A stretch of 64,000 nt of DNA, from contig NZ_SJPI01000003.1 of the NCBI RefSeq assembly GCF_007859865.1, forward strand, positions 124,001 through 188,000, read 5' to 3'. This document shows positions 1 to 64,000 of this stretch, in pieces. Position 1 is the first letter of the stretch, and each line of letters starts with the position of its first letter. The notes below the pieces were generated by a model. The model had not been told where the DNA came from. It made no database searches and was given only the letters and a program-made list of their open reading frames with translations. The position numbers and the translations under genes are program-made. This DNA is from Rubripirellula amarantea. GTDB lineage: Bacteria; Planctomycetota; Planctomycetia; Pirellulales; Pirellulaceae.

Positions 1-1433
1 TCGCTATCTTCGATGAATTCACCAAAACTGCTGTCTTCACCTTCGCCCACCGGACGATCGAGGCTGACGGGGTGCCGCCCGATGTCCATCACGCGGCGGA
101 CCTCTTCAATTGGCACTTCGGTGTCCAATGCGATTTCTTCGTAAGTGGGCTCACGTCGCAAATCTTGCATCAAACGCTTTTGCGACTGACGCAACTTGCT
201 GAGCACATCGATCATATGAACAGGGATACGAATCGTGCGGGCTTGGTCAGCGATTGCGCGGGTGATCGCTTGACGAATCCACCATGTTGCGTAGGTGCTG
301 AACTTGAACCCACGTCGATATTCGTACTTGTCGACGGCACGCATCAGACCGGTGTTGCCTTCTTGGATCAAATCTAAGAATGACAATCCGCGGTTACGAT
401 ACTTCTTGGCAATCGAAACGACCAAACGAAGATTGCCGCTGCTGAGTTCGCGCTTCGTTGCTTCGTACTCATCAAAGTAACGACGGGCAGCGGTCATGCG
501 GTTGTGCAGACTGGTTGGGCTCTCTTGAGTGACCAACATCAACTCGCGAAGTTCTTGACGAAGATCGGCTGCTTCGTCGCGACTTATTGCATCAGTGCCA
601 AGATCGGCAAGACGAGCGCGAATGAAATTCATTCGCTTTGAGATGCCTTCGAGTTGACCTAATAGCGGAGTCACGCGGCGGCTTCGCAGGGAGAGTTCTT
701 CGACCAACTGAAGCGTTTTGCGACGCGAACGAATGAAGCGCCGGCGAACTTCTGCTTTCAATCGTGGCGACGTGCTCTTGCGGACCATGACCTCAAAATC
801 GGATTTGTTTTGAGCGATTAGGTTTTCGAGAGTCTTGAGGTTGTGAGGCATACGAGCACTGATCTGCTCTTTCGTCAAACGCTCGGTCAACGAGACTTTG
901 ATCGTGCGGTCAAAAGGAAGTTCACCTTCATGAACTCGCTTCAAAACAGCAACCGTCGCTCGCATCGCGTAGTCGGATTCAAGCAGCGTACGACGGAAAC
1001 GCCGGCGGGTGATTTCAATCTTCTTGGCGAGCGAAATTTCTTCTTCGCGAGTCAACAAGGGAATCTCGGCCATTTGGCTCAGATACATCCGGATCGGATC
1101 GTCGCTTGCTTTGGGCAATTCCGAAGCCGAGATCAAGATCGCGTCGTCGTCATCATCGTCGGCCACATCTTCGCGAGGCTCAGGCGTTCGCATCGGTGCC
1201 GACCGCATTTCCACGACGTTTGGTTCGGGTGCCCGAATAGCTTTGGCAGCGGGCTTTGCGACGGCTTCCGTCAGTTCGATTCCGTGGTGCTCAATTGCGA
1301 GCAACAGGTTGTCAAGCTTCTCTGGATTGACGTCCTCGTCGGGAAGATAGGCGTTGACTTCAGCGTAAGTCAGCGAGCCAGTTTCGAGTCCGCGTGCAAT
1401 CAGCGACGACAGTTCTTGATCCTTCAATTTCAT
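1..1433 (-). CDS. rpoD: RNA polymerase primary sigma factor RpoD (3' end beyond window)
   Basis: Housekeeping sigma-70 subunit, which directs RNA polymerase to most promoters. The frame runs from an ATG at 1433 to the window edge, giving about 477 codons. An acidic N-terminal part has a run of Asp near residue 95. Region 1.2 ([10 protein letters not shown]) is near residue 112. A long basic non-conserved region follows, then region 2 from about residue 330 ([41 protein letters not shown]) and the start of region 3. The region 4 helix-turn-helix lies outside the window. The gene lies downstream of dnaG on the same strand, as in the classical macromolecular synthesis arrangement, but with a gap of 356 bp. 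Family assignment is near certain. Confidence 0.97.
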
Positions 1434-1789
1434 TTCAAAACCTCATGTTTTGCGTTTCGTCGTAATGTGTTCGTCATCACGACGCTGTCATCATGACAGT
1501 GGGGTCGGTGATAGTTTCTTAAGCGATTAAGAGTTTCCCAAGAGCGCCACAGTTTCCTGCGTGGGTCGGCTCATGGGGATGTGATCGTTTCGGGCACAAG
1601 CTCCTAAAGTGTTGAAACTTGAAAGCGGGAAGAGTTTCAAGTCGCGAGATTGAAATTGTGTGACGGTTTTCTATTTTTGCCTACGGCAGTTTTTGAATTT
1701 TATGGCAAGTGAGATCCAGAAGATTGTTTTCCGGCTCGCAAATGCCGTATTTTCCAGTCTCAAACGCATTTCATTTTTTTGTCAGATCT
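1434..1789. other. dnaG-rpoD intergenic region with a 15-bp palindrome
   Basis: This 356-bp stretch has no plausible gene; the short frames in it lack family features. It contains the perfect dyad CTGTCAT-C-ATGACAG at 1485-1499, about 52 bp upstream of the rpoD start. That makes it a candidate operator or the stem of a leader structure for rpoD. The length of the gap suggests rpoD has its own promoter in addition to any read-through from dnaG. Confidence 0.5.
1485..1499. promoter_or_regulatory. palindrome upstream of rpoD, possible operator
   Basis: CTGTCATCATGACAG is a perfect 7-bp inverted repeat around one base. It lies in the 5' region of rpoD, about 52 bp before the start codon. The symmetry is seen directly. 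An operator role is inference, and no known regulator motif is claimed. Confidence 0.35.
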
Positions 1790-3700
1790 CTATTTCGGAC
1801 GGTTTTGCTGGCGCAGTGCTTCTTCATCAAACAGCTTTCGCAACAACGCATCTTCTTCACTCTCGCCCAACATTCCATGAACGACACTTGCGATCTCGCG
1901 TGACTTTTCTCGTTCGCTATATCGAGTCAAGATATCAGCGTATCGTTGCTCCGGTGTATCGACTCGTTGTCCAGATCTTTCATCCACACGTGTTAGGAGA
2001 GTCACCAACGCATTCTTGAGTGGTTCGTTCTCGATCATCGTTAAAAGGCTCTTTCCATCGAGCGGCATCGCGCGAAGGTCCAAGTCCTGGTAAGCCGATA
2101 ACAACATCTTCGCCGTGATGCTGGTCAACCAATCGGGATCAATCGCCTCCACCGCGCTGGCGGCCAAATCGGGTTGCTCAATAAGCGTTTCGAAAAGATG
2201 CAAATCCAGCCCTGATAACGGCGGTAGTTTTTCATAAACAATGCGCTGTGGTGCTTGAGTGAGTTCCTTGACCGGCGGCGCAATGCGTTGAGCTCGACCA
2301 CGATTACGAGCCTCAGTGCGCAAGGTCGCCAATCGCTGTTCTAAACGCTCAACGCGAAAGTTAAAGCTATCGGAAAGCCGTGTCATAAGCTGGTCGACAC
2401 GCAATCCTTCGGGAGCTTTGGCGACGATCTTCAACATCGTGTCCACCGCTTTGGTCACAGCATGCGTGTCGTTCTTAAAGTCCACTCCCTCGGTCAGTCG
2501 GTTGAGCTTGTGATCGAGCGCATCGGGTGCCTTCGCGACAATCTGTTCAAACGATTCGCGTCCGAATTCGCCGATGTAGTCCGCCGGATCGCTGCCTTCG
2601 GGAAGCGTTAGCACTCTTAAATCGACGCTTTCGCCAATGAACAGTTCCAGCACTTCATCCGCTCGTTTTTGCCCCGCAGTATCACCATCGAGCACGAGGA
2701 CCACTCGCTCGGCGAATCGCTTGAGAATCTTAACGTGGTCGGGAGTCAACGCCGTCCCCAGCACCGCCACAACAGGCTCGACGCCGGATTGTCGGGCGGC
2801 CACCACGTCGGTGTAGCCTTCCATGACCATCACTTGGCCTTGGCTTCGAATGGCTTCGCGGGCAAGCTGCAATCCGTAAAGCTGCTTCGATTTACGAAAC
2901 AACATCGTTTCGCGTCCGTTGATGTACTTCCCGCCGGCTTTGTCACCATGGCGAGCGGCGATCTCGGGAATCAGTCGACCGCCCAACGCGATCGGCCGAT
3001 TTTGCAGATCGAAAATCGGAAACATCAATCGGCCACGGAACATGTCGACGAAACCTTGACCGGACTGCTTTGCCGATGCGACGCCGCAAGCATGGGCGAC
3101 TTCACCGGAAAACTTGTTGTCCTTTAGCAACTTCACCGCGTGGTCCCATGAATCGGGCGAGAAACCGATTCGAAATCGCTTTCGATTTTCGTCGTTCACG
3201 CCCCGAGATGCCAAATAATCGCGAGCGATTTTCGCATCGTCCGTCCTAGGATCGTCGAGCAAATCGAAGTACTCATCAGCCACCAACTTCATGGCGGCAA
3301 AAAGCGTGTCGCGGTCGTCGGGCGACCCGGGCGTCGTTTTTTTTCCACCGGTGTACTGCTCGATGGGAATGCCAGCGACATCCGCCAACGTCCGCATCGC
3401 TGTGGGAAAATCGACTCCATCACGACGCATTACGAAACTGAAGACATCCCCACCAATGTCACAGGGCCAACACTTCCACGTTTGCCGTTCCTGGTTGATC
3501 GTCATCGAAGGTCGACGGTCGTTATGCCAGGGGCAACGAGCGACGAAATTGCGACCCTGCGGCTGGACTTCGAGCGTCGCGCTGATCACGTCGAGAATGT
3601 CGACTGATGACCGCACTCGCTCTTTCAGATCGAAATCCAAAATCGACGACAAACGAATCTTCCGCGTTGGAGGGGACCTACTCACCGAGATTGCAAGCAT
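1790..3700 (-). CDS. dnaG: DNA primase DnaG
   Basis: Synthesises RNA primers at the replication fork. The N-terminal CHC2-type zinc site is visible (CPWH about residue 55 and CWPC about residue 77). The TOPRIM core has EGYTDV near residue 294 and LDGDTAGQKRA near residue 338, with the metal-binding Glu and Asp residues present. The length of 636 aa is usual for the family. The listed start is an ATG at 3700. A TTG at 3652 (16 codons in) has a GGAAG six bases upstream and places the zinc domain at the family's usual distance from the N-terminus, so it may be the true start. It precedes rpoD on the same strand. I see no rpsU next to it. Confidence 0.96.
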   Translation of the reverse strand: MLAISVSRSPPTRKIRLSSILDFDLKERVRSSVDILDVISATLEVQPQGRNFVARCPWHNDRRPSMTINQERQTWKCWPCDIGGDVFSFVMRRDGVDFPTAMRTLADVAGIPIEQYTGGKKTTPGSPDDRDTLFAAMKLVADEYFDLLDDPRTDDAKIARDYLASRGVNDENRKRFRIGFSPDSWDHAVKLLKDNKFSGEVAHACGVASAKQSGQGFVDMFRGRLMFPIFDLQNRPIALGGRLIPEIAARHGDKAGGKYINGRETMLFRKSKQLYGLQLAREAIRSQGQVMVMEGYTDVVAARQSGVEPVVAVLGTALTPDHVKILKRFAERVVLVLDGDTAGQKRADEVLELFIGESVDLRVLTLPEGSDPADYIGEFGRESFEQIVAKAPDALDHKLNRLTEGVDFKNDTHAVTKAVDTMLKIVAKAPEGLRVDQLMTRLSDSFNFRVERLEQRLATLRTEARNRGRAQRIAPPVKELTQAPQRIVYEKLPPLSGLDLHLFETLIEQPDLAASAVEAIDPDWLTSITAKMLLSAYQDLDLRAMPLDGKSLLTMIENEPLKNALVTLLTRVDERSGQRVDTPEQRYADILTRYSEREKSREIASVVHGMLGESEEDALLRKLFDEEALRQQNRPK

Positions 3701-4243
3701 TCAAGAAAGAGTATTCTTCCCTGAATCCTTCGCCCGGTAAAGCTGGCGAAATATTTTCGATCGGTCCACCGGCAACCCAAGCGGTCGCCAGTAATTTTCG
3801 ATCCCTGCAGTCCTTTGCAGTGTTCCAGCCGGATTCTTCTAACCGCTATGTCCCAGGTCAAGACGAATTTCGTGATTAAATTCGCTGGGTTTTGTTCGAT
3901 TGCCGCGACGGAATTGAGCTTTATAAGTTGAGCTTACCGCCAGTGCGAAACATTCACCGTCTGATCCCAACTCGCAAATCCTCCACTGAAGCGAATCCCG
4001 CTCGGCAAAGACATGGACAACGAAGGTCGCGGTTGAACCTAAAGCGGAAGCGATCGAGAAACGACTTGTCTAGGCTACGACCACGTTTGCTTGCACCAGT
4101 GCGCCGTAAAGCACGTCGGTGAGACTGAGATCGACGGAAGTGGGGGCAACCGAAACACTCCAAATGCGACGACCTATCCCCAGCAGACGATCACCCAGCG
4201 TATTTATCATTCAGCCTATTTATCACTAAGCCTGCTACCGAGC
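3701..4243. other. non-coding stretch upstream of dnaG
   Basis: About 540 bp with only short frames on both strands. These are rich in Arg/Ser/Pro, look random, and match no family I recognise. No tRNA or rpsU-like sequence was found. The region should hold the dnaG promoter. A two-copy 16-bp tandem repeat lies at 4199-4230. Confidence 0.5.
4199..4230. repeat. 16-bp tandem repeat, two copies
   Basis: The units GCGTATTTATCATTCA and GCCTATTTATCACTAA lie head to tail, followed by a partial GCCT. They are about 13 bp beyond the stop codon of the small minus-strand gene ending at 4244. This resembles the short tandem duplications found after several other genes in the window. Confidence 0.6.
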
Positions 4244-4582
4244 TCAGTTAACGCTGAGTGCTTCGAGTGACCGGATTGCAACCGGAATGATCTTTTGGGC
4301 ATCAGCTAAGCGTCCCGACGAAACCATCGCTTCAAGACAATCCAAGCTGAGCAACGCGTTGTTCAACAGATTGTTCCAACGATGTTCGCTGATCGAAAAC
4401 CGAGCCGCGACGCACTCAGGTTCCGAATTGGTGGATACCTGATTGAGCAACTCAACCAGCGCGATGCAGCGACGGATTTCCTGCAGATCGCACTGAGCGG
4501 TCGATGGGGTGAGTTCCACTGATAACTCGATAGGCTGGACATTGCTATCGAGATCCACAAACGAATCTTGCGTATAAAGCAT
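4244..4582 (-). CDS. small hypothetical protein
   Basis: A 112-aa frame whose composition looks like a soluble, mostly helical protein: acidic start, leucine-rich middle (IALVELLNQV, NNALLSLDCLEAMV) and no signal peptide. I do not recognise the family. It sits between dnaG and fmt on the same strand with more than 200 bp on the fmt side, so it is probably transcribed on its own. An overlapping minus-strand frame (4363-4740) is rich in Trp, Arg and Ser and looks less like a protein. Coding status is likely but not certain. Confidence 0.45.
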   Translation of the reverse strand: MLYTQDSFVDLDSNVQPIELSVELTPSTAQCDLQEIRRCIALVELLNQVSTNSEPECVAARFSISEHRWNNLLNNALLSLDCLEAMVSSGRLADAQKIIPVAIRSLEALSVN

Positions 4583-4807
4583 CCTGATACTCCGTTATTC
4601 CATTGTTCGAATCCGTGATTGACGATGCGAAATGCAAACGTCATGCCATCTAGGTAACGATGGCTAGTCTCATCAGAGGAGCCCATCATCATGATGAGCG
4701 TTTCGAGCACAACGGAGTCTTTCCAGGCGCGTCCTTCCACCTCCGCTTATACGAATTTGCGTGGGACAAGCAAAGACCAATTCCAAAACGCTGAAAACAT
4801 CGCTTCG

Positions 4808-5779
4808 TTACAGCGAAAACAGCCTCGATCCTTCACTCGGCTGATGCCCGCGAAAGAACGCGTCTGCTGACATCTCGCGCTTTCCAGCTGGGACGATGCT
4901 AATCAACTCGACCATCAGATCACCTGTGGCGACCAAGTAACCGGCTTCCGTTTTGACGATTTCTCCACTGTGAAAGCCCTCGCTGGTCTGGTCAGTCAAT
5001 CGAACGGACTTTACTGCCAAGCGGATCGGTGGCTTCTCGGGATGCGACCTAAAGAACGTAAAGGCAACGGGCCAGGGGCTCATGCCTCGCACATGACAAC
5101 TGATCTCACGCCCCGATCGCCCCCAATCAATCTCGCCATCGGCTTTACTCAATCGCGGCGCCTTGCTGACCCGACTGGGATCTTGTGGCACTCCGATATC
5201 CGATTGGCCATCCCAAGATTGCAACATGGCAACGGCTTCTAAGGTCGCTTCGACACCAATCGCCGACAAACGCTCTTCCAATTGCCCAGCGTCTTCGTCA
5301 TCGCTAATGGGCGTTTCACGCGTGCAAAGCACGGGACCGCCATCGAGCCGAGGCGTCATGTGAATCACCGAGACTCCCGTAACCGGGTCGCCATTGAGCA
5401 TCGCCCATTGAACCGGGGCGGCTCCGCGATAAGCGGGAAGCAGGGATCCGTGTAAGTTGATACAACCGAGTCGAGCAACCGCCAGCGCGGCAGGCTTAAG
5501 GATTTGCCCATAGTCGCAGACAACAAGCAAGTCAGGCTGCTCTTTGGCGACCGTCTCAATCGAATCGGGATCGTTAATGCTGACGGGATCAAACACCGGC
5601 AAGGTGTTGTGAACCGCCCAATCACGGACGGGTGACGGAGGCGGTCCGCCACGACTTTTGACCGGTGGAGCAGGGCGAGTAACAACTAAACGAATATCGT
5701 GATCCAACAATGCGTTGAAGGACGGAACCGCGAACGGTCCGGTGCCCATCACCACCAATTTCAATCGCTCTGAAGCCAT
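4808..5779 (-). CDS. fmt: methionyl-tRNA formyltransferase
   Basis: Transfers a formyl group from 10-formyl-tetrahydrofolate to initiator Met-tRNA. The N-terminal Rossmann-like domain begins KLVVMGTGPFAVPSF. The catalytic core has INLHGSLLPAYRGAAPVQWAM (Asn and His of the formyltransferase site) and the downstream TGVSVIHMTPRLDGGPVL. A C-terminal OB-like domain follows, giving 323 aa in total, normal for the family. The ATG at 5779 was chosen because it lies 14 bp after the def stop and directly before the conserved N-terminus. A longer frame to 5815 would overlap def. It forms a def-fmt operon, a common bacterial pairing that links formylation and deformylation. Confidence 0.96.
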   Translation of the reverse strand: MASERLKLVVMGTGPFAVPSFNALLDHDIRLVVTRPAPPVKSRGGPPPSPVRDWAVHNTLPVFDPVSINDPDSIETVAKEQPDLLVVCDYGQILKPAALAVARLGCINLHGSLLPAYRGAAPVQWAMLNGDPVTGVSVIHMTPRLDGGPVLCTRETPISDDEDAGQLEERLSAIGVEATLEAVAMLQSWDGQSDIGVPQDPSRVSKAPRLSKADGEIDWGRSGREISCHVRGMSPWPVAFTFFRSHPEKPPIRLAVKSVRLTDQTSEGFHSGEIVKTEAGYLVATGDLMVELISIVPAGKREMSADAFFRGHQPSEGSRLFSL

Positions 5780-5793
5780 GTCCGTAATTTGCC

Positions 5794-6378
5794 TTAGGTG
5801 TACTTTTCGTGCCAAGTGCTTAAGCGTTTGACGAGCGTTTCGTCATCGGGAATCGAACCCGTGCCCTGCTTGGATCGAAAATCCGTTTCCAACGTATCCA
5901 TTGCATCTTCCAGATCACGCCGGGCCTCGGCACTCATTCGGTCAAAAAACATGACGCCATCGAGGTGATCGTTTTCATGCTGAAAAATTCGCCCCAGGAA
6001 CCCATCAAAGGTGCCTTCGATCGGGTTTCCTTGCAGGTCATAAGCACTGAGCCGAATCGACTTGGGGCGTTTGACTTGACCGTAGAGCCCGGGAAGACTC
6101 AAGCAACCTTCCTGGGAAGTTTCATTTCCTTTGGGCAATTGGAGTTCAGGATTGATGATCACAAACTCCTCGCCCTCTCCCTTTTCGCCGGCCGGATTAG
6201 CCACGAACAACCGCAGCGGCAAGTCGACTTGGTTTGCCGCCAGCCCCACGCCTTTGTGTTCGTACATCAGCTCGAACATCTGAGCGACAATCTCTTTGAG
6301 CTCGGCATCAACGCGGCGGATGGGCTTACTTTTGATCCGCAGAGTCGGATGGGGATAGGTGATAACGCTCAGTTGCAT
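5794..6378 (-). CDS. def: peptide deformylase
   Basis: Removes the N-formyl group from nascent proteins. All three metalloprotease motifs are present: GVGLAANQ (motif I), EGCLSLPG with the metal-binding Cys (motif II), and QHENDHLDG, the HExxH-type site (motif III). The start at 6378 gives MQLSVITYPHP, which matches the usual N-terminus, and a protein of 194 aa. A longer frame to 6420 adds 14 atypical residues. It lies directly upstream of fmt, with 14 bp between them, and is divergent from mch. Confidence 0.97.
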   Translation of the reverse strand: MQLSVITYPHPTLRIKSKPIRRVDAELKEIVAQMFELMYEHKGVGLAANQVDLPLRLFVANPAGEKGEGEEFVIINPELQLPKGNETSQEGCLSLPGLYGQVKRPKSIRLSAYDLQGNPIEGTFDGFLGRIFQHENDHLDGVMFFDRMSAEARRDLEDAMDTLETDFRSKQGTGSIPDDETLVKRLSTWHEKYT

Positions 6379-6559
6379 GGCGGATCGAAAGACAAGACGA
6401 GGAGTCGGAAAGTGAGGCAAAACAGGTCCGATCGGCCAATCCGCCAGCGAACCCTCAGGATGACGGATTCTTGCTCTATTTTACAGGGGTAAGAAAGTTG
6501 CCGACTTTAGGTCACGCGTCCAGTTTACAGCTCGCATTGAGTTCACGACGATATCGACC

Positions 6560-7534
6560 ATGAACGATCAACCGACTTATGAATTAAGCATTAACTCCCA
6601 GGCCGCTTCACTATTTGATGTCCTCAGCGACATTAAGGATGAAATCGGTTGCGAGACCCAGGAAATCGAGGGAGCCCGCATTCTGGACGCGGGCGTCCAC
6701 ACTCACGGATCCGTTGCTGCTGGATTGGGGCTTGCTGGACTGTGCATGGGTGACCTCGCCAACATCGAAATTCAACCTGCAGATCCGGATCGCTATGCGA
6801 CCACTAATGCGGTCTACGTCCAGACCGATCATCCGCTGCATGCCTGCTTGGGTGCCCAATACGCTGGCTGGCCTGTGCAATCGGATGACTTCTTTGCCAT
6901 GGGCAGCGGTCCAATGCGATTGGCCCGCGGTCGCGAGGAAATGCTCGGCGAACTTGAGTTAACAGAAACCGGTAGCCCCGTGGTGGGCGTTTTAGAATCC
7001 GACTCGCTTCCCACCGCTTCGGCTATCAAATTGATCGCCGAACAGTGTCAGGTCGAAACGAGCGAATTGCGAATCGCGGTCGCCCCTACCAGCACTATCG
7101 CTGGTTCGTTGCAGGTCGTTGCACGCAGCATCGAAACCGCACTTCACAAGTTGCACGAGTTGAAGTTTGACGTTCGAACCATTATTTCCGCCACCGGACA
7201 TGCTCCGTTGCCACCACCGGCCAAACCGGGCGACATGGCTAGTGGCATTGGACGTACTAACGATGCCATGCTTTATGGCGCCACGGTGACCTTATGGGTT
7301 GACGCCGACGATGAAGCGATCGAAGCCGTCGCGTCGCAGGTCCCCAGCGAAACATCGAAGGATCACGGTCGTCCGTTCAAAGACGTTTTCAAAGACTACG
7401 GCTACGATTTCTACAAAGTCGACCCGATGCTGTTTTCGCCTGCCGTGGTGATGATTCACAGCTTACGAACCGGAAGAAGCTGGCATCACGGAAAACTCTA
7501 TTCCGACGTCCTTCGCCAATCTTTTTTTGGGTAA
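6560..7534 (+). CDS. mch: methenyltetrahydromethanopterin cyclohydrolase
   Basis: Interconverts methenyl- and formyl-tetrahydromethanopterin in the H4MPT-linked C1 pathway, known from methanogens, methylotrophs and planctomycetes. The 324-aa length and the N-terminal block (EGARILDAGVHTHGSVAAG) fit the Mch family, as do YAGWPVQ, FFAMGSGPMRLARG and the C-terminal FSPAVVMIHSLRTGRSWHHG. In bacteria this enzyme serves formaldehyde oxidation or detoxification. It begins a tight plus-strand group: the next gene starts 3 bp after its stop. The ATG at 6560 is the first in frame and matches the family's N-terminus. Confidence 0.93.
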   Translation: MNDQPTYELSINSQAASLFDVLSDIKDEIGCETQEIEGARILDAGVHTHGSVAAGLGLAGLCMGDLANIEIQPADPDRYATTNAVYVQTDHPLHACLGAQYAGWPVQSDDFFAMGSGPMRLARGREEMLGELELTETGSPVVGVLESDSLPTASAIKLIAEQCQVETSELRIAVAPTSTIAGSLQVVARSIETALHKLHELKFDVRTIISATGHAPLPPPAKPGDMASGIGRTNDAMLYGATVTLWVDADDEAIEAVASQVPSETSKDHGRPFKDVFKDYGYDFYKVDPMLFSPAVVMIHSLRTGRSWHHGKLYSDVLRQSFFG

Positions 7535-7537
7535 GCG

Positions 7538-8458
7538 ATGGGCTTTCACGAGAACAACAGCGCGGGGAAGTCTCGCTTTTTAATGCTCGGTGGCGGCGAA
7601 GGCTGGCACGCGAATCAACTTCGTCAAGCCTGCCAAGTCCGTGGTTGCGAATTAGAACTGGCAACTTATCAATCCTTGGCTGGCTCGGTTCAAGGCGATG
7701 GAGTGACGATCACGTGCGCGCATGGCGACGTCCGCAATTTTGACGCGGTGCTGACGCGGACAATGCCCGCCGGATCACTCGAACAGATTACGTTTCGATT
7801 GGCGACGCTGCATCACCTGCAAAAGGTCAACTCGCGCATCATCAACTCCCCTCGTTCGCTCGAGATCGCGATCGACAAATTTGCATCGCTTGCTGTCGTG
7901 GCCTCACTCGGTTGCCGTGTCCCCTCGACACGTGTCGTGCAATCTCGACGTGAGGCGATGGACGCGTATGCTGAACTCGGTGGCGACTGCGTTGTCAAAC
8001 CTATCTTCGGCGGGGAAGGGTTCGGTGTCATGCGAGTTTCCGACCCTGAATTGGCCAGGACGACGTTCGCGACTCTCGATCAACTTGGTTGCGTCATGTA
8101 CGTGCAAGCCTTTGTGCCGCCGGGCGGAGCGGACACGAGACTACTAAAGATCGGCGACGAAGTCATTTCGCTGCGGCGTACCAACGCTGGCGATTTCCGC
8201 ACCAACCGCACCCACGGCGGAACAGCCGAGCGCGTCGAGACTCAATCATGGCATCGCGACCTTGCGTTTCGCGTCTGTAACGAGATTGGTCTGACAATCG
8301 CGTCGGTTGATTTGATCGATTGCCAAACGGATGGCTACCGAGTGATTGAAGTCAATGGAATTCCCGGTTGGCAAGGTGCTCAATCAGCCTGCGACGTCTC
8401 GATCGCCGGATTGATCATCGACACACTGCTTTCAACCGAAACGTTGGTAGCGTCATGA
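7538..8458 (+). CDS. RimK/MptN-like ATP-grasp ligase
   Basis: An ATP-grasp protein of 306 aa that should join an amino acid, probably glutamate, to a carboxylate using ATP. Visible features are the pre-ATP-grasp domain with LTRTMPAGS, CVVKPIFGGEGFGVMRV (ATP-binding loop), YVQAFVPPGGADTRLLKIG and the metal-binding end VIEVNGIPGW. RimK relatives found beside mch in methylotrophs and archaea include MptN, the ligase adding glutamate to tetrahydromethanopterin or tetrahydrosarcinapterin. Its position 3 bp after mch supports a role in making or modifying the C1 cofactor. The exact substrate is inference; lysine- or ribosomal-protein-modifying RimK homologues are the alternative. Confidence 0.8.
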   Translation: MGFHENNSAGKSRFLMLGGGEGWHANQLRQACQVRGCELELATYQSLAGSVQGDGVTITCAHGDVRNFDAVLTRTMPAGSLEQITFRLATLHHLQKVNSRIINSPRSLEIAIDKFASLAVVASLGCRVPSTRVVQSRREAMDAYAELGGDCVVKPIFGGEGFGVMRVSDPELARTTFATLDQLGCVMYVQAFVPPGGADTRLLKIGDEVISLRRTNAGDFRTNRTHGGTAERVETQSWHRDLAFRVCNEIGLTIASVDLIDCQTDGYRVIEVNGIPGWQGAQSACDVSIAGLIIDTLLSTETLVAS

Positions 8459-10137
8459 GTAAAGATTTCGAGCAACCCGAGATCGATGGCAACGTTGCCT
8501 CGCGCTTAAAGATCTTGTCGACGTTGATGCCCGGAGCCATCGCGATCGCCGAACCCAGCGGCCCACCACGTGATGACACCACTCGCGACTATTCGATCAC
8601 AACCTTCGGTGCACTCGATGAAGAAACCACGAAAGTAGCCAAGGGGCTTGTTGGCTGGGGCGTCAAACCAGGAATGAGGATCGTGATGTTGGTGCCCTTT
8701 GGTGCCGACTTTATCAAACTGACCTTTGCACTGCTGAAAGCGGGCGTGCAAGTCGTCTTGATCGATCCTGGAATGAGCAAGCGGCACTTGATCCAATGTC
8801 TCGCCGACGCCAAGCCCGATGGCTTCATGGCGATACCCAAAGCCCAAGCGATCCGAACGGTTTTGCGGACGAAGTTCCCCACGGCAATTTGGAACGTCAC
8901 TGTTGGACGCAGGTATTTCTGGGGCGGACAAACGTTGTCGCGCATCAAGAGCCTTGGCAGCGAATCAACGGATCAAATTGAACTACCGAAGCGAGAGCGA
9001 TCTGATCCGGCGGCCGTGATCTTTACGACCGGCTCCACCGGACCTCCCAAGGGCGTCCAGTACACGCATGGAACGTTCCATGCCCAAATCGACCTCATTC
9101 GCGAACGCTACGACATCCACCGCGGTTCGCGAGACTTGGCGTGCTTTCCGCTGTTCGGTTTGTTTGATGCCGTGATGGGAGTAACGACTGTGATCCCTGA
9201 CATGGACCCCACCAAACCGGCCAAAGTCAATCCGCGACGACTCGCCGAAGCAGCCGCCCAATGGGAATGTGACCAGGCGTTCGGATCACCCGCGCTATGG
9301 AACACGGTTGTTCGCTGGGCCGATCAAAATAACTTCACCAACCCATTCCCAACGCTGCAACGAATTCTATCGGCCGGCGCACCGGTACCCGCCGTCACGC
9401 TCGAAAAACTGCGCCGCCTTGTGCATCCCGATGCCAACATCCAAACGCCCTATGGCGCGACAGAGGCACTGCCGATCGCATCGATCGAATCTCGCGAAAT
9501 CATCGCGGAAACTGGCCCCGCCGCTGCCAAAGGCAAAGGCGTTTGCGTCGGCAATCGCTTCGATGGTGTGAATTGGAAGGTGATTGAAATCTCCGACGAT
9601 CCTATCGAGTCCATGGACCAGGTCACCGAGAAAGCATCCGGCAAAATTGGCGAACTGATGGTGTCGGGCCCGATGGTGACGACTCAGTACGTTGTTCGCG
9701 ACGATCAAAACCGTTTTCACAAAGTTCGAGACGGGGATCGAGTTTGGCACCGCATGGGCGATGTGGGTTACCTCGACAGTCGAGATCGTTTTTGGTTCTG
9801 CGGTCGCAAGTCACATCGCGTTGTCGTTGGTGATCGAACCCTTTTCACCGTGCCTATCGAAGCCGTTTTCAACAACCATCCAGCCGTCTATCGGTCGGCA
9901 CTTGTACCACGTGGCCAACGTCCCCACCAAACCCCCGTGGTCTTAGTCGAACTGCACCCCGAACATATCCCAACGACGCGGGAGGCAAAACAAACGTTGA
10001 TGGCTGAGTTACAGGACCTTGCGTCTCGCAATCCGCTGACCATGCGAATCGATGAGATCATCATTCGCGACGAACCCCTGCCGACCGACATCCGGCACAA
10101 CAGCAAGATCTTCCGCGAGAAGTTGGCGTTGCCTTAA
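8455..10137 (+). CDS. oleC: OleC-like AMP-dependent synthetase (beta-lactone synthetase family)
   Basis: Adenylating enzyme of 560 aa. Motifs in order: FTTGSTGPPKGVQYTH (phosphate loop), FPLFGLFDAVMG, VIPDMDP, TPYGATEALP, RMGDVGYLDSRDRFWFCGR, and a C-terminal DIRHNSKIFREKLA carrying the late lysine. The FPLF, PDMDP and RHNxKIFRE blocks point to the OleC branch. OleC converts beta-hydroxy acids to beta-lactones in long-chain olefin synthesis. The ATG at 8455 overlaps the stop of the upstream gene by 4 bp, so translation is probably coupled. OleA, OleB and OleD are not in this window, so a function outside olefin synthesis is possible. A general fatty acid ligase is the alternative. Confidence 0.78.
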   Translation: MSKDFEQPEIDGNVASRLKILSTLMPGAIAIAEPSGPPRDDTTRDYSITTFGALDEETTKVAKGLVGWGVKPGMRIVMLVPFGADFIKLTFALLKAGVQVVLIDPGMSKRHLIQCLADAKPDGFMAIPKAQAIRTVLRTKFPTAIWNVTVGRRYFWGGQTLSRIKSLGSESTDQIELPKRERSDPAAVIFTTGSTGPPKGVQYTHGTFHAQIDLIRERYDIHRGSRDLACFPLFGLFDAVMGVTTVIPDMDPTKPAKVNPRRLAEAAAQWECDQAFGSPALWNTVVRWADQNNFTNPFPTLQRILSAGAPVPAVTLEKLRRLVHPDANIQTPYGATEALPIASIESREIIAETGPAAAKGKGVCVGNRFDGVNWKVIEISDDPIESMDQVTEKASGKIGELMVSGPMVTTQYVVRDDQNRFHKVRDGDRVWHRMGDVGYLDSRDRFWFCGRKSHRVVVGDRTLFTVPIEAVFNNHPAVYRSALVPRGQRPHQTPVVLVELHPEHIPTTREAKQTLMAELQDLASRNPLTMRIDEIIIRDEPLPTDIRHNSKIFREKLALP

Positions 10138-12857
10138 ACCTTGCGTTGTCGCTGGGCGTGTGCTTGGGTTCGCAGCATTGATGCCACGAGTGCCGTCCAG
10201 CCAGTTTGATGACTTGCCCCCAAGCCTTTTCCGGAATCCGCATGGAAGTATTCGTAGAAAAGAATGTTTTCACGCCAAGCCGGATCGTCCCGATAACGTT
10301 CGTCATCGCCGTTGATGGGTCGCTCACCGTTTTTGTCGGCCTCGAACATCGAGATTAGTCGACGTTCAAGCTCGCGAGCCACTTCCATCAACGTCATTTC
10401 ATGACCGCTTCCGGTGGGACACTCAACTTTGAAGTCATCGCCGTAGAAGTGGTGATAACGCTTGAGCGATTGAATCAAAAGGTAATTCATCGGGAACCAA
10501 ATCGGCCCGCGCCAATTGCTGTTCCCACCAAACATGCCGCTATCGCTTTCGCCGGGCACGTAGGAGACCTCATGACGTTGGCCACCAAAGTCAAACACGA
10601 AAGGATCGCCGCGGTGCACCGCCGACATACTTCGAATGCCGTACGGCGAAAGAAATTCATTCTCGTCCAGCATCACTGCAATCAACTTACGCAGTCGTTC
10701 CTCTGAAGGAATCGCTAACAACTGGCTCCCCGAATTGCCTTCATCATCTTTGTGCTCCATGTAAGTCATATGGTCACTAAGATTGCCGCGATTTTCGAGG
10801 AACCATTTCATGCGGCGTTTGAAGCCCGGCAACTTGCCGATGATGTCGTCTTCCAAGATCACCCCGGTCATCAACGGCAACAATCCGACTAATGAGCGAA
10901 CGCGGATCGCGATTGACTTCCCATCAACGAACAGGTGGTCGTAATAGAATCCGTCGTTTTCTTCCCACAACCCGGTGCCATCGATGCAATTCATAGCCTC
11001 GGCAATTGCAACATAGTGCTCGAAGAACTTACTTGCCATGTCGCCGTAGGCTTGGTGGTCTTCGGCAAGCTCCAACGCGATTCGCAACATTGAACCGCAA
11101 TAGAACGCCATCCAAGCGGTGCCATCGGCCTGTTCAAGATGTCCTTCGGGCAAAGGCTTGCTACGATCAAAAACTCCGATGTTGTCGAGCCCCAAGAACC
11201 CGCCCGAGAAAATGTTCTTTCCTCGCGGATCCTTTCGGTTTACCCACCACGTGAAGTTGATCAACAGCTTTTGGAAGCAACGAGCCAAGAAGACTTTGTC
11301 ACGCTTCTGCGGTGGCCCGGTTGCTTTGTAAACCTGCCACACACCCCACGCATGCACCGGAGGATTCACATCGCTAAGATGCCATTCGTAAGCGGGGATT
11401 TGACCACTAGGGTGCATGTACCATTCCCGAAGGAACAACACCATTTGTTCCTTAGCGAAATGAACATCCAAGTAAGCCATCGGGACCATGTGAAATGCGA
11501 GGTCCCACGCCGCGTACCAAGGGTATTCCCACTTATCGGGCATCGAGATCACATCACGATTGAAGAGGTGACGCCACTCGCTATTGCGTCCCAGCTTGCG
11601 AGATTCCGTTGTCGGCATTCCGTTGGGGTCGCCATCGAGCCATGTCGTAACGGAGTAGTGATAAAACTGCTTGGTCCACAACAATCCGGCGTAGGCTTGC
11701 CGCATGATGGACGCTCGCTCGGGCGTGTGCGATGCATCAATTCGAGTCGCGTAGAACTCGTTGGCTTCGTTGATACGGTCGGCAAAGATCCGATCGAACG
11801 ATTCGCCGAATGCGAGTCGTCGGAAGGCATCGGTCTTCCCGCCAGATTCTTCGGCAACAAACGGTTCGCTGACATGCGTCATGCGAAGTTGAATCGTCTC
11901 CGTTTGACCGGCACCAATCATCATCAACCCGTAAGGAGCACACTTGGTCCCTTGCCGGGCAGGGTTGACCGCGACGGTTTCGCCAAGCACGACAAAGTCA
12001 TTCAAGGCGTCTTTATAGAATTCCGACTCACTAGGCATGTCGGGATGCCGGTGTGCGTTGGTCTCGTTGTCAGTGAATAGCCAAGACCAGGCACTCCCAC
12101 TTTCATCGCCTGTTCGATCGCAAGCCAACCAAACTTGCCCCAATGATTCGTGGTTGGTTTTGACAACGTCATTCTCAATCCGCATGCTTGGACGAGTAGT
12201 GCATCCTTCGTCGGTGCAGTGCCATGTCCATGTGTTGCGAAAGTAGAACTGTGGCAATAGATGCAGCACCGCTGGTTGCGGCCCACGGTTGGTGATTGAC
12301 AGGCGAATCAATACGTCATCGGGTCCACCCTTGGCGTATTCCGCTACGACATCAAAGTACCGAGATTCGTCGAAGATATTCGTGTCGTAAAGCTCGTACT
12401 CAGGATCCTGGAAGCCTCGCTTTCGGCTCACGTCCACCAAATCCTCGTACGGGTACTTGGCATGCGGATACTTGTACAAGGCTTTCATGTATGAATGCGT
12501 TGGCGTGCTATCGAGATAGTAATAGCACTCTTTAACATCTTCGCCGTGATTCCCCTCCGGTCCCGTGACACCAAACAATCGCTCCTTCAAAATCGGATCA
12601 CGACCATTCCAAAGACCTACGCTAAAGCAAAGTCGACACTGACGATCGCAGATCCCCAGAAGGCCGTCTTCGCCCCATCGATAAGCTCGACTGCGAGCAT
12701 GATCATGTGGAAAGTATGACCAAGTCGCGTCACCGCCTTCGCTGTAGTCTTCGCGGACGGTTCCCCATTGCCGTTCCGAAAGATACGGCCCCCAACGCTG
12801 CCAATTTTCTTGACGCTTTGAACTGGCCTGCAAACGTAGGTCTTCGGCGGTCGTCAT
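10134..12857 (-). CDS. GH63/MGH1-type glycoside hydrolase (putative glucosidase)
   Basis: A 907-aa cytoplasmic-looking protein without signal peptide. The N-terminal beta-sandwich part has ATWSYFPHDHARSRAYRWGEDG. The C-terminal (alpha/alpha)6 barrel part has WEYPWYAAWDLAFHMVPMA, GGFLGLDNIGVFDRS, GTAWMAFYC, FGGNSNWRGPIWFPMNYLLI and HQTGWTALVA. These blocks are typical of the MGH1/GH63-like family that hydrolyses glucosyl or mannosyl linkages in small glycosides such as glucosylglycerate. The substrate cannot be read from the sequence. The gene is convergent with the oleC-like gene and the two reading frames overlap by 4 bp at their ends. Confidence 0.82.
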   Translation of the reverse strand: MTTAEDLRLQASSKRQENWQRWGPYLSERQWGTVREDYSEGGDATWSYFPHDHARSRAYRWGEDGLLGICDRQCRLCFSVGLWNGRDPILKERLFGVTGPEGNHGEDVKECYYYLDSTPTHSYMKALYKYPHAKYPYEDLVDVSRKRGFQDPEYELYDTNIFDESRYFDVVAEYAKGGPDDVLIRLSITNRGPQPAVLHLLPQFYFRNTWTWHCTDEGCTTRPSMRIENDVVKTNHESLGQVWLACDRTGDESGSAWSWLFTDNETNAHRHPDMPSESEFYKDALNDFVVLGETVAVNPARQGTKCAPYGLMMIGAGQTETIQLRMTHVSEPFVAEESGGKTDAFRRLAFGESFDRIFADRINEANEFYATRIDASHTPERASIMRQAYAGLLWTKQFYHYSVTTWLDGDPNGMPTTESRKLGRNSEWRHLFNRDVISMPDKWEYPWYAAWDLAFHMVPMAYLDVHFAKEQMVLFLREWYMHPSGQIPAYEWHLSDVNPPVHAWGVWQVYKATGPPQKRDKVFLARCFQKLLINFTWWVNRKDPRGKNIFSGGFLGLDNIGVFDRSKPLPEGHLEQADGTAWMAFYCGSMLRIALELAEDHQAYGDMASKFFEHYVAIAEAMNCIDGTGLWEENDGFYYDHLFVDGKSIAIRVRSLVGLLPLMTGVILEDDIIGKLPGFKRRMKWFLENRGNLSDHMTYMEHKDDEGNSGSQLLAIPSEERLRKLIAVMLDENEFLSPYGIRSMSAVHRGDPFVFDFGGQRHEVSYVPGESDSGMFGGNSNWRGPIWFPMNYLLIQSLKRYHHFYGDDFKVECPTGSGHEMTLMEVARELERRLISMFEADKNGERPINGDDERYRDDPAWRENILFYEYFHADSGKGLGASHQTGWTALVASMLRTQAHAQRQRKV

Positions 12858-12894
12858 GGCAGTTCAACAGAAGAAGAGGAAGAGTCGATAAAGA

Positions 12895-12935
12895 TCTGGC
12901 CTCTCTGACCACCAACGGCGAGCAGAGAGGCCAGA
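12895..12935 (-). terminator. stem-loop downstream of pgk
   Basis: A 13-bp perfect inverted repeat (TCTGGCCTCTCTG at 12895-12907 and its complement at 12923-12935) with a 15-base loop. It lies 32 bp after the pgk stop and before the next minus-strand gene. The U-tract on the minus strand is weak (TCTTTA), so it could be a terminator or an RNA-stabilising hairpin. Confidence 0.65.
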
Positions 12936-12966
12936 CGAAAGAGAGAATGACGAGAAGTGCAAACGC

Positions 12967-14160
12967 TTACGCCTCGTCAAGCAGATCTACGGCCGCGAAC
13001 TTTTGGCCTTCCAGCATGGCTAGGCTCGCACCGCCACCGGTGCTGACGTGCGAAACCTGATCAGCAAATCCAAGTTGGTCCACGGCCGCGGCACTATCAC
13101 CACCACCGATGATGCTGGTGCAATCCGCGTCCGCGACTGCTTGAGCAACAGCCTTAGTACCAGCATCCATTGGTGGCTTTTCAAACACACCCATCGGCCC
13201 GTTCCAAACAACCGTTTTAGAATTCTTGATGATGTCGGCGTAGATCTTGGCTGTTTCGGGACCAATATCTAAGCCCTCCATTCCGTCGGGAATTTCTCCC
13301 GCGGGGACAACCTTCTTGTTGCATCCAGCGATATTGCCAAAGTCATCGCCGCAATGAGTGTCCACAGGAAGTTGCAACTTGTCGCCACCTTTGGCGATCA
13401 ATTCCTTCGCAAGCTCAACCTTGTCCTTCTCGACCAAGCTGCCACCCACCTTGCCGCCTTGGGCCAATGAGAAGGTGTAGGCCATCGCACCGCCGATCAG
13501 GACCGAATCGCAGATGCCAAGCAAGTTGTTGATGACGTTGATCTTGTCGCTAACCTTAGCTCCGCCCAAGATGGCAACGAACGGACGCTGAGGGTTTCCA
13601 ATGGCGTCACTGAGATACTGAATTTCCTTCGCGACTAGATGTCCAACCACGCGCGGCTTGCCTTCCATTGCTCGGGGTACCGCTACCATCGAGGCGTCGG
13701 TGCGGTGACAAGTCCCGAAAGCATCGTTGCAATAGATGTCCGCCATTGCTGCTAGTTTGCCCGCGAACTCCTCGCAGCCTTTTTTCTCGCCAGAGTTGAA
13801 TCGCAGGTTTTCGAGGACAAGAACGTCGCCGTCCTTCAGTGCAGCAGCCTTGGCAACGGCATCTTCGTCGACTGTGTCCTTCGCCATGGCGACGGGCTTG
13901 CCCAAAAGCACGCCAAGTTGCTTGGCGGCGGGAGCCAACGAGTACTTTGCTTCGAACCCCTTACCTTCGGGGCGGCCAAGGTGGCTCATCAGGATCAGTT
14001 TGCCGCCACGATCAATCACGCTCTTGATGCTAGGCAATGCCATCGCGATACGGCGATCGTCCGTAATAGCTTGGTTTTCGTCGAGAGGGACATTGAAGTC
14101 GACCCGCATCAGTACTGTTTTGCCAGCGACATCGACTTGATCGATCGTTTTCTTAGCCAT
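12967..14160 (-). CDS. pgk: phosphoglycerate kinase
   Basis: Glycolytic kinase transferring phosphate between 1,3-bisphosphoglycerate and ADP. Family blocks are visible: [15 protein letters not shown] near residue 14, [12 protein letters not shown], the basic/acidic core [36 protein letters not shown] and the C-terminal nucleotide loop [11 protein letters not shown] with [13 protein letters not shown]. The ATG at 14160 gives 397 aa, the standard length; the frame extends upstream to 14214 but adds no conserved sequence. It appears monocistronic, with a stem-loop after the stop. Confidence 0.98.
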
Positions 14161-14466
14161 CGAAGTTTGTCTTTCTTGATCTTGTAAAGCGAAAGGCATT
14201 CCAAGCGAAAACAAACGCCAGAAGCCCAGGATGAGTGATTGCAGCGGTTGATTATCGTGAAACCCACTCAGGTGTCGAGTCCACGATTAACACCGCCTGA
14301 AACAGCGAACTGGTTTCCCGTTCACGCTTTTGTTCAACTCGGGTGACCCAAAAGGCCGAAAAATCCTCACAAGCCTCAGGCGTTGTCGGCGGAGATTTTG
14401 TGTTTCCGCAGCACCCGAGGATCGCTCTTGGGACAATCGGCCTCGCGGCCCGTTGTCGGTGGACCA

Positions 14467-15351
14467 ATGGCGTGGCCGCAGATTGGGAGAACGTCGGTGG
14501 CGGGGGAATCGATTCGACGAATCGTCAGCAAGGGCTGCTTTTGCGCGCTCTTGATCGCTATCGTCGCGCCGACTTCGGTGCGCGGTCAACAACCTCGTGC
14601 AGTCTCGAGAGACGTCAGCGAGGATTCCGGCGACAGCTCTACCGAGCTCAAGAATGATGCCTTACGTCGATTGCCGCTCAAGCGACTCACGCCCGCGGCT
14701 CAGCAACGGATCATGGACATTGCTGATTCGCCCACCATCTATCGTCGCCTGCCAGCCCAAGCGATCGATTGCGACCAGGACATGTTTCTGTTCCTGACGC
14801 GAAACCCGGAAGTGATGGTTGGTATCTGGGATTTGATGGGCATCACCAATGTGGATATCAGACGCACGGGGCCTTACCAGCTCGAAGCACGCGACGGAAG
14901 CGGCACGACTTGTTTGATCGACTTGGTCTACGGTGATCCCAACGTCCACATCTATGTCGCCACCGGTAGCTACGATGGAAAAATGGTCGCCCGTCCAATC
15001 CGTGGCAGCGGAGTGTTTATGGTTACCAGTCGGTACGCGCACGGTGCCGATGGCCGCACCACGGTGACTGGCACGATCGATTGCTTCTTGCAAATGGATT
15101 CACTCGGAGCAGACTTGGTCGCTCGAACGCTAAGTGGCCTGATCGGCCGATCCGCAGATAACAACTTCATCGAAACGGCACGTTTCATGGCGCAGGTATC
15201 TCATGCGTCCCAACGAAACCCTGCGTCGATGCTGGATGTCGCCGGGCGTATCCCGCAAGTCAACGACGCGACTCGCGCGAACTTCTCGAAGGTCATCCAA
15301 GATGTCGCTATCCGTGCTCAAGACCGTTACGCAACGTTGCCCGGTCGATGA
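14467..15351 (+). CDS. secreted protein of unknown function, planctomycete type
   Basis: I do not recognise a named domain. The ATG at 14467 gives 294 aa with a charged start and a hydrophobic stretch (CFCALLIAIVAPTSVRGQ) that looks like a signal peptide. The mature part is soluble, with a conserved-looking core (DSPTIYRRLPAQAIDCD, LVYGDPNVHIYVATGSYDG) and a helical C-terminus. The frame is open upstream to a TTG at 14383. It sits alone between pgk (divergent) and a convergent membrane protein gene. Coding status is strong; the function is unknown. Confidence 0.7.
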   Translation: MAWPQIGRTSVAGESIRRIVSKGCFCALLIAIVAPTSVRGQQPRAVSRDVSEDSGDSSTELKNDALRRLPLKRLTPAAQQRIMDIADSPTIYRRLPAQAIDCDQDMFLFLTRNPEVMVGIWDLMGITNVDIRRTGPYQLEARDGSGTTCLIDLVYGDPNVHIYVATGSYDGKMVARPIRGSGVFMVTSRYAHGADGRTTVTGTIDCFLQMDSLGADLVARTLSGLIGRSADNNFIETARFMAQVSHASQRNPASMLDVAGRIPQVNDATRANFSKVIQDVAIRAQDRYATLPGR

Positions 15352-15391
15352 GTGCTTGAAGTAGATCGCTGTTGACGTCTGCCAACGGCAC

Positions 15392-16210
15392 TTACTTCAC
15401 GAATGGATTGGTTTGCTGGTTACGAGTGTCCATCAAAGGCCTGATCTGCAGCGGCATCATATGGGATGGCTCGACAGCGTTCTGAGGGATGCCTTCCTGA
15501 GGCAATTTCTTCTCAGGCACGTCATTTTGCGCGGAGGAAAACGGTGCCGGCGAAACCGGTATCGATGTGAACGGTGTCGGCGTCGAAACTGACGCGTCGG
15601 ATGGTTCTGATGTTCTCGTTTTCGATACGCTCGAATCCTTCTTGTCCTTCTTGCGATCCGAGAAGAACACGTTCGTAATATCGAAGTCTGTATCCGACGG
15701 CGTGTCTCGGCCCAGTAACCTGTCCTTTTGTTCCTTCTCCATAGCGGCCACGTGGGTCTTCATCATTGCGCCCAATTCACTCATTTCTTGGGGGTGCGGC
15801 TTGTAGATTGCGACATAGAACGCGCCGCCTGAACAAGCCATCACAGTCCCAACGGTGATCAGTCCAAAGAAACCGTAGACGATATTCGTGAGAAAGGCCC
15901 AGCCCACCGAGATGTCGGCCATCACGGCGAGCATCTTCAAACTTACGTACAACAAGAGCAGTTTGACAGGCAAACCAAACTGGATCGGAATGAACGACAT
16001 CAAGACGATCCCCAGCACGAACTGAACGAAGGGGATCATGAACGAGATGTAGGTGGCTCGCAGCAGCGAAGGAGCTTCCGGGGCCATGCACGCAAGCGCC
16101 ATCTTCATCGCCAAGCCCACGGCTAGTACGTACATGAAGAATGTGACAACCGCCAGCGATAGAAACGAGGGGCTGGTCAGCAGTGAACTGAGTTCAGGAG
16201 ACATCTCCAT
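15392..16210 (-). CDS. membrane protein of unknown function
   Basis: A 272-aa protein. The first half is hydrophobic, with about four membrane segments (roughly residues 14-40, 48-75, 78-100 and 103-130). The C-terminal half is polar and low in complexity (Ser/Thr/Pro rich), ending in QTNPFVK. No family is recognised. The ATG at 16210 is the first in frame. It lies upstream of, and convergent with, the secreted protein gene ending at 15351. The layout, a membrane anchor followed by a long soluble tail, is common among planctomycete orphan proteins. Confidence 0.65.
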   Translation of the reverse strand: MEMSPELSSLLTSPSFLSLAVVTFFMYVLAVGLAMKMALACMAPEAPSLLRATYISFMIPFVQFVLGIVLMSFIPIQFGLPVKLLLLYVSLKMLAVMADISVGWAFLTNIVYGFFGLITVGTVMACSGGAFYVAIYKPHPQEMSELGAMMKTHVAAMEKEQKDRLLGRDTPSDTDFDITNVFFSDRKKDKKDSSVSKTRTSEPSDASVSTPTPFTSIPVSPAPFSSAQNDVPEKKLPQEGIPQNAVEPSHMMPLQIRPLMDTRNQQTNPFVK

Positions 16211-16351
16211 GGCGACAACTTTGCTGCGTTAGGCGTTCAGAGGTAGATTTGCGTTCCCAATGCTAGGTCGCAAAAACCAACGAAGTGGTCGCTAAACGAA
16301 CAGGGTCACTCAAGAAGTTCAATGTCGAAAACGACATCATCAATACAAACG

Positions 16352-18676
16352 CTATGACCCGACGCAGGTCTTTTCCAAGGCTATCGCTTTGGCCGCACTT
16401 AAGTCCAACTTGCCGGTACCCAACATGGGAATTTCGTTCACTTCAACAAAGCTATCGCGAGCTGGAATGAACAAGTTGGGCAGTCCCGCAGCTTTTAATC
16501 CTTCGAGAACCTCGTCGATTGGCTTTTCAGTGGGTAAGTGCAAAACCACCAATCGCTCCCCTTTGCGTTCGCAGGGAACCCCGGTGACACAAACCCGAAC
16601 CTTTTCGTCGTCATCACCGACGGCCAGCAGTTTGGCGATCTCCTCTTCGACTCGGATGTGCGGCACCATCTCGCCGCCGATCTTAGAAAACCGACTCATC
16701 CGACCGGTGATGTGGATGAACCCTTCGGCGTCAACATTGGCGATGTCGCCGGTGATGTACCAACCGTCCTGAACCGCCTTGCGCGTTAGGTCGTCCTGGC
16801 CCGCGTAGCCTTTCATGACATTCGGTCCGATCACCATTAACATGCCATCTTGCCCGGCGAGCATTTCTTCGCCGCTTTCGGTGGAAACAACACGCGCGCA
16901 AATTCCCGGCAGAGGTCGCCCCACCGATCCTTCCATTCGATCCGGTTGGTAAAGGGCCGCAGATCGCGATGGTGGAATATTCACCGACACTAATGGGCTC
17001 AACTCAGTAGCGCCGTATCCTTCCACTGGACGAACACCAAACTTTTGTTCAAACGCGTCAAACAATTCAGCAGGCATTTTTTCGGCGCCCACCACGGCGA
17101 CATCCAGCTTCGCGAACTGCTCGGGCGAGACTCGCCGCAGGTAACCTCGCAGGAACGTTGGTGTTGCCAACAGGACCGTCACGCCATACTTCTCGGACAA
17201 CTTGCCAACTTGTTTGGCATCAAGCGGATTGAAGTGGTAGATCCCCTTGGGGCCTAGCGTCAGTGCCGACCACAGGGTCACCGAATAACCGAACGAGTGA
17301 AAGAACGGCAAAACGCCCAGCACGACATCATGGGTGTCTAAGTGAACCGCACGATCGATGGCATCGACGTTGTGGCTGATATTGGCGTGCGACAGCAATA
17401 CGCCCTTAGGCATTCCCGTCGAACCACTCGTAAAGATGACCGTAAGCAGATCGTCGCCATCGATCTTGTTCAGGCCCAAGATTCGATCGAGCAAGAACGC
17501 TGGAACCACCGTTGCCTGAATAGCCGCGACGGCTTTGTCCATTTTCGATACTTTGTCCTTCAGCGATTCCAGTGGGATCACATTGGCGTCAAGCTTCAGA
17601 TCGAGTTTGCTAAGGAACCTCTCGCTGGTCAAAACGTTCTTCACACCGACGCTTTGGTTGCAGTGGTTGAGGACCTCGCTTGATACCGTGTAGTTCAAAT
17701 TGGCCGAGACTCGACGATCCATGGCCAAGGCGACATTCACGGCTACGCCAGCGACCGACGGCGGCAACAACACGCCTACGAATTGTTCGTCGCTTGCAAA
17801 GACTTCCCGCCGTAACATGCGTCGAAGGGCCAGCACACGTATCAACATGTCTCGGCCACTAACCTCGTTACCCATCGAATCAGCAACTTGCAATTCACTG
17901 CCGCGGGCGCGCCAAACGCGAATGATGCGACGAGGTAAGATCGGAAACTCTCGACGAACATCAATCGTCGCTTTCGCTCCCAATGCGTGGACTCGCGATC
18001 GAACTAGTTCAAGCGGAGTATCACCGGGAACGGGCTTGTCGATGTACAGCGTCAATGTACGTCGAAACTTCTTAGGCCATTTGAAGAAGAATTTCCCGCC
18101 CGAGAAACTGAAGATGCTGCCCCACATGCCTTCCATCCAGACAGGCACGATCACGGCATCCGTCTTTTGCATGATCTTGCTCAACCCCGGCTTGAAGGCT
18201 TGCAGTTGCCCCGTGCGAGTCAATGTGCCTTCGGGAAAGATACCGATCACATCACCGTTGTTGAGTCCCTCGCGAGCGGTTCGAATCGCCGCCATGATCG
18301 ACTTTGGTCCGGACATCATGAAGATCGTATCGAAGGCATCCCCGAGGTACTTGCCTAACGGCGAAACAAAGTTGGCGCCATCGACAACAAATCGAACGTT
18401 CCGTGGCAACATCCAAAGAATCAGGATCCCGTCGATCCAAGACACGTGGTTGCTGGCCACCACACAGCCACCTTCTCGCGGCAGGTTTTCCAAGCCGACG
18501 ACTCGTTTGCGGTACAGAATCGACAACACGATCTTGAACGGTAGACGCACGAAACGTCGAGGTGACACGACTGCCAAAACGATTAGTCCAACCAACGCGA
18601 TCGCAATGATCGCGAGTATCCAATACGCGGGTGTCACGGAGTTGTGTTCCAAAAATCCGGGGGTGTAGATTGCCAT
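16352..18676 (-). CDS. aas: Aas-like fusion: 1-acylglycerol-phosphate acyltransferase + acyl-ACP/CoA synthetase
   Basis: A two-domain enzyme of 774 aa for phospholipid acylation. An N-terminal membrane helix (about 18-38) is followed by a PlsC domain with the catalytic HxxxxD (NHVSWID, residues 76-82) and IFPEGT near residue 158. The AMP-binding domain begins after about residue 250, with FTSGSTGMPKGVLLSH, VEGYGATELSPLVSVN and YITGDIANVDAEGFIHITGR. This order matches E. coli Aas without the transporter part. It probably reacylates lysophospholipids with activated fatty acids. The ATG at 18676 was chosen over an upstream TTG at 18691. The gene stands alone, divergent from ppk2. Confidence 0.9.
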   Translation of the reverse strand: MAIYTPGFLEHNSVTPAYWILAIIAIALVGLIVLAVVSPRRFVRLPFKIVLSILYRKRVVGLENLPREGGCVVASNHVSWIDGILILWMLPRNVRFVVDGANFVSPLGKYLGDAFDTIFMMSGPKSIMAAIRTAREGLNNGDVIGIFPEGTLTRTGQLQAFKPGLSKIMQKTDAVIVPVWMEGMWGSIFSFSGGKFFFKWPKKFRRTLTLYIDKPVPGDTPLELVRSRVHALGAKATIDVRREFPILPRRIIRVWRARGSELQVADSMGNEVSGRDMLIRVLALRRMLRREVFASDEQFVGVLLPPSVAGVAVNVALAMDRRVSANLNYTVSSEVLNHCNQSVGVKNVLTSERFLSKLDLKLDANVIPLESLKDKVSKMDKAVAAIQATVVPAFLLDRILGLNKIDGDDLLTVIFTSGSTGMPKGVLLSHANISHNVDAIDRAVHLDTHDVVLGVLPFFHSFGYSVTLWSALTLGPKGIYHFNPLDAKQVGKLSEKYGVTVLLATPTFLRGYLRRVSPEQFAKLDVAVVGAEKMPAELFDAFEQKFGVRPVEGYGATELSPLVSVNIPPSRSAALYQPDRMEGSVGRPLPGICARVVSTESGEEMLAGQDGMLMVIGPNVMKGYAGQDDLTRKAVQDGWYITGDIANVDAEGFIHITGRMSRFSKIGGEMVPHIRVEEEIAKLLAVGDDDEKVRVCVTGVPCERKGERLVVLHLPTEKPIDEVLEGLKAAGLPNLFIPARDSFVEVNEIPMLGTGKLDLSAAKAIALEKTCVGS

Positions 18677-18800
18677 TGCGAAGTGATTCAAGGCCAGTGC
18701 ATGGCGAATCTGCTTGCTCGCAAAGAGTCAGTGAGTCAAAGGTTAATGGATTGACGACATTTTTGCGCGGGCAATCGTTATCATGGCGTTTGCCGCCCCC

Positions 18801-18830
18801 TATATTCTCAATTCTTATATTCTCGATTCC
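18801..18830. repeat. 15-bp tandem repeat in the ppk2 leader
   Basis: TATATTCTCAATTCT and TATATTCTCGATTCC lie head to tail just upstream of the chosen ppk2 start. If translation began at the ATG at 18783, the repeat would encode the pair YILNS and YILDS. The AT-rich repeat looks more like untranslated leader or promoter DNA. Confidence 0.55.
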
Positions 18831-18848
18831 TCAGCGACCAGTACCTCG

Positions 18849-19694
18849 ATGGACTTCATAAAGCGACACCAGATCCGGCCCGGCGACAAGCTTCAGCTCA
18901 AATCCGTCGATACTCGCGAATCGGGCCCCTTCAACGGAAAAGACGACGCCAAGGAATTTACTGCGGAAGCCAATCAAGCGATCCGGGATTTGCAGTACCG
19001 AATGTTTGTCGAGGATAAGCAATCGCTATTGGTGGTTCTGCAAGCTCCTGACGCAGCAGGCAAAGACGGTCTGATTCGGAAGGTCCTGGGTCGCATGAAC
19101 CCGCAGGGATGCCGAACCTATCCGTTCAAAGTCCCCACGTCTGAAGAATTGTCCCATGACTTCCTTTGGCGGATTCATAAGTGCACACCTGCCAAAGGAA
19201 TGGTTTCAGTCTTCAATCGCTCGCACTACGAAGACGTGCTGGTCGTTCGTGTCGAAGACATTGTGCCCAAGAAGGTTTGGAACCAGCGGTTCGATATCAT
19301 TAACCACTTCGAAGAGAACCTATCGCTTGCTGGCACCAAAATTTTGAAGTTTTATCTTCACATCAGTCCCGAAGAACAACTCGCTCGCTTTGGCAAGCGG
19401 CTTGAAAACCCCGACAAGCACTGGAAGCTAAACCTCGGTGATTACGCCGCGCGCGATAAGTGGAATGCGTATCGCGAAGCGTATGAGGATGCGATCGAAA
19501 AGTGCAACTCTGACGCGGCACCTTGGTTCGTGATTCCGGCAGACCACAAGTGGTACCGCGATGCGTCCGTTGCGGGCATCGTTCGCCAGACCCTCGAAAA
19601 GATGAACCCTCAAATGCCCAAGGTCGACGTCGATTTGGACGAAGTCAGAACGCTTTACGAGCGTGAGCTTGCCGAGATTCGAGACAAGCGATAA
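18849..19694 (+). CDS. ppk2: polyphosphate kinase 2 family protein
   Basis: Transfers phosphate between polyphosphate and nucleoside mono- or diphosphates. The P-loop-kinase core is clear: Walker A APDAAGKDG at residues 66-74, Walker B-like VFNRSHYEDV near residue 125, and the lid region with KRLENPDKHWKLN. A C-terminal helix follows WFVIPADHKWYRD. The 281-aa size fits single-domain PPK2. Which class (AMP, ADP or both) cannot be fixed by eye. The ATG at 18849 (MDFIKRHQIRPGD) fits the family start; an in-frame ATG at 18783 would add a repeat-containing tail. Confidence 0.93.
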   Translation: MDFIKRHQIRPGDKLQLKSVDTRESGPFNGKDDAKEFTAEANQAIRDLQYRMFVEDKQSLLVVLQAPDAAGKDGLIRKVLGRMNPQGCRTYPFKVPTSEELSHDFLWRIHKCTPAKGMVSVFNRSHYEDVLVVRVEDIVPKKVWNQRFDIINHFEENLSLAGTKILKFYLHISPEEQLARFGKRLENPDKHWKLNLGDYAARDKWNAYREAYEDAIEKCNSDAAPWFVIPADHKWYRDASVAGIVRQTLEKMNPQMPKVDVDLDEVRTLYERELAEIRDKR

Positions 19695-19757
19695 CGCAGT
19701 TATCCCAACGTGCCTGCGTTGTAAATTTCATGCTCGCAGCGATCAACGAAACTGCTG

Positions 19758-20396
19758 CTATTCGATCAGCCCTAATTTCACGGCCCGTACCGCCGCATCC
19801 GTTCGGTCATTGGCACCGATTTTTCGCAGGATGTTTTGAACGTGTTCTTTCACGGTTTCAACACTGATCGCCAATGAGCGGGCGATCTCTTTATTGCTCA
19901 ACCCCAACGCGATGTGTCGCAGGACTTGCGCTTCACGGCTAGTGAGTGGCAATTCAGCCGGCAGGCTCGCCACATCCACCTCGGCACGCATCGCTTGTTG
20001 AATCTTTAGCAAGCAACTGTCTTCCGGAAGAGGCGATCCCGCGATGGCTCGACTGATCGCACTGGAAATGGAATCGTTTGATCCATTCTTGATGATGTAG
20101 TCGTGAGCTCCCAATGCTGCGGCGCGGGCAACATAGGTCGGGTTGTCATAAGCGCTGACAATCACCACCGGTGTGTCATAGCTATCCTTAATCTTTTCAA
20201 GGACTGACAAACCGCTCGAATCGGGCATCCGAACGTCCAACAAGATCGCATCCACCGTAGCAGAGTCGAGAAACTCGAAAGCTTCCTTGCCATTTGAAAC
20301 CGACCCCACGATTTCATAAGCGGGTCTAGAGAGCAGTTTGGCGATACCCCGCCTAGCCACTTCATGATCGTCTATCACTAACAATCTTGCCGTCAT
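19758..20396 (-). CDS. NarL/FixJ-type response regulator
   Basis: A 212-aa two-domain regulator. The receiver domain has LLVIDDHEVARRG, the phospho-acceptor in ILLDVRMPDSSG (about residue 54) and the conserved Lys in YIIKNGSND. The C-terminal LuxR helix-turn-helix is LTSREAQVLRHIALGLSNKEIA through VKEHVQNILRKI. The start at 20396 has AAGGA placed 4-5 bases upstream; an ATG at 20408 and a TTG at 20414 are in frame but less well placed. It is divergent from the NtrC-type gene, and no histidine kinase lies nearby, so its sensor is elsewhere. Confidence 0.93.
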   Translation of the reverse strand: MTARLLVIDDHEVARRGIAKLLSRPAYEIVGSVSNGKEAFEFLDSATVDAILLDVRMPDSSGLSVLEKIKDSYDTPVVIVSAYDNPTYVARAAALGAHDYIIKNGSNDSISSAISRAIAGSPLPEDSCLLKIQQAMRAEVDVASLPAELPLTSREAQVLRHIALGLSNKEIARSLAISVETVKEHVQNILRKIGANDRTDAAVRAVKLGLIE

Positions 20397-20804
20397 CGCT
20401 TCCTTCATTCGCAATTGGATCTGCCCTCAGCTCGGCTTCCCGCAAAGCCAGCGTCAACGATTGTTCACTAAGCACGTGAATGTAGCTAGCGGGCATAGCA
20501 ACGTAAGTCATTACGAGCAAACGACTTCTAGACATTCTGGCCGACCTGATCCTCACCAAAGGAGGGGTAGGGTCGTCGTTTTCGGGCCTCAATGGTTGGC
20601 TATTTGCAACAGGAAGCTTTTGACCGCCCCTCAAGCGTGACCTAGATATTTCTTGTGCAGATCTTTTCTGCGCCGAATTGCTGTCATGACACATCTTGGG
20701 CGTGATGTCCAAAATGTACCCCAGGCTGCGTCGACCCCCCATTGCGAAATCGTCCATCGAGCGAAGATTCCGCGACGCGAAACCTGCATCCCACGCAAAA
20801 CTAA
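20397..20804. other. divergent regulatory region between two response regulator genes
   Basis: A 408-bp gap with only improbable short frames. It must hold promoters for both flanking regulators. I see no convincing -24/-12 sigma-54 site. A small dyad GCAGA-N5-TCTGC lies at 20657-20671. No RNA gene is recognised. Confidence 0.45.
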
Positions 20805-22244
20805 ATGACCACCAAAGCCACTATTCTGCTGGTAGACGACGATCAACATCTCGCCGAATCGATGGCAGATTGGCTCCGTGAGATGTCCTACGGTGTCGTT
20901 GTTGCGATGACCATTGCGGAGGCACGATCGCGGTTAACAAAACAGCCATTCGATCTCGTGTTGACCGACCTAAGACTAGGCACGGAAGACGGATTCGACC
21001 TGATCGCTCATGTTCGCAAAACCGCTCCTGCGACAACGATCTTGGTAATGACGGGTTATGCGACGCCGGATACCGCCGTCGAAGCAATCCGCGCCGGCGC
21101 GTTCGATCTATTGACCAAACCGCTGATTGACGAAGAATTGTCTTTGGCTCTCGAACGAGCCCTCGATCAACGCAATGTCGCCATCGAAAACGACCGACTG
21201 CGTCAGCAGCTCGACCGGCGCAGCGGGATGGAAAACGTCTTGAGCCACGACTATCGGATGCTGAAGATTTTTGACGTCGTGGACTCGATCGCAGACGCCC
21301 GCGCTTCGGTGTTGATCACTGGCGAAAACGGCACGGGCAAAAGCATGATCGCTCGCGCCATCCACAATCGAAGTTCGCGACGATCCGGCCCATTCGTCGA
21401 GGTCGCATGCGGCGCCTTACCCGATACATTGCTTGAAAGCGAACTCTTTGGTCACGTCGCCGGAGCCTACACGGGGGCGAATACCAGCCGCGCGGGCAAG
21501 TTCCAGCTGGCCGATGGCGGCACCATTTTCCTTGATGAAATTGGCACCGCCACGCAAGCGATGCAGGTCAAGTTGCTGCGTGTGCTTCAGGAACTGCAAT
21601 TCGAACAACTCGGTGGAACCGAAACCCACACCGTGGATACGCGGGTCATTCTGGCTACCAACGAAAACTTGGCTGCGGCTGTCGATGCTGGCACCTTTCG
21701 CCAAGACCTTTACTACCGCGTCAACGTGGTGAACATTGTCCTGCCGTCGCTGCGAGAGCGTATTGGGGATTTGCCGTTGCTCGTTGATCACTTCCTTCGT
21801 GAAGCGTCCGAAACGTGCAATCGAGAAATTGAACGCTTCGACGACGAGGCGATGGCGACGATGGAACAATACCCATGGCCGGGCAACATTCGTCAGCTTG
21901 AAAACGTAGTCGAAAGAGCAGTCCTGCTCGGTCGCGGTTCAGTGCTAACACTTGAGGACCTTCCTCCGGAATTGACCGGTCGAAACGTAGATAATTTTCA
22001 ATCGATCAGCAGCCAAGGAAACAGCGATGGCGGTTCTTCGGCACCGGTTCGAGTTGGCGATGTTTCGGGCAAGTCGCTTCGCGACGCACTAGAAGGCCCA
22101 GAACGCCAAATCATCTTGCAATCGCTGAAGGCGCATCATTGGAACCGTGCCGCCACGGCGGACGCGCTAGAAATTAATCGCACGACGCTGTACAAGAAAA
22201 TGAAGCGTCTTGGATTGGATGACCCGCGGTTGCAATTCGCATAG
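20805..22244 (+). CDS. NtrC-family sigma-54-dependent response regulator
   Basis: A 479-aa transcription activator. The receiver domain (about 1-120) has LLVDDDQHL and the acceptor Asp in LVLTDLRLG. The AAA+ domain (about 145-370) has Walker A TGENGTGKS, the sigma-54-contacting loop as GAYTGA (the usual form is GAFTGA), GGTIFLDEIG and the arginine-finger region RQDLYYRVNVV. A Fis-type helix-turn-helix closes the protein (NRAATADALEINRTTLYKKMKRLGL). It should respond to a phosphosignal and open sigma-54 promoters. No kinase is adjacent. Confidence 0.95.
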   Translation: MTTKATILLVDDDQHLAESMADWLREMSYGVVVAMTIAEARSRLTKQPFDLVLTDLRLGTEDGFDLIAHVRKTAPATTILVMTGYATPDTAVEAIRAGAFDLLTKPLIDEELSLALERALDQRNVAIENDRLRQQLDRRSGMENVLSHDYRMLKIFDVVDSIADARASVLITGENGTGKSMIARAIHNRSSRRSGPFVEVACGALPDTLLESELFGHVAGAYTGANTSRAGKFQLADGGTIFLDEIGTATQAMQVKLLRVLQELQFEQLGGTETHTVDTRVILATNENLAAAVDAGTFRQDLYYRVNVVNIVLPSLRERIGDLPLLVDHFLREASETCNREIERFDDEAMATMEQYPWPGNIRQLENVVERAVLLGRGSVLTLEDLPPELTGRNVDNFQSISSQGNSDGGSSAPVRVGDVSGKSLRDALEGPERQIILQSLKAHHWNRAATADALEINRTTLYKKMKRLGLDDPRLQFA

Positions 22245-22265
22245 ACACCGCAGGTCATACTGAAG

Positions 22266-22285
22266 AAGCGATCGCTCGCTTTTTT
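22266..22285 (+). terminator. rho-independent terminator after the NtrC-type gene
   Basis: AAGCGA at 22266-22271, loop TCGC, then TCGCTT at 22276-22281 running into a T-tract. It lies 21 bp after the stop codon at 22244. Confidence 0.7.
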
Positions 22286-22335
22286 ACTCACTCGTTTACG
22301 TCGTCAAAATCTCGATTCGCAGATAGATCTGCTCC

Positions 22336-22590
22336 TTAATTCATCGAGGCTTCCATCGCTACCGGCATCATGACTTCAGATGCTGGTACAAGACGGATAT
22401 TCTTGCAGCGTGAAAGCTGAAATTGACGTGGTTGTTCGCGACACAGGCACAACCCCAAGAACCGGTAGCTGCCCATCAAACGGATCGGGCTAACGACACG
22501 GTGTGTGCGGTTTCCTTTGGCATCTTCGTAATCCATTTCGATCACGTAGTTGTCACAGTCCTGCATAGCTTGGCGAAGAATACGGTTCAT
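22336..22590 (-). CDS. small WYL-like domain protein
   Basis: An 84-aa protein. From about residue 18 it resembles the Sm-like WYL fold: DYEDAKGNRTHRVVSPIRL, then YRFLGLCLCREQPRQFQLSR and CKNIRLV. This matches the usual WYL order (a Tyr/Lys/Gly strand, a conserved Pro-Leu, a Tyr-Leu strand, then an Arg-x-Phe-x-Leu-x-Arg block). WYL domains normally sit behind a helix-turn-helix and bind nucleic acid or a ligand. Here the domain stands alone with no DNA-binding part. It may be a small ligand sensor; the function is not known. Confidence 0.55.
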   Translation of the reverse strand: MNRILRQAMQDCDNYVIEMDYEDAKGNRTHRVVSPIRLMGSYRFLGLCLCREQPRQFQLSRCKNIRLVPASEVMMPVAMEASMN

Positions 22591-22756
22591 AGTTCTTACC
22601 CCCCGGTAAAAAGTCTTTTGATCTGGGCGGCACGTTGATTGGCCGCGTTGAGTTGTCTTCCCTCAACACATGTAGTATTCGTTGGGTGGATGACACGTTT
22701 GGTCACAACTGCCTAAAACGCCCCGAATGTGCGTCTTGCCCAGCCTTAAACCGCAC

Positions 22757-23758
22757 TCACGCAGGCAAATACAACCGCTGAACACGGTGATTATTGCTGT
22801 CCAAGACGTGAACTCGCCCCAACGAATCCACGACGATGCCCCAGGGCTGGTTGAGTTGACCAGGTTCAATCCCGGCACCGCCCCAAACCGCCACTGGTTC
22901 GCCCTTGCCATCGAACCGTTGAATTCGGTTGTTCTTGTATTCCACAACCACCACGCCTGAATCGTCACAAAGCGCCAAATCGTAGGGATAGTAGAATTGG
23001 CCAATTCCTTCGCCGGGGCCTCCCCAAATATCAATCAACGACGGCGTCGGGGTGGTCAAGTCAAAACGCTGAATTCGGTGGTTGCACGCGTCGGCTACCC
23101 ACAAGACGTCGTTTGCGATCACCAAACTCTGCGGACGAACAAATTGGCCGGGTTCTTGCCCGGTGCCACCCCACTGGCAAACGAACTTGCCGTCGGGGTC
23201 GAATTTTTGAATTCGGTCCGACGCGTTGTACTCACCGATGTAAATGCAGCCTTGTTGGTCGCTAATCGCATCCGTCACAAACGCAAACTCACCCGGCAAA
23301 TGCCCAGCGACACCGCCAATTTGCGATGACTCAATCAGGCGTCCCTCAAGCGTGTAGGCGATCATTCGGTAGTAGTGAGTATCGGCAACCAATATCTTCG
23401 CGACGCCGTCCTGCGATTGATCCGCTGACTGGTACGCCAATCCGGTCGGTCGACCGTTCTTGGTTAGCGGTGTTTTCCACAGTCGGATTAGTTGGCCATC
23501 GGCATCAAAGACTTGAATTCGGCCCGTCGTATCCACGATGTAGAGCTGATCATCATCATCAATCGTCATGGCTCGCGGCTTGACGAACTTCCCATCGCCA
23601 AGACCATAGCGTCCCCACACCAGATCAACCTTGCTTGCCGCAAATGCGGGCACGCATCCTGGTACGGCCATGGTTGCCCCGAGCGCCGAAATCGCCGCAA
23701 GTTGCGACAGAAATTGACGTCGATGTTGTTTTTTAGTGCTACAGCGGGATGCGTCCAA
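22757..23758 (-). CDS. exported NHL-repeat protein
   Basis: A 333-aa beta-propeller protein with about six NHL repeats (YIVDTTGRIQVFDADGQLI, WVADACNHRIQRFDL, VVVEYKNNRIQRFDG, HVLDSNNHRVQRLYL). The N-terminus has a twin-Arg motif (RRQFLSQ) followed by a hydrophobic stretch and VPGC, so it is probably exported by Tat and may be a lipoprotein. The only suitable start is a TTG at 23758. NHL propellers bind proteins or carry peripheral enzymes, and no catalytic domain is present. It is divergent from the Sua5 fusion, with a short shared promoter region. Confidence 0.85.
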   Translation of the reverse strand: MDASRCSTKKQHRRQFLSQLAAISALGATMAVPGCVPAFAASKVDLVWGRYGLGDGKFVKPRAMTIDDDDQLYIVDTTGRIQVFDADGQLIRLWKTPLTKNGRPTGLAYQSADQSQDGVAKILVADTHYYRMIAYTLEGRLIESSQIGGVAGHLPGEFAFVTDAISDQQGCIYIGEYNASDRIQKFDPDGKFVCQWGGTGQEPGQFVRPQSLVIANDVLWVADACNHRIQRFDLTTPTPSLIDIWGGPGEGIGQFYYPYDLALCDDSGVVVVEYKNNRIQRFDGKGEPVAVWGGAGIEPGQLNQPWGIVVDSLGRVHVLDSNNHRVQRLYLPA

Positions 23759-23837
23759 AACTCGTCGACTTGTGAAGGTGTTTCGCTGCTCCGTACAATC
23801 AAGCTCAGTTTAGCAGCTTTCGCTTTTGCAAATCATA

Positions 23838-24962
23838 ATGGCCAAAACCCTCGACCTACGAAATACCGACGACCCACGGGACATGGTCCACGCGTGTGTG
23901 CAGACGCTTGTAGAAGGGGGAGTCGTTGCGCTTCCGACGGACACGGTGTACGGATTGGCAGCCAGCGCATTGTCCGAAACCGCGGTGGAACGACTCTTCG
24001 AGATCAAGGGTCGCGATGAAACAACTCCGCTAGCGATTTCGGTTCCCTCGCGAGAGGCCGCCGAGGATTTTCACTGCAAACTTTCTCCGCTGGCGCGTCG
24101 CCTGAGCCAACGTTGTTGGCCGGGGCCCCTGACGCTTGTGGTACCGTGCAATTCTCCCTATTCGGCCGCCAAACAACTGCCGCCCAACGTTCAAGAACGC
24201 ATTCGAGGAGAACACGATTGTCTGGGGTTCCGCGTGATCGACAATCGAGTGATTGCGCAAATTCACCGCTATTTAGCGGCTCCACTGCTGCTAACGAGCG
24301 CTAATGTTACGGGCCAGGAACCGGCGACAACCGCCGACCAAGTGCTTACCCAATTTGGGAATTCGATCCCACTGCTGCTCGACGACGGCCCGACTCGTTA
24401 TGGTGGAGCGTCGACGGTGGCCCGCGTACTGGGTAACCGGATGGAGATTTTACGAGAGGGCGTGATCGAGCGGGCTGCCATGAATCAATTCGTCAAACCA
24501 GTCATTGCACTGGTCTGCACTGGAAATACTTGCCGTAGCCCGATGGCTGAAATGCTGATGCGCGAGCAACTCACCAAGAAACTTGGCTGCGAAGACTCCG
24601 TCCGAGTCATTTCGGCGGGCGTAGCAGCGGGCGCCGGCAGCGGCGCGAGCCCTCAGTCGGTGGAAGTGATGGGACGTCGCGGACTCGATTTGACCGGCCA
24701 TTCATCGCGACCGTTGGACGAATCGGTGATGAACGTCGCTGATTTGGTATTAACGATGACGCGTGGACACCGCGCCGCCATCCTGGCCGCTTGGCCCAAC
24801 ATGCACGACCGCGTGTTCACGCTCCGCCGCGATGGCGGCGATATTTCCGATCCAGTGGGATTGCCTGTCGAAACTTACGAAGCGTGCGCTGAACAAATTG
24901 ACCGAGAACTGGCAGCTTGGATCGAAGCATTGGACGAAGACTTTTTTCCTCATACCGAGTAA
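23838..24962 (+). CDS. fusion: threonylcarbamoyl-AMP synthase (Sua5/YrdC) + low-molecular-weight protein tyrosine phosphatase
   Basis: Two complete domains in one 374-aa protein. Residues 1-210 form the YrdC/Sua5 domain (GGVVALPTDTVYGLAA, LFEIKGRDETTPLA, WPGPLTLVVPC, PLLLTSANVTGQE), which makes threonylcarbamoyl-adenylate for tRNA t6A. Residues 220-370 form an LMW phosphatase with the CX5RS loop (VCTGNTCRSPMAE) and the acid DP in DISDPVG. The ATG at 23838 fits the family; a TTG at 23826 is possible. In Bacillus subtilis, separate genes for these two proteins lie beside rpiB, and here rpiB follows after 7 bp. This looks like a fusion of an old neighbourhood. Confidence 0.9.
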   Translation: MAKTLDLRNTDDPRDMVHACVQTLVEGGVVALPTDTVYGLAASALSETAVERLFEIKGRDETTPLAISVPSREAAEDFHCKLSPLARRLSQRCWPGPLTLVVPCNSPYSAAKQLPPNVQERIRGEHDCLGFRVIDNRVIAQIHRYLAAPLLLTSANVTGQEPATTADQVLTQFGNSIPLLLDDGPTRYGGASTVARVLGNRMEILREGVIERAAMNQFVKPVIALVCTGNTCRSPMAEMLMREQLTKKLGCEDSVRVISAGVAAGAGSGASPQSVEVMGRRGLDLTGHSSRPLDESVMNVADLVLTMTRGHRAAILAAWPNMHDRVFTLRRDGGDISDPVGLPVETYEACAEQIDRELAAWIEALDEDFFPHTE

Positions 24963-24969
24963 CTCATCC

Positions 24970-25452
24970 GTGCACAAAATTGCCATCGGAAGTGACCACC
25001 GCGGCGTCAAAATCAAAGGACGCCTGATCCAATCGCTAACCTCAGCAGGCTTCGAAATGTTCGACGCCGGCACGGAAGGCGAAGAGGCTGTCGACTACCC
25101 TGATTTCGCCAGTGCCGTCGCTTTGCGAGTCAGCCGTGGCGAATGCGATCGCGGCATCTTGATCTGTGGAACCGGCATCGGAATGTCGATTGCGGCCAAT
25201 AAGTTCCCCGGTGTTCGTGCGGCTTCCTGCTACGACGAAGTGATGGTTGAAATTAGTCGTCGCCACAACGACGTCAACGTTTTATGCTTACCAGGCGACA
25301 TGATCGGCGATCGACCGGTCGACGACCTCGTTTTAATGTGGCTGCAAACCGACTTCGATGGCGGACGCCACGAATCTCGGTTGCACAAGATTTCGCTCAT
25401 CGAGAACGACCATGCGCAAAAAAATACTAGCACGAGCGACCCTTTATCGTGA
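24970..25452 (+). CDS. rpiB: ribose-5-phosphate isomerase B
   Basis: Interconverts ribose 5-phosphate and ribulose 5-phosphate. It has the RpiB/LacAB fold: KIAIGSDHRGVKIK, VDYPDFA, DRGILICGTGIGMSIAANK (substrate loop with the catalytic Cys), and NDVNVLCLPGDMIG. The GTG at 24970 gives 160 aa and starts exactly at the conserved N-terminus; the longer open frame upstream is the fusion gene's region read out of phase. It lies 7 bp after the Sua5-phosphatase fusion and overlaps the next gene by 4 bp (GTGA), so it is in one operon with both. Confidence 0.95.
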   Translation: MHKIAIGSDHRGVKIKGRLIQSLTSAGFEMFDAGTEGEEAVDYPDFASAVALRVSRGECDRGILICGTGIGMSIAANKFPGVRAASCYDEVMVEISRRHNDVNVLCLPGDMIGDRPVDDLVLMWLQTDFDGGRHESRLHKISLIENDHAQKNTSTSDPLS

Positions 25453-26507
25453 CGGATGCAACGCCTGAAATTGAAGTCAAGCGTGAGATGACGAATTGGT
25501 CGACCTTGATCGGCCACGGAAAAATCCAACGTTGGTTCAACGCTGCACTCAACAATGGACGCTTGGCTGGCAGTTTCCTGATCGTGGGCTCACCGGGCAT
25601 CGGAAAGCGCACCGTAGCGACGTTACTCGCTCGCACGTTGCTATGCCAAAAGAGTGATCCGCAGGCGATGAATCCCTGCGGTGTCTGTCCGTCGTGTCAA
25701 CAAGTCATCGCCGGCACTCACCCCGACGTTGTCCGCGCAAAAAAGCCCGATGGTAAATCGTTGATTCCGCTGGAAACTCTCATCGGTCCTCCCGAAGCTC
25801 GCATGCAAGAAGGCTTTTGCCGCGACCTGAGATTGCGACCGAGCGTGGGCACCCGCAAGGTTGCCATCCTAGAAGACGCCGACTTCTTGAATGAAGAGGG
25901 CGCCAATTGCCTGCTGAAAACTTTGGAAGAACCGCCGTCGGGCGCCGTCGTGATCCTGATCGGCACCAGTGAACAGAAACAATTGCCCACCATTCGGTCA
26001 CGATGCCAAATCTTGCGACTCGGGCCGCTTTCCGATAGCGACGCCAAAGAACTGCTCCGACAACATCACCAAATTGAAGCTAGTGATCGAGACATTAGTG
26101 CAGCGTTGGAGATTGCCGGTGGTGACATTCACGTTGCCGCAAGGTTACTAGGCGGCGAAAGAGATGAAACTCGCGGAGCGATCGAGTCACAGATTTCGAC
26201 ACCTTATCCCGACCCTATTGCACTTTCGCGAGTCATCACCAAGGCTGTTGATGGAGCGGGCAAAGACGCTTCGAAACGCCGGGCGGCAATGCGTGATATC
26301 TTTTCGATCTGCATTCAGCACTATCGGCGTGAGTTGCGAGCCGAGGCGATGCAGGGCCATGGCACCGACGAAACACTGGCGCGACTTGATCGTAGCGTTC
26401 GTGCGATTCGAGAAGTCGACCGCAGCGCCAATCAAGCCAGCTTGATTGAATGCTTTGCTACGGATATCGCGTCCGCTACGACAGGTGACCGCGGCGAAAT
26501 TGGTTAG
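25449..26507 (+). CDS. holB: DNA polymerase III delta' subunit
   Basis: Clamp-loader subunit of 352 aa. The AAA+ domain has Walker A VGSPGIGKRT, a four-Cys zinc module (LLCQ, NPCGVCPSCQ), KVAILEDADFLNEEGANCLLKTLEEPP (Walker B and sensor region) and the SRC motif in TIRSRCQILRL. The C-terminal collar part is helical. The GTG at 25449 overlaps the rpiB stop by 4 bp. Unlike E. coli delta', the P-loop looks intact. Its operon with rpiB and the Sua5 fusion ends here, with 30 bp to the next gene. Confidence 0.92.
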   Translation: MTDATPEIEVKREMTNWSTLIGHGKIQRWFNAALNNGRLAGSFLIVGSPGIGKRTVATLLARTLLCQKSDPQAMNPCGVCPSCQQVIAGTHPDVVRAKKPDGKSLIPLETLIGPPEARMQEGFCRDLRLRPSVGTRKVAILEDADFLNEEGANCLLKTLEEPPSGAVVILIGTSEQKQLPTIRSRCQILRLGPLSDSDAKELLRQHHQIEASDRDISAALEIAGGDIHVAARLLGGERDETRGAIESQISTPYPDPIALSRVITKAVDGAGKDASKRRAAMRDIFSICIQHYRRELRAEAMQGHGTDETLARLDRSVRAIREVDRSANQASLIECFATDIASATTGDRGEIG

Positions 26508-26537
26508 ATCGTTTTACACTTTCAATAGAGACACTTC

Positions 26538-27617
26538 ATGGATGACGCATCCCTTCAGTTCTTCAAGCAAGCCATTCAAACGCCCAGTCCATCCGGGTAC
26601 GAAGAGCGCATTCAGAATTTAGTTCGTGACTACATCACACCGCACGCCGAATCGGTTCGCACCGACGTTCACGGCAATCTGATCGCGTCCATTGGAGATG
26701 ACCAAGCACCGCGGCTGATGTATGCAGGTCATTGTGATCAGATTGGGATGTTGGTTTGCCACATCGACGAACTTGGATTTATCTACGCGCAAACGATCGG
26801 CGGCTGGGATCCGCAGCAACTGATCGGTCAAGCCATGACAATCTGGACCGAAAAAGGCCCCGTCCCCGCAGTGATAAGCCGCAAACCGATTCACTTGCTC
26901 GATTCGAAAGAGCGCGAGCGAGTCGTCGACCTGAAAGAGCTTTGGCTTGATATTGGTGCAACCGACCAAGCCACCGCCAAGGCTCACGTGGAGATCGGTG
27001 ATCCCGTCACGCTCGATTTGAAGTATCGCGAATTATTGGGTGATCGCGTCACGGGGCCGGGCATGGATAACAAGACTGGCATGTGGACGGTCATCGAGGC
27101 ACTCCGACGTGCATCGGCCTCTTCGAAGCGAGGATCGGAACTGCGATGCCACCTGCACAGTGTCGCAACGGTCCAAGAAGAAATTGGACTGCGTGGAGCC
27201 AAAACGTCGGCCGGCAGTATCAATCCGGATGTAGCCATCGCCGTCGACGTCACCCATGCATCGGATTGCCCGACCATCGATAAGAACTCGCAAGGCGACA
27301 TCTCGGTTGGTGGTGGACCCGTCATTTTCCGTGGCCCCAATATCAATCGCAAGGTGGCCGCAAGATTAATCGAGCTGTGCCAACAACACTCGATTGACTA
27401 CCAGGTTGCCGCCGTCGGTCGGGCGACCCCCAACGATGCCAACGTGCTGCAGATTCATGGCGGCGGTGTCGCCACCGGTTTGGTCGCGGTACCGAATCGC
27501 TACATGCACTCCGCCGTGGAAGTCGTCTCACTTGGCGATATCGATAAGGTTGCAGAATTGCTTTCGCTGTTCGCCCAATCCCTTTCGGCGGATGATGACT
27601 TCGTCCCCAGCACCTAG
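26538..27617 (+). CDS. M42-family metallo-aminopeptidase
   Basis: A cytosolic di-metal aminopeptidase (glutamyl aminopeptidase/FrvX/TET type) of 359 aa. Metal ligands and catalytic residues are visible in order: YAGHCDQIG (His), GPGMDNKTGMW (bridging Asp), VQEEIGLRGA (catalytic Glu and ligand Glu), VDVTHASD (ligand Asp) and NRYMHSAVEVV (ligand His). The N-terminal TPSPSGYEERI is typical. These enzymes trim peptides as large oligomers. It follows holB by 30 bp on the same strand and may share its transcript. A hairpin follows the stop. Confidence 0.93.
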   Translation: MDDASLQFFKQAIQTPSPSGYEERIQNLVRDYITPHAESVRTDVHGNLIASIGDDQAPRLMYAGHCDQIGMLVCHIDELGFIYAQTIGGWDPQQLIGQAMTIWTEKGPVPAVISRKPIHLLDSKERERVVDLKELWLDIGATDQATAKAHVEIGDPVTLDLKYRELLGDRVTGPGMDNKTGMWTVIEALRRASASSKRGSELRCHLHSVATVQEEIGLRGAKTSAGSINPDVAIAVDVTHASDCPTIDKNSQGDISVGGGPVIFRGPNINRKVAARLIELCQQHSIDYQVAAVGRATPNDANVLQIHGGGVATGLVAVPNRYMHSAVEVVSLGDIDKVAELLSLFAQSLSADDDFVPST

Positions 27618-27629
27618 ACGCAGCAATCA

Positions 27630-27651
27630 CTTCCAGGGCTGTGGCTGGAAG
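27630..27651. terminator. hairpin between convergent genes
   Basis: CTTCCAG at 27630-27636 and CTGGAAG at 27645-27651 form a perfect 7-bp stem with an 8-base loop. It lies 12 bp after the M42 stop and 34 bp before the end of the convergent gene. No T-tract follows, so factor-independent termination is uncertain. Confidence 0.4.
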
Positions 27652-27685
27652 ACTTATAAAGTGAAACGTGGGCGTTGAACTTGGA

Positions 27686-28951
27686 CTACGTCAACAACGA
27701 CATTGGGTCGTCCTCAGGTCTCACATAACGGTCAATCTCACTAAGCGACGGTAGCCCGGCGGCACTCAGGATCTTTTCCATCGCCGCACGTCGCTGCTTG
27801 TCATCAAGCGGTCCAGCCGCTGGTGGCTGGTCGCTTTCTGGCTGGTTGAACAATCCGTCGGTCGAAAACTTCGCGGCAACTTTTCGTTCGATAAGTTTGA
27901 ACAGCAAGATGGTTGCAATCACGACCATCGCGATCGTTATTCCGACTGCCTGCCAGTTTCCGGACACCGCTCCAAAGAGCACAATTGGCGCGCATAAGAC
28001 CATCAACAAACATCCCGTCGCCTGCATCGCGGTCCGTTTAAGTTTGCCACCAATCGCATCAAAGACCGCGGCCGGATCAATCCGCTTGGTCGACAACAAC
28101 GAAGGCATGATACGAGCAAGCGCTTGCGCGTCCGTCATCGGCACTCCCATTGGACCGCTGGCGGCGCAATGGTCTTCGTATCCGTTTTCAGCCCAAATGA
28201 CCTTGTAGTCTTCCCAATGCGATTGCGTTTTTTCGATCTGTTGGCGCAGTGAATGACCACCCCAGATGCCGACTTCGCCGCGCATTGAATCTACCCACAT
28301 GCCTTCGGTAACGACGCATTCCTCAGGCACGTCCGCCGGCGGCAGACTCATCAAGACATCGATAGCGTCGGCGTCATTGCAGATCAAATCCATACTGATC
28401 TGATCGATCCAACGGTGATCCACTACACCGCCATCGTCAAACACTGATACCCATGCGCGTTCTTCGTCGTAGTCGTACGCATCAATCGCTTCAACTTCGC
28501 TTTCGGAATCGTAGTTGGTGATCACTTCGGCGATGGAAGACCAACGACCATCGACTTCCTCGTCTTCATAGATAGCGACCACGTGACCATTTTCATTCTC
28601 TCCAACCGCTGACCAAATGTCATTTTGCCCGCCCGAGGCATAGCGAAACTCGTAACCAGGCCACGATGTTTGCAGCAGTCGTTCATAGAGCCTTTGCACT
28701 CGAGGTATAGAAATCGAGTCGGGATTATCCAACCAAGTTACATTCTTGCGATCGAAATCGACGACGATCGCCGAATCAAAATCGCCGTCTTCACCGACCG
28801 CGCCCTCTTCCGCAATTCCCCTGCGAGCCCATGCTGCAAAGGCATCAGGCCCCCACAACAACTCGCGGTTGGTGATGGGAACGATGACCGTGTCGTAATA
28901 GCACTCGGTGTGCCCGTCTTGGATCAACACATTCAATGATGCGTGACTCAT
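27686..28951 (-). CDS. hypothetical protein with two membrane segments
   Basis: A 421-aa protein of no recognised family. The first 300 residues are acidic and soluble, with many Asp/Glu/Trp (WGPDAFAAWARRGI, VAIYEDEEVDGRW). Two adjacent hydrophobic segments lie near 318-355 (TGCLLMVLCAPIVLFG and GITIAMVVIATILLFKLI). The C-terminal tail is polar and ends with a helical SAAGLPSLSEIDRY motif. There is no signal peptide. The ATG at 28951 is the first in frame. It is convergent with the M42 gene and lies downstream of the cytochrome gene on the same strand. Confidence 0.6.
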   Translation of the reverse strand: MSHASLNVLIQDGHTECYYDTVIVPITNRELLWGPDAFAAWARRGIAEEGAVGEDGDFDSAIVVDFDRKNVTWLDNPDSISIPRVQRLYERLLQTSWPGYEFRYASGGQNDIWSAVGENENGHVVAIYEDEEVDGRWSSIAEVITNYDSESEVEAIDAYDYDEERAWVSVFDDGGVVDHRWIDQISMDLICNDADAIDVLMSLPPADVPEECVVTEGMWVDSMRGEVGIWGGHSLRQQIEKTQSHWEDYKVIWAENGYEDHCAASGPMGVPMTDAQALARIMPSLLSTKRIDPAAVFDAIGGKLKRTAMQATGCLLMVLCAPIVLFGAVSGNWQAVGITIAMVVIATILLFKLIERKVAAKFSTDGLFNQPESDQPPAAGPLDDKQRRAAMEKILSAAGLPSLSEIDRYVRPEDDPMSLLT

Positions 28952-29048
28952 GGGTTCCTCTCCTGCAAAGGCGATTCACAACACAGCGAACCAACTGTCG
29001 AAATGATACATGAACATCGACTCTTGATGCGGCCACCGCACCTAGTCG

Positions 29049-31355
29049 TTACTCGTCGAGTTTTTCCTTCAACAGGTCGCGAGCTTGAATAAATTCAGGA
29101 ACATCGGGTGCTAACTCAACAGCACGATTGAGTGACTCAAGTGCTGCGTCCATTTGTCCCGCTAAGTACAAAGCCAAGCCATACCGATACTGCAGCGAAG
29201 GGTTGTCAGGTGCTAGCTTCGAATCGCGAGCTAACAACGGCAGCTCTTCGGCCCGCAGTTGCTTCGCTCGCTGGACCATCACCTGAGCCTGAGATTCACT
29301 TTGCCGTGGCGCAAGATTCTCCAGCAATGCGGCAAGGTTCGTTCGACCACCTGCCATATGAGGCTCCACACGGATGGCAGTCTGATATGACGTGATCGCC
29401 TGAGAATAGTTACCACGTTGCTCTTCAATCATCGCCCAAGCCAGATGCGAGCCAGAGCGATCCGAAGACATTTCCAACGACTCCTTCAAGTCACTATCGA
29501 TCACCCGGTCAGCGACCAACTTGTCATTCCCGCTCAACGCCCCGTAGATACCACGATTGACAATCGCCTGAGCCGCAGCGATACGGACCAAAATGATGTC
29601 ATCACGCAGTGCTTCCAGCAGCACCGAAACCGTTTGCGAAGAACCTGAACTCGCCAACACGTCGATTGCCGATGCACGAACCAAGGGGTCATCACCCGCA
29701 TTGCGAATTGTGTCGACGATCGCGTCCGTTAGCTCCATTCGCTGCCCGAGCCCCTGTGCCACTTCACTGAGCATTGAAGCACGAGCGATGTTTGGCACCG
29801 CCGAGTCACCTGATGGAGTGGAAAGCGCGGCCGTTAACATATCAGCCAAACTGCCTGGCTCACCATTTCGAAACGCGACAATCGTTTCGGCGAAATGCTT
29901 GGGCGTCTTTCGATCTTTGCCATACCAAGTTTCGCAAGCCTCATCACACCACGCGTCCGTCGCCGCGATCGCGTTTGCAATCGACTCGTTGCCCGCCTTC
30001 GCTCGAGCCAGCCAATCGGCATATTCTTTTCCAGCCAGCGATTGCTTTGTTTTCTCGTCGAGATTCTTCAGTTGGTCTTCAACGTGACAACTGCTGCAGG
30101 CATTCGGTGTTCCCAACTTGACCGACAAATCCGGTCGAGGCACGCGTAAGCTATGGTCACGTCGCTTGTCGATGGCCATGTAGGTCGTGTGCGGCATGTG
30201 GCAGTTGACACACTTGGCTCCTTCGGTCCCGACCGCATGATGATGGTGCGACGGCACGTCATACTTTCCGGCGGCGTGTTGATGACACGAAGTGCATGTC
30301 TCGTTGCCCTTATGCTTCAGTTCCAGCGAATGGGGATCATGACAATCAGTGCAACGGATTCCCTGGTGGTACATCCGGCTCTGGATAAACGATCCATAGA
30401 CGTACACTTCATCCTTGATTTGACCGTCGGCATGGTACGTCGCATCTCGCATCACTTCGAGCTGATAGTGATTGCAAAACTGTTCCCCCGCCTGGAAGGT
30501 ATCGTTGAGTTCGCTTCGACGACTGTGGCAAGGAGCGCACGTTTGCAGTTGTGGTTCCGGATCATCACCCTTGAGCTTGGCGAGTCCATACCCAAGGTGT
30601 CGGTCCCAGAAAAGTGACTTGCGATTAGCCAATTCGATATGCAGACTGCCGGGGCCGTGGCAAGCTTCGCAGCTAACGTCGATTTCGGAAAACGTCGTGT
30701 GGTAGACGTTTTTCTTAGGATCAAAGTTCGTCTTCAAGTCCGTGGAATGACAAACCGCACACATGGTTTGCCAACGCTGAGCGATGCCAGTCCAATGCAA
30801 TGGATCGTCCGGAAGCAGCTTGTCATCGACATCGGGCGGCCTCAAATAAAACCACTTCTTGTCAATTGCATCCCAGCTAATTCGAAGCACTTGCAGTCGA
30901 CCAATCTCGTGAGCCTGCATTGATGGTTCTCGATCAAATTCGACCATGTACTGTTGCAGCGGATGAACACCGAACACGTACTTGATTTCGAAATCCTGCA
31001 TGTTGCCATCGGGCCCATCGGTGTGAACCATGAACTTATCGCCATCACGAAACATTCGGCTAACCATTCCGTCATGTTCGATTGTTGCATCTTCAAAGTC
31101 GCCGAGGACCGTTTCGTCAGTCGCAAGGTCCATCGCTTTATCATGATGCGACCCGATGAAACGTTCGGTTTCTGATTGGTGGCATGCTGTGCAGTTCTCT
31201 CGACCGACATACGTGGCGGAAACGTCTGGCGGAACCGATCGCAAATAGTCTGCTGCGACAATGCCAACAACAAGAATTGCCAGCGCAGCAGCAATCATGG
31301 CAGGGCGAGGCGGCCACTTGGCAAACGGGGCACGAGAAGGATCAGGGTTCGTCAA
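29049..31355 (-). CDS. octaheme cytochrome c with HEAT and TPR repeats
   Basis: A 768-aa exported electron-transfer protein. An N-terminal membrane anchor (about residues 19-36) precedes eight CxxCH heme sites: CTACH near 55, then CAVCH, CEACH, CAPCH, CTDCH, CTSCH, CVNCH and CSSCH between about 198 and 421. The region after about residue 450 has HEAT-like helices (ARASMLSEVAQGLG, VRIAAAQAIVNRG) and TPR repeats to the end (AWAMIEEQRGNYSQAITSYQ, YRYGLALYLAGQMDAALESL). Multiheme proteins with TPR tails are frequent in planctomycetes; their redox partner is usually unknown. The start is a TTG at 31355, 2 bp after the stop of the small secreted protein upstream. Confidence 0.88.
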   Translation of the reverse strand: MTNPDPSRAPFAKWPPRPAMIAAALAILVVGIVAADYLRSVPPDVSATYVGRENCTACHQSETERFIGSHHDKAMDLATDETVLGDFEDATIEHDGMVSRMFRDGDKFMVHTDGPDGNMQDFEIKYVFGVHPLQQYMVEFDREPSMQAHEIGRLQVLRISWDAIDKKWFYLRPPDVDDKLLPDDPLHWTGIAQRWQTMCAVCHSTDLKTNFDPKKNVYHTTFSEIDVSCEACHGPGSLHIELANRKSLFWDRHLGYGLAKLKGDDPEPQLQTCAPCHSRRSELNDTFQAGEQFCNHYQLEVMRDATYHADGQIKDEVYVYGSFIQSRMYHQGIRCTDCHDPHSLELKHKGNETCTSCHQHAAGKYDVPSHHHHAVGTEGAKCVNCHMPHTTYMAIDKRRDHSLRVPRPDLSVKLGTPNACSSCHVEDQLKNLDEKTKQSLAGKEYADWLARAKAGNESIANAIAATDAWCDEACETWYGKDRKTPKHFAETIVAFRNGEPGSLADMLTAALSTPSGDSAVPNIARASMLSEVAQGLGQRMELTDAIVDTIRNAGDDPLVRASAIDVLASSGSSQTVSVLLEALRDDIILVRIAAAQAIVNRGIYGALSGNDKLVADRVIDSDLKESLEMSSDRSGSHLAWAMIEEQRGNYSQAITSYQTAIRVEPHMAGGRTNLAALLENLAPRQSESQAQVMVQRAKQLRAEELPLLARDSKLAPDNPSLQYRYGLALYLAGQMDAALESLNRAVELAPDVPEFIQARDLLKEKLDE

Positions 31356-31357
31356 GG

Positions 31358-31969
31358 CTACGGCGATTCATTGAGTGTCGGAGTCAATTCGACAGGCAAT
31401 AGCAGGGTCGCAGCCCGTTGCCGCATCAGTTCCACCAGTTGCCGATCATCGTTGCTGCCCAGAGCACTGAGAACTCTTGCCGCTTTCAACAAACTTTCCG
31501 CTGCCCAGGCACGCTGGTCCGCCCCAGAATACTGGTCCGCCCCAGAATACTGGTCCGCGTCAGAATACTGTTCTGCGTCAGAATACTGATTCGAGCCAGC
31601 GTGTTGGTCCGATGGATCCGTACTCGAAGGCATCTTTGCTTGGGGCGAACGTCGGTGACCAAGAGCGCCGATTGGTTTCGCACCCTCGTCGAGCACACTG
31701 CCTTTGAGCACACTGCCGCGGGCCTCGATCAGTCCCAATACGTCTTCGAGAATTCCATCGGCAGATTGCTTTGGCTTCTTACCTTCCAGAGTATCTCGAA
31801 TCTGCTTTTGTGTCGCTGTGTCGGCTGGCTCCACTTCGATCACTTCTGGTTCTTGCCCGGGAAGTTGGTTTGGAACTTCGATTCTCAAATCTGGCGGGTC
31901 TGCTGCGACGGAGCGGATTGCGCCCCCGAGAAGCAAGATCGCAGTGAGGGCGAACGTGAAATATTTCAT
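31358..31969 (-). CDS. small secreted protein with a pentapeptide tandem repeat
   Basis: A 203-aa protein with a clear signal peptide (MKYFTFALTAILLLGG, cleavage near VAA-DPP). It has an acidic, Pro-rich middle and a short repeat of QYSDA/QYSGA pentapeptides (about residues 127-152) encoded by 15-bp DNA repeats. The C-terminal helix (AAESLLKAARVLSALG) is followed by LLLPVEL. No family is recognised. It is in one operon with the octaheme cytochrome, 2 bp upstream, and may be its exported partner or assembly factor. This is inference from position only. Confidence 0.65.
   Translation of the reverse strand: MKYFTFALTAILLLGGAIRSVAADPPDLRIEVPNQLPGQEPEVIEVEPADTATQKQIRDTLEGKKPKQSADGILEDVLGLIEARGSVLKGSVLDEGAKPIGALGHRRSPQAKMPSSTDPSDQHAGSNQYSDAEQYSDADQYSGADQYSGADQRAWAAESLLKAARVLSALGSNDDRQLVELMRQRAATLLLPVELTPTLNESP
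31514..31590. repeat. 15-bp tandem repeat inside a coding region
   Basis: About five 15-bp units related to CAGAATACTGGTCCG lie head to tail. Two neighbouring copies are identical and the others differ by a few bases. The unit is a multiple of three and keeps the frame, encoding QYSDA/QYSGA pentapeptides of the small secreted protein. Confidence 0.8.
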
Positions 31970-32114
31970 AGGGAAAAACGATTAAGGTCTGATTCAGCTG
32001 TGTACGTCAGTAGTCCTGATCCCCAGAATATACAGATTGGGTGCTGTGAGGGCTTGGGCACTTTGATTTCCAAGACTTCTGTAGAAGATCCGCAAGAAAG
32101 GGTGACGCAAAACC

Positions 32115-32675
32115 ATGCAAAATTATTGCCACCAGACTCCGATGGGCGAAATGGTTTCCAGTTGGACCGATGCGGGGTTGCTAAAACTTCAATGGGTTAG
32201 CGAGCGTCCCAACACGGACCAATCCTCCAGCAACACAAATACCGCGTTGGCGACGGCACCTTCCGGCTGCGCTGCATCGTTTGATGAATTGCTGGGTCAG
32301 TACTTTCTCACCGGGCAAGCCGATTTCACCGAAATTTTTGTCGACCCGACCGGCTGGACGCCTCTAAGCCGACGGATCTACGACGCGTGCCGCCAAATTG
32401 AATCGGGTACAACGGCAACCTACGGACAACTCGCCGCATCGGTCGGAAACCCATCAGCCAGCCGTGCAGTGGGAGCCGCCATGGCTCGTAATCGCGTGTT
32501 GTTGGTGATTCCCTGTCACCGCGTGATCGCGTCGGACGGCAAATTACGCGGCTTCAGTGCACCGGGCGGATTAGTGACAAAACAAAGGCTGCTCGACCTG
32601 GAATCTAACAATCAGTGCAATAGTCAAAGCTTGCCCTTGTTTGATCATGCTTTGGAAAGCTCAACCAGCGATTGA
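32115..32675 (+). CDS. ogt: methylated-DNA--protein-cysteine methyltransferase
   Basis: DNA repair protein that takes alkyl groups from O6-methylguanine onto a Cys. The C-terminal domain is typical: YGQLAASVGNPSASRAVGAAMARN (helix-turn-helix), VIPCHRVIASDGKLRGF (active-site PCHR near residue 137) and GLVTKQRLLDLE. The N-terminal ribonuclease-H-like part is poorly conserved, as usual. The length of 186 aa and the ATG at 32115 fit Ogt. There is no AdaA-type regulator domain. It stands alone, convergent with the Kelch gene, and short tandem repeats follow its stop. Confidence 0.93.
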   Translation: MQNYCHQTPMGEMVSSWTDAGLLKLQWVSERPNTDQSSSNTNTALATAPSGCAASFDELLGQYFLTGQADFTEIFVDPTGWTPLSRRIYDACRQIESGTTATYGQLAASVGNPSASRAVGAAMARNRVLLVIPCHRVIASDGKLRGFSAPGGLVTKQRLLDLESNNQCNSQSLPLFDHALESSTSD

Positions 32676-32684
32676 GTGAATTCG

Positions 32685-32738
32685 AAGCTTCGCCTTAGGA
32701 CCAAGCTTCGCCTAAGGACTAAGCTTCGCCGATTAGTA
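32685..32738. repeat. 18-bp tandem repeat after ogt
   Basis: AAGCTTCGCCTTAGGACC, AAGCTTCGCCTAAGGACT and a partial AAGCTTCGCCGATTAG lie head to tail from 10 bp after the ogt stop. The repeat is seen directly. No hairpin-plus-T-tract terminator is visible there. Confidence 0.7.
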
Positions 32739-32778
32739 ACTCTATAGCTTGGCCGGCTTATCGCGTCCCGTCACTTGG

Positions 32779-33810
32779 TCACTCCGAGCCTTCGTTAGCT
32801 TCGGAGTTGAGCTCTAGCATTTCCGTGCTGTCGAGTTCCGGGCCGCCGCCTCGACCACCGCTGCCGGCGCAGGTGTAAAGTGCGTCGTTCCAAACGATCA
32901 CGCCGGTCCCATGTCGGCCAACTGCGAATTTAGAATCCGTCGACCACTGGTTCGTGACGGTATCGAGTCGTTGCACTTCGGCATGAGCTTCGCGCTGGAT
33001 CGTACTTTCGCCGCCCGCCACGAAAAAATCGCGACCGATGGCGAACGAGAAGCATCCGGCACGTGGTATCGGCAAATTGCTTTGCTCATCCAAAGTATTC
33101 CAAGTTCCTGTCTGAAGATCGTAAACATCAACTTCTGGGATCGTCAAATCAAAGACTTGCTTGGTGACACCGGACGACCTTCGACCGCCAGCAACGTAGA
33201 GCTTGTCTTCAATGAACGCGCACTGGAAATGATCGCGGGCACGCGGCGCATCGGCGAGCGATTCCCACGTTTGAGTCTTCAGATCGAGTCGATCGAGCCA
33301 AGTCACCCAACCGTCCCAGTGACCGTTCTGGATTCCGGACACAAGATACAGGTCATCACCGTGGACCGCCGCACCGGCTCCGCCTCGTCGTCGATCCTCA
33401 GGTATCTCTGCGCCCCATTTCCATTGGTCCAGCTTGGGATCATAGATCAACACTTTGTCCAAAGCATTCTCTTTTGGATAGTTCCCCGTCATGGCACCGA
33501 CAACCAAAATCTGATGGTTGTAAACCACGGGTTGGAAGTGGTGAATTTCGACCGGTGATCGAGCACCCTGAGTCCACGTTCGGGTTTTGGGATCATAGAT
33601 GTCAACCGGTTTCACTCCGCGCCCGCCGAGCAAGAAAAACCGATCGTCACATTCAATGAACGCTGCTTCATGTCGCGCTTGCGGATCACCGATGGTGTCC
33701 AACAATTCCCACTGACGCGTTTCTTGGGCTTCAACCCCATTGCCTGCGAACGTCGTGCAGATGGCAGCAACCATCACGCACCGCAACCATCGATTCACGA
33801 AATCTAACAT
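32779..33810 (-). CDS. secreted Kelch-repeat protein
   Basis: A 343-aa beta-propeller. A signal peptide (VMVAAICTTFAGNGVEAQ) precedes about five Kelch repeats with the paired Gly and spaced Trp/Tyr pattern (FFLLGGRGVKPVDIYDPKTRTW, LYVAGGRRSSG, FFVAGGESTIQ, DALYTCAGSGGRGGG). Such propellers bind sugars or proteins, or carry galactose-oxidase-like chemistry; no copper-site pattern is evident here. The ATG at 33810 is preferred over a TTG one codon earlier. It lies 90 bp downstream of the glycoside hydrolase gene on the same strand and may be co-transcribed with it. Confidence 0.85.
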   Translation of the reverse strand: MLDFVNRWLRCVMVAAICTTFAGNGVEAQETRQWELLDTIGDPQARHEAAFIECDDRFFLLGGRGVKPVDIYDPKTRTWTQGARSPVEIHHFQPVVYNHQILVVGAMTGNYPKENALDKVLIYDPKLDQWKWGAEIPEDRRRGGAGAAVHGDDLYLVSGIQNGHWDGWVTWLDRLDLKTQTWESLADAPRARDHFQCAFIEDKLYVAGGRRSSGVTKQVFDLTIPEVDVYDLQTGTWNTLDEQSNLPIPRAGCFSFAIGRDFFVAGGESTIQREAHAEVQRLDTVTNQWSTDSKFAVGRHGTGVIVWNDALYTCAGSGGRGGGPELDSTEMLELNSEANEGSE

Positions 33811-33900
33811 CAACGGAGTACTCCCAATACATAAAGCAAAGCAAACCCGAGCAGCGACAATCGCGGCCCAAGCAAACTTCCAAGAACCATCTATTGCAAA

Positions 33901-35814
33901 CTACTTGCGGACGACAATCAGCCAATCTTGGTCCTTGTCCGACGGTGGATCACCAAGTGAAACCGATTGGCCGCCATCAACGGATTTGACCGACGATGTC
34001 ACAAGATCGCCGCCCGACCTTGGATTGAACCAGTGAACTTGAAAGCTTCCTTTGACCTCTGATAAGTCAAGCGAAGTGCTTCCCCCTTGGGGCAAGTACA
34101 CGAGGTAAACTTCACCGTCTTTGGCGAAGCAGTACTTCGAATTATTGTGAGCCGAGTTGCCAATGCTGGCGTCCGCGTTTTTCATTTCCCAGAATGGAAT
34201 CTGGTTGTCGGAAAAAAACTGCAACGCGATTCGACAATAATCCCAAGACTGATCGCGACTGCGCCAGTCTTCGCAAACGAGGTCATTCTGCGGCAATTGG
34301 TACCCGAAGTAATATTCAACGCCCGCCCCGCCGGCCATCAAATTCCCCCACAACGTCGCCTTGCGAACGTCGTCGGTGGTATGCACTGACTTGCCGTCGT
34401 TCTTCGTACCTTCGTAGCCATCGTACCCAAGGTCCGGCGGGACACCGGTGTCAGCACCGCCTTGTTCGTCGTTGGCAACCACCCAAGGTCGGCCCGCGCG
34501 ATCCGACTCGGTGACCCAACGTAGGGTCCATTTGTGCGATTCTCGCCACGAGTTCTGGCAAGAGACACCGGACAAGCGGGACTTATCGCCAAGCAACTTC
34601 GTATAGACTTTTTCCTGGTCCTGAGGATACGTGTGCAGAACGACATGGTGTTGATAGGGATCAATTGAACGGATGTAGTCGATCATCGCGTTGACTTCGT
34701 CCGGCGTCTGGGTGTTCTCTTCGCCAACATTCCAGTTCAAAGCGAGAGCGTGACCGTAGCGGGCGATCAGTTCACGGCAATACAACATTCTTTCGGGACC
34801 AAGCTTTCCACCATCGAGTGAGGTGGGAACTTGAACTGACTTACGTTCAGGACCGTTTCGGTGATCGTCAATTTCCGTTTCTTGCAACTTGAAGTGCAAG
34901 TAGAGACCAAGAGAATTGCCGTGGTCGAAAACCATCCCCCATTGGTCAAGCTTGGAACAGTCGTAGTGCAATTTGTCATTCCGCTCAACAAACGGCCAGA
35001 CGTTGTCCCCGTCGCCTCCCGCGTTGTATGAAAGAAAAGAAAAGGCATTCAGTCCTTTGTCGGCCAAGTAATTCAATCCACCAATGAGTCCTTTGCCGTT
35101 CCCATCCTTCCACGTTGGATCGCCAGCCTTCCAATCTTGGACGTGAGCCTTCCAAGTCTTCAGCGGTACTTGCTTCGCTTTTCCTGCATGGGTGTTGTCG
35201 AAGTCGGTGTAACCCAACAATGTCTCTGGTGCATCCGGCCCTGCCTTTAAGAAGTACTCTTTCGTTCCAGCGAATTGGAGGTGGTGCTTGCCAACGTATT
35301 GAAGCCGCCCTTTCGAGCGAAAATCGCGACCTGACTTGTCAGTTTCCGTGACCTCAAAACTTCCGGCGATCCCATCGAAAGGCTTCAGAGCTTCGCCGCC
35401 ACCTTTGATCGCTGCCGCATCACCTTTTTTGAACGAAACTTTGTAGGTCCACTTGCCGGACTTATCCGGTGACAAGTGAGCACGCCATGTGGTTCCTTCG
35501 TCCGCACTTGTGTTGGCGGCGTTGCCGTCAGCGGCAAAATAGCCGGGCACGTTGTACTCTGGCATTCCGCTTTCATGTCGGAACGTGACATTCATCGCGA
35601 GGTCAGTGAACGGATTCGGCATGCTGTCCTTCTCGCGAGCAAACGGCCCGTCAATCGACAGGGTTACTTTGTGCCACTGTTTCAGTTCGCCAGATATTTC
35701 AGCCTCGCCGTTGCCATCGGTTGCCGCAAATGAAGTGGTTGCGACGCTAAGCCAAAACACTGAAAGTGCAAAACAGCGGCCGATCCACATTAAAGGAATG
35801 GTTCTAGTTTTCAT
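33901..35814 (-). CDS. secreted glycoside hydrolase-like protein (DUF5060/DUF4038 type)
   Basis: A 637-aa exported protein. A signal peptide (ALSVFWLSVATTSFAA) precedes an N-terminal beta-domain of DUF5060 type (VTLSIDGPFAREKD, WRAHLSPDKSGKWTYKVSF). A TIM-barrel part follows (GYTDFDNTHAGK, LNAFSFLSYNAGGDGDNVWPF, YGHALALNWNVGEENTQ with a likely catalytic Glu, PWVVANDEQGGAD). A C-terminal beta-domain closes it (YLVYLPQGGSTSLDLS, VHWFNPRSGG). Relatives act on plant or algal polysaccharide side chains, but the substrate is not readable. It lies next to the sugar-acid operon, separated from it by a tandem repeat, and may feed the same carbon route. Confidence 0.82.
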   Translation of the reverse strand: MKTRTIPLMWIGRCFALSVFWLSVATTSFAATDGNGEAEISGELKQWHKVTLSIDGPFAREKDSMPNPFTDLAMNVTFRHESGMPEYNVPGYFAADGNAANTSADEGTTWRAHLSPDKSGKWTYKVSFKKGDAAAIKGGGEALKPFDGIAGSFEVTETDKSGRDFRSKGRLQYVGKHHLQFAGTKEYFLKAGPDAPETLLGYTDFDNTHAGKAKQVPLKTWKAHVQDWKAGDPTWKDGNGKGLIGGLNYLADKGLNAFSFLSYNAGGDGDNVWPFVERNDKLHYDCSKLDQWGMVFDHGNSLGLYLHFKLQETEIDDHRNGPERKSVQVPTSLDGGKLGPERMLYCRELIARYGHALALNWNVGEENTQTPDEVNAMIDYIRSIDPYQHHVVLHTYPQDQEKVYTKLLGDKSRLSGVSCQNSWRESHKWTLRWVTESDRAGRPWVVANDEQGGADTGVPPDLGYDGYEGTKNDGKSVHTTDDVRKATLWGNLMAGGAGVEYYFGYQLPQNDLVCEDWRSRDQSWDYCRIALQFFSDNQIPFWEMKNADASIGNSAHNNSKYCFAKDGEVYLVYLPQGGSTSLDLSEVKGSFQVHWFNPRSGGDLVTSSVKSVDGGQSVSLGDPPSDKDQDWLIVVRK

Positions 35815-35866
35815 GGGACGAGTCTCTTTGGAAATCGTTGCTTGTTAAGTAGAGAAATGAAGCGAC

Positions 35867-35930
35867 CGAACGACGTTACCGAACGACGTTACCGAACGAC
35901 GTTACCGAGCGAAGTTACCGAGCGACGCCG
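35867..35930. repeat. 13-bp tandem repeat carrying the stop codon of the upstream gene
   Basis: Three identical copies of CGAACGACGTTAC (35867-35905) are followed by diverged copies CGAGCGAAGTTAC and CGAGCGACGCCG. On the minus strand, the last codons and the TAA stop of the tartrate-dehydrogenase-like gene lie in the diverged copies. The unit, with its in-register TAA, is repeated downstream of the stop. Confidence 0.85.
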
Positions 35931-37024
35931 GCGTTGCGATGAATTGCGTCCGTCACTGCATCCGAGATGGCTGACGTCGAGGTGTTTCCGCCCTGATCAG
36001 CGGTGCGTAGGTGGCCATCTTTCAGCAAACCGGCGACAGCGGATTCAATCGCCGCCCCAGCGCTGATCGCGTCAGCATCGTCATAGCGAGTGCCCAACCA
36101 ATCGAGCATCATGCTTGCTGATAGAATGGTTGCGATTGGATTGGCAACATTCTTTCCGGTTAACTGGGGTGCCGTTCCGTGCGAAGGTTGAAAAAGAGCG
36201 TGGTTGTCACCAATCTCGGCGGAGGGCGCCATGCCCAACCCACCAACGATCGCGGCACCCAAATCGGAAAGAATATCGCCGAACTGATTCTCCATCACCA
36301 AGACATCCCAATCGCTTGGCGAAGTGACCATGTATAAGCTCATCGCATCGACGTAGGTCGCGTCAGCCTCGATATCGGGATAGCGATGGGCGATGTCAAA
36401 GAATACTTTTCGGAAGAATGCAAAACTTCGAAAGACATTCGCTTTGTCCACGCAAGTCACCCGTCGTTTTCCATCGATGGGTCGTCCTTTGCGGCGTTGC
36501 GAAAGTTGAAACGCGTAGTCGACGACTCGTTCAGTCCCCTCTCGCGTGATCACGATAGTATCGGTGGCAACGTGGTCATTCAAAATGCAGCCACCGCCAA
36601 ACGACGCAAACAAACCTTCTAAGTTCTCTCGCAAGATCACCATGTCGATGCCTGCGCCGGCGGTGTTCAATGGCGACGGTACTCCCGGGTAAAGCTTTAC
36701 GGGACGAACTGCCGCATAAAGCCCTAACGCGCGACGCAACCCCATCATCATGTCGGGTTGGACTTCGGTTCCATCTGGCTTACGAACGTCGGGCAAGCCA
36801 ATCGCAGCTAACAAAACCGCGTCGGCATCAAGACAATCCTTCAACACTTCGTCCGGAATAGCCACTCCATGTTTTCGGTAGTGCTCGGCACCAGCCTCGT
36901 GGCGGTTGATCTTCAGCGAGATTCCGCAGCAAGACTGCACCGCATCCAAAACGGGCATGGTTGCGTCGAGACACTCGGGGCCGATGCCATCACCGGGAAG
37001 GGCAGCGATGTGATAAGTCTTCAC
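35915..37024 (-). CDS. tartrate/malate/isopropylmalate dehydrogenase family enzyme
   Basis: NAD-dependent beta-decarboxylating dehydrogenase of 369 aa. It has IAALPGDGIGPE at the start, YAAVRPVKLYPGVPSPL (typical of tartrate/D-malate dehydrogenases), RENLEGLF in the substrate loop, the metal site DAMSLYMV and the signature NQFGDILSDLGAAIVGGLG. It is not an obvious LeuB, as no other leucine gene is near. The GTG at 37024 overlaps the stop of the upstream ABM gene by 4 bp. It is the last gene of the sugar-acid operon and probably oxidises a hydroxy-dicarboxylate or tetronate. The exact substrate is inference. Confidence 0.87.
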   Translation of the reverse strand: MKTYHIAALPGDGIGPECLDATMPVLDAVQSCCGISLKINRHEAGAEHYRKHGVAIPDEVLKDCLDADAVLLAAIGLPDVRKPDGTEVQPDMMMGLRRALGLYAAVRPVKLYPGVPSPLNTAGAGIDMVILRENLEGLFASFGGGCILNDHVATDTIVITREGTERVVDYAFQLSQRRKGRPIDGKRRVTCVDKANVFRSFAFFRKVFFDIAHRYPDIEADATYVDAMSLYMVTSPSDWDVLVMENQFGDILSDLGAAIVGGLGMAPSAEIGDNHALFQPSHGTAPQLTGKNVANPIATILSASMMLDWLGTRYDDADAISAGAAIESAVAGLLKDGHLRTADQGGNTSTSAISDAVTDAIHRNAGVAR

Positions 37025-37329
37025 GAAGGGTTCTCCAAGAGATTCAAACGGTTGATTTGTTTCGCAGCAATCCATGGGGCAACGGCCCGGTCGTAGTCTG
37101 CAAAGTGAGGTGTGGTTTTGTGAGCGTCGAATGCGGCAGCGTCGGAATACGTTTCATACAAAAAGAATGTTGTCGGATCGTCTTCGCTCGTAAGCACGTC
37201 AAACTGACAGCAGTCCTCTTCAAGCCGCAGCGAGTCGCTGGCTTGTTGGAAAATTCGATCGCGAAAGTTGTCCACGAACTCCGGCTTGATTTGAAAGGTG
37301 ACCGCGATGGCAAAGGTGGGTTTCTTCAT
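37021..37329 (-). CDS. ABM-fold (YgiN-like) small protein
   Basis: A 102-aa dimeric alpha/beta-barrel protein of the antibiotic biosynthesis monooxygenase family: FAIAVTFQIKPEFVDNFRDRI, then CCQFDVLTSEDDPTTFFLYETY, then FDAHKTTPHFADY. The family includes quinol monooxygenases, but related small barrels also act as sugar epimerases or mutarotases. It overlaps the dehydrogenase gene by 4 bp and follows the aldolase gene by 28 bp. Inside a four-carbon acid operon that lacks a visible isomerase, an isomerase or mutarotase role is possible, but no catalytic residue proves it. Confidence 0.82.
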   Translation of the reverse strand: MKKPTFAIAVTFQIKPEFVDNFRDRIFQQASDSLRLEEDCCQFDVLTSEDDPTTFFLYETYSDAAAFDAHKTTPHFADYDRAVAPWIAAKQINRLNLLENPS

Positions 37330-37357
37330 CGTGCTCGCTATTGAGGTTGGTGGATGG

Positions 37358-37990
37358 CTAGGAAGGAAATCTGGCGTGCAAATCCGAAACTTGATCGACG
37401 TCCAAGAATCGCGTCGGCAATTCTCGCAACATCAGGTAAAGCTTTGCGGTCTCTTCAAGTTCTTCAACCGCGTAGACCGCACTGTCCAAGTCACGACCAC
37501 CGATCACGGGACCATGGTTGGCCAGCAGTGCGCCGCGCGCCGACTTGACGGATTGTTCAACGGCGTCGGCCAATTGCATATCACCAGGCGCAAAGTAAGG
37601 CACCAAGGGCAAGCGTCCCACTCGCATCACGAAGTAGGCAGTGATCGGCGGCAAAACGTTTTCGGGATCAAGATCACTCAAACAGCTCACCGCGACGGAC
37701 CACGTCGAATGCAAATGCACGATCGCTTGTTCCGATGAACGCGAGCGATAGTACGCACCGTGAAGGAACGCCTCTTTGGATGGTGGTTTGCCACTAATGA
37801 GATTGCCCGCGGAATCGAGTCGCGAAATCTCATCCGGATCCAGCCTTCCTAAACAACAATTGGTCGGTGTGATCAGCATTCCATCAGGCAATCGTTGGCT
37901 GATATTGCCAGAACTTCCTGAGGTGAGTCCACGATCAAAAAGCGATCGCCCATGCTCAGCCATCTTTTCTCGTAGCTCTCGTTCACTCAT
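37358..37990 (-). CDS. otnC: class II aldolase / 3-oxo-tetronate 4-phosphate decarboxylase-like (OtnC family)
   Basis: A 210-aa metal-dependent aldolase of the AraD/FucA family. Visible sites are GLTSGSSGNISQRL, KEAFLHGAYY, the metal-binding VHLHSTW (two His) and LLANHGPVIGG (third His). OtnC-type members decarboxylate 3-oxo-tetronate 4-phosphate to dihydroxyacetone phosphate, working with DUF1537 kinases. The kinase gene lies directly upstream here and the two overlap by 4 bp when the ATG at 37990 is used. This coupling strongly supports the OtnC role over fuculose- or ribulose-phosphate aldolase. Confidence 0.86.
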   Translation of the reverse strand: MSERELREKMAEHGRSLFDRGLTSGSSGNISQRLPDGMLITPTNCCLGRLDPDEISRLDSAGNLISGKPPSKEAFLHGAYYRSRSSEQAIVHLHSTWSVAVSCLSDLDPENVLPPITAYFVMRVGRLPLVPYFAPGDMQLADAVEQSVKSARGALLANHGPVIGGRDLDSAVYAVEELEETAKLYLMLRELPTRFLDVDQVSDLHARFPS

Positions 37991-39297
37991 GGCTCGCACT
38001 CCAAAGCATCAAAGAAGAAACGCGGACCACCGAAGTTGCCGGACTTCAACGCCAACGACAACGGATGCCCGCCCTGGGACAAGCCGATCGCTTCGACCCA
38101 AGGGACACCCGGCGCTATCTCGCGGCCGATTCGAACCGCATCGATACCAAGTGAATTAATGACTGCACCGGAGGTTTCGCCACCAGCAACTACGATCCGC
38201 CCTACGCCGCGTTCGACCAACCCTTTCGCGATCAATGCGAAGATCTGTTCCACACGATTGGCAGCTTCCTGATCGCCCCACCGTCGACGTGCCGCTTCGA
38301 CGACTTCGGTGTTTGCACCAGAACTGATCAAGATCAACTTTTCCGATTCGTCCGACTGGTGCCACTGTTGGTCACACCAATCCAGGGCTAAAGAGGCGGA
38401 ATCGTCGATGCTAGTTAACGAAAGGTCGACGTTCATGACGGGGAACGTTGCCGCAAACTCTGAAATCTGGTTTCGCGTCGCATCCGAACAACTGCCCGCC
38501 AAGACAACCGATCGAGTCTGTGAATTTGCTGCCTTGGCCGTGCTTTGCTCCGCAGCATCGCTCCCTAAGTTATCCGCACAATCTTCGTTCGTCTCAGCTT
38601 CGATTGAACGTCTGCTCTGATTCGGCAGCAACGCTTCAGCCCAATATCGCGCGATGGCCGATCCGCCCGTCAGCAACCGATGTTCGCGTGAAAATTCCGC
38701 TACACGTTTCAAGTCGTCCTCATTGATTGAGTCTGCAATCAGGTGACATCCGGACTCATCACGTTGAGGATTTCCTAGCGAAAGCCTTTCCACTTTGCGT
38801 TTCGACTGGGCCTGCAAGACGCGAACGAGATCGCTGTCTGTCATTGGGTTCAGGGGATGATTGCGCATCGAACTTTCATGCAATGGCACACCGCCCACAA
38901 ACAAGTGCCCGCAATAAACCGTGCGTCCGTTTTCCGGAAACGCCGGGCAAAAAATGACCTGTGAGGCGTCCAATTCGTCGGCCAATGCATCTGCTACCGG
39001 GCCGATGTTTCCAGCCGGAGTGGAATCGAACGTCGAACAGTACTTGAAGAAGTAGCGTTGCGTTTCGATCGATCGTAAAAACCGCAAAGCATCAAATGAC
39101 ATCGACACGGCTTCATCAGCGGGGATCGAGCGTGATTTCAGGGAAACCACCACCGCATCGGCATCGCCATATTTAGCGTTCGCATCCGGCGTCCCGAAAC
39201 ATTGTATCACTCGCAAACCGGCGCGAACGAGCATCGAGGACAAATCCGTTGCCCCGGTGTAGTCGTCAGCAATGCATCCCAGTAACGGACCACTCAT
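37987..39297 (-). CDS. otnK: four-carbon acid sugar kinase (DUF1537, OtnK family)
   Basis: A 436-aa kinase of the DUF1537 family, which phosphorylates tetronates or 3-oxo-tetronates at C4. The N-terminal substrate domain has GCIADDYTGATDLSS, then FFKYCSTFDSTPAGNIGPV and VIFCPAFPENGRTVY. The C-terminal nucleotide domain has the signature VVAGGETSGAVINSLG followed by GREIAPGVPWVEA. A stretch near residues 240-265 is Ala/Glu/Ser rich and may be a loop insertion. It overlaps both the upstream fusion gene and the downstream aldolase gene by 4 bp. Confidence 0.9.
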   Translation of the reverse strand: MSGPLLGCIADDYTGATDLSSMLVRAGLRVIQCFGTPDANAKYGDADAVVVSLKSRSIPADEAVSMSFDALRFLRSIETQRYFFKYCSTFDSTPAGNIGPVADALADELDASQVIFCPAFPENGRTVYCGHLFVGGVPLHESSMRNHPLNPMTDSDLVRVLQAQSKRKVERLSLGNPQRDESGCHLIADSINEDDLKRVAEFSREHRLLTGGSAIARYWAEALLPNQSRRSIEAETNEDCADNLGSDAAEQSTAKAANSQTRSVVLAGSCSDATRNQISEFAATFPVMNVDLSLTSIDDSASLALDWCDQQWHQSDESEKLILISSGANTEVVEAARRRWGDQEAANRVEQIFALIAKGLVERGVGRIVVAGGETSGAVINSLGIDAVRIGREIAPGVPWVEAIGLSQGGHPLSLALKSGNFGGPRFFFDALECEP

Positions 39298-41036
39298 GAT
39301 TTCACCTCGTGGCTATTAGCGAAACGTGAGGGCGAATACTCGATTGCGATTGCACGAACGGGGCAACCATCGCCACCTAGAATACGCAGCGGCAAAGCGA
39401 TGAACTCGACCACCGGCTGAGTCAACTCATTTAGATTCGCCAGTCCTTCGACAATCAAGACACCACCGCGAAAGAGAACTTGATGCACCTCAGTCAGCTC
39501 TTCGCGATTGTTCACGTCGGCAACCGAGGGTGGCTCTACGCCGATCATGGCAACTTGTTTTTCAACCAACCAATGAGCGAGCTCGATCGAAATTCGTGGT
39601 AGTGCGTCTCGATACTCTGGTGTTCCAAACTGTTCGTGCCAATCGGTCCGAAACAATAAGCGGTCTCCTGGGTAAACGTCCGCAAGAGCCTGGGTAACGT
39701 CATCGACCGAAATCGCGTGTCGCGGTTGCGTGCCGGCTAGGTTTACCACTCGAGCCGAACCACAGCACACCGCCAACGTTTGTTGATCAAGCGTGTTGCC
39801 ATCCGTTAGGAAATGCCGCGGGGCGTCCATGTGAGTGCCCGCGTGGGAATACAGCGAAAGCGTTGTCGCGTTCCAACCTTCGACTTCAAGTCGCTTCGCG
39901 GTTGTGATCTCCACGCCGCTCATGTCGTTTGAAACCACCAGACTCAGATCAACAACTCGGCGCTGTGAATGCTCGGAATTGCGGGTCGGATTAGTCAACG
40001 AAACGGTCTGACCAAGCCGAGCCGATTCGTAAGCAGCTTCGACGACTTGCAACGTTTTGGTGTACTCAGCCGGTCGCGTCTCGCAGACCGCATTCCCATT
40101 GATGACTTCCAAGAAGTGTTCCTGGCACAACCGCACACAGTCACCTGCAAATCCAATCTTCGAGTGCTTGTAATCGTGAACGTAAGCGGATTCGCCCAAT
40201 GGTTTGACCGTGATTTTACCTGCGACGTCCAACCACAAACTTCCTTTATCGCTTTCGACGGTCATTTCGCCAAACGTGTAGCGAGGTTCGTCGGCAAGCG
40301 ATTCGTGATAGCGACTGGCATCCCAAGTCGCTTTCCCGCCATTGGCAAAACGAAAATGCAAAACGGCGGCGTCTTCACCCGCGATAACCGGATTGAATTG
40401 CTGCAGTTCGGCATCGCACTGAGCAATCTCACCGGCGAGAAACCGAAACGTGTCGACGAAATGCACGCCCGTTTCATGAACCAACAAGCGCGGCATGCTG
40501 CGAAAGTACGGTTGACGGCCAAGGTAGGCATCGTCGCCCCAACCGTCCCCCATCCGCGTTCGCATATGGATCGAATGAAGTTGGTGACCGATCACTCCGC
40601 TATCAAGCAATCGCTTGATCTCACGATGCCACGGTTGAAATCGAAAATTCTCGTGAACCATGAAGGGGACGCCGCTCTTTTCGGCAACGTCAAGAATTTT
40701 TTTCGCCTCGGCAAAGTTTTCTGCCACGGGTTTTTGGCAGATCATCGGAAGTCCGCGATCGAGCACCCGTTCGACGATGGGAAGCCTCGCGGCAGGTCCA
40801 GTCGCGAGATCAACGAAGTCGATGTCGGTTCGTTGCAGCGCGGCGCTAACATCAGTGCATATATCTGCGATGCCGTATTTCTCGGCAGCCTGCTTTGCTT
40901 TGGCCTCGTCTAGGTCACAGATGCAAACAATCGTCGCACCATTGATCCGCTTCCAAGCGTCCAGGTGAAAATCACTGAAGTAGCCTGCGCCGATCAGCAA
41001 ACCGCGTTTTTCTGCGTGGCTTTTTGCGTTCGTCAT
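39294..41036 (-). CDS. fusion: Gfo/Idh/MocA oxidoreductase + cyclase-family hydrolase
   Basis: A 580-aa protein with two enzymes. Residues 1-345 form a Gfo/Idh/MocA NAD(P)-dependent oxidoreductase (LLIGAGYFSDFHLDAWK Rossmann loop, CQKPVAENFAEAKKIL, GVIGHQLHSIHMRTR, ETGVHFVDTFRFL). Residues 362-575 form a cyclase/kynurenine-formamidase-like metal hydrolase with the motif HAGTHMDAPRHF near residue 410 and GVLIVEGLANLNEL near the end. A role as sugar-acid or lactone dehydrogenase plus lactonase/amidase is a reasonable reading. It overlaps its neighbours by 4 bp on both sides. I know of no characterised protein with this order. Confidence 0.88.
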   Translation of the reverse strand: MTNAKSHAEKRGLLIGAGYFSDFHLDAWKRINGATIVCICDLDEAKAKQAAEKYGIADICTDVSAALQRTDIDFVDLATGPAARLPIVERVLDRGLPMICQKPVAENFAEAKKILDVAEKSGVPFMVHENFRFQPWHREIKRLLDSGVIGHQLHSIHMRTRMGDGWGDDAYLGRQPYFRSMPRLLVHETGVHFVDTFRFLAGEIAQCDAELQQFNPVIAGEDAAVLHFRFANGGKATWDASRYHESLADEPRYTFGEMTVESDKGSLWLDVAGKITVKPLGESAYVHDYKHSKIGFAGDCVRLCQEHFLEVINGNAVCETRPAEYTKTLQVVEAAYESARLGQTVSLTNPTRNSEHSQRRVVDLSLVVSNDMSGVEITTAKRLEVEGWNATTLSLYSHAGTHMDAPRHFLTDGNTLDQQTLAVCCGSARVVNLAGTQPRHAISVDDVTQALADVYPGDRLLFRTDWHEQFGTPEYRDALPRISIELAHWLVEKQVAMIGVEPPSVADVNNREELTEVHQVLFRGGVLIVEGLANLNELTQPVVEFIALPLRILGGDGCPVRAIAIEYSPSRFANSHEVKS

Positions 41037-42310
41037 TGGCTCGCTCCTTCATCCTGCAAATCAAGCGACTTCGTTGGATCAGCCAACATCCACAAACCAA
41101 TCGCCAAGAAATTTAAGCCGGCGGCAACGTAAAAGTAGGGGAGTGGTGACCCCGTCCACTGCAACAGGTAGGGGAACGCCAAACTGGTGATGAACGAGCC
41201 AATGTTGCCAGCCATATTCATCGTGCCCGAGATAACGCCCGCACGTCGACGACCAACATCAACGCAGGTACTCCACGAAGGAGGCAACGTCATGTCAGCT
41301 CCAAAAATGCACAAGCTAAACCAAACCGACGATGACAGCGGAGTCGTTGCGTGGGAACTTCCCACGATCCCGATCGCCGCTAACGTGAAACCTATCATCG
41401 CGGGAATACGCCGCGAGAGTACCCAACGACCTGAGTTGTAGATTCGGTCAACCAGCCATCCGGATGTCCAGCAACCCAACGCTCCGCACATGAGTGGCAA
41501 CGCCGAGAATAATGCTGCTTCCATTCCCGACAAACCGTAGCGTTCTTTCAATTGTGGAAAGAACCATGTCAAAGCAAAGAAGAACACGAAGTTAGAAGCA
41601 AAATACTGGCCACATAGCGCCCACATCGTCCGCGAGGTAAAGACCGACCTGCTTGAAGTTGACTCCGCTGATGATTCGCTTTTGATTTCAGACAATTGCT
41701 GACGGGTCTTGAGGATGTGCTCACGTTCTTGGTCGCTAAGCCAGGGTGCATCCTTCGGATCATCGCGAAAGAAAGCGAACCAAATCGCGGACCAGACAAA
41801 GCCGATCACCATCAAGACCACAAAAGTTGCTCGCCAACCCCAGGATAGGATCAGCCATGAAATCAGCGGCAAGGTAAGTGCGGCACCAATTCTTGAACCC
41901 GAGAAATTTATTGCCTGGACCCGTCCGCGTTCGTTCATCGGAATCCATGAGTAAACCGCACGCGACATTCCCGGGAACGCGCCAGCCTCGCCGGCACCAA
42001 ACAAGAACCTCACCGCCAACATCGAGGCGTAGGAGTTCGCCGCGGCGGTCAATCCGGTGCACGACGACCACGCCACCACAATCAACGCCAGCACCCGGCG
42101 AGGCCCCAGACGGTCCGCGAGCCATCCGCCCGGGGTCTGCATCAGGGCATAGCCCAGAGCAAACGCACTGAAGACCCAACCGATTTGAGTCGGAGATAGC
42201 TGAAGATCAGCAGCCACCGAATCCTTCGCTACCGAGATACAAACGCGATCGACGTACAAAAGCACCGACAGCAGGAAAGTCGTGAGGACGATGAACCATC
42301 GCATGGGCAT
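41033..42310 (-). CDS. MFS transporter, anion:cation symporter type
   Basis: A 425-aa transporter with twelve predicted membrane segments. It starts MPMRWFIVLTTFLLSVLLYVDR and has the conserved loop GGWLADRLGPRRVL between helices 2 and 3, as in hexuronate, galactonate and glucarate permeases. The frame extends to 42424, but the extra residues do not look like a transporter N-terminus, so the ATG at 42310 was chosen. It is the first gene of the sugar-acid operon and overlaps the fusion gene by 4 bp. The substrate is probably the sugar acid degraded by the operon. Confidence 0.9.
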   Translation of the reverse strand: MPMRWFIVLTTFLLSVLLYVDRVCISVAKDSVAADLQLSPTQIGWVFSAFALGYALMQTPGGWLADRLGPRRVLALIVVAWSSCTGLTAAANSYASMLAVRFLFGAGEAGAFPGMSRAVYSWIPMNERGRVQAINFSGSRIGAALTLPLISWLILSWGWRATFVVLMVIGFVWSAIWFAFFRDDPKDAPWLSDQEREHILKTRQQLSEIKSESSAESTSSRSVFTSRTMWALCGQYFASNFVFFFALTWFFPQLKERYGLSGMEAALFSALPLMCGALGCWTSGWLVDRIYNSGRWVLSRRIPAMIGFTLAAIGIVGSSHATTPLSSSVWFSLCIFGADMTLPPSWSTCVDVGRRRAGVISGTMNMAGNIGSFITSLAFPYLLQWTGSPLPYFYVAAGLNFLAIGLWMLADPTKSLDLQDEGASQ

Positions 42311-42423
42311 GATACGCGTCTCAGCAATAAGGGTAGGGGCGCCGTTCGTGCCGACGTCGATGAACCAGGCAATATGGTGGCCGACAGATCCATCAAGCAC
42401 AATTGCATAATCTCGAATGATCA

Positions 42424-42438
42424 TTCAAATATACTGAA
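42424..42438. promoter_or_regulatory. candidate LysR-type operator
   Basis: TTCAAATATACTGAA is a dyad (TTCA-N7-TGAA) containing the T-N11-A pattern typical of LysR-family sites. It lies 43 bp upstream of the LysR start and about 114 bp upstream of the chosen transporter start, in the divergent region between them. The pattern is seen directly; the binding is inferred. Confidence 0.45.
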
Positions 42439-42480
42439 CAATGAAGAACACCCATCGATCGGTAACCTGAGACTATCAAC

Positions 42481-43416
42481 GTGAAACCACGCCTGCTCGA
42501 CAACGCCGCGTCCCTGACCGTCCAACAGATCCGCACGTTTTGCGCGGTCTTTGAGCTTGGTGGTTACGCCGATGCGGCGCGTGAACTCAATCAAACTGGC
42601 ACCACGCTTTGGGAACAGATCAAAGTTCTGCAGCGAATCTATGGGACGGAGCTTTTCCAACGCAAAGGCCGCCGTATCGAACCGACCACCGCCGGCAAGT
42701 TATTGCATCAGCAACTCGGCCCCATACTCGAAGCGATCGAATCAAGTTTTCAGCTCGTCGCTGAGCAAACCCAGGCGGAGCCCACTGAGGTACGGATGGT
42801 CACCGGCGTGCGAATGATGCTTGAGGAACTCGGTTCACCCCTGGGCAAGTTCGCGAAACAGTTTCCCAATTCTCAGTTGAAGCTGATGACGGCTGATAAC
42901 GCGACCGCCCAGCGAATGGTCGCGGACGCAGTCGTGGACGTCGCACTACTGATTGAACCCCCTCGCGATGCTTTGCTCGACGGGTTATCAATCGAGCGGT
43001 TGTACCCAATCGAATACTTGGCCGTTTTCCCTCGGAGTCATCCGTTAGCGAAACGGTCAACGATTCGAGTGGCTGATCTGCTTCACGAACCGTTGATCAT
43101 CGGGAACGTGAACACGGTGGGAAGACGATTACTCGAGCAAGCGATTTTCCGCCTTGGATTAGAAACCCAACTTCAGCCAGCCGTTGAAACGGACAATAGC
43201 GCCGTGACGATGGCTTGCGTCCGGGCTGGGATGGGAGTCGGACTGATCGCCGGTCGTCACGATGGGAACTTAACCAAACCGTTGACCACACGAACGCTAA
43301 GCAAGGAACTTGGGCAAGTTCACATGGTTTCGATCACGCGAGCGGGTTGGGCTCCCACGCAAGCCATGCGGCGATTGCTCGAAAGCGTGAAAGAAGAACT
43401 AGCCGGTCCTTTGTAA
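42481..43416 (+). CDS. LysR-family transcriptional regulator
   Basis: A 311-aa regulator. The N-terminal winged helix-turn-helix has LTVQQIRTFCAVFELGGYADAARELN, then FQRKGRRIEPTTAGKLL. A type 2 periplasmic-binding-like effector domain follows (VADAVVDVALLIEPP, YLAVFPRSHPLAK, LIIGNVNTVGRRLLEQA, ACVRAGMGVGLIA). The start is a GTG at 42481. It is divergent from the sugar-acid operon, the usual arrangement for a LysR activator of the facing genes, and the effector is probably a sugar acid from that pathway. 16-bp repeats follow its stop. Confidence 0.93.
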   Translation: MKPRLLDNAASLTVQQIRTFCAVFELGGYADAARELNQTGTTLWEQIKVLQRIYGTELFQRKGRRIEPTTAGKLLHQQLGPILEAIESSFQLVAEQTQAEPTEVRMVTGVRMMLEELGSPLGKFAKQFPNSQLKLMTADNATAQRMVADAVVDVALLIEPPRDALLDGLSIERLYPIEYLAVFPRSHPLAKRSTIRVADLLHEPLIIGNVNTVGRRLLEQAIFRLGLETQLQPAVETDNSAVTMACVRAGMGVGLIAGRHDGNLTKPLTTRTLSKELGQVHMVSITRAGWAPTQAMRRLLESVKEELAGPL

Positions 43417-43428
43417 GGCCGAGAAGCT

Positions 43429-43476
43429 AATCGCCAAATTTTCCAGTCGCCGAATTTTCCAATCGCCAAATTCTAA
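43429..43476. repeat. 16-bp tandem repeat, three copies
   Basis: AATCGCCAAATTTTCC, AGTCGCCGAATTTTCC and AATCGCCAAATTCTAA lie head to tail, starting 12 bp after the stop of the LysR gene. Confidence 0.8.
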
Positions 43477-43569
43477 GCCACCGAAAGCCAGCCGCTCTGG
43501 CACCAGTTGCTTTCATTCGACGCCCCCGAGTCAACCAGCGACCTCGACCTACCAAGGCATCGACAACTA

Positions 43570-43623
43570 TTTGACGGCGATCCTTTATCTGACGGAGATC
43601 CTCTATTTGACGGAGATCCTTGG
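43570..43623. repeat. 18-bp tandem repeat, three copies
   Basis: TTTGACGGCGATCCTTTA, TCTGACGGAGATCCTCTA and TTTGACGGAGATCCTTGG lie head to tail in the 304-bp gap before the DUF11 gene. The gap otherwise has no convincing gene; it should hold the DUF11 gene's promoter. Confidence 0.8.
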
Positions 43624-43720
43624 CGTAGTTTCACGATTGCTCTTTCGTCGCCGAAGGCAGATTTGATAACGAAGAGGTCAGCCATGGTTTTGGCCACTAC
43701 TTCGCGAAGGAATGCGACCC

Positions 43721-46198
43721 ATGAAATCGTTCGGCCTACGGCTCACAGCCGGAATTGTCACGATCCTGTTTGGTGCTTATGCCGCTGCATTAGCCCAAAG
43801 AGACAAACAAAATGACTCCCAAGCTTGGACAGCCCAAGCTCCGTCCCTCGGTGAACCTGCGGCGCCTATCGCTGGCATGAACGAGGATTCTTGGATCTCG
43901 CAGCCAGCGGAGAACCTCGAAAACGCCTCAAACTCGCTGGCGGATTTTGCCGCCAATGCATTTTCGCCGCCTAAGGGCGATGTCGTGCTGGTCCAGCACA
44001 CCGAAGACATGCCGGCGGCACCGGGCGGATTCGACATGCCTGGATTGCCAGCAAGTCTCGGAGAGCCCGCTGCGCAAACCATGGAAGAAACGCCTGCCGT
44101 GAATTGGGGAATTTCGGAAGACGCCACCGCTCCGGAAGTTCAGACCGAAAGCTCCCTATCGATGGGTTACGCATCGGAAAGCCCCGCCAACCAACTTGAT
44201 CAACTCGATGCAATCGAGGAACCGCAGCCGCTCACAACCACACCTGGCGAAGCAAATTCGCTTCCGACCCTGTCGCTCGCTGAGCCACCGCAAATGAACA
44301 CCTTCGCCGCGGCGCCGGCGCAAGAAGAGTTCAATGCCGAACCAGCACCTTCGCCGATGACCGCGAACCCAAGCAACGACCTGCGAAACCCCAACACCGC
44401 CATGAATGAACTGCGTTCCATGGCGCCGCCGGCGATGCAATCGTACGAGCCTGAATCGTCGTATCCAGAACCGATGCGTCCCGAATCGTTGGATCGTCAA
44501 TCGATGCAGCAACCGGCACCTCAATCACTCGCTCAACAACCGCAGCAGCAACCCCTGCAGCAGCAACCATACGCTCAGCAACAATTAGCCCAGCAAACAT
44601 TGGCACCACCGCCACAGAGTTTCGCTGGCCAAACCGACATGTACGGTCGCCCGCTTCAACAATTGCAACAACAACCTCCGCCACGCATGGCATCGTTGCC
44701 GACATCACCGCAAAGCGTGCCCGCAATCACAGCGGACACTTACGGTCAACGCGGATACGATAATTCCGGCATGTTGGACATCGATCCAAACACCGTCACG
44801 GGATCCCCCGGCGACCGTCGCCTCGAGGGAATCCAATCTCCAAGCGTGGTCATTCACAAACGCGCCCCCGCCGAAGTCAAAGTTGGGAAACCAGCCGCCT
44901 TTGTTATTCACGTTCAAAACGTTGGCAGCGCCGAAGCACTCGGCGTGACCGTGCATGACCGCGTGCCCGCTGGCATGCGACTAGTGGATGCTTCCCCCGA
45001 ACCTGTCATGCAAGGCGACTTGTTGATGTGGCAACTCGGTGCAATGTCGGCTGGCGAAGAACGTACCGTCACCATGCAACTGGTTCCTGAGGCCGAAGGT
45101 GAACTGGGCAGTGTCGCACGCGTGACATTCGAAGCCGCTGCGTCCGTGCGAACGGTTAGCACTCGTCCCGAATTGAAGATCGTACAACGAGCACCCGAGA
45201 AGGTTCTGATCGGCCAACAACTCGAAATTGAACTCGAAGTTTCCAACCCCGGCACGGGTGATGCGACTGGCGTTGCCTTACAAGAAGACGTACCCGAAGG
45301 ACTTGAACACCCGCGCGGCCGACAACTCGACAACATGCTCGGAACACTTGCCGCCGGTGAAGTACGCCAACAAGTGCTGCGATTGCGGGCCGCAAGCCCC
45401 GGTATGGTCCGAAATACGATTCGCTTGGTATCCGAAGACGGATTGACCGCCGAACACACCATCGATGTCGAAGTCGTCGCTCCTAACCTTGAAGTTGAAC
45501 TTCAAGGTCCATCGCGTCGCTTCCTTGAACACCAAACAACGTATCAATTGACCGTCGTCAACACGGGCACCGCCGACGCTACCAACGTCGAAATTTCGGT
45601 CGCGCTCGATCGTGGATTCACGTTCGTCAGCACGGACTACGAAGGCCAGTACGACCCTTCACGCCATGCGGTTTATTGGTCGCTCGCCTCGCTGCCCGCC
45701 GGTTCACCAGCGACCGTTCCGCTAACCTTGCTTCCCATCGAAGAGGGCAATCGGGCCATCACCGTCGACGCAAGAGCGGATCTGAACACGATGGCTCGAA
45801 ACGAGCACAAAGTCACCGTTGAAGGGCTCGCTGATCTTAGTTTCCAGATCATCAACCCCGGCGGACCAATCGAAATTGGGGCTGAATCATCCTACGAGAT
45901 CACGGTCAACAACAGCGGATCTAAAACAGACACCAACGTGCAGGTCCAAGTGCAGTTGCCTCCAGCATTGGAATTGATCAGTGCCGATGGCGACAGCGGA
46001 CAAGCGAGCACCGACGGTCGCGGGATCGTAGCCTTCCCACCAAGAAGCCAGCTCGCACCGGGAACCGAGATGAAGTACCGCTTGCGAGTCCGCGGCGTTG
46101 CTCCTGGAACCCACCTCGTGAAAGCCGTCGTGATGAGCGACAGCGCAGCGGTTCCGGTGACCAAGGAAGAAAGCACATTGGTCTATGCCGATCAGTGA
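43721..46198 (+). CDS. large exported DUF11-repeat protein with Gln-rich linker
   Basis: An 825-aa surface or secreted protein. A signal peptide (LRLTAGIVTILFGAYAAALAQ) is followed by about 330 residues of low-complexity Pro/Ala/Gln/Glu sequence, very Gln-rich at about residues 260-330. Four DUF11-like beta-sandwich repeats follow from about residue 375, each with the pattern of AEVKVGKPAAFVIHVQNVGSAEALGVTVHDRVP (split here as AEVKVGKPAAFVI and NVGSAEALGVTVHDRVP), NPGTGDATGVALQEDVP, NTGTADATNVEISVAL and NSGSKTDTNVQVQVQLP. DUF11 domains build cell-envelope proteins in planctomycetes. The ATG at 43721 is preferred over one three codons earlier because of the upstream AAGGA. Confidence 0.88.
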   Translation: MKSFGLRLTAGIVTILFGAYAAALAQRDKQNDSQAWTAQAPSLGEPAAPIAGMNEDSWISQPAENLENASNSLADFAANAFSPPKGDVVLVQHTEDMPAAPGGFDMPGLPASLGEPAAQTMEETPAVNWGISEDATAPEVQTESSLSMGYASESPANQLDQLDAIEEPQPLTTTPGEANSLPTLSLAEPPQMNTFAAAPAQEEFNAEPAPSPMTANPSNDLRNPNTAMNELRSMAPPAMQSYEPESSYPEPMRPESLDRQSMQQPAPQSLAQQPQQQPLQQQPYAQQQLAQQTLAPPPQSFAGQTDMYGRPLQQLQQQPPPRMASLPTSPQSVPAITADTYGQRGYDNSGMLDIDPNTVTGSPGDRRLEGIQSPSVVIHKRAPAEVKVGKPAAFVIHVQNVGSAEALGVTVHDRVPAGMRLVDASPEPVMQGDLLMWQLGAMSAGEERTVTMQLVPEAEGELGSVARVTFEAAASVRTVSTRPELKIVQRAPEKVLIGQQLEIELEVSNPGTGDATGVALQEDVPEGLEHPRGRQLDNMLGTLAAGEVRQQVLRLRAASPGMVRNTIRLVSEDGLTAEHTIDVEVVAPNLEVELQGPSRRFLEHQTTYQLTVVNTGTADATNVEISVALDRGFTFVSTDYEGQYDPSRHAVYWSLASLPAGSPATVPLTLLPIEEGNRAITVDARADLNTMARNEHKVTVEGLADLSFQIINPGGPIEIGAESSYEITVNNSGSKTDTNVQVQVQLPPALELISADGDSGQASTDGRGIVAFPPRSQLAPGTEMKYRLRVRGVAPGTHLVKAVVMSDSAAVPVTKEESTLVYADQ

Positions 46199-46277
46199 TT
46201 CGGTCACCGCGAACGATGTAGCCCAGGCTGAATTTCGAAACGAACAGCCGAGCTAATCGCCGCCGCTGAAAACAAAA

Positions 46278-46318
46278 AAGTCTCGCCGGTCAAAGTGACG
46301 GGCGAGACTTTTGTTTTT
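46278..46318. terminator. bidirectional rho-independent terminator
   Basis: AAAGTCTCGCC at 46278-46288 pairs perfectly with GGCGAGACTTT at 46301-46311, with further pairing of GTC and GAC inside. A T-tract follows on the plus strand, and an A-tract precedes it, which becomes a T-tract on the minus strand. It lies between the convergent DUF11 and lpd genes and can serve both. Confidence 0.88.
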
Positions 46319-46470
46319 GATCTTTGACTTCCAGAAACGCGTTTCAAAACTGGTTCACCTGGATTACCGAGCCTGCGTTCGCTGGCCAATCGCGACTTCC
46401 GTACTATGACTAAGACGCTGCGTTTTAAGCGGGCGTGCCGTGTTGAGCGGCAAGCGTATTAAGCGGTCTC

Positions 46471-47862
46471 TTAAGCAGTGTGAATCGCTCGGTCGTCGAC
46501 ATCGAGTGCCGCTTCGTGAACCGCTTCCGATAGCGTCGGGTGAGCATGGCAGGTGCGAGCGATGTCTTCGCTGCTGGCCCCGAACTCCATCGCAGCTGCA
46601 GCTTCAGCGATCAAATCACCTGCCCGATTGCCAATGATGTGAACGCCTAGGACACGATCGTTTGAAGCGTCAGCAAGAATTTTCACGCGACCATCAACAT
46701 CGCCAAGCGTGCGTGCGCGACCGTTGGCTCCGAACGGGCAAACACCCTTCTTGTACTCGATTCCCGCTTCCTTAAGTTCATCTTCGGTTTTGCCTACCGA
46801 CGCGATCTCGGGGTGGGTGTAAACGATCGCGGGAATGACATCGTAGTTCATGTGGCTTTGAATGCCCGCCATTCGTTCCACGCAAACGATGGCTTCTTCC
46901 ATCGCCTTGTGCGCCAACATCATGCCGCCAATGCAATCGCCGATCGCGTAGACTCCTTCGACCGATGTTTCGTAGTTCTCACTTACGGGAATGAACCCTC
47001 GATTGTCGACTTCCAGCCCAATGGCTTCGAGTCCCAAGTCCGCCGTTGCCGGTGTACGTCCGGTCGCCAAGAGCACTCGGTCGCATTCGATTGGTTCACC
47101 GTCCTTAATTGCGACGATGCACTTGTCGCCTTTTCGTTTGGCCGACTCGACGAACGTCTTCAACCGGATTTCGATGCCTTGCTTTTTGAAGGTCCGATGA
47201 GCGATCGAGGCGAGTTCCCCATCAATGCCGGGCATGATGCGATCAAACGCTTCAAGCACAATGACTTCGCTGCCCAAACGATTCCAAACGCTACCGAGTT
47301 CTAAACCGATATAACCGCCACCGATAACGACTAGACGCTTAGGCACATCGGGGAAGGACAACGCCGTGGTGCTGTTACCGATCCGTTCGCCATCCTCTTC
47401 GACGCTGCGCAACTTGGCTGGATGGCTACCCGAACAAACCAGGACTTGGTCGGCTTCGATTTGCACGTTGTCTTGACCGGTGACCTCGATCGTATTGACG
47501 TCGCGGAATTTTCCTCGGCCACGATAGGGCGTCACATTCTTCTTTTTGAAAAGCATGTCGATGCCGCCGGTTAGCGTTTCGACGATCTTCACCTTTCGTT
47601 CCATCATCTTTGCGAGGTCAAACTTGACATCAGCAACGGAAATTCCGTGTGCCGACATTCCGTGCTGGGCCTCGTGATAGAGATGGCTCGATTCGAGCAA
47701 TGCCTTGCTGGGAATGCAGCCGACTCGCACGCAAGTGCCGCCGAAACGATCGTTTTCCTCGATACAAGCGACGTCGATGCCCAACTGAGCTGCGCGGATG
47801 GCCGCAACGTATCCAGCAGGACCGCCACCTAAGACGACAAGTTCGTGACGTTTAGTGTTCAT
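46471..47862 (-). CDS. lpd: dihydrolipoyl dehydrogenase
   Basis: FAD-containing E3 subunit that reoxidises dihydrolipoamide in 2-oxo acid dehydrogenase and glycine cleavage complexes; 463 aa. It has the FAD loop VVLGGGPAGYVAAIRAAQLG, the redox-active disulfide GGTCVRVGCIPSK, the NAD loop LVVIGGGYIGLELGSVWNRLG, VYAIGDCIGGMMLAHKAMEE, and the catalytic His-Glu pair in AHPTLSEAVHEA. The ATG at 47862 (MNTKRHELVVLGGG) is preferred over a GTG two codons earlier. It is not next to other complex subunits. GCTTAA-containing short repeats follow its stop. Confidence 0.97.
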   Translation of the reverse strand: MNTKRHELVVLGGGPAGYVAAIRAAQLGIDVACIEENDRFGGTCVRVGCIPSKALLESSHLYHEAQHGMSAHGISVADVKFDLAKMMERKVKIVETLTGGIDMLFKKKNVTPYRGRGKFRDVNTIEVTGQDNVQIEADQVLVCSGSHPAKLRSVEEDGERIGNSTTALSFPDVPKRLVVIGGGYIGLELGSVWNRLGSEVIVLEAFDRIMPGIDGELASIAHRTFKKQGIEIRLKTFVESAKRKGDKCIVAIKDGEPIECDRVLLATGRTPATADLGLEAIGLEVDNRGFIPVSENYETSVEGVYAIGDCIGGMMLAHKAMEEAIVCVERMAGIQSHMNYDVIPAIVYTHPEIASVGKTEDELKEAGIEYKKGVCPFGANGRARTLGDVDGRVKILADASNDRVLGVHIIGNRAGDLIAEAAAAMEFGASSEDIARTCHAHPTLSEAVHEAALDVDDRAIHTA

Positions 47863-48195
47863 GAGCACTCAAAAGAGAAAGTGAAACGCAGGAGAGACGT
47901 CAGTTTGGCTGATCGCGTGGAGGTCGCCAAGGTAGCCGAATCAAAGGAACTGGACAAAACGTGCGTTCGATCGGGAAGGAACCAGCACCAAGGCGACTGA
48001 CGAGAAGATGATCGAGCTATTCCGTGCGGAAAGCAAAGGAACAAGTAGCCGGCATGTTTGACCAAGCGGTTCGCTGCAATCTGGCCGCGACTGGTTTCGC
48101 GGCCGGAAGTTTCGTTGCTCATACGGGCTAGATGAAACCTGGGTAAGCCGGGACAATCTCATCGTCTTGCCTCATTTCACGACGGTGATGCTGTT
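47863..48195. other. divergent intergenic region, lpd / YbhN-like gene
   Basis: A 333-bp gap with no plausible gene; short frames lack conserved features. It should contain the promoter of lpd and that of the facing membrane protein gene. I see no riboswitch, RNA gene or clear operator. Confidence 0.4.
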
Positions 48196-49167
48196 TTGAA
48201 CGCTACCAATCGTACTGCTCTGCTTCACCACGTTCGTCGATGGGCGGGCCCCTTGTGTGGCCTCATAGTGTTCAGCTTTGCCGTCCACCTGCTTTATCAG
48301 GTGGCCGAAGGCGTCAGCTTTGCCGAGTTCAAGGCAGCGCTACTGAGTGTTCCGCCGCTGTACCTTTGCTTTTCCGCATTCCTCATCGCTCTGAACTATG
48401 GATTGCTAACCGCTTACGACTTATTGGCGCTGCGTTACCTGTGCCGATCGCTGCCACTACGGCGGGTCGCCCTGGTTTCGTTTTTGGGATTTTCGCTGGG
48501 AAACAACCTGGGCACCTTCTTAGCAGGAGCTCCGATACGATTTCGCTTTTATACGCGTTGGGGACTCTCGGCCAGCCAGATCGTGGTTTTGATCGCAATC
48601 CTCGGCCTCACGTTTTGGAGCGGACTTTGGTTCCTTGGTGGTGTCGTGTTGGTGGCGTTTCCAATTGACTTGCCCGAAAACGTACCGTTGCCCTTTGGAA
48701 CCCGGACCCTTGGGGTAATCCTTCTTTCGTTGGCGATCGGCTACTTGATCGTGTGTTCGGTTTGGAAGAAGCCGTGGCCGATTGGCAAGCTACACCTGCG
48801 ACTGCCTGAACCGGGATTGATGTCCGTCCAGGCTTCGGTCGCGGCAGTGGACCTGCTGATCTCTGCCACTGCGTTGTACTTAGTGTTGCCTGAGGACGCC
48901 TTAGTGCCATTTTCTACGGTATTGTCGGCCTATTTGGTGGGAATCGCTGTTTCGATGATCACCCAGGTTCCGGGCGGACTTGGCGTACTTGAGGTGATAT
49001 TGGCGAAGTTACTTAACGATTCTGTGGGTGCTGGCCCGCTGCTGGCGTCGCTGCTGATGTTTCGCACCTTGTATTATCTTCTGCCGCTGATGTTTGGAAT
49101 GGTAACCCTTGTCGGTCATGAGATTTACGGGGGCACCGTGGAGGCTCGCCAGGCTGGCAAGGGCTGA
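48196..49167 (+). CDS. YbhN/UPF0104-type membrane protein (LPG synthase transmembrane-like)
   Basis: A 323-aa integral membrane protein with about eight hydrophobic segments. The family's conserved stretches are visible: VSFLGFSLGNNLGTFLAGAPIRFRFYTRWGLS in the first half (here VSFLGFSLGNNLGTFLAG, IRFRFYTRWGLS) and ITQVPGGLGVLEVILA in the second, with RTLYYLLPL near the end. Members resemble the flippase part of lysylphosphatidylglycerol synthases without the synthase domain and probably move a lipid. The best start is a TTG at 48196. The gene stands alone. Confidence 0.82.
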   Translation: MNATNRTALLHHVRRWAGPLCGLIVFSFAVHLLYQVAEGVSFAEFKAALLSVPPLYLCFSAFLIALNYGLLTAYDLLALRYLCRSLPLRRVALVSFLGFSLGNNLGTFLAGAPIRFRFYTRWGLSASQIVVLIAILGLTFWSGLWFLGGVVLVAFPIDLPENVPLPFGTRTLGVILLSLAIGYLIVCSVWKKPWPIGKLHLRLPEPGLMSVQASVAAVDLLISATALYLVLPEDALVPFSTVLSAYLVGIAVSMITQVPGGLGVLEVILAKLLNDSVGAGPLLASLLMFRTLYYLLPLMFGMVTLVGHEIYGGTVEARQAGKG

Positions 49168-49313
49168 GAATTCCCTGCGACATTTCGTATGACCGGGTTG
49201 CCCGAATTTGACTTCGTACCAATAGTGAAGCCTCGCGAGGTGCGAAACCATGCGACTGAATATTTACAATTTGCAACTTTCCAATTCTTGACTCGATCGC
49301 AACGAAGTTTCCC

Positions 49314-49907
49314 ATGAGTGTTCTGGTAACCCAACAAGCTCCCGATTTCAAAGCTCAAGCCGTGATGCCCGACGGGCAGTTCAAAGAGATTTCGCTGAGC
49401 GATTACAAAGGCCAGTACGTGTTGCTGTTTTTCTGGCCACTCGACTTCACGTTCGTTTGCCCCACTGAAATCATCGCTTTCAGCGATCGCAACGACGACT
49501 TTGCCAAACTTGGCGTGCAAATCATCGGCGTTTCGATCGACAGCCACTTCACTCACTTGGCATGGACCAACACCGATCGCAACGTTGGCGGCATTGGCAA
49601 AACGGCCTACCCATTGGTTGCCGACTTGAACAAGCAGATTTCACGAGACTACGACGTGCTGCTTGATGGCGGCGTCGCTCTTCGCGGTTTATTCCTGATC
49701 GACAAAGAAGGCGTTGTTCGGCACCAAGTTGTTAACGATTTGCCGCTCGGCCGCAGTGTCGACGAAGCTCTTCGAATGGTCCAAGCTCTCCAGTACTTCG
49801 AAAAGAACGGCGAAGTTTGCCCTGCAGACTGGAAAGAAGGCAGTCGCACGATCAACCCCGACGTCGACAAGAGCAAGGATTTCTTTAACGCTGAATACGC
49901 GTCCTAG
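49314..49907 (+). CDS. 2-Cys peroxiredoxin (AhpC/Tsa family)
   Basis: A thiol peroxidase of 197 aa that reduces hydrogen peroxide and alkyl peroxides. The peroxidatic Cys lies in [18 protein letters not shown] (near residue 49) and the resolving Cys in [10 protein letters not shown] near the C-terminus, so it is a typical 2-Cys enzyme. The thioredoxin-like fold is evident from [10 protein letters not shown] and [14 protein letters not shown]. The C-terminal GSRTINPD tail is family-like. The ATG at 49314 fits the family start. It is single, with a stem-loop after the stop, and no ahpF lies nearby, so a thioredoxin system probably reduces it. Confidence 0.95.
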
Positions 49908-49929
49908 GCAAATCTGGTATTCTCGTTCG

Positions 49930-49960
49930 CAGCCGCATGTGGCTTGGCAACATGCGGCTG
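49930..49960 (+). terminator. stem-loop after the peroxiredoxin gene
   Basis: CAGCCGCATG at 49930-49939 and CATGCGGCTG at 49951-49960 form a perfect 10-bp stem with an 11-base loop, 22 bp after the stop. There is no T-tract, so it may act as a Rho-assisted terminator or a 3'-end stabiliser. Confidence 0.55.
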
Positions 49961-49983
49961 ACGACACCTAATGGAAGATCGCG

Positions 49984-50658
49984 ATGTGGAAAACTGACGA
50001 CCAACAAGATGCAAATATTGGATGTGCGACTTGGTCCGACGCCCATGGCGAATTGCAGTTCGACGCCCGCGGTGGACAACATGGCATCACCGCCGGCAAT
50101 GCAAATGACACTCGTTTCGCGATTGCTCCCGTTGGCGAGGACAAGCTACCCACCGCTGGCGAGCAATTTGTTCGCGGCGACCAGTGGCACATCAATTACC
50201 CGCAAGCGGATTCGTCTTACGCGCTTCGGATAGTCCTCGACATCATCGAATCGACTCCCAGCACGTTGGTGATGGAATGTTGCCTATCGGTGCAAACCGA
50301 CTTGCTCGATTCACATCCCAAGCTAGACGTCGAATGTGCTTGTCACGACATCGATTCGATCGTCCCATCGGATCCCTATGGTAAAGACGATGTTACCGGA
50401 TCTGGTACCGCTCCGATTTCAACCGCGGTCGGAACTTCGACCACGTCGATCTTGTTGCCGCCCGAGGATCATCCGTTCACAACCAATCATTCGACCGACA
50501 TGCTGCTGCGTTTGCGATTGTTCGGTGATTTCTTAGAAAAGGGTGTGATTCGGCGGGCACGTCCTTGGATTGTGATCGATCGCAGCCAGCGAAGCACAAA
50601 CGAATCGCTCGAAGCACTCTGGCAACAACTCTGCGACAGCCCCATTCCGTTGACATAG
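49984..50658 (+). CDS. hypothetical protein
   Basis: A 224-aa soluble, acidic protein with no signal peptide and no family I recognise. Blocks such as EQFVRGDQWHINYPQ, YALRIVLDIIES and GVIRRARPWIVIDRS look conserved rather than random. The ATG at 49984 follows the peroxiredoxin gene by 76 bp, past a stem-loop. An 18-bp repeat that contains its own stop codon is duplicated immediately downstream. Coding status is likely from length, composition and agreement with surrounding codon use. Confidence 0.65.
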   Translation: MWKTDDQQDANIGCATWSDAHGELQFDARGGQHGITAGNANDTRFAIAPVGEDKLPTAGEQFVRGDQWHINYPQADSSYALRIVLDIIESTPSTLVMECCLSVQTDLLDSHPKLDVECACHDIDSIVPSDPYGKDDVTGSGTAPISTAVGTSTTSILLPPEDHPFTTNHSTDMLLRLRLFGDFLEKGVIRRARPWIVIDRSQRSTNESLEALWQQLCDSPIPLT

Positions 50659-50685
50659 CTTGCCGAGTTGACATAGGCTGCGGAG
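50650..50685. repeat. 18-bp tandem repeat including a stop codon
   Basis: TTGACATAGCTTGCCGAG (50650-50667) and TTGACATAGGCTGCGGAG (50668-50685) are adjacent. The first copy holds the last two codons and the TAG stop of the preceding gene; the second copy repeats the stop in the same register. Confidence 0.75.
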
Positions 50686-50718
50686 TGAAAACGTTCATTC
50701 TTCGACGAAGGCAGCCTT

Positions 50719-51792
50719 ATGCGAAAGTCATCAATCCGAACGGTCTTGGTGACCTTCATGGTAGGAGTCGCAATTCTCGTTTCGGGAACTGCGATCGCCT
50801 GTACCGTTGTTCGCTATCAGGTTGGCGAAGACTACTTAGTTGCCAGAAACCACGATTGGTTGTTCGGTGAAGGCCTCGTCATCATCGAACCTCGGGGGCT
50901 GAACCGCACCGCACTGACCCCGATACGACCGGCGAAGTGGACGTCCAAATTCGGCAGCGTTTCGCTAACTCAATTCGGTCGCGGCATACCGTTCGCCGGA
51001 ATGAACGAAGCGGGACTTACGGTCGATTTGTTGCAACTTAAGTCAGCGGAGTTTCCCTCTGCGACGGCGCACGACCGTGATACGGTCAACGTGATCCAGT
51101 GGGTGCAGTATCAACTCGACACGGCGTCGAGCGTCGATGAAGTCATCGCGAGCTTGGACAGTGTGCTTCCGTTGCCATTGATCCCCAATATCGAACGAGT
51201 CCACTACTTCGTCACCGACGCGTCCGGCGGAGTTGCGATCGTCGAGTTCATGAATGGCAAACCGGTCGTTCGACGAGGCCCCGAGGCGACTCACTGCGCC
51301 CTCGCCAATACTGACATCGAGAGCGAACAAAAGGCGTACTCGGGATCTCCGACTTCTCGCTATGGTCAGGCCGTTTGCAGTATTCAAGACGTCCAACAAT
51401 CGCCAGATCTAGATACCGCGTCAACTCAAGCATTCTGCGTACTCGACGATGTATCGCAGGATAGCTTGACGCGATGGAGCCTTCTTTACCAACCTAAGCA
51501 TCGCCGATTGACCTTTCAGACCGAAGCATCATCGTCGCAGCGTTGGCTTGACCTTGATGATTTTGACTTTGCATCGGGCTCACCTTCGCTTTCGATTGAC
51601 GTGTTGACCGATAAGACCGGGAATCTTCGATCGCACTTTCAGCCGATCACACCGGAGGACAATGCAGCGATCGTCAATCATTCGTTCGACCAATACCTGC
51701 CGCCAGGACTCGGCCGAGTCGCGGTCAAACAATTGGTCCTCAATCATGCCGCCTCGCTGCGGCAAGGCGAACCTGCTGGCGGCAACCACTGA
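50719..51792 (+). CDS. exported linear amide C-N hydrolase (choloylglycine hydrolase/penicillin acylase family)
   Basis: A 357-aa Ntn hydrolase. The signal peptide (TFMVGVAILVSGTAIA) ends just before Cys-Thr-Val, so cleavage would expose the N-terminal Cys nucleophile of the family. LVARNHDWLFGE (the Asn/Asp region), MNEAGLTVDLLQLKS and YFVTDASGGVAIVEF follow the usual order. Such enzymes cleave amide bonds in bile salts, penicillin V, acyl-homoserine lactones or N-acyl amino acids; the substrate here is unknown. It precedes the DUF1592 gene with only 40 bp between, so co-transcription is likely. Confidence 0.85.
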   Translation: MRKSSIRTVLVTFMVGVAILVSGTAIACTVVRYQVGEDYLVARNHDWLFGEGLVIIEPRGLNRTALTPIRPAKWTSKFGSVSLTQFGRGIPFAGMNEAGLTVDLLQLKSAEFPSATAHDRDTVNVIQWVQYQLDTASSVDEVIASLDSVLPLPLIPNIERVHYFVTDASGGVAIVEFMNGKPVVRRGPEATHCALANTDIESEQKAYSGSPTSRYGQAVCSIQDVQQSPDLDTASTQAFCVLDDVSQDSLTRWSLLYQPKHRRLTFQTEASSSQRWLDLDDFDFASGSPSLSIDVLTDKTGNLRSHFQPITPEDNAAIVNHSFDQYLPPGLGRVAVKQLVLNHAASLRQGEPAGGNH

Positions 51793-51832
51793 CTCATTTT
51801 ATGGTCAGAGATTTGCGGCTTGCGAGTTTAAA

Positions 51833-54427
51833 ATGGGCTACAATGGCTCCATGGCAAAATCAACTCCTACCGTTGTTTGGTCGCACCTTCACTGGGCACT
51901 CGCCGTACTGTTACTTCAGCTCGGCGTGAAAGATTCCCAGTCCGCAGAACCCAACGTTGACCGTACTTTACCTACGGATTTCCAGCAAAAGCTGGACAAT
52001 ATCGAGGACTTCTTCGGCAACCATTGCCTGGAATGTCACTCATCCGACGCCCCCGCCGCAGACTTCGATCTCGACAGCGTTGACCTCGCCCGACTCGCAC
52101 AATCACCGGCCGAACATCACGACGAGCGGGCAAAAATGGAGCTTGTCTTCAAGCGCGTAGCGTCACGCCAAATGCCGCCGCCGAGTCACGACAGTAATTC
52201 TCGCCCTGACGACGAAACCTATACGCGTGTCACTCACGAACTCGGTGACGTCCTTGATCATGCTGCCCGGCTCAATCCTGCGGTTCCGCGAGTCGATACG
52301 CTACGCCGACTCACTCGCACCGAGTATCAAAACTCGATCCGCGACTTGCTATCCATCGAGATTGCGGCGGCTGATTGGCTGCCGGCCGATGAATCGAGCC
52401 AGGGATTCGACAACATTACCACGCGAGAGCTTTCGCCGGCATTGGTAAGCCGCTACCTAACGGCGGCTCAGCACGTTGCCCGAATTGCGGTGGCCCGGCC
52501 AACGGGAATTCCAATGGGAATGACCGTCCGTTTGCCAGCGGACTTGACTCAAGAACATCACCTCGACGGATTGCCGTTGGGAACACGGGGTGGAGTCAAC
52601 ATCCGCCATACGTTTGCCGAGTCAGGCGTGTACGAGGTCGCGATTCGCTTGACTCGCGACCGAGACGAAATGGTGGAAGGGCTTTTTCAGAAACACGATA
52701 TCGATGTGCTTGTGGACCGTGATCGTCGCGATCGCATTTCCGTGTTCCCACCGAAAGACGGCAAAGACTACACGCATGTTGATACCAATTTGAAATCCAG
52801 GGTGAACATTGATGCGGGACAGCACGACCTTGCCGTCACCTTTGTTAGCCAAGGCGATTCACTCGTCGAGATTAAACGTCAACCCTTTGATGCCGCGTAC
52901 AATCGCCATCGACACCCGCGGCAGCAACCGGCGATCTTTGAAGTTTCGGTATACGGTCCGCTTCTTGACGAGAGCCCTGCTTCGGAAGCAACCCATGAAA
53001 CGCCAACCACAATCAGTCGCGATAAGATTTTCGGCAATCACTTAGAAGCACTGGAATCGGCTCAACCATCGGTTGACGAACAAATGGCGATCGCGGAAGG
53101 AATCTTGCGTCCTATCATGCGATCTGCCTATCGACGGGAAATCGAGCCTGCTGATGTTGTCGTGCCGATGCAGTTTTTCCGGAACGCAATCGAAACGAAC
53201 ATCACGACGAACCAGCAGGCTAAGGTCACAAGCCTGAACCAAGATCGCTGGCGAATTCGGTTTGACATGGGAATCGAAACCGCGCTTTCGTCGATTCTCG
53301 TCAACCCTCACTTTTTCTTGCGAACCGAGGCGGAAGTTCAACAAGACGTCGCTGCGGAGCCAATTAGCGACCAAGAACTCGCCACGCGGTTGTCGTTCTT
53401 CTTGTGGTCAAGCATTCCGGACGCTGAACTGTTGGACTTGGCGAAGGCCAAACGGTTGCACGAACCGGAAATCTTGCGGCATCAGGTTCACCGCATGTTG
53501 GCCGACCCCAAATCCGATAGCTTGGTGAATAATTTCGCAAGCCAGTGGTTGCACCTGCGAAACCTGGATTCGATCGCTCCTGATTTGCGTCAGTTCCCCG
53601 ACTTTGACGAGAACCTTCGCCGGGCGTTTCGTCGCGAGACAGAATTGCTTTTTGAACACGTGAAGAAGCATGACCTGAGCGTCTTGAAGTTAATCGACAG
53701 CGACATCACTTTTTTGAACGATCGACTGGCCAAGCACTACGGAATCGCGGGGATTAGGGGAAACCACTTTCGCGAAGTCAGCTTACGCGACGATCCCACA
53801 CCGGAAAAAGCTCGTCGTGGCGGCTTGCTTCGACAGGGCAGTATCTTGTCGGTGACCTCATACGCGACGCGAACCTCGCCTACGATTCGCGGCAATTGGG
53901 TGCTCAAGAATCTGCTTGGCACGCCACCGCCTCCCCCACCGCCAAACGTACCAGCCCTCAAGGAGAAGTCTGCTACGATCGCGGAAACGGTACGCGAACG
54001 GTTGGCATTGCATCGAAGCGACTCGGCATGCGCGAGTTGCCACGATCTGATCGATCCGGTCGGGTTTGCACTCGATCGATTTGATGCGGTGGGACGCTGG
54101 AGAGCTTATGATGGTGACTTAGCGGTCGACGCTTCGGGCGTACTACCCGATGGCACGCCCGTGACCGGTGTCGGTGATCTTGAAGCAAGCCTGCTAGGGA
54201 ATCCCGACCAGTTCGTTTCGGCCATGGCCGAAAAGTTGATGACATTTGGACTCGGTAGAGGCGTTGACTATCGCGATGCAGCGACGATACGAAACGTGGT
54301 CGCATCATCAAGAGCAAACGAGTACCAATTTTCGTCAATCATTCAAGCGATCGTTGCAAGTGACGCGTTTCTTAAACGCAGCCCAAACCAAGAGTCAAAC
54401 GTCCGCGGAGAAACCGATGATGAGTGA
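51833..54427 (+). CDS. DUF1592-type planctomycete cytochrome-like protein
   Basis: An 864-aa exported protein of the DUF1587/1595/1592/1588/1585 group. A signal peptide (WALAVLLLQLG) precedes a c-type heme site CLECHSSD near residue 65. DUF1587 follows with TLRRLTRTEYQNSIRDLL. Mid-region blocks are FDMGIETALSSILVNPHFFLR and ELATRLSFFLWSSIPD (DUF1592). Near the end are RRGGLLRQGSILSVTSYATRTSP, SACASCHDLIDPVGFALDRFDAVGRWR (split as CASCHDLIDP and ALDRFDAVGRWR; a second CxxCH) and KLMTFGLGRGVDYRD. It always pairs with a DUF1552 gene, here overlapping. An ATG at 51851 is an alternative start. Confidence 0.92.
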   Translation: MGYNGSMAKSTPTVVWSHLHWALAVLLLQLGVKDSQSAEPNVDRTLPTDFQQKLDNIEDFFGNHCLECHSSDAPAADFDLDSVDLARLAQSPAEHHDERAKMELVFKRVASRQMPPPSHDSNSRPDDETYTRVTHELGDVLDHAARLNPAVPRVDTLRRLTRTEYQNSIRDLLSIEIAAADWLPADESSQGFDNITTRELSPALVSRYLTAAQHVARIAVARPTGIPMGMTVRLPADLTQEHHLDGLPLGTRGGVNIRHTFAESGVYEVAIRLTRDRDEMVEGLFQKHDIDVLVDRDRRDRISVFPPKDGKDYTHVDTNLKSRVNIDAGQHDLAVTFVSQGDSLVEIKRQPFDAAYNRHRHPRQQPAIFEVSVYGPLLDESPASEATHETPTTISRDKIFGNHLEALESAQPSVDEQMAIAEGILRPIMRSAYRREIEPADVVVPMQFFRNAIETNITTNQQAKVTSLNQDRWRIRFDMGIETALSSILVNPHFFLRTEAEVQQDVAAEPISDQELATRLSFFLWSSIPDAELLDLAKAKRLHEPEILRHQVHRMLADPKSDSLVNNFASQWLHLRNLDSIAPDLRQFPDFDENLRRAFRRETELLFEHVKKHDLSVLKLIDSDITFLNDRLAKHYGIAGIRGNHFREVSLRDDPTPEKARRGGLLRQGSILSVTSYATRTSPTIRGNWVLKNLLGTPPPPPPPNVPALKEKSATIAETVRERLALHRSDSACASCHDLIDPVGFALDRFDAVGRWRAYDGDLAVDASGVLPDGTPVTGVGDLEASLLGNPDQFVSAMAEKLMTFGLGRGVDYRDAATIRNVVASSRANEYQFSSIIQAIVASDAFLKRSPNQESNVRGETDDE

Positions 54428-55778
54428 TCACTCAACAACGTCTAGTTTTGGTAGCGTCATTCGCAAGCGTTCGTTGTCGCGACGAACACTTTTGCGAGGC
54501 ATGGGAACTGCGATTGGCTTGCCGTTGCTCGACGCGATGGTGCCGTCTATGACCGCTACTGCAGCAACGCCCGCAGCGGCAGAAAACCTTCGCCGCGTCG
54601 GATACATCTATGTACCAATGGGATACAACCCGAAGGAATGGACACCGCAGGGCGAGACTCTTGAAAACTTGCCATCGAGCTTATCACCGCTCGAAGCCGT
54701 CAAAGAACAAGTTACCGTGATTTCGGGAATGGATTTGCAAAACGCGTATCCCGGATCCCACGCAACATCCAACGCGGCGTTCTTAAGCGCCGCTCAAGCA
54801 AAATTGACCGAAAGCAGCGACTACTCACTCGGCATCACCGTCGATCAAATCGCCGCCAAGCACTTTGGACATCAAACTCAGTTACCCTCGCTTGAGTTGT
54901 CGATGGACCTGCTTTCGACGGTAGGGCAGTGCGACAATGGTTACGCATGCGTCTATCAAAACAACTTGTCGTGGTCGTCCGACAACACACCCTTGCCATC
55001 GGAGGCACACCCGCGAATCGTGTTTGAGTCCATGTTCGGTGAAGGTGGAACTCCCGAGCAACGACAATCGGCATTGCAGAAGCGTGCGAGCCTGCTCGAT
55101 TCGGTGACCACGGAAATCAAACGACTTCAAGGACGGCTTGGCGCCAGTGATCGCAATAAGGTCGACCAGTACCTCGAGAGTATTCGTGAGGTCGAGCGGC
55201 GAATCGAGCATGCCGAACGAACGGCAAAGGACAATCCGCTTCCCGATCTGGATCGACCAGTGGGCGTTCCGGTTGCGTTTGCTGACCATGCTCGGTTGAT
55301 GTTCGACCTGCAACTGTTGGCGTTCCAAGGCGACATCACTCGCATCGTCACCTTTCAACTAGCGCGTGAGGCGAGCACTCGGACTTATCCTGAAATCGGC
55401 GTTCCCGAGCCACATCACCCGGTCACTCACCATGGCGGGAATCCGGAAAAGCTGGCCAAGGTTGCCAAAATCAACCAATTCCATGTCCAGCTTTTTGCTG
55501 AGTTCTTAGAGAAAATGGGAGCCACCCCGGAAGGCGACGGCACGCTGCTGGACCATTCGCTTTACATGTACGGCAGCGGAATGGGCGACCCTGATGCTCA
55601 TAATCATCACGATTTACCGATTTTGGTCGCCGGTGGGGCTGCCGGACGGATGCAGGGAGGTCGACATATGCTATTCGAGGGCGAAGAACCTCTGGCAAAT
55701 TTGCATTTAACCCTGCTCAACAAAGTCGGCGTGCCGATGGAAAGCTTTGCCGACAGTACGGGAGCGTTGGAATTGTAG
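54417..55778 (+). CDS. DUF1552 exported protein, partner of the DUF1592 protein
   Basis: A 453-aa protein of the DUF1552 family. A twin-Arg-like export signal (RKRSLSRRTLLRGMGTAIGLPLLDAM) opens it (here split as SRRTLLRGMG and AIGLPLLDAM). Typical blocks are YIYVPMGYNPKEWTP, SPLEAVKEQVTVISGMDLQNA, SLELSMDLLSTVGQCDNGYAC, REVERRIEHAE, RIVTFQLAREASTRTYPEIGVPE and LYMYGSGMGDPDAHNHHDLPIL. The start (ATG at 54417 or 54420) overlaps the DUF1592 stop by 8-11 bp. The pair is exported together, and its biochemical role is not established. Confidence 0.93.
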   Translation: MMSDHSTTSSFGSVIRKRSLSRRTLLRGMGTAIGLPLLDAMVPSMTATAATPAAAENLRRVGYIYVPMGYNPKEWTPQGETLENLPSSLSPLEAVKEQVTVISGMDLQNAYPGSHATSNAAFLSAAQAKLTESSDYSLGITVDQIAAKHFGHQTQLPSLELSMDLLSTVGQCDNGYACVYQNNLSWSSDNTPLPSEAHPRIVFESMFGEGGTPEQRQSALQKRASLLDSVTTEIKRLQGRLGASDRNKVDQYLESIREVERRIEHAERTAKDNPLPDLDRPVGVPVAFADHARLMFDLQLLAFQGDITRIVTFQLAREASTRTYPEIGVPEPHHPVTHHGGNPEKLAKVAKINQFHVQLFAEFLEKMGATPEGDGTLLDHSLYMYGSGMGDPDAHNHHDLPILVAGGAAGRMQGGRHMLFEGEEPLANLHLTLLNKVGVPMESFADSTGALEL

Positions 55779-55836
55779 CTTGGAACCTCTTGCCCATTTC
55801 GCTGCTGTTCCCCATAATCCCCGTTCGTTTTGGCGA

Positions 55837-55857
55837 GCCGGCGATTGATTTGCCGGC
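55837..55857 (+). promoter_or_regulatory. GC-rich hairpin between DUF1552 and rpsR
   Basis: GCCGGC at 55837-55842 and GCCGGC at 55852-55857 form a 6-bp stem with a 9-base loop, followed by CGTTTAG. It may terminate the DUF1552 transcript or be part of the rpsR leader. The short T-run makes strong intrinsic termination doubtful. Confidence 0.35.
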
Positions 55858-55894
55858 CGTTTAGTCCGTTCGCCTGGTACTCCGAAAGGCCCTC

Positions 55895-56173
55895 ATGGCA
55901 CCCCGTCCTATGAGCACGCGTAGTCGTGCTCGCAAAAGAAGTCGCGTCCGCAGCCGTACGAAGAAGAAAGATCCGATCTTCGTCGATGGCCACCGCCCAC
56001 GTCCTATGTATGTCGATTTCAAGGACGTTGAATTGCTCCGCAAGATGGTCAATCGCCAAGGCCGAATCGTCGGTCGTCGCAAGAGTGGTTGTACCGCCGC
56101 CAGCCAGCACGCCGTTAGTGCTGCGGTCAAGCGAGCTCGCTTCATGGCACTTCTGCCATACGTTGGCGAGTAA
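55895..56173 (+). CDS. rpsR: 30S ribosomal protein bS18
   Basis: Small-subunit ribosomal protein of 92 aa. The basic N-terminal tail (TRSRARKRSRVRSRTKKK) is followed by the S18 core: FKDVELLRKMVNRQGRIV and GRRKSGCTAASQHAV, then AVKRARFMALLPYVGE. It is encoded away from rpsF, ssb and rplI, with which it is grouped in many bacteria. A hairpin precedes it. The next gene starts about 90 bp downstream on the same strand. Confidence 0.95.
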   Translation: MAPRPMSTRSRARKRSRVRSRTKKKDPIFVDGHRPRPMYVDFKDVELLRKMVNRQGRIVGRRKSGCTAASQHAVSAAVKRARFMALLPYVGE

Positions 56174-56260
56174 GAACCAAGCCAGAGACGTCAGATCCGG
56201 CAAGCCAACTTGGGCGAGTCGGATCGAAGTCGATCTGGTCCCTGGAAAAACCTAGTGCTC

Positions 56261-56662
56261 ATGTTGTCCACCACGCGCCGTGTCGAGTTTCGTGATACCG
56301 ATGCGGCGGGAATCATGCACTTTTCCGCGTTTTTCCCGATGATGGAATCCGCCGAGCACGAGTTGCTTCGGTCTTGGGGCATGTCGGTGATGCCTCGCGA
56401 ACGTGGCCCCAATGACGTCACGTGGCCCCGAGTGGCAGCGACCTGCGATTACCTCGCGGCCGCCCGTTTCGAAGATATTCTTGCGATCAACGTTAGCGTT
56501 CTTAAAGTTGGCAATTCAAGCGTCCAGTACGGATTTGACTTCTCGCGAGACGAAACGCCGATCGCCAAAGGCACCCTGACGGCGGTCTGCTGTCGTCTGG
56601 ACACTTCCGGCCTCACCAAGGTACCGATCCCTGATTCGGTCCGCCAATTGATGCAAGGTTGA
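56261..56662 (+). CDS. acyl-CoA thioesterase, 4-hydroxybenzoyl-CoA thioesterase (hotdog) family
   Basis: A 133-aa hotdog-fold thioesterase. The family start RRVEFRDTDAAGIMHFSAFF has the catalytic Asp in RDTDAAGIMHF. The rest has ATCDYLAAARFEDILAINVSVLKVGNSSVQYGFDF (shown here as AARFEDILAINVSV and GNSSVQYGFDF). It hydrolyses short acyl-CoA or aromatic acyl-CoA thioesters; relatives include YbgC. The ATG at 56261 starts just before the conserved block. A TTG at 56210 would add 17 polar residues of no family character. It lies 87 bp after rpsR. Confidence 0.88.
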   Translation: MLSTTRRVEFRDTDAAGIMHFSAFFPMMESAEHELLRSWGMSVMPRERGPNDVTWPRVAATCDYLAAARFEDILAINVSVLKVGNSSVQYGFDFSRDETPIAKGTLTAVCCRLDTSGLTKVPIPDSVRQLMQG

Positions 56663-56804
56663 GCCGCGTAGGCCCACAATTGTCTGAAGAATCCGCGTTT
56701 GCGAGCAAACCGTTTCCTTGCTCACTGCGTAATCTCGACATCGGAAGCCGTGTCTGTGATGCGGCGATACAACTTTTTGCTGTTCGTCGAATCGGCTTTA
56801 ACTC

Positions 56805-58604
56805 ATGATGACTGGCCTCGCGGTACCTTCGCTTTTCTCGGACCTCTCAGCCTCGTGCCCAGGAATCATCAGCGGCATGCTGGATGGTCTTGTCTTTGGC
56901 CAGGTGATGAGTTGGCTGCCGTCGTTCCTGACACCGATCTGGGTGATCGCGATGGCGCTGTTGCTCGGTGCTCTGATGGCGTTGGTTTTCTACGGCGTGT
57001 TGGCGATCCTGTCGTTCATACCGCCACTGGGACATTTGGCGGACTCACCTCGCCGCGGCATCACGGCTTCGCTGATCGTCGGCGGACTAATCGCTGCCGG
57101 TCTTTGTGCCGCGTATGTTCCCATGGCGGCGGACCCTGAATTCGCTCACTTTTTGTACCTTCCTCTGATTACCATCGGCGCGATCTTAGGTTTTGCCACG
57201 GTCTACGGAATGTGGCATCGGACTCGTGGCGATTGGAAGCTATTGCCGTCCGAAGGCATCATGCCATACGTGCTTAGCGTTGCAGGTTTGTTTGTGGTAA
57301 TTGGCCTAGCTTCGACGCCATTGGTGAACGAGCCCAAAGCGTTCCTCGAATCGCTGCCAGCGGTGAATCTAATCGGTGATGGGACGTCGTCCTTTACCGT
57401 TACGGTGCCCGGCAACGGTGAAGTGGATCCTGACTTGGCTCCGTTTGTCCCAGCCAACGAGATCTATTCACTTCGCAATTTGTCCGAGATGACCATCAAG
57501 ACGAATCGCAAAGTCTTGATAGCTGATTCGAGTGACACGCGTGCGTTTTCAAAGTCACCCATCGAAGTCAGTGCGGATGAACCGCTTTCGTACCGTGCGG
57601 CTGATGATGCGGCTGCACCAATCCCAGGCGACCCAAGTCGCTTGCACATTCAGAACCGCGAAGTGGACCCCGCGGAAGTCACCTTCACGCTGAAGTCGCT
57701 ACCGGCGATTCCCGAAGTCGCGTCCTTGCTTGGTATTTCAATCGCCACGTTCGTGTTCGTCTCGTTCATGGTGGCGTTTCGACAAGCAGCACCACGCGTT
57801 TGGGCTCTTGCGATTTCAACAGCCAAAAACGAAATGGGGCAACCGCTTTACCTGTTGCTAATGGGACTGGGACTCTTCGGAGTTATCCTGTTTGGTTTCT
57901 ATCCTTTCAACACCTTGGGCGATGACATTCGTCTGCTGAAAGATTCCGGCGTTACCATCATCATGGTACTGGGAATGTTGCAGACGGTCTGGAGCGCGGG
58001 CACAACGGTAAGCGACGAAATCGAAGGCCGGACCGCATTGACCGTGCTTAGCAAACCCGTCAGCCGGCGATCGTTCATCCTGGGCAAGTACGCGGGAATC
58101 ATGATGGCAGTCCTGGTGTTGTTTGCGATCATCGCGGCAGTGCTGTTGATCGTGATCAGCTACAAGCCGATTTACGACGCTCGCGAAACCACCCGAGCCG
58201 CAACGACGTGGCAACTTAGCTTTGACGAGGTGATCACGACGGTCCCCGTGCTGGGTCTTTACTTTATGCAAACGATGGCGGTGGGAGCCATCGCCGTAGC
58301 CCTGGCCACGCGTCTACCATTGCTGGCCAATTTCATCACCTGTTTCGTGGTCTATTTGATAGGCAATTTGACCTCGCCGCTGGTCGCATCGACCAAAGGA
58401 AACAACGAATTGGTGGGATTTGTAGGGAAGCTGATCGCTGTGATCGTGCCAAATTTGAACACTTTTAACGTTCAGGCGGCGATAGATGCGGCAAAACCGA
58501 TCCCGGCGATCTACTTGCCCGGCGCTTTTAACTATCTTGTATGTTTCGTCATCGCCGTTTGGATGCTGGCGATGTTGATATTCGAGGACCGAGACCTTGC
58601 CTAA
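56805..58604 (+). CDS. ABC-2 type transport permease-like membrane protein
   Basis: A 599-aa membrane protein. The N-terminal half has about five hydrophobic segments (VIAMALLLGALMALVFYGVL, GITASLIVGGLIAAGLCAAYVP). A periplasmic beta-rich region spans about residues 185-300. The C-terminal half has ABC-2 permease features: LGDDIRLLKDSGVTIIMVLG and TTVSDEIEGRTALTVLSKPVSRRSFILGKYAG (here split as EIEGRTALTVLSKP and SRRSFILGKYAG), followed by four membrane segments. The EIEGRTALTVLSKPVSR block is typical of ABC-2 permeases. No functional ATPase gene lies next to it; the following gene is ABC-like but lacks ATPase motifs. Confidence 0.82.
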   Translation: MMTGLAVPSLFSDLSASCPGIISGMLDGLVFGQVMSWLPSFLTPIWVIAMALLLGALMALVFYGVLAILSFIPPLGHLADSPRRGITASLIVGGLIAAGLCAAYVPMAADPEFAHFLYLPLITIGAILGFATVYGMWHRTRGDWKLLPSEGIMPYVLSVAGLFVVIGLASTPLVNEPKAFLESLPAVNLIGDGTSSFTVTVPGNGEVDPDLAPFVPANEIYSLRNLSEMTIKTNRKVLIADSSDTRAFSKSPIEVSADEPLSYRAADDAAAPIPGDPSRLHIQNREVDPAEVTFTLKSLPAIPEVASLLGISIATFVFVSFMVAFRQAAPRVWALAISTAKNEMGQPLYLLLMGLGLFGVILFGFYPFNTLGDDIRLLKDSGVTIIMVLGMLQTVWSAGTTVSDEIEGRTALTVLSKPVSRRSFILGKYAGIMMAVLVLFAIIAAVLLIVISYKPIYDARETTRAATTWQLSFDEVITTVPVLGLYFMQTMAVGAIAVALATRLPLLANFITCFVVYLIGNLTSPLVASTKGNNELVGFVGKLIAVIVPNLNTFNVQAAIDAAKPIPAIYLPGAFNYLVCFVIAVWMLAMLIFEDRDLA

Positions 58605-58729
58605 ATGGGGCTGACTGTCTCTCGGTTCTCTTCCCTTCTTCCATCACGCCAGTTCAGTTTTTGCGAATCATCTGCATTCGCAAAGTCGTGTGGCGCCGGT
58701 AGACATTTGAATTTTTGGAGCCGACAAGG

Positions 58730-60535
58730 TTGAGTCGAATAGGCACACTCGCCAAAGCGCGTCACGAACCCGCCGCCTCGGGTTCGTTCTTCGGTTATGT
58801 CTGGGCCACACTGGCGGGACTTTTGGTCCCCGTGCTAGTGGTGCTTGTCGGACTCATAGCCGTGCTGCTCAATTCCGGTGGTCTGACCAGCGGTGTGGTG
58901 CGATTGGGGACTCACTGCTGGGTTCCCGTAAGCGAGGCATTCGCGAGTCAAAGCCCACTGGTCCAATTGTTTGAACTCGTTGGCATCTCGCTATTGGTTT
59001 CCACCGTGTTCTCACTAGCCATTTGGCTACACCGGTTGTCCGCGGACGCGAGGGCTCGGTCGATCACCAAATCGCTGCATCAGCAGATCCTAAAACAAAG
59101 CCTGCGACGAGCCGAGGTCGAAGGTGCCGCTGCCCAAGCGGTGCAAGCGAATCATTTGATTGGCGAACACTTGCCGCAATTGCAGCGAGGGTTATCGCTT
59201 TGGTACCGCGCCGTGCCACGCAGCGTCATCACGCTAGTCGGCTGTGTCGCCTTGGCACTGCTAGTTAATGTTTGGCTCGCGATGGTTGCCGTGGTCAGCG
59301 GTGTGCTCATCGCCAGACTGGTTCGCCAACTGCGTCGTAACGACGATTCCGATCGAATCCGTTGGGAAGTTCCCCGAGCACGCGCACGTATGGCGGAACT
59401 AGTCGGACAGGCTCCGCTGCATGCACGTTTGCAAAGCGAAGGACTCTCGGATCAAGCCTTTGCTTCCGAGCTTGAATCGCTGTACCGACGAATTGAAGAT
59501 GAAGATCATCGTCTCGCTCGAATATGGCCTTTGCTCTTCCTCGCCATTTCCGCTTCGATCGCGGTACTCGTTTCCGGTCTTGCGGTGAATGTTGACGCCG
59601 GGCTGAGCCTTCCGTCTGCATTGGTGATCGGTTTGGCTTTGGGAGCGACCGTGGCGGCGGCGGGAAGGTTGATGTCCTTAAGCAATCAACTTACGGTCAG
59701 CTCGGAAGCAAGCAATTCCATTTATCACTACCTGCAGCGAAGCGGTGACGCCGCACCAAGTGAGCAACGCGTTGGCTTGGCGAAGCTTCGCGAAAGTGTC
59801 GATATTCAAGACGTGACGCTGGGGGACATCACGGGTGATGCAATCCTTCGCCACTTGAGCTTGAAATTCACTCCGGGGTCACTGGTCGCCATGCTCGGCA
59901 CGGATTCCGTCGCCACTCAGGCGCTATTGGAATTGTTGATGGGCTTCGGAATGCCAAACGAAGGCCGAATAACGATCGACGGAATCAACTTGCGTGATAT
60001 TCATCCGCAAGCTCTTGCCAAGAACGTGATGTGGATCGGGCCCGACGGCCCCATCTATGACGGGACGATCGAAGAGAACTTGCGTGGAAACGACACGTCG
60101 ATCAATAACGGTGACATGGTAAAGGCTCTCGAAGAAGTCGACGTTTACGAGCGACTATTCCGACTGCCCGAAGGACTCAATACCGTTGTTTCAGCTAGTG
60201 ACGCGATGCTAGGTATCGAAACAACCTATGCTGTTGGCGTTGCCCGAGCATTGCTGCACAAACCGTCGATCGTGCTAGCTGCCGAACCGCCACCTCCGGC
60301 GGAACACCTATCGGATGATCGCTGCTTAGCGGCCCTGCGACGACTGCAGCAATCCGGCAGCCTCGTGATCATTCTTCCGCGTCGACTGCAAACGCTGCGA
60401 AGCGCCGACCGAGTCGTGCTGCTCAATGGGCCTCGACTCGTCGGGGAAGGGAAGCATGCTGAACTGCTAAGCGAAAGCGATCTGTATCGGCATTTGAATT
60501 ACCTGCTATTCAACCCCTATCGCCACAACAAGTAG
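58730..60535 (+). CDS. ABC exporter-like protein with a catalytically degenerate nucleotide-binding domain
   Basis: A 601-aa half-transporter. The membrane domain (about residues 30-310) has exporter-like helices. The C-terminal 250 residues keep the layout of an ABC ATPase (VAMLG, NEGRITIDGINLRDI, YDGTIEENLRG, SADRVVLLNGPRLVGEGKHAELL). Every nucleotide site is lost: Walker A reads LGTDSVATQA without Lys, the Q-loop reads IGPDGPIY, the signature reads LGIETTYAVGVARAL instead of LSGGQ, Walker B reads IVLAAEPPPP without Asp, and the switch His reads PRRL. The TTG at 58730 has GGAG nine bases upstream. It follows the permease gene by 125 bp. Confidence 0.85.
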   Translation: MSRIGTLAKARHEPAASGSFFGYVWATLAGLLVPVLVVLVGLIAVLLNSGGLTSGVVRLGTHCWVPVSEAFASQSPLVQLFELVGISLLVSTVFSLAIWLHRLSADARARSITKSLHQQILKQSLRRAEVEGAAAQAVQANHLIGEHLPQLQRGLSLWYRAVPRSVITLVGCVALALLVNVWLAMVAVVSGVLIARLVRQLRRNDDSDRIRWEVPRARARMAELVGQAPLHARLQSEGLSDQAFASELESLYRRIEDEDHRLARIWPLLFLAISASIAVLVSGLAVNVDAGLSLPSALVIGLALGATVAAAGRLMSLSNQLTVSSEASNSIYHYLQRSGDAAPSEQRVGLAKLRESVDIQDVTLGDITGDAILRHLSLKFTPGSLVAMLGTDSVATQALLELLMGFGMPNEGRITIDGINLRDIHPQALAKNVMWIGPDGPIYDGTIEENLRGNDTSINNGDMVKALEEVDVYERLFRLPEGLNTVVSASDAMLGIETTYAVGVARALLHKPSIVLAAEPPPPAEHLSDDRCLAALRRLQQSGSLVIILPRRLQTLRSADRVVLLNGPRLVGEGKHAELLSESDLYRHLNYLLFNPYRHNK

Positions 60536-60582
60536 AAACCCGAAACGCTCGGTATCTTGCATGAGACTTTCGGCGTGACACG

Positions 60583-61941
60583 CTACCTTTCAAAGGTCGA
60601 TTTGTTACGCAGCATATGGTGATAGTGCTGAGCAAAACGGTGTGACTCGTCTCGTACGTATTGCAACAATCGAAGCGCGTACGAACTCTTGCTTAACTTG
60701 ATCGACTCGCTAATGCCCGGGCGAAAGATTTCCTCTTCACGCTTGGCCAATGAAATTACGGTTGGCGGAGTGATGTCCTGGTCACGAAAAGCGGCCATCG
60801 CTGCGTTGAGTTGCCCCTTGCCACCGTCGATCAACAGGATATCCGGAAACGAATCGCCTTCGTCCGCTAAACGACGAAAGCGTCGGGAAACAACTTCGTA
60901 CATGCTGCGAAAGTCGTCGATGCCATCAACATCCTGGATCCTGAATCGACGATAGCCTGGTTTGAACGGCAAGCCGTCAATGAACTGAACCAACGAGGCA
61001 ACCGTTTCACCACCGCCTAAGTGAGCGATATCCATCCCCTCAATCACTCGTGGTGTCTCCGACAAACCCAACACCTTCCGCAAACCCGTGAGCCCCTTCT
61101 TGGGATCCACGTAAAAGACTTCTGGCTGAGCATGGGTTTCCAGTTCGCCACGTTCTTCAAGGCGTTCAAGCATGTTGATCTCGTCACGCAAAACAGCAGC
61201 GCGTTCAAAATCCAAGGACTTGCTTGCGGTCATCATCTCTTCCCGCATTTCCTGAATCAGCTTCTTCTTTCCGCCTTCCATGAATGTTTGCAGCCGACGA
61301 ATATCACGCCGGTACTCTTCCTTGCCGATTCGCAAGTTGCATGGCGCCGTGCATTGATTGATGCTGGCGAGCAGGCATGGTCGGAACCATTGCCATTTTT
61401 CATCCGATTCGCTGATGTCGAGCGTGCAGGTACGAAACTTAAAGATTCGCTGTAGAACCTGAATGGCCCCTCGGAGCGCACCGGCGCTCGGGAAAGGCCC
61501 ATAAAGTTTGACGCCGCGTTCTTTGGGTTCGCGTGTGACCTCGACGCGAGGAAACTCGTCTCGCGTCGTGATCATTAAGTAAGGAAAGGTCTTGTCGTCC
61601 TTGAGATCTTTGTTGTGTTTGGGTTGAATGTCTTTGATCAACCGCGATTCCATCAACAGAGCGTCAACTTCGCTTTCACACTCGATGAATTCAATGTCCG
61701 CTATCTCGGTGACCCAATTGGCAGTCCGCGCATCCTCAGCCGCTGCCTTCAAGAAATAGCTACTCGCACGACTACGCAAGTTCTTCGCTTTACCGACATA
61801 GATGACCACTCCCGCAACATCCTTCATCAGATAGATGCCGGGAAGTTGCGGAAACGTTTTGACCTTCGCCGAAGCGTAGTCAAAGCCAAAATCCGAGCTC
61901 GGCTCGCTTGATTCGGTATTGCCGGAATCGGGTTCAGTCAT
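60583..61941 (-). CDS. uvrC: excinuclease ABC subunit C, short form without HhH domain
   Basis: Nucleotide excision repair nuclease that makes both incisions beside a lesion. Present are the GIY-YIG domain (PGIYLMKDVAGVVIYVGKAKNL), the Cys-rich part (CLLASINQCTAPC), the UVR helix pair (ASKSLDFERAAVLRDEIN) and the RNase H-like 5'-incision domain (GMDIAHLGGGETVASLV, ILLIDGGKGQLNAA, RDESHRFA: the Asp-Asp-His set). The protein ends at 452 aa, right after RDESHRFAQHYH, while the usual UvrC is about 600 aa and continues into a tandem helix-hairpin-helix domain. Only 47 bp separate it from the next gene, so no remnant remains. Confidence 0.93.
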   Translation of the reverse strand: MTEPDSGNTESSEPSSDFGFDYASAKVKTFPQLPGIYLMKDVAGVVIYVGKAKNLRSRASSYFLKAAAEDARTANWVTEIADIEFIECESEVDALLMESRLIKDIQPKHNKDLKDDKTFPYLMITTRDEFPRVEVTREPKERGVKLYGPFPSAGALRGAIQVLQRIFKFRTCTLDISESDEKWQWFRPCLLASINQCTAPCNLRIGKEEYRRDIRRLQTFMEGGKKKLIQEMREEMMTASKSLDFERAAVLRDEINMLERLEERGELETHAQPEVFYVDPKKGLTGLRKVLGLSETPRVIEGMDIAHLGGGETVASLVQFIDGLPFKPGYRRFRIQDVDGIDDFRSMYEVVSRRFRRLADEGDSFPDILLIDGGKGQLNAAMAAFRDQDITPPTVISLAKREEEIFRPGISESIKLSKSSYALRLLQYVRDESHRFAQHYHHMLRNKSTFER

Positions 61942-61983
61942 CCTGACCACTTTGCTTGGAGAATAACTTCAAAAGAAGAATGA

Positions 61984-63684
61984 CTATTGAGGCACCGGCA
62001 AGGAATTTAATGACGGTGGATCCGACTCCTGCAAAAGTGTCGATCGCTTTCGTGTGCTTCGTGGGGCGGTAAAGATGGTTTGCTCAATGGGTTCGCCATC
62101 ACCAAAATCCATCACGTCATCGACGGTTGGAGTTGGGATTGGTGTTGGGTTGGGCTGATCAACCGGAAGCGTATTCAACTTCGTTGCACCTTTGCTTGCC
62201 TCAATAGCCGATCCGGATGCCCCGCTCCCAGAATCGGCCTCGTCCGCATAGCTCGCTCTGGCAACCGGAGCGGCTGGCTTGGACTTATTCAAGCGATTGC
62301 CGGCAACATTTGCGTTGTCGGAACTTCCCGATCCCTTACCTCCAGAGCCATTGAAGAAGCCGCCGATCATAGATCCCAATCCAGTCGCCAAGTTGCCAGA
62401 CTTCGGCGCCGAATCGTCACTCGCGACGGTATTGGATGACTTAGATTTGGGTTCCACATTCGTGAGTGTCAGGGTCTTGGTTGCCAATTGACCGTTTCGA
62501 ACGATTCCAAGCGTCAACTTTTCCCCAACCTGTCGCTGCTGTAGTTCCTGACGAAGGGCACTGCCATCGGCAAGCAAGCGTCCATCCACGGAAACGATGC
62601 GATCGCCCGGTTTCAATCCTGCTACATCACCGGGCATGTTATTGCGAACATCGGTCACCAAAACGCCTCGCAGTCCGCGCGGGTCCTCGATGATTAACCC
62701 TAGTCGAACACGATTGGCCGGTGATCTAGCTTGACGCGGCTGAGTTGGAGGCTTGGCTGCCGAAACGACATCCTGATCCTCTGTTTCGGAGTCCATGGAT
62801 GAATCCAATTCCGAGTTTGACGCCAGTTCAGCATTCTCTTGCGATGGCAACTTACTCCTCTGACTGTTCGCGTTTGCGTCAGGTTTTTGTCCAGTCGAAC
62901 GAGCCACCAAAGGCACCGAAGTAACGTAAAGCTGTCGATCACGAACGAACTGGACCTTGATCCGATCGCCCGCCTCATGAGTTCGAAGAATGGACGCGAT
63001 TTCGGAAACCGTTGTGGTGCGAACATCGTCGATCTTCACAATTTGATCACCCACACGCATTCCCCCCTCGTCAGCAAAGGAATCTTCGCGAATGCGAGCT
63101 ATCCGAACTCCCGATGCCCCCGCCGAGTCCTTAAAAACGTCAATTCCCATCGAGGCGTATTTCGATGGAGTTGAAGCTTCCTTATCCAAAATCGAGGACT
63201 TTGAGGACTTCGAGGGCGATTCATCAGAATCCATTTCGTTGGAGTCATCCGCCAAAATTGACGACCCAAAATCTTCTTCATCACCGTCTTTGTTCAGCGA
63301 GACACTTGGACCAGATTTTTCGTCAGCCGGATTGATCGCCGACGCACGTGTTGGATTGGCTTCGGCTTTACCATCATCGTTGTCAGCAGTTCGCCCGTAT
63401 CGAGCGACCGCACCGCTTGTCGCTGGTTTGGCTGCTCTTTCCGCCGTTCCTGGAGCCTGACGCGGTTGGGTCAACTGATTCCGCCCCTGATAGTTCGGCT
63501 GAGCGTAGTTTTGACGCGGGTCAGTCGCCGGTGGCCTTGTCGGTGGTGCTGCGTATCGTTGTTGACGAAGCGCCTGGAGACGACGAAATAGCTGTGCGTC
63601 AGCAGTATTGGAATCCCCCACCAACCAAGCAATCGAAACGAGGAAAGTCAGTAGAACGAGAGATTGTGAACGTGGCATGGCCAT
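61984..63684 (-). CDS. secreted protein with two PDZ domains
   Basis: A 566-aa exported protein. A signal peptide (VLLTFLVSIAWLVGDSNTADAQ) precedes a long low-complexity region. A PDZ domain spans about residues 180-265 (VRIARIREDSFADEGGMRVGDQIVKIDD) and a second about 325-410 (RLGLIIEDPRG, VTDVRNNMPGDVAGLKPGDRIVSVDG); the glycine-rich carboxylate loops are seen. A Gly/Ser-rich tail follows. No protease domain is present, so it may be a scaffold or sensor in the periplasm. The ATG at 63684 (or 63678) suits the signal peptide; a TTG at 63705 is upstream. Confidence 0.86.
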   Translation of the reverse strand: MAMPRSQSLVLLTFLVSIAWLVGDSNTADAQLFRRLQALRQQRYAAPPTRPPATDPRQNYAQPNYQGRNQLTQPRQAPGTAERAAKPATSGAVARYGRTADNDDGKAEANPTRASAINPADEKSGPSVSLNKDGDEEDFGSSILADDSNEMDSDESPSKSSKSSILDKEASTPSKYASMGIDVFKDSAGASGVRIARIREDSFADEGGMRVGDQIVKIDDVRTTTVSEIASILRTHEAGDRIKVQFVRDRQLYVTSVPLVARSTGQKPDANANSQRSKLPSQENAELASNSELDSSMDSETEDQDVVSAAKPPTQPRQARSPANRVRLGLIIEDPRGLRGVLVTDVRNNMPGDVAGLKPGDRIVSVDGRLLADGSALRQELQQRQVGEKLTLGIVRNGQLATKTLTLTNVEPKSKSSNTVASDDSAPKSGNLATGLGSMIGGFFNGSGGKGSGSSDNANVAGNRLNKSKPAAPVARASYADEADSGSGASGSAIEASKGATKLNTLPVDQPNPTPIPTPTVDDVMDFGDGEPIEQTIFTAPRSTRKRSTLLQESDPPSLNSLPVPQ

Positions 63685-63763
63685 CACCGGATAAGAATTC
63701 GACAAGCAGTTTTACGGTCCGGCAATCCTTACCTCACCGCGATAGTCTGTATGATACGAGCCA

Positions 63764-64000
63764 ATGCAGATAAGAAAAACGGGTTGGATCGAAAACAAGG
63801 CGAGCGTATTGACTCAAAACCAAGCAAATTACAGGGTCGAAAGCACGCCGATCGAACTTTTGCCGGAAAAGCTTCCGGTTTGGCTGCAAGGAATTTCGAT
63901 CGGAAGAGCGCAGATCATCGTCGATCAACTGCGTTCGGTTATTTCCGACCGGAAAGAGGACCCGAAATCGCAGCCCGCTGTGATCTGGTTGACTGCAACG
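63764..64000 (+). CDS. start of a hypothetical gene running off the window
   Basis: From ATG 63764 the frame stays open to the window end (79 codons). The predicted sequence has a protein-like hydrophobic pattern (IELLPEKLPVWLQGIS, AQIIVDQLRSVIS). Another frame from ATG 63751 is also open to the edge but reads Arg/Lys/Ser-rich and less protein-like. It is divergent from the PDZ gene. The family cannot be named from this fragment; an acyltransferase-type protein is one possibility and nothing proves it. Confidence 0.4.
   Translation, partial: MQIRKTGWIENKASVLTQNQANYRVESTPIELLPEKLPVWLQGISIGRAQIIVDQLRSVISDRKEDPKSQPAVIWLTAT

Follow-up and report, generated by a model that had tools for sequence, protein, structure and literature searches.

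A conserved, patchily spread gene set in Rubripirellula amarantea most likely, as read from its sequence, feeds a sugar or sugar acid of four carbons into glycolysis at a common intermediate. It probably keeps the final steps of the textbook tetronate route, and the variation lies in the middle enzymes. More tentatively, an LsrG-like ABM protein might take over from OtnI as a 2-oxo-tetronate isomerase not homologous to it, partnered by a Tyr-less, non-decarboxylating tetronate dehydrogenase of the LeuB family (LDH); the two would then form an interchangeable module that is combined, in two distant groups of bacteria, with any of three lactonase families unrelated to one another.

The genes lie in a stretch of 64,000 nucleotides, referred to here as the window (Table 1). 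Six of them run on the minus strand from 42424 to 35915, with a 4-bp overlap at four junctions and one 28-bp gap between the aldolase and ABM genes; the coordinates confirm the array facing a LysR gene that was reported in the preliminary description. The overlaps and the gap hold with the chosen starts, ATG for the aldolase and GTG for LDH. A GTG at 37999 is merely the first start in the aldolase frame and was not adopted, and the LDH frame has a longer version with an ATG at 37075. For the MFS gene, the ATG at 42310 is a likelier start than 42424 by Pfam match and sequence, which would leave about 170 bp free for a putative divergent promoter. Neither promoter-like nor terminator-like sites above chance were found. 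The grouping of the genes exceeds chance, as 14 further genomes from the same class carry the set, with some losses.

Table 1. Genes of the operon and its flanks in the window
Feature	Position	Strand	Remarks
LysR-type regulator, divergent	42481-43416	plus	PF03466 and PF00126
MFS transporter	41033-42424	minus	mechanical start; PF07690 210 bits
Gfo/Idh/MocA dehydrogenase-PF04199 cyclase fusion	39294-41036	minus	580 aa; PF01408 73 bits; PF04199 92 bits (cut-off 23)
DUF1537 kinase (OtnK type)	37987-39297	minus	NF043035 470 bits (cut-off 350)
Class II aldolase (OtnC, Aldolase_II type)	37358-37990	minus	ATG start; NF043034 310 bits (cut-off 250)
ABM protein, LsrG-like	37021-37329	minus	PF03992 65 bits
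LeuB/tartrate-DH-family dehydrogenase (LDH)	35915-37024	minus	GTG start; PF00180 303 bits
DUF5060/Collagen_bind_2 hydrolase, putatively secreted	33901-35814	minus	Pfam
Kelch-repeat protein	32779-33813	minus	Pfam

In the proposed route, the MFS protein would import the substrate, which the putatively secreted hydrolase may free from a glycan. The Gfo/Idh domain would convert a four-carbon aldose, or a close relative, to a lactone, which the fused cyclase domain would hydrolyse to a tetronate. LDH would oxidise the tetronate to an oxo-tetronate without completed decarboxylation, and ABM would turn the 2-oxo into the 3-oxo form, a job done elsewhere by OtnI. OtnK would then phosphorylate C4 and OtnC would decarboxylate the product to dihydroxyacetone phosphate (DHAP), the families of both being assigned and their activities predicted. 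The complete chain, from sugar through lactone, tetronate, oxo-tetronate and ABM isomerase to DHAP, is a plausible but tentative reading.

Enzymes and flanking genes

The kinase and the aldolase pass the curated NCBIfam models for OtnK and OtnC, which upholds the identities towards which the preliminary description had pointed, and the pathway probably ends in the OtnK and OtnC steps. The kinase fails the models for OiaK (120 bits; cut-off 700) and for the D-threonate kinase DtnK (121 bits; cut-off 450). In a Pfam scan the aldolase matched only PF00596 (Aldolase_II) and not the F_bP_aldolase type of OtnC.

The fusion protein comprises a Gfo/Idh/MocA domain (about residues 1-352) and a PF04199 cyclase domain (about residues 353-580). 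An alignment of nine sequences, of which the window's is one, has the two fused throughout, and four loci (L051-L054) encode them as separate genes. The cyclase, with its HxGTHxDxPxH-like motif, carries SHxGTHxDAPxHF, which we take to be metal-binding and which recurs in nine aligned rows, with Ala for Thr in one. Loci from the family of Ruegeria sp. XHP0148 have an MBL-fold or SMP-30 protein in the cyclase slot, so that three lactonase-type families share one slot (PF04199, MBL, and, in L196, L216 and L246, SMP-30). This swapping of unrelated families suggests that the cyclase is probably a lactonase, and it supports the earlier proposal that a cyclase-type hydrolase opens a lactone. The models and structures closest to it are those of kynurenine formamidases, which counts against a lactonase; it fails the arylformamidase equivalog TIGR03035 (88 bits; cut-off 223). 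The MBL proteins in the slot score far below lactonase cut-offs, and none of the three families was found in five of the 10 Ruegeria-family loci of a second type, described below. Locus L049 has no cyclase and locus L055 no Gfo/Idh match.

By its PF00180 domain LDH belongs to the isocitrate/isopropylmalate dehydrogenase superfamily. It scores 283 bits against the tartrate dehydrogenase (TtuC) equivalog TIGR02089, under the cut-off of 470. It has Phe (ENLEGLF) where the family has its catalytic Tyr; this Phe aligns with the Tyr of 3flk and of three IPMDHs and is invariant in 13 of 13 operon LDH enzymes. Also invariant in the 13-row alignment are R97, R107, R132, K194, D226, D250 and D254, of which we take the Lys and Asp to be catalytic and the Arg to be substrate residues. 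The family Tyr presumably serves the decarboxylation/protonation step; an enzyme lacking it probably does not complete decarboxylation, and it is fairly likely that LDH yields an oxo-tetronate. The preliminary description had both the Gfo/Idh and the LeuB-like enzyme replacing the usual dehydrogenases; this stands for the LeuB-like enzyme, which would take the place of LtnD/DenD, whereas the Gfo/Idh enzyme more likely acts upstream and forms the lactone.

The ABM protein, to which no role had been assigned, is the strongest contender for the oxo-tetronate isomerase that the operon lacks, and it could act as an isomerase with a probability a little short of even. Its best single-sequence match in the PDB is LsrG (2gff; E 6.5e-11), an AI-2 phosphate isomerase (2gff, 3qmq) that belongs by sequence to the ABM family and with which the two His residues in the KTTPH region line up. 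The window ABM falls far under the LsrG equivalog cut-off, however (44.6 of 135 bits), and with a 21-row ABM profile the LsrG entries rank only 5th and 6th, uncharacterised ABM structures ranking higher.

The nearest NCBIfam group of the MFS protein is the D-galactonate transporter subfamily TIGR00893 (278 bits, under the cut-off of 395). The LysR protein probably regulates the adjoining operon; of 14 operon neighbourhoods fetched from other genomes, eight contain relatives (L053, L054, L055, L057, L058, L060, L061, L063). The hydrolase gene, missed in the preliminary description, lies 100 bp downstream of the operon in the same direction and is a probable extension of the unit. Relatives adjoin the operon or the LDH gene in nine of the 15 operon genomes; they are 52-65% identical and stand beside the operon, LDH or, in L043, OtnK-OtnC. 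To judge from N-termini only, the hydrolase is probably secreted. A glycan hydrolase and free aldotetroses are a poor fit to each other, which counts against the proposed route. The Kelch-repeat gene is possibly the last of the unit, and proteins resembling it are also encoded downstream in loci L051 and L053.

Distribution of the gene set

Relatives of the operon were sought via OtnK among 397 genomes of the class, and the unit, with some losses, was found in 15 of them, the window's included. OtnI exceeds its cut-off of 325 bits in none of these 15 (best 145 bits; 110 bits in the window's genome, on another contig), so the absence of OtnI described earlier for the operon extends, at this cut-off, to all of these genomes. 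ABM scores above 100 bits in nine of the 15 and adjoins LDH in every one, even in two where LDH sits apart from the operon.

The Ruegeria family shares LDH, the Gfo/Idh enzyme and ABM with the window operon, often with OtnK and OtnC alongside. ABM accompanies LDH and Gfo/Idh in 19 of 20 fetched loci; in the second type of locus, with LDH beside OtnK, it is present in eight of 10. OtnI was found in none of these 30 loci, and neither an ABM nor an LDH match in any of 18 fetched OtnK-OtnI loci. In two loci a neighbour of this gene set passes the model for D-erythronate dehydrogenase, DenD (cut-off 325): L217 (349 bits) and L196 (450 bits), where OtnI is also present. OtnK goes with LDH: of the LDH genomes ranked best, 31 of 34 have it, compared with 55 of 214 others (Fisher p 2e-13). 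Among the 34, OtnK is local only in 14, in a separate OtnK-OtnI pair only in 16, both in one and neither in three (Fisher 1.3e-5); in the sole genome with both, the local kinase has an in-frame stop. Together with the nesting of OtnK and OtnC from the LDH cluster of G913 among those from OtnI clusters, this split suggests that both routes probably share a kinase substrate.

The absence of OtnI in the Ruegeria family is at locus level only, except in G863, G766 and G896. An OtnI/Hyi-like protein occurs somewhere in 30 of the 34 genomes (E 1e-50; two above cut-off) and in all 10 second-type genomes (E 1e-40), where one, in G752, is above cut-off; of the loci fetched beyond a contig end, that of G752 (L241) is the one without ABM (n = 1), which is in keeping with ABM in the place of OtnI. 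Both G756 and G686 have OtnI above cut-off; in G756 ABM yet adjoins LDH, and in G686 an ABM lies elsewhere in the genome. The two Ruegeria-family loci scanned (L203, L201) contain TctA/TctC and DctM/DctP transporters, and other loci have similar genes, which suggests that the imported substrate is an acid.

Alternative readings and known routes

Six of the 15 operon genomes have neither ABM above 45 bits nor OtnI above cut-off, so ABM is not always needed and LDH may produce 3-oxo-tetronate directly. Their LDHs fall into more than one group on the tree (4 label changes, at least 2 forced) and retain the Phe motif. These observations favour a version of the same pathway, somewhat unlikely overall, in which LDH oxidises the C3 hydroxyl without any isomerase and ABM has an accessory role as a tautomerase or takes the lactone as its substrate. 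The Tyr-to-Phe change suits it, as oxidation would proceed without completed decarboxylation, and there is a precedent in the PdxA-type oxidation of 4-phospho-D-threonate at C3. It is opposed by the constant adjacency of ABM to LDH in ABM-bearing operon genomes, by ABM in 27 of the 30 Ruegeria-family loci of two types, and by L070, where a Phe-type LDH adjoins an OtnI-like gene (289 bits; cut-off 325). In an aldarate route, oxidation and opening of a penturonate would give a pentarate, from which LDH would make 3-oxo-tetronate by oxidising C3 with loss of CO2; with no Tyr to protonate the enol, its ketonisation would fall to ABM. This route is distinctly improbable. It would account for OtnK and OtnC without OtnI, and both the oxidation and decarboxylation of diacids by the LDH family and the acid transporters of the Ruegeria-family loci agree with it; however, DenD in L196 and L217 suits tetronates better, Phe for Tyr speaks against decarboxylation, and penturonates are rare in nature. 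An ordinary OtnI-dependent threonate or erythronate operon, with which the OtnK and OtnC equivalogs agree, is very improbable, since OtnI is above cut-off in none of the 15 genomes, the window's already contradicting it, and the six genes include a PF00180 dehydrogenase, ABM and a cyclase instead of an LtnD- or DenD-type gene.

A branched-sugar route, with D-apiose or apionate as substrate and LDH and ABM standing in for apionate oxidoisomerase, is improbable. The hydrolase barely clears the Pfam Apiosidase model (26.6 bits; cut-off 26.5), and the enzyme families of the D-apiose route parallel the Gfo/Idh enzyme, lactonase and DUF1537 kinase. As outlined in PMC11747546, that route comprises D-apiose dehydrogenase, apionolactonase, apionate oxidoisomerase, OiaK and OiaC, and the logic of dehydrogenase, lactonase, oxidation, DUF1537 kinase and decarboxylase is common to both. 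It differs in that the window kinase is of the OtnK and not the OiaK type and the decarboxylase is an Aldolase_II-type OtnC above cut-off; OtnK and OtnC are apparently common to OtnI clusters, and DenD occurs in two related clusters. OiaC is a RuBisCO-like protein.

The D-threonate route consists of DtnK and PdxA2. It shares a DUF1537 kinase with the window operon, and in either case the dehydrogenase could conceivably act at the position beta to the carboxylate, whereas the window kinase fails the DtnK model, no PdxA-type gene is among the six and OtnC is present. The D-erythronate branch uses the dehydrogenase DenD, a name also used by NCBIfam. The L-threonate branch proceeds through LtnD, OtnI, OtnK and OtnC, as summarised in PMC12540250. 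The LtnD/DenD-OtnI route shares with the window operon the OtnK-type kinase, the Aldolase_II-type OtnC and the expected DHAP end; the window operon lacks LtnD/DenD and OtnI and has a LeuB-family dehydrogenase, ABM, Gfo/Idh and cyclase. A three-step L-threonate bypass (LtnD, 2-OtnK, 2-OtnC; Guo et al. 2024, cited in PMC12540250) likewise omits OtnI, but as summarised there it has LtnD and an F_bP_aldolase-type OtnC where the window operon has a PF00180 dehydrogenase and an Aldolase_II OtnC. The earlier suggestion of an undescribed variant is thus kept in part: this combination of enzymes was not found described in the literature searched, judged by titles and the beginnings of abstracts, and a route without OtnI is by itself no novelty.

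Significance

If the preferred reading, with ABM in the place of OtnI, is true, a further route would lead from four-carbon sugars and their lactones into central metabolism, and one branch of the large, mostly uncharacterised ABM family would gain a function. A LeuB-type enzyme would have been recruited outside leucine and TCA chemistry, and a one-residue change in LDH would clearly predict oxidation without decarboxylation. Genomes annotated without a complete threonate/erythronate route for want of OtnI may then possess one.

Operon layout and protein families

The preliminary description had placed six minus-strand genes in one operon, encoding an MFS transporter, a Gfo/Idh-cyclase fusion protein, a DUF1537 kinase (here OtnK), a class II aldolase (here OtnC), an ABM protein (here ABM) and a LeuB-like, tartrate dehydrogenase-like enzyme (here LDH). 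The window sequence bears out these genes and their order. With the aldolase and LDH starts listed in the table, four junctions overlap by 4 bp and one leaves a gap of 28 bp, as described, and a LysR gene stands divergent to the operon. The DUF1537 N-terminal domain has a single match in the window's 6.9-Mb genome. A DUF1559 gene found in a relative fits the planctomycete origin that the preliminary description assumed.

Coordinates of features in the window and in fetched loci (L-numbers)
Feature	Sequence	Coordinates	Description
Operon	window	42424-35915	six genes, minus strand
MFS frame	window	42424	listed start; true start probably 42310
Aldolase start	window	37990	ATG
LDH start	window	37024	GTG
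Tandem array	window	35865-35927	13-bp unit ACCGAACGACGTT, 4.8 copies, 94% matches; spans LDH gene end and gap before hydrolase gene
Long frame	window	43712-46198	plus strand, 828 aa, downstream of LysR gene
Beta-hydroxyacid dehydrogenase	L246	9209-10105	adjoins Phe-type LDH
Beta-hydroxyacid dehydrogenase	L068	8888-9793	adjoins Phe-type LDH
Enolase-superfamily gene	L196	964-2067	near cluster
Enolase-superfamily gene	L243	8458-9600	near cluster
Gene row	L082	887-4919	Phe-type LDH, cyclase (52% against that of the window), divergent DUF1537 kinase, MFS

The kinase matches the 3-oxo-tetronate kinase model NF043035 at 470 bits (cut-off 350); its best PDB match is 5dmh and that of OtnC is 6vop. ABM belongs to PF03992, and LsrG is both its closest NCBIfam model and, as 2gff, its best PDB match. 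LDH belongs to PF00180 and scores below every listed NCBIfam cut-off. The fusion protein joins Gfo/Idh to a PF04199 cyclase half, for which kynurenine formamidase (4co9) is the best PDB match, and its predicted structure, with a mean pLDDT of 50.9 from an alignment of three rows, was set aside. For the Gfo/Idh half, the best PDB match is 5uhw (164 bits), which may be an enzyme of the D-apiose route, and the next Gfo/Idh entry is 1zh8 (72 bits). 5UI9, identical in sequence to 5uhw, is described as an Agrobacterium radiobacter oxidoreductase (PMC7535918). A literature search covering titles and abstract openings, with most subscription papers outside it, found no description of the gene set among the matches listed.

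Recurrence in the class and in the Ruegeria family

OtnK scores above its cut-off in 20 of 397 genomes of the window's class; among 294 genomes sampled from the phylum, 7 have it. The neighbourhoods of the class hits were fetched and then searched with the window proteins. Close relatives of Gfo/Idh, cyclase and/or LDH adjoin OtnK in 15 genomes, the window's included, a count that would miss units without a nearby OtnK since the search was entered through this kinase. The shared gene order is MFS, Gfo/Idh, cyclase, OtnK, OtnC, (ABM), LDH, with some losses: there is no cyclase or MFS match in L049, no Gfo/Idh in L055 and no MFS in L047, and LDH is located elsewhere in L047 and L061. Gfo/Idh and cyclase are fused in nine aligned sequences including the window's and are separate genes in L051-L054. 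Five other OtnK genomes were kept out of the 15, namely those with OtnK and OtnC only (L041, L042), with OtnK alone (L050 and the 5-kb contig L062), and with OtnK, OtnC and LysR plus distant relatives of LDH (37%) and Gfo/Idh (35%) 5 to 9 kb off (L046). Three loci with OtnK below cut-off (L064, L065, L066) were used for BLAST comparison only and left out of the counts.

Of the 15 genomes, 9 have a DUF5060 hydrolase, probably secreted, near the operon or LDH; it belongs to one conserved family (52-65% identity to the window's), for which a profile search against the PDB gave no match at E 0.01. Two other genes separate it from the unit in L057, L058 and L060, and a relative adjoins OtnK-OtnC in L043, outside the window's class. 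The gene row on the Sedimentisphaerales contig L082 is possibly a parallel pathway using another kinase.

The ENLEGLF motif of LDH has Phe at a position occupied by Tyr in tartrate dehydrogenase 3flk and in the isopropylmalate dehydrogenases compared. Tyr at this position serves protonation after decarboxylation; the literature search found no paper on this role. Phe is invariant across 13 operon enzymes and is also found in the nearest outside group, from Pelagibius (L068), Pseudolabrys (L070) and Ruegeria sp. XHP0148 (L071). Tyr-bearing L067, L069 and L072 fall outside both Phe groups, with split support of 92/90 and some long branches. Among 80 sequences kept from at least 585 LDH relatives, which include general LeuB patterns, the residue is Tyr in 73, Phe in 6 and Leu in 1, and one of the six (L136) looks like the effect of an alignment gap.

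In the L071 cluster, OtnC, OtnK, an MBL-fold protein and ABM share one strand, and the opposite strand carries LDH, Gfo/Idh and GntR. An LDH match at E 1e-90 occurs in 60 of 248 genomes of the same taxonomic family (the Ruegeria family), and the 34 best-ranked of these 60 were followed. A first locus type, sampled as 20 loci from 19 of the 34, contains Gfo/Idh in every case and ABM and the MBL protein in 19 loci each, an SMP-30 protein standing in place of MBL in L216. Two loci were scanned, and their transporters are TctA/TctC in L203 and DctM/DctP in L201; similar genes occur in others. In the second type (L238-L247, the last ending inside OtnK; L217 also belongs here), LDH adjoins OtnK and ABM is present in 8 of the 10 loci; MBL occurs in four and SMP-30 in one, and none of MBL, SMP-30 and PF04199 was seen in the other five. 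All 30 LDHs of the two types carry Phe, and OtnI, the 2-oxo-tetronate isomerase of the described route, is absent within all 30 loci.

Ten further LDH loci (L248-L257; seven Phe, three Tyr) lack any match to OtnC, ABM, Gfo/Idh or a lactonase; L248 has a distant kinase match and a reductase match, and L249 and L252 have GntR matches. The Phe-type enzymes of L250-L252 and L254-L257, with no OtnK, ABM, lactonase or other cluster gene nearby except the GntR match in L252, possibly have a different role. The beta-hydroxyacid dehydrogenases of L246 and L068 are 67% identical to each other and score below the tartronate-semialdehyde reductase and L-threonate dehydrogenase cut-offs. For the enolase-superfamily genes, the nearest model is L-talarate/galactarate dehydratase, with a score well below its cut-off.

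The proposed shared intermediate and isomerisation step

In the Ruegeria family, OtnK is above cut-off in 31 of the 34 LDH genomes versus 55 of 214 others, of which 26 have a weaker LDH match; the LDH and OtnK counts apparently come from the same genome draw, and Fisher p-values overstate the association because related genomes are not independent. OtnK lies only in the LDH cluster in 14 of the 34, only in a separate OtnK-OtnI pair in 16 ("OtnI" here meaning OtnI/Hyi-like hits, mostly below cut-off), in both in one (G818, whose local kinase has an in-frame stop) and in neither in three, where G910 has OtnK away from both and G819 and G809 are without it. No ABM or LDH match was found in 18 fetched OtnK-OtnI loci, 17 of which contain OtnC; the only one tested (L223) has an L-threonate dehydrogenase above cut-off. 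In L210 (genome G913), OtnK and OtnC near LDH nest among those of OtnI clusters. A hexuronate route yielding DHAP and glyoxylate was dropped because OtnK and OtnC appear to be used by OtnI clusters as well. The intermediate common to both routes would be an oxo-tetronate, for which the best evidence is a D-erythronate dehydrogenase above cut-off in two loci. In L217 it adjoins MBL and LDH. In L196 its neighbour is OtnI, and SMP-30, OtnK, OtnC and Gfo/Idh are present too; the genome of L196 carries its LDH on a separate fetched stretch (L068).

The absence of OtnI claimed for the operon extends to all 15 operon genomes, where no protein exceeds 325 bits (best 145; E. coli control positive). ABM may take the place of OtnI as the isomerase, a hypothesis with a real competitor in direct oxidation at C3 by LDH, which would need no isomerase. 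ABM exceeds 100 bits in 9 of the 15 genomes; the other six (G657, G363, G316, G328, G554 and G569) have either no match or one of no more than 44 bits. The six LDHs from these ABM-less genomes do not form one group in the LDH tree, which has four label changes, at least two of them forced by well-supported branches. In G635 and G352, whose LDH is separate from the operon, ABM still adjoins LDH. ABM was first rated optional because BLAST gave no match in several operons of the window's class, and its role was rated higher again on account of the Ruegeria-family loci.

At E 1e-50, OtnI/Hyi-like proteins occur in 30 of the 34 LDH genomes (two above cut-off), and at E 1e-40 in 10 of 10 second-type genomes (one above cut-off); some may be hydroxypyruvate isomerases. 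A local OtnK in a genome free of OtnI/Hyi-like proteins at E 1e-50 is seen only in G863, G766 and G896. G756 has OtnI above cut-off, yet ABM adjoins its LDH. Pointing the opposite way, G752, the only second-type genome with OtnI above cut-off, has a locus without ABM (L241). In L070, a Phe-type LDH is paired with an OtnI-like gene, and ABM was not found in that incomplete assembly. Isomerisation by ABM is therefore kept hypothetical.

By family and context, an end of the route through OtnK and OtnC to DHAP is well supported, and swaps between non-homologous families support a putative lactonase role. We infer the chemistry of LDH and ABM and the starting sugar. The operon is probably a variant of a route type already described.
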